In this document: piece by piece, positions 1 through 37,022 of the stretch
How the letters are laid out: every line of letters begins with the position of its first letter
Position numbering within the stretch: the first letter of the stretch is position 1
Source: a virus
IMG/VR virus record: IMGVR_UViG_3300020453_000613
Coordinates: 1-37,022 of that record
Direction: 5' to 3' (one strand)
DNA length: 37,022 nt
The notes under the pieces: model-generated
Database searches by the model: none
Seen by the model: the letters and a program-made list of their open reading frames with translations, nothing else
What the model was told of the DNA's origin: nothing
Made by a program: the position numbers and the translations under genes

Positions 1-25
1 GATTTTTTAAATTAGGTGCAGCCAT
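1..25 (-). CDS. 5' end of a gene beginning MAAPNLKN (partial, runs off window)
   Basis: Only the first eight codons are present, reading MAAPNLKN on the minus strand, and the gene continues beyond base 1. The start is supported by the best Shine-Dalgarno sequence in the window, CGGAG at 34-38, eight bases upstream of the ATG. The preceding gene ends at 48, leaving a 22-base gap. This N-terminus resembles a conserved T4-like cyanophage protein of the structural region, recalled from family knowledge and not provable from eight residues. It does not look like the start of gp17 (large terminase) or gp18 (sheath). The triplet before it, TAAATATAA at 42-50, overlaps the stop of the upstream gene and could be a degenerate late promoter, but that is weak. 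Confidence 0.6.
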
Positions 26-47
26 GTTTTTATCTCCGTAGTTATAT

Positions 48-3000
48 TTAGAATATCATTCCCATCATTACTGAACTGGGTCCGTCAGATCCTCCTCCAC
101 CAGAGGCAGTAACAGTTGCAATACCTCCACTAGCAGCTGCCGTTACATTAGTGCTGAAGTTAATGGCAGTAATTCCTGTTCCAACAGAAGTTCCGTTATT
201 TTTAACTTCGACACCAGAAATAACTCCAGTCAAATTAGCACCAGAACCATAAAAAGATGTTGCTGTAACCGAATTAATTCCAGATATATTGGTGGAATTA
301 TCTCCGACTATATTTCCGTTTGCAGTTACATCACCAGTAAAAGTAGAATCTCCATCAACACTAAAATCAGTGCCATTAAGGAGCATTAGTTCGGTGCTCT
401 TGAATCTTGCACTAATAGTTTGAGATCCAGCCTTGATATGAGCAATCTCAATTATACCATCTTCAGTACCATTACTTGCATCTGATATCTTACCAGTAAT
501 CTTAGCATAATTTCTTTCTACACCAGTATCACTCTCTCCAGCAAACTTAATCTGTCCCAAATAATCAGCATCCGCTGGTGATGCACTATTTCTAAAGAGT
601 TTAAATTCTGGTCCAGCAGAACTTCCAGAATCAGTGTTTGTTAATGTGAGGTCTGAATTGATGCCAACTGAACTTGAAAATGTAGAAACACCAGAAACAA
701 CCAGAGAATCGGATACTATGTTAGCAGTTGTAATGCCACTTTCACCACTACCACTAACAGCTACATTAAATTTTTGAAATTCAACAACATCTCCATCACT
801 GATAAATGGAGTCATAGTAACGGTCGATCCATCAGAAGCCGTAAAGTCAACTCCACTTCTCTGTTTGACCCCGTTTAAGAATACATCAATAAGACCAACA
901 GTATATCCACCAGTAATTGTAAAGTCAGTTGTTACTCCAGAAGATGTCTCCGTTTGTCTGGTAATCGTTGAAGTTGGAATATCAACAGTAACAGTTGTTC
1001 CAGAACCAACAACTGTTACTCCAGCACCAGTAAAGTTAATATCAGTAAATCCAGTTCCAACACGGACTGAACCAGATTGAATTCCAACACCAGAAATAAT
1101 ATTACTTAATTGACTGCCGTCACCAACAAAACTAGTTGCTGTAACTACTCCACTTACATCTAAAGAACTAGCTGTTGCAATACCTAAAGAAGATGTGTGC
1201 TCAATAACTGTGGTTGCATATTCAATTCCTCTTCCAGAACCTGGGTATGCTCTACCAGTATCATCATAACCCTCTCTTGAATAAGTTACAAGAGTTGCAA
1301 AAGTTACTGGATTTACTAATTGCCCATTACTAGGAGAGGAGAAATTAGATCCATTACTAACAACAACAGACCAAAATCCATCAATTAGATTGTAGATGAT
1401 CATTTTTGAGTTATCACTCTCATGTAAGAAGTAATAATAATCACTTACACTCTGGAATCTAGCACTACCAGAGGCAGTGGGAGCAGATGACAATACAAAA
1501 TAATTACTTTGTCTAATGTATGTTCCATTAACTAATGAACTATAACCTTTTAAAGTTAATCTTGAATAGTCAACAGAAAACTTTCCACTTTGTGTAAGAA
1601 GTGGGGCAAGTGATAATGATGCACCAGATCCAACAACAATTTCATCAATACCAGTGACTTCTTTGGTATTTGGATTTAAAGTAATAGATCCAGTACCAAT
1701 AGTAAGAATACCAGTAATTCTTGCATCACCATTTACAAGTAAAGCAGTAGTTGCTGTTCCTGTGTTAACTTCAAGACCATCTCTAAATGTAGAGAACCCA
1801 AGTGAGTCAACATGTTTTACTTCTTCATAAGTGATGGTGCCACCAACTGTGATGTTTCCATCCACAAATTGATCACCTTGTACATATAAAGCGAAATTAC
1901 TTCTTGCTGTGGTTGCAATACCAACGTTCTTGGTAGTATGGATACCAGCAGAAGTTACTGCCCAAGTACCTGCAGCACCTACAGAACCACCACTACCTAG
2001 TGCAGTGCTTGCAATACCAACCCATTTTGAAGTGGTGGAATTATAAATTAGTAGTTGATTATTGATACCCTCAAAAGTAACATCATCAAGGTCTTTGATG
2101 AATCCTGCTCCACCACCACCCATGGTGGATAGTTGAGTTTGAATTCTACTTATAAACAACCTGTAGTGTTTTGACAGGTCATCAAGAGTGGCAAATTTTT
2201 GGTCAAGAGGTGTCAGTGGGTCAGTTTGTCCACCAGCAGTCTCTTTTTCATTAGGTGGTTCATTAAGCAGACCTTCACTTAGATCAATCTGTGTTTTTTT
2301 AATTTCTGAAGATATTTTTTTAACATCTTCAAGACAATTTTTTACACTTACTTTGACAAATCTTACATCTTGCTTTAGTGTCTTGATGTCATCATCATAA
2401 TATTTGACTTCTGGAAGAGAATTAAACTTTTGCTCTACTTCTTCTCTAAAATCAGTGTAGAAAGAGATGATTTTTTCATCTGTCTTGATACTTTCTTTCT
2501 CAATAGACTTAATTTGTTCTTTTAATGTCTGTTTGAGTTTATTTTGTTCACTTAATATTGCTTTTTTTAGTTTTCTATCATCATCCTTAAATTCTTTGTG
2601 ATGATCGTAAACTCTGAGGGTCATTTCCCTCAGTTCTTTGTAGATTTTGTCTTTTGTTTCAGTTAATCTATTGTTTGTTGTGTCTAAATTCTCTGAAAGA
2701 GTCTTTGAATCTACTCTTTGCTCAAAATCCTTGGTCTCAATGACTTCATTTAATTCAGAAACCCTTGAACTAATGGTTTCTTTTATGAAATCAAGATGAC
2801 TTTGGACTTTTTTGAAGTCATCATCAATAACACCAAAGGTTTTTCCAATCCAAGAGAAGTCTGGAACCTCATTTACCTCATTGACCCACTTTGGAAAGGT
2901 GGGAATGTTGTTATTTACCTCTTCAATCCTTGATTTAAGGACATCAAGGTCATTTTCATAGTATTTTACTTCAGGAAGAGACTCAATTTCTTCCTTAATT

Positions 3001-3482
3001 CTAGAAATTTTACCATAAATTAACTCAATATCACCCTCATAGTACCTAACATCAGGAACTTCAGGGATTTTTTGCTCAATTTCAGATAATTTTACCTCAA
3101 ATTGTTCATTTTTTGCCTTAAGATCATAAATTTTGTCACTTTTAAGGTCATACTGTGAGAAATTTTCTTGAATTTCTGCAATTTTTTCACTTATTTCACC
3201 AATTTCTTCATCATATGACTTAATTTCAGGTATTTCAGGTATATCCTTCCTTACATCATTGACTAATTTAACCAGTTCTTGCCACTCTGGTGCTTTTATG
3301 ACGTCAATAACCTCTGCAAATGTGTTTCCATTTGCATCTTCAATGGTTTCCTCTTCAATATGGGTCTTATATTCTTCTACTGATGGTAATTCTTTTTCTT
3401 CTTCAATAAAATCCTTATAAGAGGGCAGTTCACTATCCTCTAGATAATCATTTATTGACGGCAAGTCTTCTTTATTAGACAT
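48..3482 (-). CDS. Large tail-fibre-like virion structural protein (1144 aa)
   Basis: The protein has two different halves. Residues 1-450 are highly charged and predicted coiled coil. They open with three LPS-x-x-[DE]-[YF]-type motifs (residues 7-40), followed by recurring Pro-rich separators: IPEIPEIKSYDEEI (81-94), IPEVPDVRYYEGDI (139-152), LPEVKYYENDL (169-179) and LPEVKYYDDDI (356-366). A glycine hinge (MGGGGAGF, about 454-461) leads into a Thr/Ser/Gly-rich beta region carrying fibre-type motifs such as ATSFVGDGSQLSNI and ATSFYGSGANLTGV. This architecture, a rod followed by repetitive beta domains, is what cyanophage fibre or whisker-like structural proteins show. No chaperone, peptidase or receptor-binding domain is recognisable. 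It lies directly after gp16, where gp17 would be expected in T4. A candidate late promoter is at 3525-3532. The exact virion location is unknown. Confidence 0.85.
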   Translation of the reverse strand: MSNKEDLPSINDYLEDSELPSYKDFIEEEKELPSVEEYKTHIEEETIEDANGNTFAEVIDVIKAPEWQELVKLVNDVRKDIPEIPEIKSYDEEIGEISEKIAEIQENFSQYDLKSDKIYDLKAKNEQFEVKLSEIEQKIPEVPDVRYYEGDIELIYGKISRIKEEIESLPEVKYYENDLDVLKSRIEEVNNNIPTFPKWVNEVNEVPDFSWIGKTFGVIDDDFKKVQSHLDFIKETISSRVSELNEVIETKDFEQRVDSKTLSENLDTTNNRLTETKDKIYKELREMTLRVYDHHKEFKDDDRKLKKAILSEQNKLKQTLKEQIKSIEKESIKTDEKIISFYTDFREEVEQKFNSLPEVKYYDDDIKTLKQDVRFVKVSVKNCLEDVKKISSEIKKTQIDLSEGLLNEPPNEKETAGGQTDPLTPLDQKFATLDDLSKHYRLFISRIQTQLSTMGGGGAGFIKDLDDVTFEGINNQLLIYNSTTSKWVGIASTALGSGGSVGAAGTWAVTSAGIHTTKNVGIATTARSNFALYVQGDQFVDGNITVGGTITYEEVKHVDSLGFSTFRDGLEVNTGTATTALLVNGDARITGILTIGTGSITLNPNTKEVTGIDEIVVGSGASLSLAPLLTQSGKFSVDYSRLTLKGYSSLVNGTYIRQSNYFVLSSAPTASGSARFQSVSDYYYFLHESDNSKMIIYNLIDGFWSVVVSNGSNFSSPSNGQLVNPVTFATLVTYSREGYDDTGRAYPGSGRGIEYATTVIEHTSSLGIATASSLDVSGVVTATSFVGDGSQLSNIISGVGIQSGSVRVGTGFTDINFTGAGVTVVGSGTTVTVDIPTSTITRQTETSSGVTTDFTITGGYTVGLIDVFLNGVKQRSGVDFTASDGSTVTMTPFISDGDVVEFQKFNVAVSGSGESGITTANIVSDSLVVSGVSTFSSSVGINSDLTLTNTDSGSSAGPEFKLFRNSASPADADYLGQIKFAGESDTGVERNYAKITGKISDASNGTEDGIIEIAHIKAGSQTISARFKSTELMLLNGTDFSVDGDSTFTGDVTANGNIVGDNSTNISGINSVTATSFYGSGANLTGVISGVEVKNNGTSVGTGITAINFSTNVTAAASGGIATVTASGGGGSDGPSSVMMGMIF

Positions 3483-3523
3483 TCTATTAGTAAAAATACT
3501 TTGGGATTTCTCTCCCTGATGTA

Positions 3524-3898
3524 TTATTTATCAGGATTATTATTCTTCAATAATTTCTGCAATTCTGCAGTAGAACCAACAAATAAAGCATTGTTGACTG
3601 TAGTTGGACCTTTACTAACTTTTTCTTCTTCCACATCTTTCAACTTCTGCTGCAAGGTCATTAGTTTATCAGTAGCATCAGCAACATTCTTAATTAACTG
3701 ACCAGCAACCTCATATGCCCTTGGCATTTCACTCTCCTGAGCAAGTTCTAAGATACCATTGATTGCTTCCTGACCTTTTTCAATAATAGAGTATAAATTT
3801 CCTCTTGTATATTCATAATCTTTTTCTACATCACCTTTTGTAAGATGTGTAGGTTTTTCTTTAGAAGGAGTTACATCAATGATATTATCTTCAGTCAT
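3524..3898 (-). CDS. 16: Small terminase subunit gp16
   Basis: The 124-aa product matches the core of T4 gp16, the DNA-recognition subunit of the headful packaging motor. It forms a ring and regulates the gp17 ATPase/nuclease. The diagnostic stretch is YEYTRGNLYSIIEKGQEAI (residues 28-46), followed by ESEMPRAYEVAGQLIKNVAD and a leucine-rich helix ending in QQKLKDVEEE. These are the two antiparallel helices of the family's central domain. It is shorter than T4 gp16 (about 164 aa), as I recall for marine relatives. The start overlaps the gp15 stop by one base. The expected partner, gp17, is not immediately downstream: the 1144-aa fibre-like gene intervenes. Confidence 0.9.
   Translation of the reverse strand: MTEDNIIDVTPSKEKPTHLTKGDVEKDYEYTRGNLYSIIEKGQEAINGILELAQESEMPRAYEVAGQLIKNVADATDKLMTLQQKLKDVEEEKVSKGPTTVNNALFVGSTAELQKLLKNNNPDK
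3525..3532 (-). promoter_or_regulatory. Candidate late promoter GATAAATA upstream of the 1144-aa gene
   Basis: On the minus strand the sequence is GATAAATA, seven of eight matches to the T4 late -10 element TATAAATA. It overlaps the last codons and stop of gp16 and sits 43 bases before the 1144-aa start codon, further away than the two exact late promoters are from theirs (21-25 bases). It would allow the fibre gene to be expressed apart from the terminase gene. Seven-of-eight matches also occur by chance inside coding regions of this AT-rich window, so this is only a candidate. Confidence 0.35.
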
Positions 3899-4905
3899 CA
3901 GAAGGTGCTCCCATCAAATCCAAAGTTATCTCCAATATCAATGAAGTTAGCATCTGCTGCTTCAATACCAAATACAGATGATCCAAGAACATGATTTGAA
4001 GCGGTGGTTTTATCTTGTCCTCTCTTAACAGTAATCTTATTACCATCAACCTTTTCAACAAACATCTCCTCATCACCAACTGTGACATATTCTTTCACAG
4101 TTATTGCTGAACCATTTGCCACTGTAATTACAGTTTCTGTAGTATCAACATCCTCAGCAATCTCAGTTAATATATTTCCATTATAATCTTTGGTTGCTCT
4201 AGGAACAACTCTGTAAGTAACATCTCTTTCATATGCTGTACCACTCTTAGATCTGTTTCCAGAAATATATCCAACCTGAACTTTCTTAATAACATCATTA
4301 GAAACATCAGTGATAGGACCATAAAGATTAGTTTTAGCAGAGAATCTTATAGTATATACAAGTGCTCTTCTTGTATCAAAGTTGCCTTCATAATCATCCT
4401 CCATTGAAATGCTTTCAATTTGGACAGGAACGTTTACAACTTCTCTTAAATCACCAAGAAGTTTAATAGGAAGTGTATATGAAGGTTGGAAGTAAGGTAA
4501 AATCTGTTCAGTAATTTGAAGCATATCATCATTTAACTTTGTCATGATTGACAGTTCAAATCCCATGTTATATGGCACAGGCATAAAAACTTTTTTTACC
4601 TTAGATCCACTATCAGTTACAGGATGAAATGCTTGTGTTTGAGTTGCTTTTCTACCAGGATCATATTGAAGATCAGTAAACTCAAATGACATTCTGGGAA
4701 GAGTCATTTGAACTGGTTTATTCAGATCCTCCTGCTGCTCCAATCTTGCCAGGAACTTTTGTGTAGGTCCATAAGCAAGGGGAACTTTGATGACACTATA
4801 AGTATCATCATTTGCATCTTTCTTATGAATTTCAATTCCATTAAAGAGAGATCCAAATCCAATGATTACAGATCTAAAGATCTCATTATAGAAATGCTCA
4901 AACAT
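3898..4905 (-). CDS. 15: Tail sheath stabiliser / tail completion protein gp15
   Basis: The N-terminus, MFEHFYNEIFRSVIIGFGSL, and the conserved block LPRMSFEFTDLQYDPGRKA (about residues 69-87) are typical of T4-like gp15. In T4 it forms a hexameric cap on the finished tail and joins it to gp13/gp14 of the neck. At 335 aa it is longer than T4 gp15 (272 aa). The extra length is C-terminal: from about residue 250 it carries a module with VTVGDEEMFVEK, ITVKRGQDKTTASNH (274-305), also seen in the gp7-position and DUF4815-type proteins of this window. It follows gp14 with a 41-base gap, the largest gap inside the gp13-gp16 run, with no clear promoter or ribosome binding site in it. The start is the first ATG and gives the conserved N-terminus. 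Confidence 0.92.
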   Translation of the reverse strand: MFEHFYNEIFRSVIIGFGSLFNGIEIHKKDANDDTYSVIKVPLAYGPTQKFLARLEQQEDLNKPVQMTLPRMSFEFTDLQYDPGRKATQTQAFHPVTDSGSKVKKVFMPVPYNMGFELSIMTKLNDDMLQITEQILPYFQPSYTLPIKLLGDLREVVNVPVQIESISMEDDYEGNFDTRRALVYTIRFSAKTNLYGPITDVSNDVIKKVQVGYISGNRSKSGTAYERDVTYRVVPRATKDYNGNILTEIAEDVDTTETVITVANGSAITVKEYVTVGDEEMFVEKVDGNKITVKRGQDKTTASNHVLGSSVFGIEAADANFIDIGDNFGFDGSTF

Positions 4906-4946
4906 GGTATCACTACTGTTACAATACTATTTAACAACTTTTTTTA

Positions 4947-7475
4947 TTAAGGCATTCCAAATGGATTGGTCTTAGTGAAGTCAATTATATCATCTGCTTG
5001 AATTTCAATATTGTCATTATCAGCAAATGGATCAACAGTATCATTTTTGTCTTGTGACTTCATTGAGTGTCTAGCGCCAGATTCTGAACCAATTACTACT
5101 TCACCTGGCATAAAGGTGCCACTTACAATAGATACCTCAAGAACATTGTTGACAGCATCATAAGACTTGACTCTTGCAGTTGTTCCAGAACTTTCACCAG
5201 TTACAGTTTCATTGAATATGAATGAACCAGTGCTTGAAGTGCTTGTTGTTCCAATTGTGATAGTTGGTGTTAATACATATTGACTACCACTGTTTCCAAT
5301 AACTATGCTTGTAACAATACCAGCAGCACTTGTAAGTGCAAGTCCAACTGCTCTTACAACACCTGGTTGAACAACATGATAGTTTTTGTATTTCCAATCA
5401 TTAGATATTGTTACTACTGGTGGAGTCAAATAACCACCTCCACCATATGTAACTCCAATACCTGTAACAATACCACATTTATCAACACCAAACTCAAATA
5501 CTGAGGTTGCAATACCAACATTAGTAGCAGAGGCAGATATAGTTAGTGATCCAATTCCAATAGAAGAAACAAAAGTATTTGCAGGTATAAAATTATAATA
5601 ATCACTATGTCCAGTGCCAAGTCTCACCCTATCTCCAATAAAAATATTAGTTGTGTTAACACCTGCAATAACACTAGCACCAATGCCAAGTGTTCCTGTG
5701 GTGGAAATTGAATTAAATCTAATGGTTGTAAATCCAAGTGCTCTAAATTGTTCATTTGCACCACTAGGACCACCAATGGTTACAGTTGGAGCAGAAATAT
5801 ATCCATATCCACTATTTCCAATACTAATGGAACTTACAGTTCCTGCAACAGAAACAGTGACAGATGCTGTTGCTTGAATAGGTGCTGGACTTCCACTGAA
5901 AGATATTGTGGGAGCAACAGTATATCCTGCACCAATTGTTGCACTTGTTCCCACTGCCCAAGGGTCATCATTATTAAAGGAAACTGCAGTGACTATACCA
6001 GTGATAGGATGTATTGTAGCAATACCAACAGCAGTAACTGTTGGAGCATCCATAGTTCCAGATGTAGTGATTGCAACAGTAGGTGCAGTTCTATATGCTC
6101 TACCAGTAGTGCTAAAGGCAATAGAACCTGGATTTATAGATGTTCCAGTAATTCCTATGGTTGCAGAAGCAACACTTGTTCCTGGATGGGTAAGTGTAAC
6201 TCCTGGGACACTAGTATAGAATTTGCCTCCAGTTGTCAATCCAAGAGTTTCTACTGTTCCTCCAGTTTCTGCAATGCTATCAAGAGTTGCTGTTGCCTGA
6301 GCATTATTTCCACTTCCTGTTGGTAGATCAAATATAACTGGTGGTGCCTCCTTGTAAAATGCTCCACCAGGCACTCCAAATGGGAAAAGATAAGTTGCTA
6401 CACCAGCAACAACACTAGCAGAAATAACACTCACTCCACCACCAACTATAGGAGAATCTAAAGTCGCTGTCCCTAATGCTCCTACATGTCTTGGGGTTGA
6501 TATGCCAACAGAAGGACTTTGTGTATAACCACCACCACCTGATGTAATGACAATTGGTTTAATTCCTCCAACAGTTTCAATACCCACAACCTCAGCAGTG
6601 GCACCACTACCACCTCCTCCTGTGATTGTTACTGTTGGTTTTACAGTATATCCACAACCAGGATTTGACAGGTAAATTTCCTTTACTGATCCTCCTTTTG
6701 TTCCATTACATCCAACATAATCATAAGAAAGAATTGCCACTGCCTTAGCATCTATGCCACCTGCAGGAGCAGATGAAATTGCAACTATTGGTTCTGATGT
6801 ATAACCAGCACCCATGTTTGTTACTGTAATTGCCTCAAGACCAGTTGTACCACCAACTGTGCCAGAACAAATACCAGATACAACTGCTGTGGCATTTGAT
6901 GAAACACCAATCAGTTGAAGTTTCTGGATATATCCAATTTGTTCAATCTCATCATCAATTGTCTCTACACCAGTATCAAGAACCTCATCCTCATATCTGT
7001 AGAGTTGACACTTCAGAGTGTACACATAGTTCTTCTGAAGTTGATAGAATGGTTGCTCATGTTCAACATAATTAATCTCAAATAACCTGTCACCCAGTGG
7101 GAAGTAAATTAAATCACCTTCCTTTGGTCTAGTTGCCAGTTCAATATTTGGCACATCTTTGATAAGAGGTGTGACATAATTTTCATATCTTTCTCTTGAT
7201 ACAACTAATGTCAAGTCATCTTGTTCCTCAATACCAAACTTTGACAGAAGTGTTCCTTGACCACCATATCCTTCATAACTATCAAGATATGCTTCAATAG
7301 GATATGCATTGTCAAACTCAGATTGAATAACTTCTCTTATGACAGTGTTTTTCTTGACATACCTTCTTGGAATGTAATAGATCTCAATCCCATACATCTG
7401 CAACTGTTCGTTGACCAGACTTTGTATGAGATTCTGCTCTTGCTTAGAGTTGTTTAGAAAATATGGATTGAGCAT
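4947..7475 (-). CDS. 14: Neck protein gp14 with a large repeat insertion
   Basis: Residues 1 to about 185 are gp14-like: MLNPYFLNNSKQEQNLIQSL, then EIYYIPRRYVKKNTVIREVI and KEGDLIYFPLGDRLFEINYVEHE. The last 30 residues (DPFADNDNIEIQADDIIDF ... NPFGMP) are the usual gp14 ending. T4 gp14 is about 256 aa and, with gp13, forms the neck that joins head and tail. Here roughly 600 residues are inserted between the two conserved ends. The insert holds nine copies of a Gly/Val-rich repeat with a G-x-x-Y-x-x-x-P core, at residues 222, 273, 314, 417, 458, 515, 556, 678 and 730, followed by a GE-x-V-x-G-x-SG module near 756-800. The insert probably makes beta domains displayed around the neck. The gene starts four bases after the gp13 stop. 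Confidence 0.9.
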   Translation of the reverse strand: MLNPYFLNNSKQEQNLIQSLVNEQLQMYGIEIYYIPRRYVKKNTVIREVIQSEFDNAYPIEAYLDSYEGYGGQGTLLSKFGIEEQDDLTLVVSRERYENYVTPLIKDVPNIELATRPKEGDLIYFPLGDRLFEINYVEHEQPFYQLQKNYVYTLKCQLYRYEDEVLDTGVETIDDEIEQIGYIQKLQLIGVSSNATAVVSGICSGTVGGTTGLEAITVTNMGAGYTSEPIVAISSAPAGGIDAKAVAILSYDYVGCNGTKGGSVKEIYLSNPGCGYTVKPTVTITGGGGSGATAEVVGIETVGGIKPIVITSGGGGYTQSPSVGISTPRHVGALGTATLDSPIVGGGVSVISASVVAGVATYLFPFGVPGGAFYKEAPPVIFDLPTGSGNNAQATATLDSIAETGGTVETLGLTTGGKFYTSVPGVTLTHPGTSVASATIGITGTSINPGSIAFSTTGRAYRTAPTVAITTSGTMDAPTVTAVGIATIHPITGIVTAVSFNNDDPWAVGTSATIGAGYTVAPTISFSGSPAPIQATASVTVSVAGTVSSISIGNSGYGYISAPTVTIGGPSGANEQFRALGFTTIRFNSISTTGTLGIGASVIAGVNTTNIFIGDRVRLGTGHSDYYNFIPANTFVSSIGIGSLTISASATNVGIATSVFEFGVDKCGIVTGIGVTYGGGGYLTPPVVTISNDWKYKNYHVVQPGVVRAVGLALTSAAGIVTSIVIGNSGSQYVLTPTITIGTTSTSSTGSFIFNETVTGESSGTTARVKSYDAVNNVLEVSIVSGTFMPGEVVIGSESGARHSMKSQDKNDTVDPFADNDNIEIQADDIIDFTKTNPFGMP

Positions 7476-7479
7476 AACA

Positions 7480-8343
7480 TCAACCTATCATATCCATTGG
7501 TGGTAACTCATACTTACTTAGCATTTCAACCTTAATTTCATCAAGTTCTCTTTGACCATCATCAAAGAGTTGCCTTCCATTGAATTCAATGCCTCCAGGT
7601 AGTTTTACACCAGTGAATTTGATAAGGTTTTGACCCCATTGTCTCTTGATAAGAGAAGTTAAATATCTCTTCAGGAATGGATCATTATACACTCTTGTAT
7701 AGTCATTGGGATTCAATGCTCTATAGCATTCAAGAATAATAAACTCATCTTCCTTCAAATTATCCCAATCAACATCAAGATACATTCTATCTTGTCTAAT
7801 ATTAAATCTAATTCTCTTATGAGTATTAAGGAGATAATCCATTGTCTCCAGATAACTCATTGACATTTGATACGATAGCAGGTCAGTGCTTCCAAAATAG
7901 TAAATGTCATTCAAGAACAATTGGTACTTGAAACTGAACATATTGGAACTACTTGCTGCCTGAGCATCATCATATTTAAATATTTTTTCAATACCAACTA
8001 CTTGAGGAGGAATTTCTATATAATTGCTATTCTCATAAAAGGCAAAGTTTGTAGAATCACCACCAACTGTGGTGTTTACTGTAGTTGATGTAATACCAGT
8101 TTGTGTGGTAGCACTCTTTGCTCCAGGAGGTCTTGCTTTACCTCTCTCAACATCTTTTTCAGTAATTTGATATTTTAAAAATGTCTTTTCAACACCATCA
8201 TAATGCCTTTCTTGAAAATGTTGAATGGCATCATCCATTAAGTCTTGAAGTTGTTCTTCAGCGACATTAATTTCTAAGACAGGGGCACCTAACTGTCTTA
8301 AGCAATAATCTATAAGTTCTTGTCTTGAAGAAGGTTGTGCCAT
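7480..8343 (-). CDS. 13: Neck protein gp13
   Basis: The 287-aa product is close in length to T4 gp13 (309 aa). It begins with the conserved helical stretch SRQELIDYCLRQLGAPVLEI, then EEQLQDLMDDAIQHFQERHY (about residues 28-47). Later it has YLETMDYLLNTHKRIRFN and DEFIILECYRALNP-type motifs, and RYLTSLIKRQWGQNLIKF. In T4, gp13 binds below the portal and with gp14 prepares the filled head for tail attachment. The gene is followed at once by gp14. A 24-base gap separates it from the 128-aa gene upstream. That gap contains AAGGATATAG, a plausible ribosome binding site, and TAAATATAA overlapping the upstream stop codon. Confidence 0.92.
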   Translation of the reverse strand: MAQPSSRQELIDYCLRQLGAPVLEINVAEEQLQDLMDDAIQHFQERHYDGVEKTFLKYQITEKDVERGKARPPGAKSATTQTGITSTTVNTTVGGDSTNFAFYENSNYIEIPPQVVGIEKIFKYDDAQAASSSNMFSFKYQLFLNDIYYFGSTDLLSYQMSMSYLETMDYLLNTHKRIRFNIRQDRMYLDVDWDNLKEDEFIILECYRALNPNDYTRVYNDPFLKRYLTSLIKRQWGQNLIKFTGVKLPGGIEFNGRQLFDDGQRELDEIKVEMLSKYELPPMDMIG

Positions 8344-8367
8344 TATACACTATATCCTTTTTTATAT

Positions 8368-8754
8368 TTAGGAGACTGGGAGACCCCCCTCTACTACTAC
8401 ATTTCCAGACACCATCTTATAAACTGTAGATGCTGAACTAACAACATTAATATCATAATAATATCTTCCTGGTTTCAAATCTTTTGTTATAGTATCTGTA
8501 AGTGAAATATTAAATTCACCACCAGCAGCACTGGTTATGCCTGCAGTGAATCCTTGAATACCACCAGTTGATGATCCAATGGAAACACTTTTTTTCATCT
8601 TTGCATGGATTGCATAACCAGATAAATCAAAAGCAGACTTGTTTTCTTTATTGACTTTAAATGTGGATCTAAAGTCAGCACCCTCTAATATTGTAAGGTT
8701 TACACCATACGCAGCATTAGAATTTGGATTAAAGGTGATAGTGTTGTTAGCCAT
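8368..8754 (-). CDS. Small conserved structural protein, beta-rich (128 aa), function unknown
   Basis: I do not recognise a named family with certainty. The sequence alternates short hydrophobic beta segments: TITFNPNSNAAYGVNLTILE, an RSTFKV strand, AIHAKMKKSVSI, then GRYYYDINVVSSA and MVSGNVVVEGGLPV. The 'D-x-x-x-x-F-x-V...Y-x-I-x-A-x-[MI]-[RK]' opening and the 'PGRYYYDI' closing resemble the Ig-like N-terminal domains of phage baseplate upper proteins, which is a fold-level guess. No signal peptide or membrane segment is visible. It is overlapped by eight bases by the upstream coiled-coil gene and lies between the DUF4815-type gene and gp13. It is therefore probably a virion or baseplate/neck accessory component. 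Confidence 0.8.
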   Translation of the reverse strand: MANNTITFNPNSNAAYGVNLTILEGADFRSTFKVNKENKSAFDLSGYAIHAKMKKSVSIGSSTGGIQGFTAGITSAAGGEFNISLTDTITKDLKPGRYYYDINVVSSASTVYKMVSGNVVVEGGLPVS

Positions 8755-8968
8755 TGATTACTGCTTTTAACATTGATTTGATTTCATCTAGATCACCTTT
8801 CAAATCATCAACTTTTCTTTCAAGGGAGTCAACTCTTTCTGTATTAGATTTAAGTCTCTCCCTATTTTTTATGTATGATTCAAATTCATTTCTATTTGTA
8901 TTGATGATAGCATTATTTTTGCCATCTCTGGACAAATTTTTATTGCCCTCAACAGGAATGTAACTCAT
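8747..8968 (-). CDS. Small coiled-coil protein (73 aa), function unknown
   Basis: The last 30 residues form an almost uninterrupted heptad pattern (TERVDSLERKVDDLKGDL, then DEIKSMLKAV), predicting an oligomeric coiled coil. The first 40 residues are polar with no recognisable domain. The start codon overlaps the stop of the DUF4815-type gene (ATGA), and the 3' end overlaps the following 128-aa gene by eight bases, so the three are likely translationally coupled. Similar small coiled-coil ORFs occur at this spot in T4-like marine phages as I recall. A structural linker or assembly role is inference from the position. Confidence 0.75.
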   Translation of the reverse strand: MSYIPVEGNKNLSRDGKNNAIINTNRNEFESYIKNRERLKSNTERVDSLERKVDDLKGDLDEIKSMLKAVING

Positions 8969-11900
8969 GCCAATGCAATTGCTCTAAGATTTCTAAATTG
9001 TGGAACAACTGCCTGGTTTGTAGATGTTCCAATCAGTTTAAGTCTAAATGACTTAAATGGAGGAAGATTATCCATAGTAAATTTATATTCAGTAAAGTCA
9101 TTAATAGCAGGAGTTGGAGTCAACTTGTCATTTTTCTCCTTTCTTTCATCAGCTGTGCCATCTGAAGCAGCTTCATTTATAACTTGACCATATGGATCAA
9201 TATTGTTTGTACCAGGGAAAGGTTTAAATTTGGTCTCATTTGCACTTACATCTTGATCAAGTGCATAGAAAATTCTCACATCACTTGTGTTGGCAATATA
9301 AGCATCAATAAACACTTTTAATGATGTTGCAGGATTTTCAAGAGTAATATTTTTAGTAACATAGATCATACTGTTAGGATCACTTGGGATACTAACAACT
9401 CTTGGATCTTCAGCAAAGTTAGTAATTGGACCATCAACTCTGTTAGAAACAAAAATAACAGATGAATGATTAAGATCAATCATTGGTGAAATTCTTCTAT
9501 CATATGTTAAAAGATCAAGATTGAGGGTAAATGACTTATTGCCAGGAAGTGTGGCACTAGTAGAAAGAACTTCAGTTTCATTAATATTAGATGCAACCAT
9601 TCTCTGAGATTCAAAATAGTTCTTTTTATTGAACTGAATATCTTGGAAACCTTGATCAAGGAAAGCAACCTCATTTCCAGAGACAGAGGTCTCAGAAATT
9701 GTTCTTGCAGAAGCAAGAATATATGCACCTTCAGGTGAAGTTGATGTAATATCAGGAATAATAAGTGAATAAGGAATGTTGTATGATCCTTTTGCAGTAT
9801 TTACGTTTGTAGTTCCGTCTGTAACATAATTTGTCTTAGGAATAAATGTACCACCAGCACCAGTTCTATTGGTTCCATTTTGTGTCATATCAATCTTAAC
9901 ATGATAAGAATCCATTGCTAAGGGTTCATTTATAGTTACTTCACTAAGATTGTGAATTCTATTGATTCTTCTGAGTGATACACCATTAAATTGATACTTA
10001 GTAACTAAATCATTTACAGTATGACTTGCAGCAATACCCTCTGCTGCTCTACCAATACCAGTCAATGTTCCAGTAACACCTGAACCAGATGTTACACCTT
10101 CATATTTAAGAATCTCATCTCCAATTTGAATATATCCTGGATTGGTGTTTGAAACACCAACATTTTCAAATGTCTCAAACCCATTAGTATTTGCAATTGA
10201 GATATTTGAAGTTGTATTTCTAGTGATATTTGTTAAAAGACTTGTGGGTTTGCTTGTTCCTCTAACACCTCTAATTTGTACTCTGTTAGTATCATCATAC
10301 ATGCCATGATTTCTTTGGTTAATCTTAAGATGTAAACCATCACTGATAACTACAGTACTTGTTGGTACAACAGATCCAAATGCACCAGCATTAATTGACA
10401 ATCTTGTTCCAGCAGTTGATTCATACTCAAGGTAATCAAGAGCATTTGTGCTGAAATCACCTTGAACATTTTTAAGGAGTAATGAATTGAAAGCAGTGAG
10501 AACACCAACTGTAAATTCAGCACCAGCACCGAGACCTTTTGTTCCTACAGTAAGAGGTTTAAGAACATCACCAACAACATAATTACTACCACCACTTCTA
10601 ACTGTTGCTGCTATTGCCACACCATCAAGAATTGTAATATCTGCAGTAGCATCAGTTCCTCTTCCAGTTACTGCTGTCAATCCAACACCGCTGAATGTGA
10701 ATGATCCAGAAGATGGTGTAAATCCAATACCAGTAGAAGTAACACTCATAGTGCCAGTAACAATACCAGCAAATTGTTTTATAAAACCAGATGCTCCAGT
10801 ATTTCTTTGAATGATCTTATTGCCCACAACAAGAGGATTGGAATCTCCTTCTTGATTGACAGTTGTTCCAATACCAACACTGATTTGTCTTGATTCAGCA
10901 ACAATAGCACCAGGTGGAATTGCTTCATTCTTATCATCAAGTTCTGGATTATAGAACTGAACATTTCCAGAACCTACAAAGTCACCTCTATGAAGAACAA
11001 ACTTCATATCCTCATATTGACTTGGTGTCCAAACTTTTGCATTCTGTGATTTAAACAGAGAACCAAGGAGAGGTTGCTCAGTGACCAACACTCTACCAGA
11101 CTCTGTTGCAAGAGTTGTTACATCTGCTTCGCCAAGTCTTGAAATCCAAAGGTTGTAGGTTGTAACACTTGACATGACAACCAAAGCATAATCAGCACCA
11201 GGTCTGAGAAATACAGGTGATTCAAATCTAAATTCTGTTGATACTGTACCATCATCAGAAACATTTACATCATCAGGATCTAAAGTTACCTCAGAATATC
11301 CAAGGATATTCTTATTGGGAGTGCCCATTGTTGTCTCCCTAATTTGAACAGTAACAGGGAGAGTTTCATCTTTTGTTTGGAAGAACAAATCAACCTTGGT
11401 TGCATAGATTCCAGTCTTAGAATCAATTTTAAAAGTTTGTGCAAGAGGGTCACCTCTTCTGGGAGGTGCTGGTGGTGGAGGTGGAGGAGGTGTGGGTCTA
11501 AGAGTTCTGCTGTTAATGATGTCAAAGTTTACATCAGACTCAACAGTTTGTGTCTCTGCCTCTACCTCTACTGTAGTTACCCTTGCGTTTCTAAGTGAGA
11601 GTGTTACCTCTTCAGTTGTATCAATATCACCTTGTGAGTAGAAGATTTCCTCTGCTGCAGTGGTAGTTGTTCCCTCAATAGTACTATTGATAGCACTACT
11701 TGAAAGTTTAAATACGTTTCTTCCAGTATTAAATGTTTGGTTTGAAACATCTCCTTCACCTGGAACATTGAAGCAACCAATTAAAGTACCAACTCTATCA
11801 GTAATAAGATTTACATTAGTTACAGTTGCTTCAGCACCACTTGTCTGACCTCTAAGAACCATAGTGGTGGTAATATGACCTCTAAGAGTTGGATTTTCTT

Positions 11901-14900
11901 CTGATGCCAGACTTGCAGTATCAATGTTGATAATTGTGCTCTCAGCTGAGTAAACTGAAGGAATAGCATTACTTCTCAGATAAGGATTACTGTCATAGAA
12001 ATCAGAAGGATTATTAAATGGTCCATATTTGTGATTAGCAGTAGCAACTCTGAATCTAATTGATGGAGAATCTACAGCACCAAGTCCTTCTCCATTTGAT
12101 CCTGGAACAGTTCCAACAACTTCTTCACCAACCTGGAATATACCAGAGTTCATAGAAATTTGAACTAATTTGGGAGTACATCTTGTGGTTACATTAACAT
12201 TGTCAAAGAATGAGAATACTTGAGTATTTGGTTTCATTCTAGTTGCTGTAAACTCAATATTTCTCTCCCTCATAAAGTTGGAGATAGATCTGTTTACAAT
12301 TCTAGATCCAAGTGATGCTGCCTCTGTAAGAACTTCATTGACAGTCTGCTGAACACCTGTTCTATTTTGCTCAATATTGATTGATCCATCAATAGTTGTA
12401 GTATTGATGGTTGAAAGATTAGAATTGAATCCACCAAGTCCTAAATCTCCTGTAGATCTTCCAGTTCTTCTTGATGCAGCATCAAATGTTTCAGTTTGAT
12501 TTGTTCCAGAGAGATCAAGATTAATTCCTGTAGTCTCCCAAGAATTCCATAGTGTTGGTGCTACACCAGTTCTAAGACCATCATCACCATCTGTTACTTC
12601 TGCCTGAAGTGCTTGAGCAACAGATTCAAAGTTACCTTCAATAATTACATCATTAGTTTCTGGAGGAAGTGTGCTTACCCACACATCAGTTGTGGGATTC
12701 AAAGCAATACTTCCTTGATAGAAATCAACCAAGAAAGGGGTTACATTTACAACTCTAGTAGCATAAGGTTGTGAGATCTCAGCAAGTTCAGTATATCTCA
12801 AACTAATTACATTTCCTGTTCTCTGAACATTCTGACCTGAGAGTGATGTAAATCTTGCATCAGTATCTGGTGTTGTGATAGTTCCAATTCCAGGAATTGC
12901 AGAACTTCCAACTTGTAGATTAACAGCAGTTGCATAATGTGCAGGTCTCAATACTTTTTCAACTGGATCAATACTATTTCTTATACCAATACTTACATCT
13001 TGAGGTGTGAAAGATGAGAAGTTATCAATGAAAATACCAGATTTAAACCTATTCAGACCATTTGCATCTGAAACAAATGTATTGAGGGTGTTTTGCTCAA
13101 GAAGATTTAATGAAGTATAATACTCAAGATTCTTAATTCTCTTCTCAAGTTTTGCGATATCATTCATCTGATATCTCTTGTGTTCAACAAATTTAATCCT
13201 TGAATCTTTTACAGAATAAAGATAAGGTGGGTTAAACACATTGGCAATGTTAAGAGCACCAGGAAGAACATCAGGAAGCTCTGGTCTGTCTGAAGGAGCA
13301 CCAAGAGTAACTTGGATATCTCCATTTCTTGTTAGATATAATCTATCTGCTCTTCCAAGATAGTAGTCATAAGCAAAGAGAGATGATTCATCACTTGCAA
13401 AAACGTGCTTACTGCTGTGGTTATTATTATCAAATGATCTACCATCAAATTCAAATGGTGAACTTGCTCCAGCAGTTAAATTATAATCAGAAACTCTTGG
13501 TCTTAAATCAATAATATCAGTGTTTCTGAAACCATTTGTCAATTGTACTTCTGTTGAATAGTTACAATTTTGATATGAGTTTGCAGTTGTAATGTCTCCA
13601 ACATCACTAGGATCAAAATCAAGGTATCCATAGTAAATAAGAATCTTCTTAGTTGGCACATGAGACTTTGCTTTTCTGATTATTCTTGAAATATCATAGA
13701 TATCAGTTCTCTGACCATTATCAAATTCAAATGAGGAAGTAATATTTGGAGAACCAGCAGTTATCTCAGATGTATTTGCTTGCACACCAGAAGTTCCAAA
13801 GGTAATAATCTCACCATTCTGGAATTGTTTATTGTTTAAATATGCAAAGGTAATTGATGATGTGGAGTTTTTCTCAAGATATATTGCCTTTGCACTACTT
13901 AAATTGCCAATGAAGACTTCTCCAATTGATAAGTCATTTGTATTTCCACTTGGTCCAGTTGCATTGCTGATCGTCAGTGTGGGAGCTAAAGGGTTATTTA
14001 CATCAACTGATTCATAAATTGCATGAACAGTATAGGCATCTGCTTTATTCAAAGAGATTGTATCATCTTGAACTCTTGTTCCAAATGGAAAGTCGCCATG
14101 TGTTAGACCATCATTCAATGTGGTTCCTGCAAAACCAACTGAATCAGTACCTGATATTGGATCAACAGATTTATCAATAACAAGTTTTTGTACAATATTT
14201 TTTCTCTTTATCTTTGCAGATACTTTTGTTTGTATAACAGTTCCAATAAGTATTGCTGCTCCACTTCCAGTCAATCCCTGAATTGTTAACTCTGTTCTTG
14301 CTGCATTAAATGTAAGTTTATCACTTGTAAGAATCTGAGTTGTTCCATCATCACTTTGAAGAGAATATCTTTCTTCATCAAAGGTAGTCCAAATCTGGTT
14401 GTTAGTATCATCAACACTAATAGCACCAGTTTCACCTGCTGTACTAATGGTTACTTCCTTTTTAACTCTGATTGTAATATTAGATCCATTTAAATTTACT
14501 GACTTTACATTTTGATTTGGAAGTGCAGTATATAATGACCTCTTTCCAGCATCATTTCCGCTATTTGAGGAATTGGTTAGTTTTGTTGTTACAACTTTAA
14601 GATCATTTGCATCAAAAGTAGCAGATGGAACTTGACCATCAACTACTCCAGTGACAGTGGTGACACCTGTTATTTCAAAGTTTGTAGAACCAACAGCAAC
14701 AACTCTTGCCATTGAAAGGTCAAAAAGTCCTGGTCTTTCATAAGTGATTAAATTTCCAGTTGTGACAACACCAATAAAAGAACCTCCATCAAGACCAGGA
14801 ACAGTTATAGTTGAAACACCTGCACTGCCAGCACTAATTCTTGCATTATCAAAAGTCAAAATTGGACTTTGAATTACATCAGCAGTAAATGTATTTGCTG

Positions 14901-16566
14901 CTCCAACAATACCATGAACTGCTTTTACATCAGAAAGAGAATATTGTCTGGTTGAAACAAGAAATCTTCTTTGATCTTCATCACCATTAAGAAATACTGG
15001 TTCACCCCTTTGGAATTCTCCTCTTACATTAAAGAGAGTATGCGCAATACCTGTATTTGAAGTATGAATATATCCAATGGCACCACTTTGTCTTCCTTCA
15101 ATAATGGATGACTTTGTAAGTGAAGCATCTACATTGAGAATGATTTCATTTTTAAATTCAATATCAAAAAGTGAAAGATCCCACTCATTGATATTTGAAT
15201 TGGAAAGATCATATGCACCTGACTCCAAAGCAAAGTCATAAATTCTTGCTTTACCAATTTCATCACCAGGAGAAGTAAACTTGTTTTCTCCAACTCTCTG
15301 ACTTCTAAGTGAAAGAGTATTGCTGGTGTTAAACCCAATGGGAGCATTGCCAGTAACATTATTTACTTTTAAAGTTGGAGCAAAATCAAAAGTAACACCA
15401 GTATTTCCTATAGATCTACTGGTTCTTGGTTTTGGAATATCAAGAAATTGTGGTGATTTGATTTCAGTTTCAAAACCTCTTACATATGCTCTACCAGGTG
15501 AAACTTGATAGATCATTTGATCATCAGATGGAACATTTCCACCTTGTGTTAATTGATCTTCTCTGTAAACACCTCTATTTCCCTCAAGATTATTCAGACT
15601 TTCTTTAACCTTTGTCTGTAACTCTTTGATATAGTAATGACCTGACTCATCAAATGTTCTCTTTGCTAATTCATTACCAAGTTCATTGTATTGTGGACTA
15701 TTGTTTATTGCATTTTTAAGAGAACCATTCTGAACTTCAGCAACTTGTACAAAACCTTGAGAGTCAAAGTTATTAGTTGCTTTCTTTGCCAATCTAGCAA
15801 TAATTTGAAGTCTGTCAGCACCAGGTGCTGTGTAATTGTTAAATCCACTTGCATTATCATAAAGATCACCATCATCATCTGCAGTAATGATTTTTTCTTC
15901 AATCTGAAAACCAATTCTATAACTAGACGCAGTGGTATATTGATCCAGAATAAGAATCTGATCATCAACAGTTACAAAATTACCTCTGAGATAAAAAATA
16001 CCTGCACTTTGAGTAAATGCAGTGCCAGTTCTTGCTGCTCCTGAAATAATTGTGTTGGCAAATCCTTCACCAGCAGAAATAAAGGAATTTCCAAATTCTA
16101 ATGGTGCCTCTGTTACAAGGATTTCATCATCAAAGAAAAACTCAGTAGAATTTCCATCATCACTTGAATCTTCATAGTTTAGATATAATGTATAGTTTCC
16201 AGTATCTGATTGTTGATTAGTAATATAAGTAACTACCTTTGCAGTAATTCCAGATGTTCTTCCAATAATCTTTTTACCTACAAGATTATCAAGATAAAGA
16301 TTTACTGGAACTCCTAAAAACTCAGATTGAATCTGGATACACTGAAATCTAGGTTTGTATGATGAATTGCCAGGAATAACAACACTTCCTTCTTTGAAAA
16401 TGTTGTCACCCATTGCTTCAATCTGACCTTGTAGGACAGATTGGATATTATTTAACTCTCTTGCCTGAATAGGATAGGCAGGCTTAAATAAGACTTTATT
16501 ATAGTTTTTAGTTGCGTCAAAATCATCAAAATAAGGAGCAACGTTGAGATTAGTTTCCTGTGGCAT
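8965..16566 (-). CDS. DUF4815-type giant baseplate/virion structural protein (2533 aa)
   Basis: The N-terminus (TNLNVAPYFDDFDATKNYNK, VLFKPAYPIQARELNNIQSV) is the hallmark of the DUF4815 family, found in large tail/baseplate proteins of T4-like marine phages. It occupies the gp9-gp10 position downstream of gp8. A polyproline hinge (seven prolines, then APP, near residue 1690) precedes a second well-ordered domain starting GDPLAQTFKIDSKTGIYATK and continuing TLPVTVQIRETTMGTPNKNI. An 'IQIGDEILKYE ... GIGRAAEGIAASH' module lies near 2142-2185 and one GxNY repeat near 1990. The C-terminus (IGTSTNQAVVPQFRNLRAIALA-like) is also conserved. It likely forms part of the baseplate periphery connecting fibres. 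Direct equivalence to T4 gp10 or gp9 cannot be shown by eye. The start follows gp8 after six bases. Confidence 0.88.
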   Translation of the reverse strand: MPQETNLNVAPYFDDFDATKNYNKVLFKPAYPIQARELNNIQSVLQGQIEAMGDNIFKEGSVVIPGNSSYKPRFQCIQIQSEFLGVPVNLYLDNLVGKKIIGRTSGITAKVVTYITNQQSDTGNYTLYLNYEDSSDDGNSTEFFFDDEILVTEAPLEFGNSFISAGEGFANTIISGAARTGTAFTQSAGIFYLRGNFVTVDDQILILDQYTTASSYRIGFQIEEKIITADDDGDLYDNASGFNNYTAPGADRLQIIARLAKKATNNFDSQGFVQVAEVQNGSLKNAINNSPQYNELGNELAKRTFDESGHYYIKELQTKVKESLNNLEGNRGVYREDQLTQGGNVPSDDQMIYQVSPGRAYVRGFETEIKSPQFLDIPKPRTSRSIGNTGVTFDFAPTLKVNNVTGNAPIGFNTSNTLSLRSQRVGENKFTSPGDEIGKARIYDFALESGAYDLSNSNINEWDLSLFDIEFKNEIILNVDASLTKSSIIEGRQSGAIGYIHTSNTGIAHTLFNVRGEFQRGEPVFLNGDEDQRRFLVSTRQYSLSDVKAVHGIVGAANTFTADVIQSPILTFDNARISAGSAGVSTITVPGLDGGSFIGVVTTGNLITYERPGLFDLSMARVVAVGSTNFEITGVTTVTGVVDGQVPSATFDANDLKVVTTKLTNSSNSGNDAGKRSLYTALPNQNVKSVNLNGSNITIRVKKEVTISTAGETGAISVDDTNNQIWTTFDEERYSLQSDDGTTQILTSDKLTFNAARTELTIQGLTGSGAAILIGTVIQTKVSAKIKRKNIVQKLVIDKSVDPISGTDSVGFAGTTLNDGLTHGDFPFGTRVQDDTISLNKADAYTVHAIYESVDVNNPLAPTLTISNATGPSGNTNDLSIGEVFIGNLSSAKAIYLEKNSTSSITFAYLNNKQFQNGEIITFGTSGVQANTSEITAGSPNITSSFEFDNGQRTDIYDISRIIRKAKSHVPTKKILIYYGYLDFDPSDVGDITTANSYQNCNYSTEVQLTNGFRNTDIIDLRPRVSDYNLTAGASSPFEFDGRSFDNNNHSSKHVFASDESSLFAYDYYLGRADRLYLTRNGDIQVTLGAPSDRPELPDVLPGALNIANVFNPPYLYSVKDSRIKFVEHKRYQMNDIAKLEKRIKNLEYYTSLNLLEQNTLNTFVSDANGLNRFKSGIFIDNFSSFTPQDVSIGIRNSIDPVEKVLRPAHYATAVNLQVGSSAIPGIGTITTPDTDARFTSLSGQNVQRTGNVISLRYTELAEISQPYATRVVNVTPFLVDFYQGSIALNPTTDVWVSTLPPETNDVIIEGNFESVAQALQAEVTDGDDGLRTGVAPTLWNSWETTGINLDLSGTNQTETFDAASRRTGRSTGDLGLGGFNSNLSTINTTTIDGSINIEQNRTGVQQTVNEVLTEAASLGSRIVNRSISNFMRERNIEFTATRMKPNTQVFSFFDNVNVTTRCTPKLVQISMNSGIFQVGEEVVGTVPGSNGEGLGAVDSPSIRFRVATANHKYGPFNNPSDFYDSNPYLRSNAIPSVYSAESTIINIDTASLASEENPTLRGHITTTMVLRGQTSGAEATVTNVNLITDRVGTLIGCFNVPGEGDVSNQTFNTGRNVFKLSSSAINSTIEGTTTTAAEEIFYSQGDIDTTEEVTLSLRNARVTTVEVEAETQTVESDVNFDIINSRTLRPTPPPPPPPAPPRRGDPLAQTFKIDSKTGIYATKVDLFFQTKDETLPVTVQIRETTMGTPNKNILGYSEVTLDPDDVNVSDDGTVSTEFRFESPVFLRPGADYALVVMSSVTTYNLWISRLGEADVTTLATESGRVLVTEQPLLGSLFKSQNAKVWTPSQYEDMKFVLHRGDFVGSGNVQFYNPELDDKNEAIPPGAIVAESRQISVGIGTTVNQEGDSNPLVVGNKIIQRNTGASGFIKQFAGIVTGTMSVTSTGIGFTPSSGSFTFSGVGLTAVTGRGTDATADITILDGVAIAATVRSGGSNYVVGDVLKPLTVGTKGLGAGAEFTVGVLTAFNSLLLKNVQGDFSTNALDYLEYESTAGTRLSINAGAFGSVVPTSTVVISDGLHLKINQRNHGMYDDTNRVQIRGVRGTSKPTSLLTNITRNTTSNISIANTNGFETFENVGVSNTNPGYIQIGDEILKYEGVTSGSGVTGTLTGIGRAAEGIAASHTVNDLVTKYQFNGVSLRRINRIHNLSEVTINEPLAMDSYHVKIDMTQNGTNRTGAGGTFIPKTNYVTDGTTNVNTAKGSYNIPYSLIIPDITSTSPEGAYILASARTISETSVSGNEVAFLDQGFQDIQFNKKNYFESQRMVASNINETEVLSTSATLPGNKSFTLNLDLLTYDRRISPMIDLNHSSVIFVSNRVDGPITNFAEDPRVVSIPSDPNSMIYVTKNITLENPATSLKVFIDAYIANTSDVRIFYALDQDVSANETKFKPFPGTNNIDPYGQVINEAASDGTADERKEKNDKLTPTPAINDFTEYKFTMDNLPPFKSFRLKLIGTSTNQAVVPQFRNLRAIALA

Positions 16567-16572
16567 AATTCT

Positions 16573-18129
16573 TTAGAATTGCAAAATGATTTTGACGTCT
16601 TCTTTCTGGGTAGTAGACCTTGTTACAGGAGGTCTATTATCAACATATATGATATTGCCAGAGTATTTTTTGGATTCAGGATTTGCAACACCCATTGTAA
16701 ATTCCTGTCCAAGATTATATGTCTTATTATTTATTACAGTACTAATACCTGTAAATGAAGTACTGATCTGTAATGTTGCAGATCCCCCAACAATGTTTAA
16801 ACTACCTCCAGTGTTTGAAAGTGCATTTGCATTGAATGGAATATTAATAAATCCATATTTAGGTGCAGCATTTAAAGTACCATCAGAATTAAATCCTGCA
16901 TTTGTCCTGTCCTGCCAATATTTTAAAACCCCAGTATTCTGATCATATGAAATCACTCTACCAACTGCTGTAGATCCTAATCCTACAGTCTGTGTAATTT
17001 CTCCATCTGGAGTAAAGGTAACTGAACTATAACCAGTTCCTGTCAATCTTAATGCATATGTTGCAGCAGCTTTATCTGAAGAAAGAAGAGTTGTAGAACC
17101 AAATTGTTGAGGATTTTCAACAAGACCTACTCTTGCAAACTGATTGCCAGTAATAAAATCTGGATTTTCAGTATCATTCTCATATCTTGAATATGTTAGA
17201 ACATTATATGCACCAAGTTCATTGTAGATATCATGACCATGACCACCTGGAGGTGGAATGATAACATTAAATACTGGATTAGTTGAACCAGTTACACCCA
17301 CTTCAGTAAGATCAATTGAACCAAATGTATAACCTGATCCACCATTGGTAACAGTAACTGATTGAACTTTACTGTCAGCATTTACAACAACAGTTGCTTT
17401 ACCATTTCTTCCATCACCCTTGACCGTTAAACCAGTATATGTGTTAGCATTTCCAAGACCAGCACCTCTGTTTCTAATAGTAATAATTTTTAATTGACCA
17501 CTAGAAGCAGCATTTGCTTTTACTGTTGAAGTCTCAGTTGTATTCCCCCAGTCATTTGGAACAGGAATATAGTTTGTTGAATCAAACTTAATAGCATCAC
17601 TAGGTTTGATTGTATAAAGATATTTCCAAATATATCCATCACCACTTGAACCTGCTGCCTTTGGTTCTAAATCAGTAAAAGTTGGTTCATCCAGTGAAGG
17701 ACTTCCTTTAAAATTGTTCTCTGGACTTGCATTATTATAGAGACAAATGTAGACTCTATAATCACTATTCATTACATAATAATTTGATGTATAGATGTTA
17801 AATGATCCAGATGGTTGTGAAGGATTTGACCTTGTGATGTCATTTCTCCACATATCATAGATGTTTCCAGATGACCAAGTATTTTTTGAAACAACTTGAG
17901 TTACATCTCCACTAGTTACCTTTTTCAAGGCAATCATTGTGTCCCAATAATCATTTGACTGATCAAGACTATCTTTTGGAGATGGTGGTGTGCTTTCCCA
18001 AGTAGAAGAATAATCAGTGGCGTTTGGCAAACCAATAAACGTATAATAAGAATTGCTGCTGGATTGCACTCCAGCAACAAAGTTTTTTGCATTTAATATA
18101 CGAAGTTGATCAGTTATTATCGCAGCCAT
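16573..18129 (-). CDS. 8: Baseplate wedge subunit gp8
   Basis: The C-terminus aligns with T4 gp8: here GNIIYVDNRPPVTRSTTQ followed by KEDVKIILQF, and in T4 a matching Y-x-[DE]-NRPP-x-x-[RM] ... Q-x-E-[DE]-[VI]-x-I-L-x-F ending. The N-terminal half has the expected features WDTMIALKKV, YIWKYLYTIKPSDAI and YIPVPNDWG. At 518 aa it exceeds T4 gp8 (334 aa). The extra sequence (about residues 205-290) contains GxG/GSGYTF repeats of the kind found in gp14 and the gp7-position protein. In T4 gp8 dimers join the gp7-gp10 wedge. An exact TATAAATA late promoter sits 21 bases before the start, so gp8 probably leads a new transcript. Confidence 0.93.
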   Translation of the reverse strand: MAAIITDQLRILNAKNFVAGVQSSSNSYYTFIGLPNATDYSSTWESTPPSPKDSLDQSNDYWDTMIALKKVTSGDVTQVVSKNTWSSGNIYDMWRNDITRSNPSQPSGSFNIYTSNYYVMNSDYRVYICLYNNASPENNFKGSPSLDEPTFTDLEPKAAGSSGDGYIWKYLYTIKPSDAIKFDSTNYIPVPNDWGNTTETSTVKANAASSGQLKIITIRNRGAGLGNANTYTGLTVKGDGRNGKATVVVNADSKVQSVTVTNGGSGYTFGSIDLTEVGVTGSTNPVFNVIIPPPGGHGHDIYNELGAYNVLTYSRYENDTENPDFITGNQFARVGLVENPQQFGSTTLLSSDKAAATYALRLTGTGYSSVTFTPDGEITQTVGLGSTAVGRVISYDQNTGVLKYWQDRTNAGFNSDGTLNAAPKYGFINIPFNANALSNTGGSLNIVGGSATLQISTSFTGISTVINNKTYNLGQEFTMGVANPESKKYSGNIIYVDNRPPVTRSTTQKEDVKIILQF

Positions 18130-18149
18130 TTTATTAGGACTTTTTTGTT

Positions 18150-18157
18150 TATTTATA
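18150..18157 (-). promoter_or_regulatory. T4-type late promoter before gp8
   Basis: On the minus strand the sequence is CCCC-TATAAATA-AACA, an exact match to the T4 late promoter -10 element read by sigma gp55. It sits in the 33-base gap between the stop of the gp7-position gene and the gp8 start, 21 bases before the ATG. The same CCCC-TATAAATA-AA context recurs before gp25. Confidence 0.88.
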
Positions 18158-18162
18158 GGGGA

Positions 18163-21100
18163 TTATGTGTAGTCCTTGAATTTCAAAGAAGCACTTCTCT
18201 GAACAAGACCAGCAGTTGAAATACCAATAACCCCAGTGCCATTATATGCATCAAAAGTCTTGGTATTAGTTCTCTCTTCAAAAACAATCTTACCCCAACT
18301 GTAATTACCCATGAATGGTCTTACAGTGTGGGCAATACCTGGACCAAATGTATCAACGTTACATCTGATTCTCATAACTGCTGTTGTTATACCAGCACTG
18401 CTTTCATTATAAACTTTTACCATTTCAGTTGAAGCTGAACCAACTTTGTAAACACAATCAAGGAAAGTATTACCAACACCAACCTCAGATGCAAACGTGC
18501 TTCCAATTGATAAGAATGTATCTTTAATAACAATGAGGTCACCAGATTGGACATTACTGAGTGTGACAGCAGTTCCAACAACACTTGCATCTCTCATGAA
18601 TGAATCAGTTGGAATATATGTGTCAAAGAACAATTGTTTTTGTGCTCCAACTGTTGTGCTTCCAACACCAACAATCACTCCATAATCACCTGTGTAAGAA
18701 TTGACATTGATAACCTCTTTTGTGATTTTAGGTGGTTGAATGTACACCAAAGGTTGTGTAGTGTAATTAGTTCCTCCACTAGTGATGGTAACACTTGTAA
18801 CCACTCCTGCTGTTACAGAGGCAGTAGCAGTTGCCTGAGTGCCTAATGTACCAATGCCTGCAATGGTTACTGTAGGAGTGAAATCATATCCTGAACCACC
18901 ATCTGTAACAGTCACAGATGATATAGTCCCACCTGTTGAAACAGTGGCAGTTGCAGTAGCATCACTTGCCGAATCTTGAGAGATGATAGTTATAGAATTT
19001 TGGAATATTCTCTCACTAGATTCATTTGCAATATTAAACAAAGGTCTCACAGTATCAACATATGCTAAAGTAGAACCAATACCAACAGATGATGTTAGAT
19101 AAGCAGCAGGGAAAATTGCTGGTTCATATTTTAGTCTATCTTTGCCAACAAACTGACCATCAATTCTTCTGTCTATGGTTTGCTTACACCAATTAAGAGG
19201 TCTTGTTAAAGTTCTATCATTTGCAAGTCCAGGACCAGGATAGAGATTTGTTTGCACAGCATCAATTGTTGTTATGCCAGTTACAATTCTCTTATCTTGG
19301 TCAAAGATAATACTTTGACCACCATCAATATCAGCATTCAATTCTACTGAATCACCAACTTTAATTGTCTGCTCACCATCTCTAAACACAACATCAGAGT
19401 CACCTGCACCCTTATAGAAAAGTATTCTAGATGTATCACCCTGTGGGATGCCTGAACCAGGTCCTTTAGGTGCTTCATTAAATGTAATTTGACTTCCACC
19501 TTCAAATGTATAAGAAACATTTGGAACTTGTAGAATATCATTAATAAAGACTAAGATAGTTTGATCTACTTGAATATTAGTTTCTCTTGATGCTCTAATT
19601 GAAATTGGTTCATTTTGAAGTTTAAGTGGAAAAACTTTTTTATCTCCATCAAATAAATCATCAATTCTATCAAGAACTTGAAATTCACCTGGTGTAAATC
19701 CATTAAAATTATCACTATAAACATCCTGAATTGTAATTTGGAACTCACTAAATGAAATAGAAGGATCAGTTGGAATTCCAGTTGCCCCTCCTACAGGAAC
19801 TGTCAGAACTTCAGTTTTCTCAAATCCATATCCAAAGTCATTTATTTCAAATTCAATCACACTTGATCCTTGACCAACTTTAATATTAATAGTTGCTTCT
19901 GTTCCAACCCCAGATGAAGATGAGGTATAAACAAGAGGGATATTGTCATAACTTAATGGTTCATCAATTACAACAACAGGTGGATTAGAACTAGTAAATC
20001 CAACTCCACCATTGGTAATATTAAACCCAGTCACGTTACCATTACTAATTGTTGCAGTGCCAACATGAGTCAAGACAGGTAACACACCACTGTATGTCTG
20101 CACACCCACATTGTATGCTGTCACAACACCTGTTCTGTATCCTGAACCACTATTACCAATACTAATTGATTGTACAGTGCCTCCAGCAGATATGACAGCA
20201 GTTCCACCTGCACTCACCAGTGGTTGATATCCAGCACCTTCAAATGAACCAACAGATACAATCATTCCTCCAATTGGAAGACCACTAATATTCTGGTCAT
20301 ATCCAGTTGGTGTTCCAAGACCTGCTGTAAATCTAGTGGTGGTTACACCTGAACTTTCAAAGTTTTGATATTCACCAATCTCATCTCCCTGAACACCTTG
20401 TGGTGATTGGAAAATATTATTCACAAGCATAATTGTATTTGATGTAATTCCACTTACATCTGCACCATCAGATTTGAGAATAAAGTTGCTTGTGACACCT
20501 GTAAATCCTTGTGATATGTCATCAAGTACAAAGTTAGTATTATAAGTTTCAGATGTAGATCCTTCTATACCTCTCTTTGTAAAGACTCTTGCATGGAAAG
20601 TAGATCTTGTGGAGATACCTGTATAATCTCTTTCATCTGGTGGATTTGTTGATGTGCTTAAAGGAATGTTACCATAAGGAGCATTAACAAAATTAATTGT
20701 ATTGCCAGTGATTGTGTAGTTACCAACAAATTTTTCAATTGTTGAACCACCAGTATGTGGTCCAATTACTGATCCAAGAATTGGTCTTTGAACAAAGATT
20801 GTTGTTCCAGTTCCAGTCACAGAAGTAACTCTCATAAATTCATCATCAATCTTGACAATATCATTTGATGATATGGTTACAATACCACTTGTTGCAAAAT
20901 TAGTTTCAAAAATAATATCATTTGATAATGTTGCAGCAATGCCTGTTTTGGCAATTGGTGCTTGTATCATATTATCAATTGACACTATTGCTTTAGTGTT
21001 TTGTTTTGTAGCAGTAATGAAGTGCGAATTGCCAACACCTACATTAGCAAATTCAACTAAAGTTGGATTAATTGCTTGAGCATCAGTTGCATTTGTGGCA

Positions 21101-24100
21101 AATCCAATCTGAGCATCATTAATTTTGACAACAAACAGATCTGTTGGAAGTAGAGTAGTTGATCCAACGCTTCCACCAAAATCAGTTGTTACAATTCCAA
21201 TTCTCTGATCAACACCAGTGATTGTATATTTAACTGCCTCACCACTTTGATAGAAATGATTTGGAAGTGAAATCTGACTTGTTGTTGTATTAACACCAGT
21301 TGTTGATGCTCCATCAAACTGTCTTACAAAAATTGGATCACCATTATGATTAAGTCCAAATGATGTTCTGACACTTGACTTTGTACCAAAATAGTTTCCA
21401 GTCTGTGCTCTAAGATAACCATCATTAAGGTCAATCTTATTAAATGTTTCAGTTGGAGAAAGTTCTCTTAAATCAACAAAGAATGATTTTACCTTTACAG
21501 CAATACCAGGATTTGGAGTATATGTAACCCTAACAAAATTTCCAGATGTGGAAATTCCAATGGTTCCAAGTGATGAATCAGTCTCAACAACACCATAAGG
21601 AGTTATTCCTTGTGTTGGGATTGTGAGAGAGTTAATAACACCAATTTCAAACATTTCATAATCACCATTTGCACTATCTTCAACTGTGATTACTTGATAA
21701 GATGCACTATACTTCTCAGATATAGTTGCTGTATCATATTGAGATACAACATGTGCAGTTGGAGATCCAGAGGAAGGAATGGATGTATATGCACTACCAA
21801 TTCTGGCAGTGTTCATAGTTGTAATACCTGGGAAGCTGGCAGAACCTGCTGTTGTAGTTACAATTTGACTATATGATGTTGCTGCTATGCCTGTATTTGG
21901 GTGGAATTTAAGAAGAAGATCAGAACCACTTATAGCAGCACTATATGTTCCAATACCACCACCATATAAAACATTTGAATTTTCATCAATATTATTATAT
22001 TCAACAAAACTTACCTCTGAACCATTATGAATAATATTCAGTTCAGCAAAATGATAATCATCACCTGATACTAAGAGGTTCATGACCTTCAGTGATCTGA
22101 AACTTGTTCCAACAGAGACAACATTTGTTGTGGTGCCAGTTGAAACATTTACTTCTTGATTTTGGTAATGAATAATATCACCAAATGAAGTTAATCCAGC
22201 ACCAGTTACTGTTGGTTCAAATGCAAATGAGAATGATGATACAAAGTAGTTGTTTAATGAGAATTTAATTGGATGGAATTCAAAATTCCATTCCTCTTCT
22301 GTTACTGAAACATCAAAATGACCAAGATCTGGGAACGTATACATTTTTGCATAACTGGTCATATATGCAAATTCATCATCAACTATTGCTGTTGATACTT
22401 GGAATTGTCTTTCATCAGTAAATGTTGTGTCTTGTACATAGAATAGTGATTTTACAAATTTGACTCCAGGAGTAAATCCAGAAATCTCAGAGAATGCCTC
22501 TTCTCTTTCATTACTATTAAATTCCCCACTTACGTCATCAACGCTCAATACTCTGTTTCCTTTTGACTCAAAGTAATCAGTAAGAACTACATTTTCAAAG
22601 AAAACTGTGTCTGAGACAGTCTTTCCATTAACATCAAACAGATTTTCTCTTGCAAGATCAAAGTCATGCCAACAGTTCAGATCACCCTCTCCAATACAAT
22701 CAACAATAAATGACATTTCAGTATCATTTACATTTGGCGTTAAAGTTTGATCTTCAGTTTCACTGATTACTTGCAGATCTGAGAATTTTTTGAATCCTGC
22801 AGTATGATTTAAAGAACCAACTGCATTATCCCATTTATCAAATGGAATTTCAGATTTAAGTGAATATGAAAATCTTTGATAGTAATCATTGTTTGGAATT
22901 CTTTGTAGACTATCATTTAAGAATCCAGTTGATCTTGTCCAACCATAATAAACAGTTGTTCCAGCACCAGTTCTGATGTCTGCATCAAAGTCCCATTTCT
23001 TTACAACAATACCTCTTGTCCTTGATGATTCTCCAATAATAATTTCTTCAAGTGGAAGATCATTTGAAGTTTTAATCTTAACAATATCAGTGTCCTCATT
23101 ATAATCATCAACAACTCCATTCAATCCTGGACCCCAGTTTACAATTTCATCATTAGAGAATTTATTCTTACCAAGAATGGGTTCAAATACAGGAAGATGT
23201 TCCTGTGGAATGACTCTTGCTCCACCAAAAGAAACAACATTTCCAGGAACTTCATTTACACCAAGATCATCTTTCAAGGAATATTCAACATAAGCACCAG
23301 CGCCACCTGCATTTGTTTTTACACCAACAACCCCAAAGAGTTTATGCTTGTACTGTTCTGAATTGTATCCTTTTCCTGTAGTTCCAATACCAATGCTTAT
23401 ATTCTCAACATAAACCTTTCCTCCAATAAAGAAAGGATATTCATCATTACTGCTAAACTGATTTGTAAGACCCAATCTTACAGTTGTTCCAGAAAGAGTT
23501 ACACCATTAATTAAAAATCCATTAGAATTATTAGTTGCAATGATTCTTGGTGAAGTTGGATAGAAACCTCTAGAGTTTACAACAATATTGACTTCAGGAT
23601 CACCTAATTCATAATTAATTTCACAATCAACAATCTCATTTGTTACACCATCTCTTACAATAAGGGATGGTGCTACCAGATAATCTGATCCAGATGTTGT
23701 AATACCAATTCTTTCAAAAGATGCAAGTGGGTTTACCTCAACTACCTCAGGTAAATTTGCTGTTGGTTTAAGAGTTTGATCAGTAGGATAATTCCAACCA
23801 ATATTGTTAGATTGGAATTTTTGATTTCTTATCTGACCAATTGTTTTTGACTCAGCAAAAAGAATAGCACCAGTACCAATACCACTTTTGATTGAGGAAA
23901 TACCTGGAATTGATTTGTATCCATAATTATTATCAACCAAATCAACAAATTTTATTGAACCAAATGCGTTTGTTGATGATGTTTCATATTCTGCCTCTGC
24001 AGTTGTCTTGTCAAAAGCAGTGGTTAATGTAATATTGCTTAGATCAAAATTATAAGTTGTTGTTCCAATTCCAATTACTGTATGAGATCCATCAAGGACA

Positions 24101-27100
24101 GAAATAGATTTAAATATAGTATTGTTTGAGATAACATCTTCATCAGTAACTAACTTTTTCTCATCTACTACAAAATTGTCATTTACATTATCAAACTTAT
24201 AATACAAAGCAAATGGCATATTTTTAACATTAAGTGCCAATTCTCCATCAGTTCCAACAACACCAGATGTCTTCACATCAAAATCAGAACTTTGTGATGT
24301 TAAGAATTGATTGATGAAAAGTGAATCACTAAATATCTTCATTTCAAATGCAGGATATTTAATTGAATTTGAAGTGAATGATAAAGAAGAATCAGACAAG
24401 TCAAATTTTACATTTGATGATGCTTGAATTGCAGGATTAATTTTTGCAATAGTTCCAATACCTGCAGTGGAAATGTCTACAAAATTTGGAGAGATTTTTT
24501 CAAGCTCAAATTTTTCTTCAACAAGTTTAATTTTTGTTGGAGTGTCCATATAAACATAATACATTTTCTCATTCACTAATCCACCTGAGGGTGTTCCTGA
24601 GGTATGAATGATTTTATCACCAGTCTTAAAGATGCTGGTAGTGACACCAATAGTATTCAGAGTTGTATCAACATCAGATGCAGTAAATGTTTGTGGGTCA
24701 AAGACAATTCTTCTATTAAAATCATTGTACTTAACTACAATTGTTTGTTGATTTGTTGGGTTTAACTTAAATATTACTTCATCATCAACAAAAAGACCAT
24801 GTGAACTTGCTGTAGATACAGTAACTTTTGTTCTTTCTGCTTTTGCAGTAATAACATCATCAAAATCTGATTTAAGACTATGATAATCTCCTGTACCAAT
24901 ACCAGTGAAGTAATAAAGTCCAACAGTATCATCAACAAGTCCTAGATAACCAGAAGTTGTCATTCCAACTTTGTTAGAAGACAATCCAATAAAGTCTCTA
25001 TTGAATGGTGCGACATAAAGTGTTGAAATTGTATCAAGTGTTGTTTTTGCAATACCTGCCTTACCATTCCAAACTTCAATTGAAGAACCTGTATTTGTTC
25101 TATAATTTACAACATCATTTACTTTAAATATATGATTTGGAGCAAATAGTTGTTGCTCAGGAACAAAAATATTTGTTATACCAGCACCAGGATTTGAAAA
25201 TACAATTGTCTTTCCAGCACCAACAGTTGTTTCACTACCAATACCTAATGATTCATTTGGATCAAAATAAAATTCAGTATTAGTCTTTAAAATCTTAGTT
25301 GTTTTAAGTGCTCCAACATTAATAGAGAATGATCTTGAATCTTGGAAAAGTTTTACGCTACCTGTGTGAGCAGCACCAATTGTGCCATTCTGTGCTCTCA
25401 AGACTCTTACTCTATTATTAAGTGGATCACTATTTAAAACTTTTACCTTCTCAGATTCAATGTTAATAATATCATTTGGTCTCATGAATGGATACTGGAA
25501 AGCACCACCAACACTAAAATAGGTTACAATTCCAGTTACTGCTGATGTTTGAACATCATTAAGGAGAACATATGAACCAGTGTTTATTCCAACATTGTAA
25601 TACTTATCAAGACCATCAAAATAATCTGAAAGTCCAGAAATTTTCATTCTGGTGTTATTTGCAATATTGTGAGGTGTTGTCATAAATCCAACAAACTTGT
25701 TGGCAGCACCTACATTCAAGAATTCAATATCTGTAAAAGTGGTAGTTTCAATATCAATATTGTTTACTGTCTTTCCGCCAATCTTAGCAATCTTTCCTCT
25801 AGCAGTTTTGCCATTAGTATCACCTTTGAATACAACTCTCTCATTTACTTTATAATTTGATCCACCAGTAAAGATGCCAATAGAATCTACACTTCCTTTA
25901 GAAACACCAGTGATTTCTATTACTTGTTCTTTAATATCATTGGAGTTGAAGATGTAATCATATCCACCAAATTTGGAATTAATCTTATATGGTGTAGTAA
26001 TTCTTCTCCAATTATTATCAACTAAATCATAGTCTACATGATTTGATGTTTTCTTAAAGTTAAAGTCATTCTGTTTATGTTGGAATGTATTTCCAATCAA
26101 ATAAGGAAACTGTGGTTTTCTAAAGTTTTTAAATGGTCCAACACTTTCTGGTGTTTGTTGGAAAGTTGAAAAATAAACAAAAGTTCCATTTGGATATTCT
26201 GGTGTGACACAGAATCTACCATTTGATTCATTTAAATCACCTAAACCAGTAAAATTGTAATCCTCAACAAAAAAACCAAGAGGATACTTGTTTAGAGGTG
26301 GTCTACTTGCTTTTACTTCTGCTTGATAACCAGAGACCATTCTTCTAACACTACCACCGTCTGGTTTGTCATATCCAAATGGACCATAGATTGGACAACC
26401 ATCATATGACCATCCAATAATTGGAGAGTGATACTTAGAGTCAGATTCTAATCCACTCTTAATTGTAAGATCAGGATGTTGATATTGTTTTTCTTTGTTT
26501 GACTTGTTTCCATATACTACAGATCTAATATTTCTAGGAGCATACAAGTGAACAAGTTGTGTTGTGTTATCAATTGATCCTGATGTAATAATACAATCAT
26601 CATCAGTAAGTTTATTATACTTTTGTTCAAATTTATTAATTGTCCACTGATTAATATTTGCAGAAATACGTCCATCATTACCTGATGGCAAAATAGTAAT
26701 TAATGAATCGCTCTTATATTCAATTCCACCAAATACAACAACAACAGATTTAATTACACCATTTTCAAGGATTGGTGTAAGTTTACAATACTTTCCACCA
26801 GATACACTTAAATGTGGTGGTGAATTATAACCACTTCCACCCTTGTTTACAATTACCTCAGTAATGGATCCATTTACAACAATTGGTGTAAGTTGTGCAT
26901 CAGCACCACTATTAAGAGTTACATTAGGTTTTCTATCAAAGTTTAAAATTTCAGAAGAACCATAACCAACACCTTCACTTGATACATTTGCGCTTGTAAT
27001 GCTTCCTCTGAAGATTGGTTGAACTGTGCAATTTATTTCTTGACCAAAAGATGTATTTACACCTATCAAACCACTAACTGTAACAATGATTGGTTTATAG

Positions 27101-30100
27101 TTAAAATATCCTGTTCCTGTTGATGTAATGTTAACAGGGATATTATTGTCAATGTAATATCTTCTATCTAACGAACCAGTACCCAAGGCATAAAGATAGA
27201 AATTATCATCATCAATCTTTCTTACAAAGTAATCAGTCTCTGATGAAATTCCACTTATTGAAGATGAATTTGGTGTATATCTAATAATCTCATCAGTGCT
27301 ATATCCATGATCTTTAATAGTAAACTTGTTTAATGATGTGTTTATCCCTGCAACAGAAATTGTCCTCTCTTGATTTTTATAACCAGCGCCAGAATTTGAA
27401 ATTACAATACTACTTGCAACTTTCTTTCTTTCAACTGCAGAGAATGATTGCAAACCATTTCCAAGATTTGTTAAACTTACAGTGTTAATTCCTAAGTTTG
27501 CTTCATCAAAAGATGAGAACAATTTAATTCTTGTTCCATCAATAACTTTTGCAAAATAAGTTTGGTTAGTTCCTAATCCAACAACTGGATTTTTAGTAAC
27601 ATCATATGTGACTTGTTCAATGTCTCTCAAGTTGTGGAAAGTAGTAAATCCAATAATATCATCTGTTAAATCAACACCACCATCTAAATTATTAAATACA
27701 ATACCTGCTTGAAAAGGAATTTTATGATTAACTTCAACAAGATTTATTTCTGCTTCTGCAGGAACAGTAGGACTTCCTCCATCAATATTAACAACAGGAT
27801 TCTCTAAGAAGTCAAATCCCTTATTGATAATTCTGAGTTCTGATAAAGATCCAGATACTGTTACTGTTCCTGTAGCACCAGATCCTGAATTGTCTGCAAC
27901 ACTGATAATTGGTGGGTTAATTACATCATAGTCTTTGCCAGTACTTGCAACTTCAAATGATTTAATTCCACCATAAAAAATAACATCAGATGATTTGTAA
28001 TTATCAATTTCTACACCATTAATTAATACACCTGTTTTCCCAGGTTTGGTTGTAAATACACCTGCTTCTTGAATTGGTTCACCAATTTCTCTGTAAATTT
28101 TTTGAGAAGAAAGTGGTTTTTCATAAAAAGGATAATATGTAAATTTATTACCTGTTACAGATCCTTCAGGAACAATAAACTTGTTATTTGCTAAGTCTGC
28201 TTTACTTTTTGCTAACTTTATATTAAAAGCATCTTCTCTCTTAACAAAATAAACACCTTCATCTACATTTGTAAATTTACTTATATCTGTATCAGTATAT
28301 GTTATGCCATCACTAACTGTTGTGACTACAATTGTATTTGCATTGTAATATACAGCATCACCACTATAAAGACCGTGATCTGCACTTGAAGATATAGTTA
28401 ATTTATCAAAAGTTGCACTTCCAGTGAATGTAAAAACTTTGTCATCACATCTAATTTCATCTTCATAGTTTGGAATACTATTTGATGCAATTAAATATTT
28501 TGAACCATTCTTAAAGTATGCATTAAGAACATTTGCGTTGAATTCACCAATTGATAATTCTGATGAATCACCTTTTAATAATTGATTCTCAAATGTAAAT
28601 GTATTAGACAAAGTGGAAGATGGGATTGTAGATCCCATCTTTACATACAAAATTTTCTTAGAATCAACAGATGTTATCTCACCAAACTTTGTTACATTTA
28701 AAGTTTTATCAGTTATCTCAATGTTATAACCAACATAAAAATCATGATCATCAAAAAATTCAACTTGATAAACATTGCTGCTTGGATTTGTAAGAGTTAG
28801 TTTTTTTATGTCTAACCTTGATTTTACATTATAAAACCATTCAGATCTAAAAGTATTATCCTCAACACCAATAGTCTTTAGACTAATTCTATCACCAACA
28901 CTAAATCCAAAATTTGGTTCATTGTATTCAATATGTTTAAGAGTAGAAAGAATTCTTACTCTAATTTGATTTGCTGTTCCTATACCAGTATTTGAATATG
29001 AATAATCATTTTCTCTTACATCAATACCTTTGGAGAAAGTAGCAGTTGTAGGAGTAAGACCAACAAATTGTGTAAGATTTTTATCTGTATAGTTAATTAA
29101 ATTTAAATCACCATTAGTATCAGTAATCGCAAGAGAACCTGACTTTGGAAAATCTATAGTTGAATCAACATCAATAACTGTTGCACCAACAGATACATCA
29201 TTAAGAAGTTTTGTTTTTGAGTTAGGTTCAAACTTACCATAGATTGTTCCATCAACATCAATATCTCTTTGATATCCAGTATCAATTGAAATTTGATAAA
29301 AATCACCATCTACATTTAGTTTTTCAACTTTTGTTACAGTTCCTCTTGCATTTGTTAAATTTTGATATATTGTTCTGTTCTTTAAATCAAGTGGATCTCC
29401 ATAATACTTCTCCACAACATAATCTTGACTAACAACGTAGTTAGCATCAGATGATCTGATAAGTAAATCATTTGGTTTAATTATATCAACATCAACACCA
29501 TAGATTGCTTTAAATAGAATCTTAAATGATTCATCAGTTCCTTTTGACTTGTAAAAACTATCAGCACCAACTAAAAAAGTTTTTTGATCTAAATCATCTG
29601 CAAGACTTCTATTCTCAAACCCAGGAATAATTTGAGTCTTTAATTTTGTAAAAAATTCTTGTAAGAAAAGAATGCTTAAATTCTTAACTTTGGCATTTGC
29701 TTTATGTGATGCTGCTACTGATGTTGTAAATGTTTGCCTATCTGGTATAAGAGTATTAACATACTGTGTAACCCCACTGAAACCCCTTATACACCCCTCT
29801 AAGGAGGTTGCAGTCTTAGTGCTATACTTTATTATTTCATCATCAATTTGAATCAGACCATTTTTTTCAGGAAATCCATATGTAAAATTAGTGTCTGCAG
29901 CCAGAGAAATTGATGTTACATTAACATTAATATCACTTGATAATAATGCTTCTGTCTTTAAGTTGCAAAGTTCATCTACTTTGACATACTTATCAAGATT
30001 TTCAACCAGGTCAAGAACACCACCTTGTGTTTCTTGAGAAACGTAATATTCTTCTAAGAAATTTACAAGTAAAGGAAAATCATCCTGTACATAGGAAGGG

Positions 30101-30147
30101 ATCTGGGATGTTAATACATCCTGAATTTGTACTCTATCTACCGCCAT
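18163..30147 (-). CDS. 7: Giant baseplate wedge protein in the gp7 position (3994 aa)
   Basis: This single uninterrupted frame of almost 12 kb follows gp6 after three bases and precedes gp8, the slot of T4 gp7 (1032 aa). The N-terminus (RVQIQDVLTSQIPSYVQDDF, PLLVNFLEEYYVSQE) resembles the T4-like marine phage gp7-position family. At 96-125 an 'IQIDDEIIKY ... GCIRGFSG' module appears, with two relatives near 1552-1595 and 3092-3140. Residues about 1236-1326 look like a YHYH-type domain (HSPIIGWSYDGCPIYGPFG, GLGDLNESNGRFCVTPEYP). At least ten G-x-x-[YF] Gly/Val repeats are scattered along it, for example GSGYDFTPTVTI and GSGYNSPPHLSV. It probably forms the wedge scaffold plus peripheral decoration. 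Assignment to gp7 rests on gene order and the N-terminus. Confidence 0.85.
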   Translation of the reverse strand: MAVDRVQIQDVLTSQIPSYVQDDFPLLVNFLEEYYVSQETQGGVLDLVENLDKYVKVDELCNLKTEALLSSDINVNVTSISLAADTNFTYGFPEKNGLIQIDDEIIKYSTKTATSLEGCIRGFSGVTQYVNTLIPDRQTFTTSVAASHKANAKVKNLSILFLQEFFTKLKTQIIPGFENRSLADDLDQKTFLVGADSFYKSKGTDESFKILFKAIYGVDVDIIKPNDLLIRSSDANYVVSQDYVVEKYYGDPLDLKNRTIYQNLTNARGTVTKVEKLNVDGDFYQISIDTGYQRDIDVDGTIYGKFEPNSKTKLLNDVSVGATVIDVDSTIDFPKSGSLAITDTNGDLNLINYTDKNLTQFVGLTPTTATFSKGIDVRENDYSYSNTGIGTANQIRVRILSTLKHIEYNEPNFGFSVGDRISLKTIGVEDNTFRSEWFYNVKSRLDIKKLTLTNPSSNVYQVEFFDDHDFYVGYNIEITDKTLNVTKFGEITSVDSKKILYVKMGSTIPSSTLSNTFTFENQLLKGDSSELSIGEFNANVLNAYFKNGSKYLIASNSIPNYEDEIRCDDKVFTFTGSATFDKLTISSSADHGLYSGDAVYYNANTIVVTTVSDGITYTDTDISKFTNVDEGVYFVKREDAFNIKLAKSKADLANNKFIVPEGSVTGNKFTYYPFYEKPLSSQKIYREIGEPIQEAGVFTTKPGKTGVLINGVEIDNYKSSDVIFYGGIKSFEVASTGKDYDVINPPIISVADNSGSGATGTVTVSGSLSELRIINKGFDFLENPVVNIDGGSPTVPAEAEINLVEVNHKIPFQAGIVFNNLDGGVDLTDDIIGFTTFHNLRDIEQVTYDVTKNPVVGLGTNQTYFAKVIDGTRIKLFSSFDEANLGINTVSLTNLGNGLQSFSAVERKKVASSIVISNSGAGYKNQERTISVAGINTSLNKFTIKDHGYSTDEIIRYTPNSSSISGISSETDYFVRKIDDDNFYLYALGTGSLDRRYYIDNNIPVNITSTGTGYFNYKPIIVTVSGLIGVNTSFGQEINCTVQPIFRGSITSANVSSEGVGYGSSEILNFDRKPNVTLNSGADAQLTPIVVNGSITEVIVNKGGSGYNSPPHLSVSGGKYCKLTPILENGVIKSVVVVFGGIEYKSDSLITILPSGNDGRISANINQWTINKFEQKYNKLTDDDCIITSGSIDNTTQLVHLYAPRNIRSVVYGNKSNKEKQYQHPDLTIKSGLESDSKYHSPIIGWSYDGCPIYGPFGYDKPDGGSVRRMVSGYQAEVKASRPPLNKYPLGFFVEDYNFTGLGDLNESNGRFCVTPEYPNGTFVYFSTFQQTPESVGPFKNFRKPQFPYLIGNTFQHKQNDFNFKKTSNHVDYDLVDNNWRRITTPYKINSKFGGYDYIFNSNDIKEQVIEITGVSKGSVDSIGIFTGGSNYKVNERVVFKGDTNGKTARGKIAKIGGKTVNNIDIETTTFTDIEFLNVGAANKFVGFMTTPHNIANNTRMKISGLSDYFDGLDKYYNVGINTGSYVLLNDVQTSAVTGIVTYFSVGGAFQYPFMRPNDIINIESEKVKVLNSDPLNNRVRVLRAQNGTIGAAHTGSVKLFQDSRSFSINVGALKTTKILKTNTEFYFDPNESLGIGSETTVGAGKTIVFSNPGAGITNIFVPEQQLFAPNHIFKVNDVVNYRTNTGSSIEVWNGKAGIAKTTLDTISTLYVAPFNRDFIGLSSNKVGMTTSGYLGLVDDTVGLYYFTGIGTGDYHSLKSDFDDVITAKAERTKVTVSTASSHGLFVDDEVIFKLNPTNQQTIVVKYNDFNRRIVFDPQTFTASDVDTTLNTIGVTTSIFKTGDKIIHTSGTPSGGLVNEKMYYVYMDTPTKIKLVEEKFELEKISPNFVDISTAGIGTIAKINPAIQASSNVKFDLSDSSLSFTSNSIKYPAFEMKIFSDSLFINQFLTSQSSDFDVKTSGVVGTDGELALNVKNMPFALYYKFDNVNDNFVVDEKKLVTDEDVISNNTIFKSISVLDGSHTVIGIGTTTYNFDLSNITLTTAFDKTTAEAEYETSSTNAFGSIKFVDLVDNNYGYKSIPGISSIKSGIGTGAILFAESKTIGQIRNQKFQSNNIGWNYPTDQTLKPTANLPEVVEVNPLASFERIGITTSGSDYLVAPSLIVRDGVTNEIVDCEINYELGDPEVNIVVNSRGFYPTSPRIIATNNSNGFLINGVTLSGTTVRLGLTNQFSSNDEYPFFIGGKVYVENISIGIGTTGKGYNSEQYKHKLFGVVGVKTNAGGAGAYVEYSLKDDLGVNEVPGNVVSFGGARVIPQEHLPVFEPILGKNKFSNDEIVNWGPGLNGVVDDYNEDTDIVKIKTSNDLPLEEIIIGESSRTRGIVVKKWDFDADIRTGAGTTVYYGWTRSTGFLNDSLQRIPNNDYYQRFSYSLKSEIPFDKWDNAVGSLNHTAGFKKFSDLQVISETEDQTLTPNVNDTEMSFIVDCIGEGDLNCWHDFDLARENLFDVNGKTVSDTVFFENVVLTDYFESKGNRVLSVDDVSGEFNSNEREEAFSEISGFTPGVKFVKSLFYVQDTTFTDERQFQVSTAIVDDEFAYMTSYAKMYTFPDLGHFDVSVTEEEWNFEFHPIKFSLNNYFVSSFSFAFEPTVTGAGLTSFGDIIHYQNQEVNVSTGTTTNVVSVGTSFRSLKVMNLLVSGDDYHFAELNIIHNGSEVSFVEYNNIDENSNVLYGGGIGTYSAAISGSDLLLKFHPNTGIAATSYSQIVTTTAGSASFPGITTMNTARIGSAYTSIPSSGSPTAHVVSQYDTATISEKYSASYQVITVEDSANGDYEMFEIGVINSLTIPTQGITPYGVVETDSSLGTIGISTSGNFVRVTYTPNPGIAVKVKSFFVDLRELSPTETFNKIDLNDGYLRAQTGNYFGTKSSVRTSFGLNHNGDPIFVRQFDGASTTGVNTTTSQISLPNHFYQSGEAVKYTITGVDQRIGIVTTDFGGSVGSTTLLPTDLFVVKINDAQIGFATNATDAQAINPTLVEFANVGVGNSHFITATKQNTKAIVSIDNMIQAPIAKTGIAATLSNDIIFETNFATSGIVTISSNDIVKIDDEFMRVTSVTGTGTTIFVQRPILGSVIGPHTGGSTIEKFVGNYTITGNTINFVNAPYGNIPLSTSTNPPDERDYTGISTRSTFHARVFTKRGIEGSTSETYNTNFVLDDISQGFTGVTSNFILKSDGADVSGITSNTIMLVNNIFQSPQGVQGDEIGEYQNFESSGVTTTRFTAGLGTPTGYDQNISGLPIGGMIVSVGSFEGAGYQPLVSAGGTAVISAGGTVQSISIGNSGSGYRTGVVTAYNVGVQTYSGVLPVLTHVGTATISNGNVTGFNITNGGVGFTSSNPPVVVIDEPLSYDNIPLVYTSSSSGVGTEATINIKVGQGSSVIEFEINDFGYGFEKTEVLTVPVGGATGIPTDPSISFSEFQITIQDVYSDNFNGFTPGEFQVLDRIDDLFDGDKKVFPLKLQNEPISIRASRETNIQVDQTILVFINDILQVPNVSYTFEGGSQITFNEAPKGPGSGIPQGDTSRILFYKGAGDSDVVFRDGEQTIKVGDSVELNADIDGGQSIIFDQDKRIVTGITTIDAVQTNLYPGPGLANDRTLTRPLNWCKQTIDRRIDGQFVGKDRLKYEPAIFPAAYLTSSVGIGSTLAYVDTVRPLFNIANESSERIFQNSITIISQDSASDATATATVSTGGTISSVTVTDGGSGYDFTPTVTIAGIGTLGTQATATASVTAGVVTSVTITSGGTNYTTQPLVYIQPPKITKEVINVNSYTGDYGVIVGVGSTTVGAQKQLFFDTYIPTDSFMRDASVVGTAVTLSNVQSGDLIVIKDTFLSIGSTFASEVGVGNTFLDCVYKVGSASTEMVKVYNESSAGITTAVMRIRCNVDTFGPGIAHTVRPFMGNYSWGKIVFEERTNTKTFDAYNGTGVIGISTAGLVQRSASLKFKDYT

Positions 30148-30150
30148 TTC

Positions 30151-32229
30151 TTAGTAAGAATATGTATTTGTTGTTGAGGTTGTGGAACCATCCATTCCAG
30201 TTGTTACAGTAACTCTTTGAGTTGGTTGTGTAACTGTTTGTTGCTGTGCTGCAAGTTCTGCTGTTGTTGTTCTGACTGTGGGAGAAGTTGCTAAGATCTC
30301 CTTACCTCTTACAAGTTTTCCATTTGAATAGGAAGAAGTAACAATATAGTTGCTTCCTGAAACATCATCACCAGATGCAATTTCATCAGTTACAGCATTA
30401 ATGAAAACATTAGAAGTATCAAGTTGAAGATAAAGATCTTGCTTTCCAATTACATCATTTGAGTAAGGAGTAGCAGAGATTTCAATGAGTGACTCACCTC
30501 TATTTACTACGGTAGAAATGATATTAATTGGTGACAACATGATTTCACCTTTGACATAATCAATTGTTCCAACATCTTGTTTTACAATTACATACTCTGT
30601 ATCAGAGTTCAGTTTGAACATAAAGACTCTACCAGTCTTCAAGTCTTGATTTGGACTATCACCAAGATATAATGTATCAGAAATACCTGATACTTTAAAA
30701 CCAGATGATTTAATATTAAAACCAATCTCACCACCATGTGTTCCATGACCATGGTTCTTAATATGGAATCTGTTACCAAAACAAATTTCATACTCTGCAA
30801 ATGCATTTAATACTACTTGCAGGTCTCTGCGCATATTGACTGTTGTAATGTTTGAAGTAATAGAAGTATGACTATTGTCTAAAACATTCTGATACTTACT
30901 ATACTTGAATCTTCCTCCAAACTGATTCAATTCTGATGAATCTGCATATTCATTAATGTTATTTCTACAAGTGCCAGTTATAGTTGTTGAACTTGGTGCT
31001 TTATTCTCATTATAATAAACATAAGAATTAGTTTCAACAAACAAATATTTTAAGTCAACAATCTCTGGTACAATACCAGCAACTGAATACTTCTTAAGTT
31101 GACGTTGAATATCAGTCTTTACAGTGCTTGATAGATACACACCATTGATGGGTTTCACAGCAACCAATACTCTCCCATACTTAGGAGGTGTCAATTCCTC
31201 ACCACCAAAAGCAGAAACTGATTCTGCTTCAGGATAAATTTTTGGAATCATTGCTTCATAATCAACTGTAGTAACAGCACGATTTTGAGAAGCATAGATC
31301 TGTGGTGCAAACTTCTTAATTGAATCTACACTTTCAATCTGTGCCCCACCATAACTTTGTTGATCAACAACCATAGTTGTAATATTGGTTGTTAATGATC
31401 CACCATTATTATCAACTAACTGACCAGCATAGGAAATTCTTGATAGATTGTTTCCATTCTCACCATTTGATACAATATATCCAACCTGTATTACATTTGG
31501 TTCTTGCACTGGCAATCCAAATATACCATCACCAAATAATATTTCATATCTTTCATTCTCTACTTCCTGCAAGTAATATACAGGTGAATCCTTCTTAACA
31601 TCAAACAATCCTTTAGATTGTGAAAACTTTCTTACAATACTAGAACTTACTGAGTCTTTAACATTAACTCTAATTAGATTAGTATCAATACCACTATTTG
31701 TAAGGATATATTTTTGATTTGGTGTTCTAGAATTTACAGTGAACTCTTGTTGAATATAAACACCTTCATACACTGTGATGGTATCAAAGATTGCAAGACC
31801 ATCTTCATCAACACCTACTGTTATATCTTCTGGTATTGAGAAAGTAAAGTTATTGCCACCAAAGGTTGCAGAAGTTGTAGCAACAATACCTTTCTTTAAG
31901 GTAACTGCAACAGTTGTTGTGCCACTAACATCAACAGCAAATGAAACTAATGCTTTTGCTGCACGTCTTGGTCTTGGTGTATATCCAATGTTTTTTGCTA
32001 ATGATACTACATTCTCTCTTAATGTAGCACTATCAATGAAGACCTCATTGGTCACCATGTTAGCATTATATGAATTAATATATGTGTTATATGCTAACAG
32101 ATCAATGATGGTTGATAAGTTTGAACCTTCAAAATCATAATCAGTAAAGTTTGAATTCGCACGAAGGTAATCCCTTAGGGATGTTTTGATCTGATTAAAA
32201 TCTAGATTGCTGAAATTTACTAAAGGCAT
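30151..32229 (-). CDS. 6: Baseplate wedge subunit gp6
   Basis: At 692 aa it is close to T4 gp6 (660 aa). The N-terminal block is diagnostic: NFTDYDFEGSNLSTIIDLLA then YNTYINSYNANMVTNEVFID and LRENVVSLAKNIGYTPRPRR. T4 gp6 has the same F-x-x-YDFEGS-x-L ... DLLAYNT and ATLR/ANLR signature. The middle (VDYEAMIPKIYPEAESVSAF, GRVLVAVKP) is typical of baseplate J-like/gp6 proteins. In T4, gp6 dimers form the inner ring that ties the six wedges together and sheathes the hub. The start ATG follows the gp25 stop directly (AGGTAAATG, with the stop TAA next to the ATG), and the gp7-position gene starts three bases after its end, so the three form an operon. Confidence 0.95.
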   Translation of the reverse strand: MPLVNFSNLDFNQIKTSLRDYLRANSNFTDYDFEGSNLSTIIDLLAYNTYINSYNANMVTNEVFIDSATLRENVVSLAKNIGYTPRPRRAAKALVSFAVDVSGTTTVAVTLKKGIVATTSATFGGNNFTFSIPEDITVGVDEDGLAIFDTITVYEGVYIQQEFTVNSRTPNQKYILTNSGIDTNLIRVNVKDSVSSSIVRKFSQSKGLFDVKKDSPVYYLQEVENERYEILFGDGIFGLPVQEPNVIQVGYIVSNGENGNNLSRISYAGQLVDNNGGSLTTNITTMVVDQQSYGGAQIESVDSIKKFAPQIYASQNRAVTTVDYEAMIPKIYPEAESVSAFGGEELTPPKYGRVLVAVKPINGVYLSSTVKTDIQRQLKKYSVAGIVPEIVDLKYLFVETNSYVYYNENKAPSSTTITGTCRNNINEYADSSELNQFGGRFKYSKYQNVLDNSHTSITSNITTVNMRRDLQVVLNAFAEYEICFGNRFHIKNHGHGTHGGEIGFNIKSSGFKVSGISDTLYLGDSPNQDLKTGRVFMFKLNSDTEYVIVKQDVGTIDYVKGEIMLSPINIISTVVNRGESLIEISATPYSNDVIGKQDLYLQLDTSNVFINAVTDEIASGDDVSGSNYIVTSSYSNGKLVRGKEILATSPTVRTTTAELAAQQQTVTQPTQRVTVTTGMDGSTTSTTNTYSY

Positions 32230-32631
32230 TTACCTAGTGAGCTCTAATGCGAAATTTATTTGTTGTCTGGATGCTTCAATACCAATGATTTCATAGTTAA
32301 TTAAAACATCAAATGCATTATCAGGGATGTTTGCTTTAACAAATACATCCTTCAAGTCTACCCTAGGTTCATACTTAATAATTGTATTTTCAATTTGCTG
32401 CTGAATAGATGATGCAGTAATTTGATCTAATGTTTCAAATAATGATTCATATACCTCAGAACCTAAATCAGGTTGAAATGGTTTATCACCTGGTACTGTC
32501 AGAATTAAATTACGAATTGATCTGGAGATTGCATTCTCATTTTTTAACGCAATCAGGTCACTGTTCAAAGGATTTGTTTGAAACGTCGCACTTATATCTT
32601 TAAATGGTTTACTTACCCTTTGAACAGGCAT
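32230..32631 (-). CDS. 25: Baseplate wedge subunit gp25 (GPW/gp25 family)
   Basis: The 133-aa length equals T4 gp25 (132 aa). The family core is visible as AISRSIRNLILTVPGDKPFQ, PDLGSEVYESLFE, then IENTIIKYEPRVDL, matching the T4 pattern RSI-x-N ... G-x-[RK]-PF-x-P-x-[FL]-G ... YEPR[IV]D. gp25 is the small wedge protein that seeds sheath polymerisation and contacts gp6 and gp53. A TATAAATA late promoter lies 25 bases before the start, making gp25 the first gene of a gp25-gp6-gp7 transcript. There is no strong Shine-Dalgarno sequence. The chosen ATG gives the expected length. Confidence 0.95.
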   Translation of the reverse strand: MPVQRVSKPFKDISATFQTNPLNSDLIALKNENAISRSIRNLILTVPGDKPFQPDLGSEVYESLFETLDQITASSIQQQIENTIIKYEPRVDLKDVFVKANIPDNAFDVLINYEIIGIEASRQQINFALELTR

Positions 32632-32655
32632 AATCTAGACACTAGGATATGTCTT

Positions 32656-32663
32656 TATTTATA
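32656..32663 (-). promoter_or_regulatory. T4-type late promoter before gp25
   Basis: The minus strand reads CCCC-TATAAATA-AAGA, an exact T4 late -10 element. It lies in the 48-base gap between the 226-aa gene and gp25, 25 bases before the gp25 start. It shares its CCCC prefix and downstream AA with the promoter before gp8, supporting a real, phage-specific extended motif. Confidence 0.88.
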
Positions 32664-32679
32664 GGGGTTATTTAGAATT

Positions 32680-33360
32680 TTAAAGAGGATCTAAAAGATC
32701 ATTAATTTCACTCTTTCTATCCTTAGAGGTCTTCCAGAAATATGCTTCCTGATCACCTAATCCATCCCTATCATAACCATTCTCTACTTGATAATATTCA
32801 GTAGATACCTTGAAGTCAGGGGTTTTGGGTTTTTCTGGTGTCAAACTGTTATCATAGATACGAGTTCTATTGTTTGGATATAGTGCATACTGACCATTGA
32901 CCAATTCAATCAGGTTATGAGACTTATGTTCTGCAGGGTTCTCTGAGGTGGAATAATCAACCACATCAGGGTCTTGATGATAATTATCTAATGTACATAC
33001 ATATGTACCCTCCATAGTGCCATGATCCCTTGTATAGACCTCATAAGTCATGGACCCAATGAATTGTTTCTGAACTGCAACTACCCCATAATCCATACAA
33101 TTCCAGAACTGTAGATTCTGTAAGTTCATATCAGGATCAGGTGTCTTGGGTTCACTTAAAAATGCACTGATAGGTAGTTTATCATACATTGCCCCATATT
33201 CAGGTAGATAGGTTTCAAAATAAAATGCACGCCCTGGAATGGACTTAGCACTCACCCATACACCTTTTTCAAATTCACCCCATCCAGATTGATGATCTGT
33301 AAGGTATTCTTTCCTCACCCATACCTCTACAGAGGGGAGGTTGGTAATTAGACAAGACAT
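32680..33360 (-). CDS. Conserved protein upstream of gp25 (226 aa), function unknown
   Basis: I associate this sequence with a conserved T4-like cyanophage protein but know no function. It opens with SCLITNLPSVEVWVRKEYLT and is rich in Trp, Tyr and acidic residues. Recognisable conserved-looking pieces are VWVSAKSIPGRAFYFETYLP, FWNCMDYGVVAVQKQFIGSM and YEVYTRDHGTMEGTYVCTLD. No membrane segment, signal peptide, nucleotide-binding or catalytic motif is visible. It does not resemble T4 gp53, although the position just before gp25/gp6 makes a baseplate role possible. It is isolated from the upstream small genes by an intrinsic terminator (33398-33421), so it needs its own promoter. TATAATTA at 33386-33393 is the obvious candidate. 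Confidence 0.88.
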   Translation of the reverse strand: MSCLITNLPSVEVWVRKEYLTDHQSGWGEFEKGVWVSAKSIPGRAFYFETYLPEYGAMYDKLPISAFLSEPKTPDPDMNLQNLQFWNCMDYGVVAVQKQFIGSMTYEVYTRDHGTMEGTYVCTLDNYHQDPDVVDYSTSENPAEHKSHNLIELVNGQYALYPNNRTRIYDNSLTPEKPKTPDFKVSTEYYQVENGYDRDGLGDQEAYFWKTSKDRKSEINDLLDPL

Positions 33361-33385
33361 AGAGAACCGAGATTTTCCGCTGATT

Positions 33386-33393
33386 TAATTATA
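33386..33393 (-). promoter_or_regulatory. Candidate promoter TATAATTA before the 226-aa gene
   Basis: On the minus strand TATAATTA differs from the late element TATAAATA at one base and contains a perfect sigma70 -10 (TATAAT). It lies 26 bases before the ATG at 33360, the same distance as the exact late promoter before gp25, and immediately after a terminator, where a new promoter is required. There is no TTGACA-like box at the correct spacing, so a variant late promoter is more likely than a sigma70 promoter. Confidence 0.5.
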
Positions 33394-33397
33394 ACAT

Positions 33398-33421
33398 AAA
33401 AAAAAGGGCATTGCTGCCCTT
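33398..33421 (-). terminator. Intrinsic terminator after the 48-aa gene
   Basis: On the minus strand a perfect 7-bp stem AAGGGCA / TGCCCTT with a GCAA tetraloop is followed directly by a run of eight or more T. It begins nine bases after the stop of the 48-aa gene at 33430. It ends the small-gene region before the late structural genes start. Confidence 0.9.
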
Positions 33422-33429
33422 CTTGTCTA

Positions 33430-33576
33430 TTAACGTCCTTGACCTCTATAACGCTTCTTCTTGTTATTACTGCTGGTTGCAGCATACTTTGTGTGCTGCC
33501 CATGTCCCTGTCTGGTTTTCTTGGGTTGTGATTCAATAAACACTGAACCAAGCAGTGACTTCTTAACTTTTGCCAT
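33430..33576 (-). CDS. Small basic protein (48 aa), cyanophage type
   Basis: The protein begins MAKVKKSLLGSVFIES and ends in an Arg/Lys/Asn-rich tail (SSNNKKKRYRGQGR), with a middle rich in Gly, Gln and His. The strong positive charge and lack of hydrophobic core suggest a disordered nucleic-acid- or rRNA-binding peptide, but that is inference. I recall near-identical short proteins in T4-like cyanophages, where they are unnamed. The start has AAAGGTAA six bases upstream as a possible ribosome binding site, and the gene follows the 57-aa gene after nine bases. A terminator follows. Confidence 0.85.
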   Translation of the reverse strand: MAKVKKSLLGSVFIESQPKKTRQGHGQHTKYAATSSNNKKKRYRGQGR

Positions 33577-33585
33577 AATTTACCT

Positions 33586-33759
33586 TTACTTAAAATTTTG
33601 TGGGAGTGCATGAGCACTTACAACTGTAGCAGAAGGCATTGATGCCTCAAAGATTCTCATTGCCTCTGCTTGATGTGTTGCATCTACTTTCTTGTAATGA
33701 TACTTTCTACCTGTAGCTTTTAATCTATAGGTGACCATGTATGGATATTGTGTGATCAT
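33586..33759 (-). CDS. Small conserved protein (57 aa), function unknown
   Basis: The frame starts MITQYPYMVTYRLKATG and continues with a basic beta segment RKYHYKKVDATHQAEAMRIF and FEASMPSATVVSAHALP. The layout (strand, then a helix containing AEAMRIFEA, then a short strand) looks like a compact beta-alpha-beta fold of the kind seen in many small phage proteins. The start lies one base after the glycosyltransferase-like gene, so translation is probably coupled. The next gene begins nine bases after its stop. Alternative start at the internal Met8 (33738) is possible. No function is known to me. Confidence 0.82.
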   Translation of the reverse strand: MITQYPYMVTYRLKATGRKYHYKKVDATHQAEAMRIFEASMPSATVVSAHALPQNFK

Positions 33760-33760
33760 A

Positions 33761-34558
33761 TCAAATCACCCTAGTCTTCTCATGACCAACACGAATACGT
33801 GGATCACACCAAATCTCATACCCTGCTTCAATAGCATCTAGACAGAATGAGACATCCTCTCCACACATATCCTGTACTGCACCAGACTCAAAGACTTGCA
33901 TCTTAGGTGCAAACCATGGATATGGCATCTTCTTATTACCTTCATCATCAAAGTCTTCAAAGACTCCCTTCTTGATCATCACCCATCCAAATCCTGTGTA
34001 ATCAACAGTAAATGGTTTCTTACGATTCTGAATGCTATCAACCATCTCATGGTTCATGACACCACCATTATTACGGAAGTCATTCTCATCCAACCAGTGT
34101 GCTACAGATGTAGTCTTACCATCTTCAGTAGAATACCAACCAGCAGTGATCTCACGTTCTGTACCATCTTCACTCAGTGACAGATCACACAGTTGCCAGA
34201 ACTTATTAGAGTCAAATACAATGTCACTATCAATCCACAACTGATAGTCATAGTGAAGTTTACCATCCCATGGCACCTGGTTAGGTCCACGCAATACATT
34301 AGCACCCAAACACTTACAACGTGCAAAGTTCACCATAGAAGAGTAATCCTGACTGATCTGGATACTCATTCCATTCTGTACCATGTCAAAGCACAGTTGT
34401 ACAAAGTTCTTCAGGAATGTATATGATACTCCACGTCCAGGCAGACAAAATACAATAGTCTTTCCTTTCATCCTTGCCTTAATGGCATCATAATCCCACT
34501 CAGGTCCTTTCTTCTTTGATGGGGGCGATGATGCCTTTACAGTAAATCCTTTTGCCAT
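33761..34558 (-). CDS. Glycosyltransferase-like protein, GT-A fold (265 aa)
   Basis: After a basic N-terminus (residues 1-30), KTIVFCLPGRGVSYTFLKNF begins a nucleotide-sugar-binding-like beta-alpha unit. A D-x-D-type motif in YDYQLWIDSDIVFDSNKFWQ (D110, D112) would bind the metal and nucleotide-sugar, and the C-terminal GEDVSFCLDAIEAGYEIWCD, then PRIRVGHEK (233-261) matches the 'ED-x-x-FC ... G-x-x-[IV]-W-x-D-P ... GH' ending of GT-A enzymes. The acceptor is unknown: virion protein, DNA base or host envelope. As I recall, relatives are common in marine T4-like phages and annotated hypothetical or glycosyltransferase. A sigma70-like promoter at 34581-34609 lies 16 bases upstream of likely transcription start to ATG. 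Length is compatible with a single GT-A domain. Confidence 0.85.
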   Translation of the reverse strand: MAKGFTVKASSPPSKKKGPEWDYDAIKARMKGKTIVFCLPGRGVSYTFLKNFVQLCFDMVQNGMSIQISQDYSSMVNFARCKCLGANVLRGPNQVPWDGKLHYDYQLWIDSDIVFDSNKFWQLCDLSLSEDGTEREITAGWYSTEDGKTTSVAHWLDENDFRNNGGVMNHEMVDSIQNRKKPFTVDYTGFGWVMIKKGVFEDFDDEGNKKMPYPWFAPKMQVFESGAVQDMCGEDVSFCLDAIEAGYEIWCDPRIRVGHEKTRVI

Positions 34559-34580
34559 GATTGATAATTCACTACACTTC

Positions 34581-34609
34581 AGTTTAGCAGTTTATATAGT
34601 CTCTGTCAA
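34581..34609 (-). promoter_or_regulatory. Sigma70-like promoter before the glycosyltransferase-like gene
   Basis: The minus strand has TTGACA (34604-34609), a 17-base spacer, and TAAACT (34581-34586). The -35 is perfect and the -10 matches four of six. It overlaps the stop codon of the 67-aa gene and would start transcripts about 16 bases before the ATG at 34558, giving a host-RNA-polymerase (early) promoter for the transferase, 57-aa and 48-aa genes up to the terminator at 33398. Confidence 0.6.
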
Positions 34610-34809
34610 TATGAAGACTCTTCTTCAGTTGCTAGGGTTTCCACTACCTCAAAGGACAGATCCTCCTCCTCATAATCAGTCTTCATCAGACCAACCATTG
34701 CCTTCATCTCATTATATCTTGTCTCAAAATCACTCTTTGTTAGGTTGTTATATACACATCTGTCCTTCAAGTATATGTGGTAAAAATTTTCTGGGGAAAT
34801 TTTTTTCAT
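34606..34809 (-). CDS. Small conserved acidic protein (67 aa), function unknown
   Basis: The protein begins MKKISPENFYHIYLKDRCVY, followed by NNLTKSDFETRYNEMKAMVG and an acidic C-terminus with YEEEDLSFEVVETLATEEE. It is predicted mostly helical. I recall closely similar short proteins in T4-like cyanophages (the KISPENFYHIYLKDRC start), without function. It is bracketed by its own control signals: an intrinsic terminator lies about 38 bases upstream (34847-34869), a TATAAT box at 34830-34835, and the next promoter overlaps its stop codon. Confidence 0.85.
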   Translation of the reverse strand: MKKISPENFYHIYLKDRCVYNNLTKSDFETRYNEMKAMVGLMKTDYEEEDLSFEVVETLATEEESSY

Positions 34810-34829
34810 GAAATGGTTTCTGTTACGGA

Positions 34830-34835
34830 ATTATA
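34830..34835 (-). promoter_or_regulatory. Possible -10 box (TATAAT) before the 67-aa gene
   Basis: A perfect TATAAT (minus strand) lies 21 bases before the ATG at 34809. The bases at the -35 position (GCCTCT, part of the terminator stem) do not match TTGACA. Since a terminator sits immediately upstream the gene needs a promoter, but this one would have to be activator-dependent or weak. Confidence 0.35.
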
Positions 34836-34846
34836 TATGGGGGCAT

Positions 34847-34869
34847 AAAAAAAGAGGCATATAAACCTC
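34847..34869 (-). terminator. Intrinsic terminator before the 67-aa gene
   Basis: On the minus strand GAGG-TTTATATG-CCTC is followed by seven T. The stem is short (four G/C-containing pairs plus a possible T-G pair) but the T tract is good. It would end transcripts arriving from the NYETWNVAL-type gene at 35019-35288, across the structured gap described separately. Confidence 0.6.
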
Positions 34870-34897
34870 ATGGGAATATACTTTTGTAGGTTGCCCT

Positions 34898-34960
34898 AGA
34901 CCGGTCTTTTCGTAGGGGGGGGGTTATTTTAATCCTTAGACCCCACTACGCCCTAGGGCG
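34898..34960. other. GC-rich structured stretch in a non-coding gap
   Basis: Between the 67-aa gene and the 89-aa gene (34810-35018, 209 bases) I see no gene. The middle is unusually G/C-dense for this AT-rich window. It has the 10-bp palindrome AGACCGGTCT (34898-34907), a run of nine G (34915-34923), a 12-bp palindrome CGCCCTAGGGCG (34949-34960), and a longer hairpin in which CGTAG-GGGG (from 34911) can pair with CCCC-A-CTACG (34941-34950). Possible roles are an RNA structure in the 3' region of the upstream transcript or a recombination or replication signal. None is demonstrated. Confidence 0.5.
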
Positions 34961-35018
34961 GACATTACATCACGCCCATAATCACTGTCATATTCACAAC
35001 ACTGTGATTCACAAGATG

Positions 35019-35288
35019 TCAGAGTTCACTGAGCATCTCATTCAATTCTACAGTGTTGAGACTATCATCATCCCACTTAACATTGTCAGGGGTTGCAGGA
35101 GAGAACTCCATCAACATGTGGGACAGTGACTTGTATCCATGCTCTGCCCATTCCTGAGCAAGGTGATACAAACCCTCATCATTTTGCAACCAGAGGGCAA
35201 CATTCCAGGTCTCATAATTAGTCCAACCATTGTATGTTTGGTCCATCAGATTTGTCTGGAAAGATGTGGTCATGTGTGATTGAGTCAT
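35019..35288 (-). CDS. NYETWNVAL-type small protein (89 aa)
   Basis: The core YNGWTNYETWNVALWLQNDE followed by GLYHLAQEW is a strongly conserved signature I recall from many phage and some cyanobacterial small proteins of unknown function. The rest is an acidic helical C-terminus with WDDDSLNTVELNEMLSEL. The first ATG (35288) gives a 14-residue leader (MTQSHMTTSFQTNL) that relatives often lack, and Met15 (35246) just before DQTYNGW is an alternative start. No Shine-Dalgarno sequence precedes either. The upstream 90 bases hold the 20-bp repeat also found before the 48-aa membrane-peptide gene and the inverted TGTGCCCCA pair, so its expression is probably controlled through those elements. Confidence 0.88.
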   Translation of the reverse strand: MTQSHMTTSFQTNLMDQTYNGWTNYETWNVALWLQNDEGLYHLAQEWAEHGYKSLSHMLMEFSPATPDNVKWDDDSLNTVELNEMLSEL

Positions 35289-35304
35289 GCTTACACTGTA
35301 GATC

Positions 35305-35324
35305 CACTTTAGAGGTAACTAACA
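35305..35324 (-). repeat. 20-bp direct repeat, copy 1 (before the 89-aa gene)
   Basis: The plus strand reads CACTTTAGAGGTAACTAACA, identical to 36947-36966. On the transcribed (minus) strand it is a leader sequence containing GTTAGTTACCTCTAAAG and ends 16 bases before the ATG at 35288. In both copies it is the last element before a start codon. Confidence 0.85.
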
Positions 35325-35334
35325 ATGTTTTTTG

Positions 35335-35370
35335 TATGTGCCCCACATAAACAACATTATTGGGGCACAT
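35335..35370. repeat. Inverted TGTGCCCCA pair (10-bp perfect arms)
   Basis: ATGTGCCCCA (35336-35345) and TGGGGCACAT (35361-35370) form a perfect 10-bp stem with a 15-base loop. The left arm is part of a complete 15-bp palindromic element TATGTGCCCCACATA (35335-35349). Outside the stem, GTTAGT (minus-strand orientation, in the 20-bp repeat) and ACTAAC (around 35371-35377) could extend the pairing. There is no T tract, so it is not a standard intrinsic terminator. It lies between the 30-aa ORF and the 89-aa gene. Confidence 0.85.
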
Positions 35371-35379
35371 GAGTTAGTA

Positions 35380-35472
35380 TCAATAAAGTGCCACAACTGC
35401 ATCCAAGAGTAACAGCAACTCAGTGCCATTCTCAGCATAGTCCAGAGCATCAAAGCACTGTGTGATTGACAT
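35380..35472 (-). CDS. Possible micro-protein (30 aa)
   Basis: The frame starts MSITQCFDALDYAENG and ends in a leucine-rich TELLLLLDAVVALY, and it stops just before the ACTAAC/TGTGCCCC element. A polar helix followed by 'NG-x-[ED]-LL-x-LLDA' is a pattern I recall in very short cyanophage ORFs. It fills most of an otherwise empty gap and lies about 110 bases downstream of a consensus sigma70 promoter (35591-35619). There is no clear ribosome binding site. Length alone makes chance a real possibility. Confidence 0.45.
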   Translation of the reverse strand: MSITQCFDALDYAENGTELLLLLDAVVALY

Positions 35473-35590
35473 AATGAAAGTGTGATTTAGTGGGTGTAAT
35501 ACTGGGTCTTACACTGTTCATGAGTCTCCCCATGATATGTTGCCCAGTGTGTTAGTTAGTGATAGTCTTATATGTGTCTTTCACCCTTAC

Positions 35591-35619
35591 AATATAGGTC
35601 ATTTCAGTGTATCTGTCAA
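35591..35619 (-). promoter_or_regulatory. Consensus sigma70 (early) promoter
   Basis: On the minus strand TTGACA (35614-35619), a 17-base spacer and TATATT (35591-35596): perfect -35, five of six at -10, ideal spacing. Transcription would start near 35585 and run toward the 30-aa ORF and the 89-aa gene, giving a leader of about 110 bases to the first ATG at 35472. It is the best host-type promoter I found in the window. Confidence 0.75.
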
Positions 35620-35732
35620 GGGACAATGTGCAGTTCTCAGAGTGTCTGTGAGGGGTTGACATGTGTGAGGTTTGATGATAGACTGCACGCTTAGAACACA
35701 AGACCCAGGTACATTTATTCTCACCTTTATTC

Positions 35733-35801
35733 CATGTGCCCCATATACATCTATGTGCCCCAGATGTGTGCCCCACACTAACATTTTATGTGCCCCACAT
35801 A
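35733..35801. repeat. Cluster of four 15-bp palindromic repeats (cluster 1)
   Basis: Plus-strand copies are CATGTGCCCCATATA (35733-35747), TATGTGCCCCAGATG (35752-35766), TGTGTGCCCCACACT (35765-35779) and TATGTGCCCCACATA (35787-35801). The consensus is an inverted repeat, TATGTG-CCC-CACATA. Start-to-start spacings are 19, 13 and 22 bases, and the 13 and 22 steps are echoed in cluster 2 (13 and 23). The last copy is followed by GTCA and ends two bases from the 60-aa gene's stop codon. Confidence 0.85.
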
Positions 35802-35802
35802 G

Positions 35803-35985
35803 TCATGTTATGTTAGTCAAACTTTCCTCCAATCTTCCTTGCATTTGTTCTAGAAAGATGGTCCCTTTTGCCTCTGCAATCCTCTCATACTCATCCAATA
35901 ATAGGATGATATGGTGATAACATGATTCAGGGATTCTAGTCTTCACAGTCTTACCTAGATTAGGAAACTTAGAGGAGAAGGGCAT
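35803..35985 (-). CDS. Small protein with an RIPESCY helix motif (60 aa)
   Basis: I place the start at the ATG at 35985, giving MPFSSKFPNLGKTVKTRIPE then SCYHHIILLLDEYERIAEAK. A longer frame from 36036 exists, but its extra 17 residues (MGQMSYTMWSTCVGHIV) are a translation of the operator-like repeats and contain the promoter -10 (36016-36021), so it would not be on the mRNA. The 'V-[KR]-x-RIPES ... I-x-x-LLDEYE' arrangement, a short strand followed by an amphipathic helix, is reminiscent of small cyanobacterial/phage proteins and of ribbon-helix-helix regulators, but no second helix with a clear DNA-binding signature is visible. A repressor or autoregulator of its own repeat-bearing promoter is a hypothesis only. 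Confidence 0.72.
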   Translation of the reverse strand: MPFSSKFPNLGKTVKTRIPESCYHHIILLLDEYERIAEAKGTIFLEQMQGRLEESLTNIT

Positions 35986-35988
35986 TAC

Positions 35989-36039
35989 TATGTGACCCAC
36001 ACATGTGCTCCACATAGTATAACTCATTTGCCCCACATA
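35989..36039. repeat. Cluster of three 15-bp palindromic repeats (cluster 2) over a promoter
   Basis: Plus-strand copies are TATGTGACCCACACA (35989-36003), CATGTGCTCCACATA (36002-36016) and CATTTGCCCCACATA (36025-36039). The third lies inside the spacer of the promoter at 36016-36044, the second abuts its -10 box, and the first ends three bases from the ATG of the 60-aa gene. This is the geometry of operators that a repressor would use. Confidence 0.8.
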
Positions 36040-36044
36040 GTCAA
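36016..36044 (-). promoter_or_regulatory. Sigma70 promoter with repeats in spacer and leader
   Basis: Minus strand: TTGACT (36039-36044), a 17-base spacer, TATACT (36016-36021). Each box is five of six. It starts just after the 72-aa gene's stop and would begin transcripts near 36009, about 24 bases before the 60-aa start codon. Cluster 2 repeats occupy the spacer and the leader. Confidence 0.68.
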
Positions 36045-36051
36045 CTAGGTG

Positions 36052-36270
36052 TTAGTTCCACCCAGTAGATTCATCTGGTTCAGTTACATCATCAAGCAAC
36101 TCTGGATAATACTCTTTCACCTCTTCTTCCATCTCTGCGTAAGAATAATCATCATAAGATTTGGTCATGTAATCATGAAGAATAGCAAGACAATCATCCA
36201 AGTTTAGACCATCAATAACCCTGGTAACATATGCTTCAATGAGTGATTCTTTGTTCATAGTCATTTGCAT
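36052..36270 (-). CDS. Small acidic protein (72 aa), paralogue of the next upstream gene
   Basis: The conserved core AYVTRVIDGLNLDDCLAILH followed by DYMTKSYDDYSYAEMEEEVK and EYYPELLDD matches the 84-aa neighbour position by position (see finding). I recall such short acidic helical proteins in T4-like cyanophages as a family of unknown function, with the pattern 'V-x-D-x-[MLI]-[DN]-[ML]-[DE] ... Y-x-x-[YL] ... E-[IV]-x-[ED]-[YF]'. Three ATGs near the start (36270, 36264, 36258) are all possible. MNKESLIEA at 36258 fits the family best but no ribosome binding site decides it. It follows the 84-aa gene after eight bases. Confidence 0.85.
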   Translation of the reverse strand: MQMTMNKESLIEAYVTRVIDGLNLDDCLAILHDYMTKSYDDYSYAEMEEEVKEYYPELLDDVTEPDESTGWN

Positions 36271-36278
36271 GATGAGTG

Positions 36279-36533
36279 TTAGATAGTGGTTCCTGCATAG
36301 TTTATATTTTTGGCGCTAACCTCTCTCAGTAGGTTATTAAATTCCTCTCCCTTATCATTGAAGTAATCTGTTATTTCAAACTGCATATCTTTCTGATCAT
36401 AATTATCATATGATCCCATAAGTTGATCAAAGACAATCTCACATAGAGTATCAAGATCCATAGAATCTACTACTCTTTCACAGAAGATTTCTTTGAGTTT
36501 CTGTGTTTGTTCTTTAGAAAGATTCATTTCCAT
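36279..36533 (-). CDS. Small acidic protein (84 aa), tandem paralogue
   Basis: This protein begins MEMNLSKEQTQKLKEIFCER and has the core RVVDSMDLDTLCEIVFDQLM then GSYDNYDQKDMQFEITDYF, a clear homologue of the 72-aa product downstream. It carries a 15-residue C-terminal extension (REVSAKNINYAGTTI). No DNA-binding, metal-binding or enzymatic motif is visible, and the acidic helical nature suggests protein-protein contact with a host or phage target. The start overlaps the end of the 89-aa basic gene by ten bases (ATGGAAATGA), so the two are translationally coupled. Confidence 0.87.
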   Translation of the reverse strand: MEMNLSKEQTQKLKEIFCERVVDSMDLDTLCEIVFDQLMGSYDNYDQKDMQFEITDYFNDKGEEFNNLLREVSAKNINYAGTTI

Positions 36534-36793
36534 TGGTTTGTTTTGATGAGATACTTTTTGATTTCAAATGTGAGAAACTTTTTTAGTTTTGGGTCATCTG
36601 TTACATCAAGGGCATCATACAATCTGTTAATATAGTCCTTCTCTCTTGTCACCTTAATTGCACCTTTGGGTTTATCAGATAACCCTAGGTTTGTGTTAGC
36701 ACCTGCCTTAGTCTTGGGTCTTCCAAAGTTACCAGTGATGTTGCCTGTGGTTCTTAGTTTGGTTTTGATTTTTGAGAGATTGGATGATGTCAT
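36524..36793 (-). CDS. Small basic protein (89 aa), function unknown
   Basis: The first half (SNLSKIKTKLRTTGNITGNF, RPKTKAGANTNLGL) is basic, rich in Gly, Thr, Asn and Lys, and probably disordered. The second half (VTREKDYINRLYDALDVTDD, PKLKKFLTFEIKKYLI) is helical. It is overlapped by the membrane-peptide gene upstream (ATGA) and by the 84-aa gene downstream, forming a tightly coupled trio. The mixture of a basic tail and helical domain would suit RNA or DNA binding, but I recognise no family. Confidence 0.78.
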   Translation of the reverse strand: MTSSNLSKIKTKLRTTGNITGNFGRPKTKAGANTNLGLSDKPKGAIKVTREKDYINRLYDALDVTDDPKLKKFLTFEIKKYLIKTNQWK

Positions 36794-36936
36794 TTGATCA
36801 CATTTGAAGGGGGATTCATGAGTGCCTCTAGGGCAGCATTTCTCTCTTGAATAAGATCAACTGTTTTGGAGTTCATAACAGTGATGAAGATGTTTGCCCC
36901 AATGACAGTGACAACTCCCAGAAGAATGATTCTCAT
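36790..36936 (-). CDS. Single-helix membrane peptide (48 aa)
   Basis: The N-terminus MRIILLGVVTVIGANIFITV (residues 1-20) is a strongly hydrophobic segment of the right length to span or anchor in a membrane. It is followed by a polar helix NSKTVDLIQERNAALEALMN and a short Pro-containing tail. It has no cleavage site typical of a signal peptide, so it is probably an N-in or N-out anchored peptide. The stop overlaps the next start (ATGA). The 20-bp repeat also found before the 89-aa NYETWNVAL gene ends ten bases upstream of the start. Function unknown. Membrane peptides of this type can act in host takeover or lysis control, which is speculation here. Confidence 0.72.
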   Translation of the reverse strand: MRIILLGVVTVIGANIFITVMNSKTVDLIQERNAALEALMNPPSNVIK

Positions 36937-36946
36937 ACTACTGTCT

Positions 36947-36966
36947 CACTTTAGAGGTAACTAACA
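36947..36966 (-). repeat. 20-bp direct repeat, copy 2 (before the membrane-peptide gene)
   Basis: Identical in all 20 bases to 35305-35324. It lies ten bases upstream of the ATG at 36936. The remaining sequence up to the window end (36967-37022) shows no gene and no clear promoter. Confidence 0.85.
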
Positions 36967-37022
36967 CTATTCATCAGCACAATTTGTTTTCATTGTAGAA
37001 GGGAAATCTGTTGATGTAAAGT

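Follow-up and report, generated by a model that had tools for sequence, protein, structure and literature searches.

The window, a stretch of 37,022 nucleotides covering positions 1 to 37,022 of the IMG/VR virus record IMGVR_UViG_3300020453_000613, carries two small, unrelated minus-strand genes, each headed by a copy of the same short repeat (Table 1). The 20-mer CACTTTAGAGGTAACTAACA, reported in a first-pass annotation, is real: it lies on the plus strand at 35305-35324 and 36947-36966, two copies arose in none of 100 dinucleotide shuffles (mean 0.02 copies), and no third site was found in the window even at up to three mismatches. On the minus (coding) strand it reads TGTTAGTTACCTCTAAAGTG and ends, as first described, 10 and 16 bases ahead of ATG 36936 and ATG 35288, respectively. 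The conserved unit is nevertheless longer than the 20 bp initially recognized, the 20-mer being the 5′ part of an element of about 35 bp, and a PWM scan of the window returned the two 35-bp copies as the only sites above threshold.

ATG 36936 is embedded in copy 1, at element position 30, and appears to be a genuine start, since in the PHROG 2517 alignment residue 1 of the membrane peptide falls on profile position 1. The start of the 89-aa protein may lie downstream of 35288, since its DUF7249 match begins at residue 15 and its PHROG 871 alignment at residue 8. The stem-loop that ends 11 nt upstream of copy 2 has no T-run and is no general companion of the element, as hairpins are not enriched upstream of 119 non-redundant copies.

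Table 1. Coordinates of the element copies, their parts and associated features (in the window unless another genome is named)
Feature	Position	Strand	Details
Element copy 1	36932..36966	-	35 bp; exact 20-mer; PWM score 35.9; degenerate 3′ core
Copy 1, box	36954-36965	-	
Copy 1, TAAAGTG	36947-36953	-	
Copy 1, AGAC-AGTAGT-ATGAG	36932-36946	-	
48-aa membrane-peptide gene	36790..36936	-	PHROG 2517, E 3.1e-9, residues 1-35 to profile 1-35
Element copy 2	35290..35324	-	35 bp; exact 20-mer; PWM score 48.3
Copy 2, box	35312-35323	-	
Copy 2, TAAAGTG	35305-35311	-	
Copy 2, GATC-TACAGT-GTAAG	35290-35304	-	
89-aa DUF7249 gene	35019..35288	-	3′ of copy 2; PF23907, E 1.2e-18, residues 15-89
Stem-loop ATGTGCCCC...GGGGCACAT	35336..35370	-	-19.4 kcal/mol, z -3.46
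Basic protein, ~200 aa, SynMITS9220M01	40815-41420		pI 10.6; late promoter; internal-head-protein-like N-terminus

A constant core and a private box

Numbered on the coding strand from position 0, the first T of TGTTAGTT, the consensus runs from a 12-nt box (positions 1-12) through TAAAGTG (13-19), NNCC (20-23) and TATAGT (24-29) to RTRAG (30-34). The box is nearly uniform inside one phage's locus and private to each phage, differing on average by 6.6% within a locus versus 52.9% between loci, and in 300 label permutations the difference never fell below 49.7%. The corresponding differences are 11.2% and 16.3% for the core, and 61.5% and 65.2% for the flank that follows it. Two box types are represented by TTAGTTACC and GGGGGGTCG, and types are mixed within four loci (L010, L210, L231 and L196). 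The ACCTC likeness to the 3′ end of 16S rRNA that had been remarked on is not general, as the box that holds it gives way in other phages to GGGGGGTCGCC, ACTTGGATCCTC, ACTGAGCCACT and others. Private boxes could also arise from a factor acting on RNA.

Core positions 30-32 alternate between ATG and GTA/ATA, with an embedded ATG at 93 of 285 non-redundant sites. The frame of position 30 stays open for at least 40 codons at 78/93 ATG sites versus 60/192 others (p=1.3e-17), the remaining 15 of the 93 embedded ATGs being without such a frame, and the next ATG gene lies in this frame in 67/84 cases for ATG, 42/119 for GTA, 11/35 for ATA and 6/15 for GTG. By computation, these three positions act as though they were read by ribosomes; the mRNA should therefore contain them and have its 5′ end no later than position 30. 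The gap between element and start codon varies: without an embedded ATG, the next ATG gene starts at positions 35-148 within the stretch searched. The next start codon is beyond position 100 in 25 of 269 cases.

Arrays of the element in T4-like cyanophages

Further copies of the repeat exist, contrary to what would have refuted the first-pass proposal, the exact 20-mer being present in 36 stretches of IMG/VR contigs. Several T4-like cyanophages hold some 9-14 copies of the related element, all on one strand, in a small-gene array upstream of gp25; these comprise S-SM2 (11 places), SynMITS9220M01 (12 copies between 36.3 and 50.0 kb in a genome of 190 kb), P-TIM68 (13 plus-strand copies within the 36 kb scanned) and IMG/VR contigs such as G020 (14 copies) and G021 (10). 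G020 and G024 are not independent, because their box and flanks look like those of near-identical viruses. S-B05 joined the positives after the fact, a repeat scan giving none and a core scan revealing four scattered copies in two places, with the box ATTACTCACCTC. Reverse-strand and backwards-pattern controls gave 0 matches, or 0-1 and 0-2 per genome in a looser scan. In a scan of genome contigs, 12 scattered single matches were found, two of them in the cyanobacterium Komarekiella and none in Synechococcus or Prochlorococcus. The 36 stretches and the arrays together strongly support the earlier proposal of a shared regulatory site before unrelated genes.

A candidate phage-specific promoter

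The element is probably a phage-specific promoter, presumably of early or middle timing, and the 20-bp repeat its specificity box together with part of the core. A putative factor, which the phage would make or deliver, would bind the box, bring RNA polymerase to the constant core and co-diverge with the box. TAAA[GCT][TC] at positions 13-18 would occupy the place expected of a -10 hexamer and transcription would start inside TATAGT (24-29), in which case messages with an embedded ATG would have only a few bases ahead of the start codon and the others would carry a leader of ~10-120 nt. The hexamer is ambiguous, TATAGT being more classical-looking than TAAAGT; a -10 placed at TATAGT, with a start near position 36, was rejected as the embedded ATGs would go untranscribed. 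A test for 5′ hairpins was weak, 7-mer arms from position 28 occurring in 5/121 copies against a mean of 1.1 and a maximum of 5 in 200 permutations, with a like excess at positions 18-19. The promoter reading draws on the one-strand arrays, the private box beside a constant core, the ATG toggle, the lack of internal RNA structure, the terminator-like hairpin of locus L030 and the genome-contig scan, as well as on the gene starts described next. Counting against it are the 15 embedded ATGs that open no 40-codon frame, the sigma70-like matches upstream of both window copies, the degenerate core of the copy at 36947, and the 42 of 76 gene starts that have neither the element nor a strong sigma70 site.

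These 76 starts, from three phages, were scored for TTGACA-N16-18-TATAAT, a strong site being a match of at least 10/12 within 120 nt. The element alone was present at 26, a strong sigma70 site alone at 7 and both at 1, an overlap whose scarcity is statistically not strong. Element-bearing starts do not as a rule carry a host sigma70-type early promoter (1/27 with a strong site), and within these regions canonical sigma70 sites do occur, but at other genes. The T4-type late promoter NATAAATA was likewise found within 80 nt upstream of 0/27 element-bearing starts, with gp25 as a control that carried [AC]TAAATA in 53/53 cases.

An alternative is that the element acts as an operator or processing site in the RNA, where control of each gene would come from a phage protein that binds the leader or intercistronic message, or from a nuclease that cleaves it. 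It would suit a transcript that includes at least positions 30-32, start codons often embedded in the element, the many elements that come straight after an upstream stop codon, and the regA annotated in SynMITS9220M01. Both window copies also have a sigma70-like 10/12 match upstream, at 26 and 32 nt, in a region that holds 16 such matches versus 8.6 in shuffles. Against it, the element does not itself fold into an RNA structure (mean z 0.04, 121 non-redundant copies), for which reason a structured RNA element was also rejected; the start codon is found at position 30 but also at any point between positions 35 and 148; several copies in P-TIM68 precede a separate AAGGA and ATG that lie further along; the 1/27 figure leaves most element-bearing starts without a strong sigma70 site; and in locus L030 a hairpin resembling a terminator, T-run included, was seen by eye to end ~33 nt directly upstream of one copy. 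We regard an RNA-level site as unlikely. The absent structure, the variable start distance and the 1/27 figure also mean that, of the shared translational site first suggested, the sharing stands while the translational part is not the best-supported reading.

Comparison with known systems

In the MotA-dependent middle promoters of T4, the -35 hexamer gives place to a box for a phage factor, followed by a -10-like core. The element shares with them a box before a -10-like core and its place at many non-structural genes of a T4-type phage; it differs in a box that adjoins the core and changes between phages, in a long constant core and in a start that would lie inside TATAGT. MotA (PF09114) was found in 0/7 element-bearing records (S-SM2, SynMITS9220M01, P-TIM68, S-B05, G020, G021 and the fragment AG-345-O18; T4 positive control, E 3.2e-63) and in 0/8 cyanophages in a separate search without a positive control. 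T7-family promoters (T7, T3, K11, SP6) combine a constant core with an upstream recognition stretch that varies between phages. The core of the element resembles CACTATAG, and its upstream stretch is also phage-variable and uniform within one phage, but conservation reaches about -27 rather than the -17 of the T7 family. RNA_pol (PF00940) was found in none of the same seven records, nor in T4 (P-SSP7 positive control, E 2.7e-69), and a separate search without a positive control gave 0/13.

A review cites a putative middle promoter of the cyanophages Syn9 and P-SSM4, proposed as neither sigma70 nor late (PMC2984593). The element would likewise be of a non-sigma70, non-late class in T4-like cyanophages, yet it was not found in either phage, loose scans giving 1 and 0 matches versus 2 and 0 in controls.

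PeSL cassettes of T4-like phages, which join a promoter to a terminator, are reportedly described by Arbiol (2010) and Comeau (2014), and a further paper also treats them (PMC4503421). Like them, the element is a short regulatory unit that recurs in front of small genes in hyperplastic regions, but it has no general stem-loop half. That it is a mobile cassette or recombination sequence, kept mainly for the shuffling of small genes by homologous recombination and with a secondary promoter role, would fit its variable small-gene region, similar elements before unrelated genes, the four loci with mixed box types and the scattered S-B05 copies. The terminator half is generally absent, however: hairpins with z<-2.5 occur at 12/119 upstream versus 12/116 far upstream regions, and a strict search with perfect stems found a terminator at 0/121 copies, the imperfect one of L030 having escaped it. 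As recombination alone would also leave the ATG/frame toggle and the fixed core unexplained, this origin appears very improbable.

Cluster A mycobacteriophage stoperators are intergenic and all point one way, and each genome has a uniform version that differs from those of its relatives. The element shares these traits, but a site at which a phage-specific protein at the box blocks transcription or superinfecting phages is hardly credible, given a constant 22-nt core (TAAAGTG, TATAGTRTRAG) tied to start codons, unexpected for a pure roadblock, and the lytic lifestyle of T4-like cyanophages.

Candidate factors for the box

For the promoter reading, a late-type basic protein of ~200 aa, present in 10/10 element-bearing versus 0/6 element-free genomes, is a lead only. 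The extent to which it covaries with the box (r=0.32 and 0.31, n at most 90) is confounded by linkage and descent; this covariation exceeds that of all other families with n of at least 60 (-0.01 to 0.20) and lies below several with n of 16-48. The element occurs in 58/80 loci of this protein, and is absent from the other 22, versus 28/80 A2-gene loci, an uneven comparison because the contigs break off at varying points. Most of the AlphaFold model of the protein is of low confidence (mean pLDDT 66.6, pTM 0.29), the C-terminal helices alone being well predicted. It is a long shot that a private code operates here, in which a fast-changing, virion-delivered factor that is or includes this protein would read the 12-nt box upstream of a frozen core and yield near-leaderless mRNAs.

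Other candidates were set aside. The SynMITS_43833 family had the best box covariation (r=0.69, n=16), but a relative was not found in S-SM2 or P-TIM68 and is present in the element-free S-8S55. PHROG 21741 also occurs in P-SSM2 and S-SCSM2R, where such a repeat was not found in the array regions scanned, and a metallopeptidase-like 138-aa protein occurs in 30 records, element-free phages included. Each of 8/8 genomes gave a single gp55 match, with no sign of a second gp55 sigma factor; gp55 was not found in G020, a contig that may therefore lack a segment.

Implications for cyanophage gene control

Searches by string and topic did not meet the element in the literature; it may already be described in the Syn9 transcriptome, Weigele 2007 or the PeSL papers. 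Early and middle control in T4-like cyanophages, which are without MotA, Asi or Alt, is called unclear in a review (PMC2984593), and the element array may help to explain how genes are switched on without the known T4 regulators in a subset of these phages. The array is predicted to form a precise promoter class, whose box could be exchanged between phages as a route to the factor, and start positions derived from the element would correct some annotated start codons. Near-leaderless mRNAs and transcriptional orthogonality between co-infecting phages are also predicted; if the private code were true, each phage would arrive able to unlock its own small-gene promoters but not those of a competitor.

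Extent and distribution of the element

The 20-bp repeat that the first-pass annotation had noticed before two unrelated start codons is exact at both places; no third site with up to three mismatches occurs in the window, and two copies arose in none of 100 shuffles. Its extent was understated. The exact 20-mer also matched 36 stretches of IMG/VR contigs, and 169 sites with up to four mismatches were found in these stretches and the window. Alignment of 124 unique sites extends the conservation to position 34, TGTTAGTTACCTCTAAAGTG-gaCC-TATAGT-RTRAG, on the coding strand. The element, a 12-nt box followed by a core, is larger than the 20-mer and widespread. The window itself is a fragment of a T4-like cyanophage: its long minus-strand ORFs, preceded by small genes, follow the baseplate and neck gene order of relatives; among named phages, S-SM2, Bellamy, S-SCSM1 and SynMITS9220M01 are the best DNA matches to window 33000-37022. 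Bellamy, Syn9, P-SSM4, P-SSM2, S-PM2, S-SKS1, S-8S55, Sf-CH5 and S-SCSM1 hold at most one loose match each, not above backwards controls, and the bacterial genome collection gave 12 scattered single matches, within chance for 257 billion bases (about 30 by our own estimate).

Copies of the element and other features of the small-gene regions
Sequence	Position	Strand	Feature
Window	36932-36966	minus	Copy 1 (20-mer at 36947-36966), with embedded ATG 36936 of the 48-aa membrane peptide
Window	35290-35324	minus	Copy 2 (20-mer at 35305-35324), before the 89-aa DUF7249 gene
SynMITS9220M01	36.3-50.0 kb	single strand	12 copies, mostly TTACTCACC where others have TTAGTTACC
S-SM2	11 places		Version with AAGGGGGGTCG
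P-TIM68		plus	13 copies; TTAGTTACC kept, core changed
AG-345-O18			Array of GGGGGGTCG type
P-TIM68 (KM359505)	~48290-48424		For the MKNLHLEHPED-type gene, relatives conserve an N-terminus that precedes the annotated start; element marks this earlier start
Window	35336-36038		Eight near-copies of ATGTGGGGCACAT between small genes (≤2 mismatches; eight reached in 0/100 shuffles), one folding into a strong hairpin
Window	36279-36533 and 36052-36270		DUF7326 (PF24012) paralogues side by side
SynMITS9220M01 (L041)	43833-44471		212-aa family with no Pfam or PHROG match, scattered across phages, among them S-8S55, which lacks the element; resembles a mobile gene
Syn9	near 51 kb		Different leader repeat TTTTC[AG]TGTATT...AAGAGTCAAAGG right before start codons
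Bellamy (L040)	upstream of 1726 and 2739		Same leader repeat as Syn9
P-SSM2 (L136, L137)	52-72 kb		Own palindromic repeats in small-gene region (with AG-345-F15): TGTGCCA...TGGCACACA and GACCCCTGTGAAGGGGT
AG-345-F15 (L141)			Own palindromic repeats (sequences given under P-SSM2)

A private box on a constant core

A core-only scan, with the box left unspecified, returned at least 120 stretches. Among the matches listed, at least 173 strict core sites with many different boxes fall in at least 126 loci, and allowing up to two core mismatches gives at least 466 sites; 137 of 142 loci hold at least one and 97 hold two or more. The box differs, among these listed matches, by 6.6% inside a locus and by 52.9% between loci, a comparison in which 36 loci were chosen by the TTAGTTACCTC box itself and some hold near-identical viruses; 300 rounds of box-label shuffling gave a lowest value of 49.7%. 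The corresponding differences within and between loci, in the same listed matches, are 61.5% and 65.2% for the post-core flank, 47.4% and 62.8% for the pre-box flank, and 11.2% and 16.3% for the core, itself the selection criterion. C9 is invariant over the 384 unique sites among the matches listed although it lies outside the selection, while A14-A16 and G19, likewise invariant, lie within the searched core. Boxes are mixed in a few contigs (L010, L210, L231, L196), as expected from recombination.

Box similarity does not track gp55: the gp55 of SynMITS9220M01 is nearest to those of G021, an element-bearing contig (91%), and Bellamy (89%), followed by S-SM2 (77%) and P-TIM68 (74%), whereas its box is closest to those of P-TIM68 and the window; no box occurs in Bellamy.

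Start codons within the element

Positions 30-32 are mostly R-T-R: among 285 sites, non-redundant downstream, GTA occurs 122 times, ATG 93, ATA 36 and GTG 16. A position-30 frame open for at least 40 codons was found at 78 of 93 ATG sites, against 60 of 192 sites with other triplets (Fisher p=1.3e-17). Earlier counts point the same way, with 39/39 against 55/107 with a 25-codon limit and 21/23 against 30/98 with a 40-codon limit. The next ATG-started gene lies in this frame at 67 of 84 ATG sites, compared with 42/119 for GTA, 11/35 for ATA and 6/15 for GTG, where about one-third is chance. At the embedded ATG of the window, a PHROG 2517 protein aligns from residue 1. Ribosomes thus seem to read the embedded ATG; the transcript should contain positions 30-32, and its 5′ end would therefore lie at or before position 30. 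Because the RNA would begin there, TAAA[GCT][TC] at 13-18 may act as the -10, with transcription probably starting at about 24-29; placing the -10 at TATAGT, from which transcription would begin near position 36, is disfavoured on the same ground.

Promoter or RNA site

As to form, the case for a phage-private promoter is good; that it acts as one is unproven. Against it stand the 10-of-12 sigma70-like matches lying 26 and 32 nt upstream of the two window copies, which would fit an element acting at the RNA level; the same stretch holds 16 such matches against 8.6 in shuffles. The shared translational regulator proposed by the first-pass annotation is less likely than a promoter, as the predicted folding of the element is no stronger than that of shuffled sequences and start codons stand either at position 30 or spread from 35 to 148 in the stretch searched. 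Among gene starts of the small-gene regions in three phages, 26 are preceded by the element alone, seven by a strong TTGACA/TATAAT site alone, one by both and 42 by neither; the small overlap is a description and not significant. A terminator-like hairpin with a T-run was seen by eye about 33 nt ahead of one copy (L030), and window copy 2 has a stem-loop; the element is nevertheless not a PeSL promoter-terminator cassette of the kind known from T4-like phages, because upstream stem-loops do not generally accompany it.

Passages of PMC2984593 describe cyanomyoviruses as lacking alt, modA and modB and motA or asi homologues, call their early/middle control still unclear, and report a putative middle promoter in P-SSM4 and Syn9, not in P-SSM2, S-PM2 or S-RSM4; the present element is found in neither Syn9 nor P-SSM4. 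The Syn9/Bellamy leader repeat is possibly the middle promoter reported for Syn9. Searches listed in a methods passage of PMC3037559 cover sigma70, late, Pho and NtcA sites. The element was not found in the literature searched, whose coverage leaves out key papers.

A candidate reader of the box

MotA (PF09114) and T7-like RNA polymerase (PF00940) were each found in none of seven element-bearing records, with T4 and P-SSP7 as positive controls, and gp55 occurs once per genome in the eight genomes searched. When SynMITS9220M01 proteins were compared across element-bearing and element-free genomes, two fitted the presence pattern. PHROG 21741 fits the compared genomes and fails elsewhere. The other, of about 200 aa (pI 10.6, 27.9% K+R), has no Pfam or PHROG family, and its structure model, judged by secondary structure, shows no recognisable DNA-binding fold. 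It begins MKTFxQF, which resembles the capsid-targeting sequences of T4 internal proteins. Its gene sits within the array, yet 65 of its 80 distinct leaders contain an upstream [AC]TAAATA, the motif found in 53/53 for the late gp25 gene; most other array families have none or one, the exceptions being 49718 (32/72) and 50670 (14/61) near the array's end and SSM2_45268 (6/16).

This protein occurs in all ten genomes, or large pieces of genomes, that carry the element (SynMITS9220M01, S-SM2, P-TIM68, AG-345-O18, S-B05, which joined the positives only after the core scan, and the IMG/VR contigs G020-G024) and in none of six element-free genomes (Bellamy, Syn9, S-8S55, Sf-CH5, P-SSM4, S-PM2). In a 50,697-record phage collection it matches ten records: the element-bearing phages, the S-B05 relatives RN05-S and RB11-B, which lay outside the element scan, and AG-345-E15, two contigs of which showed no array in repeat scans. 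The basic protein is a candidate reader of the box, a lead and not an identification.
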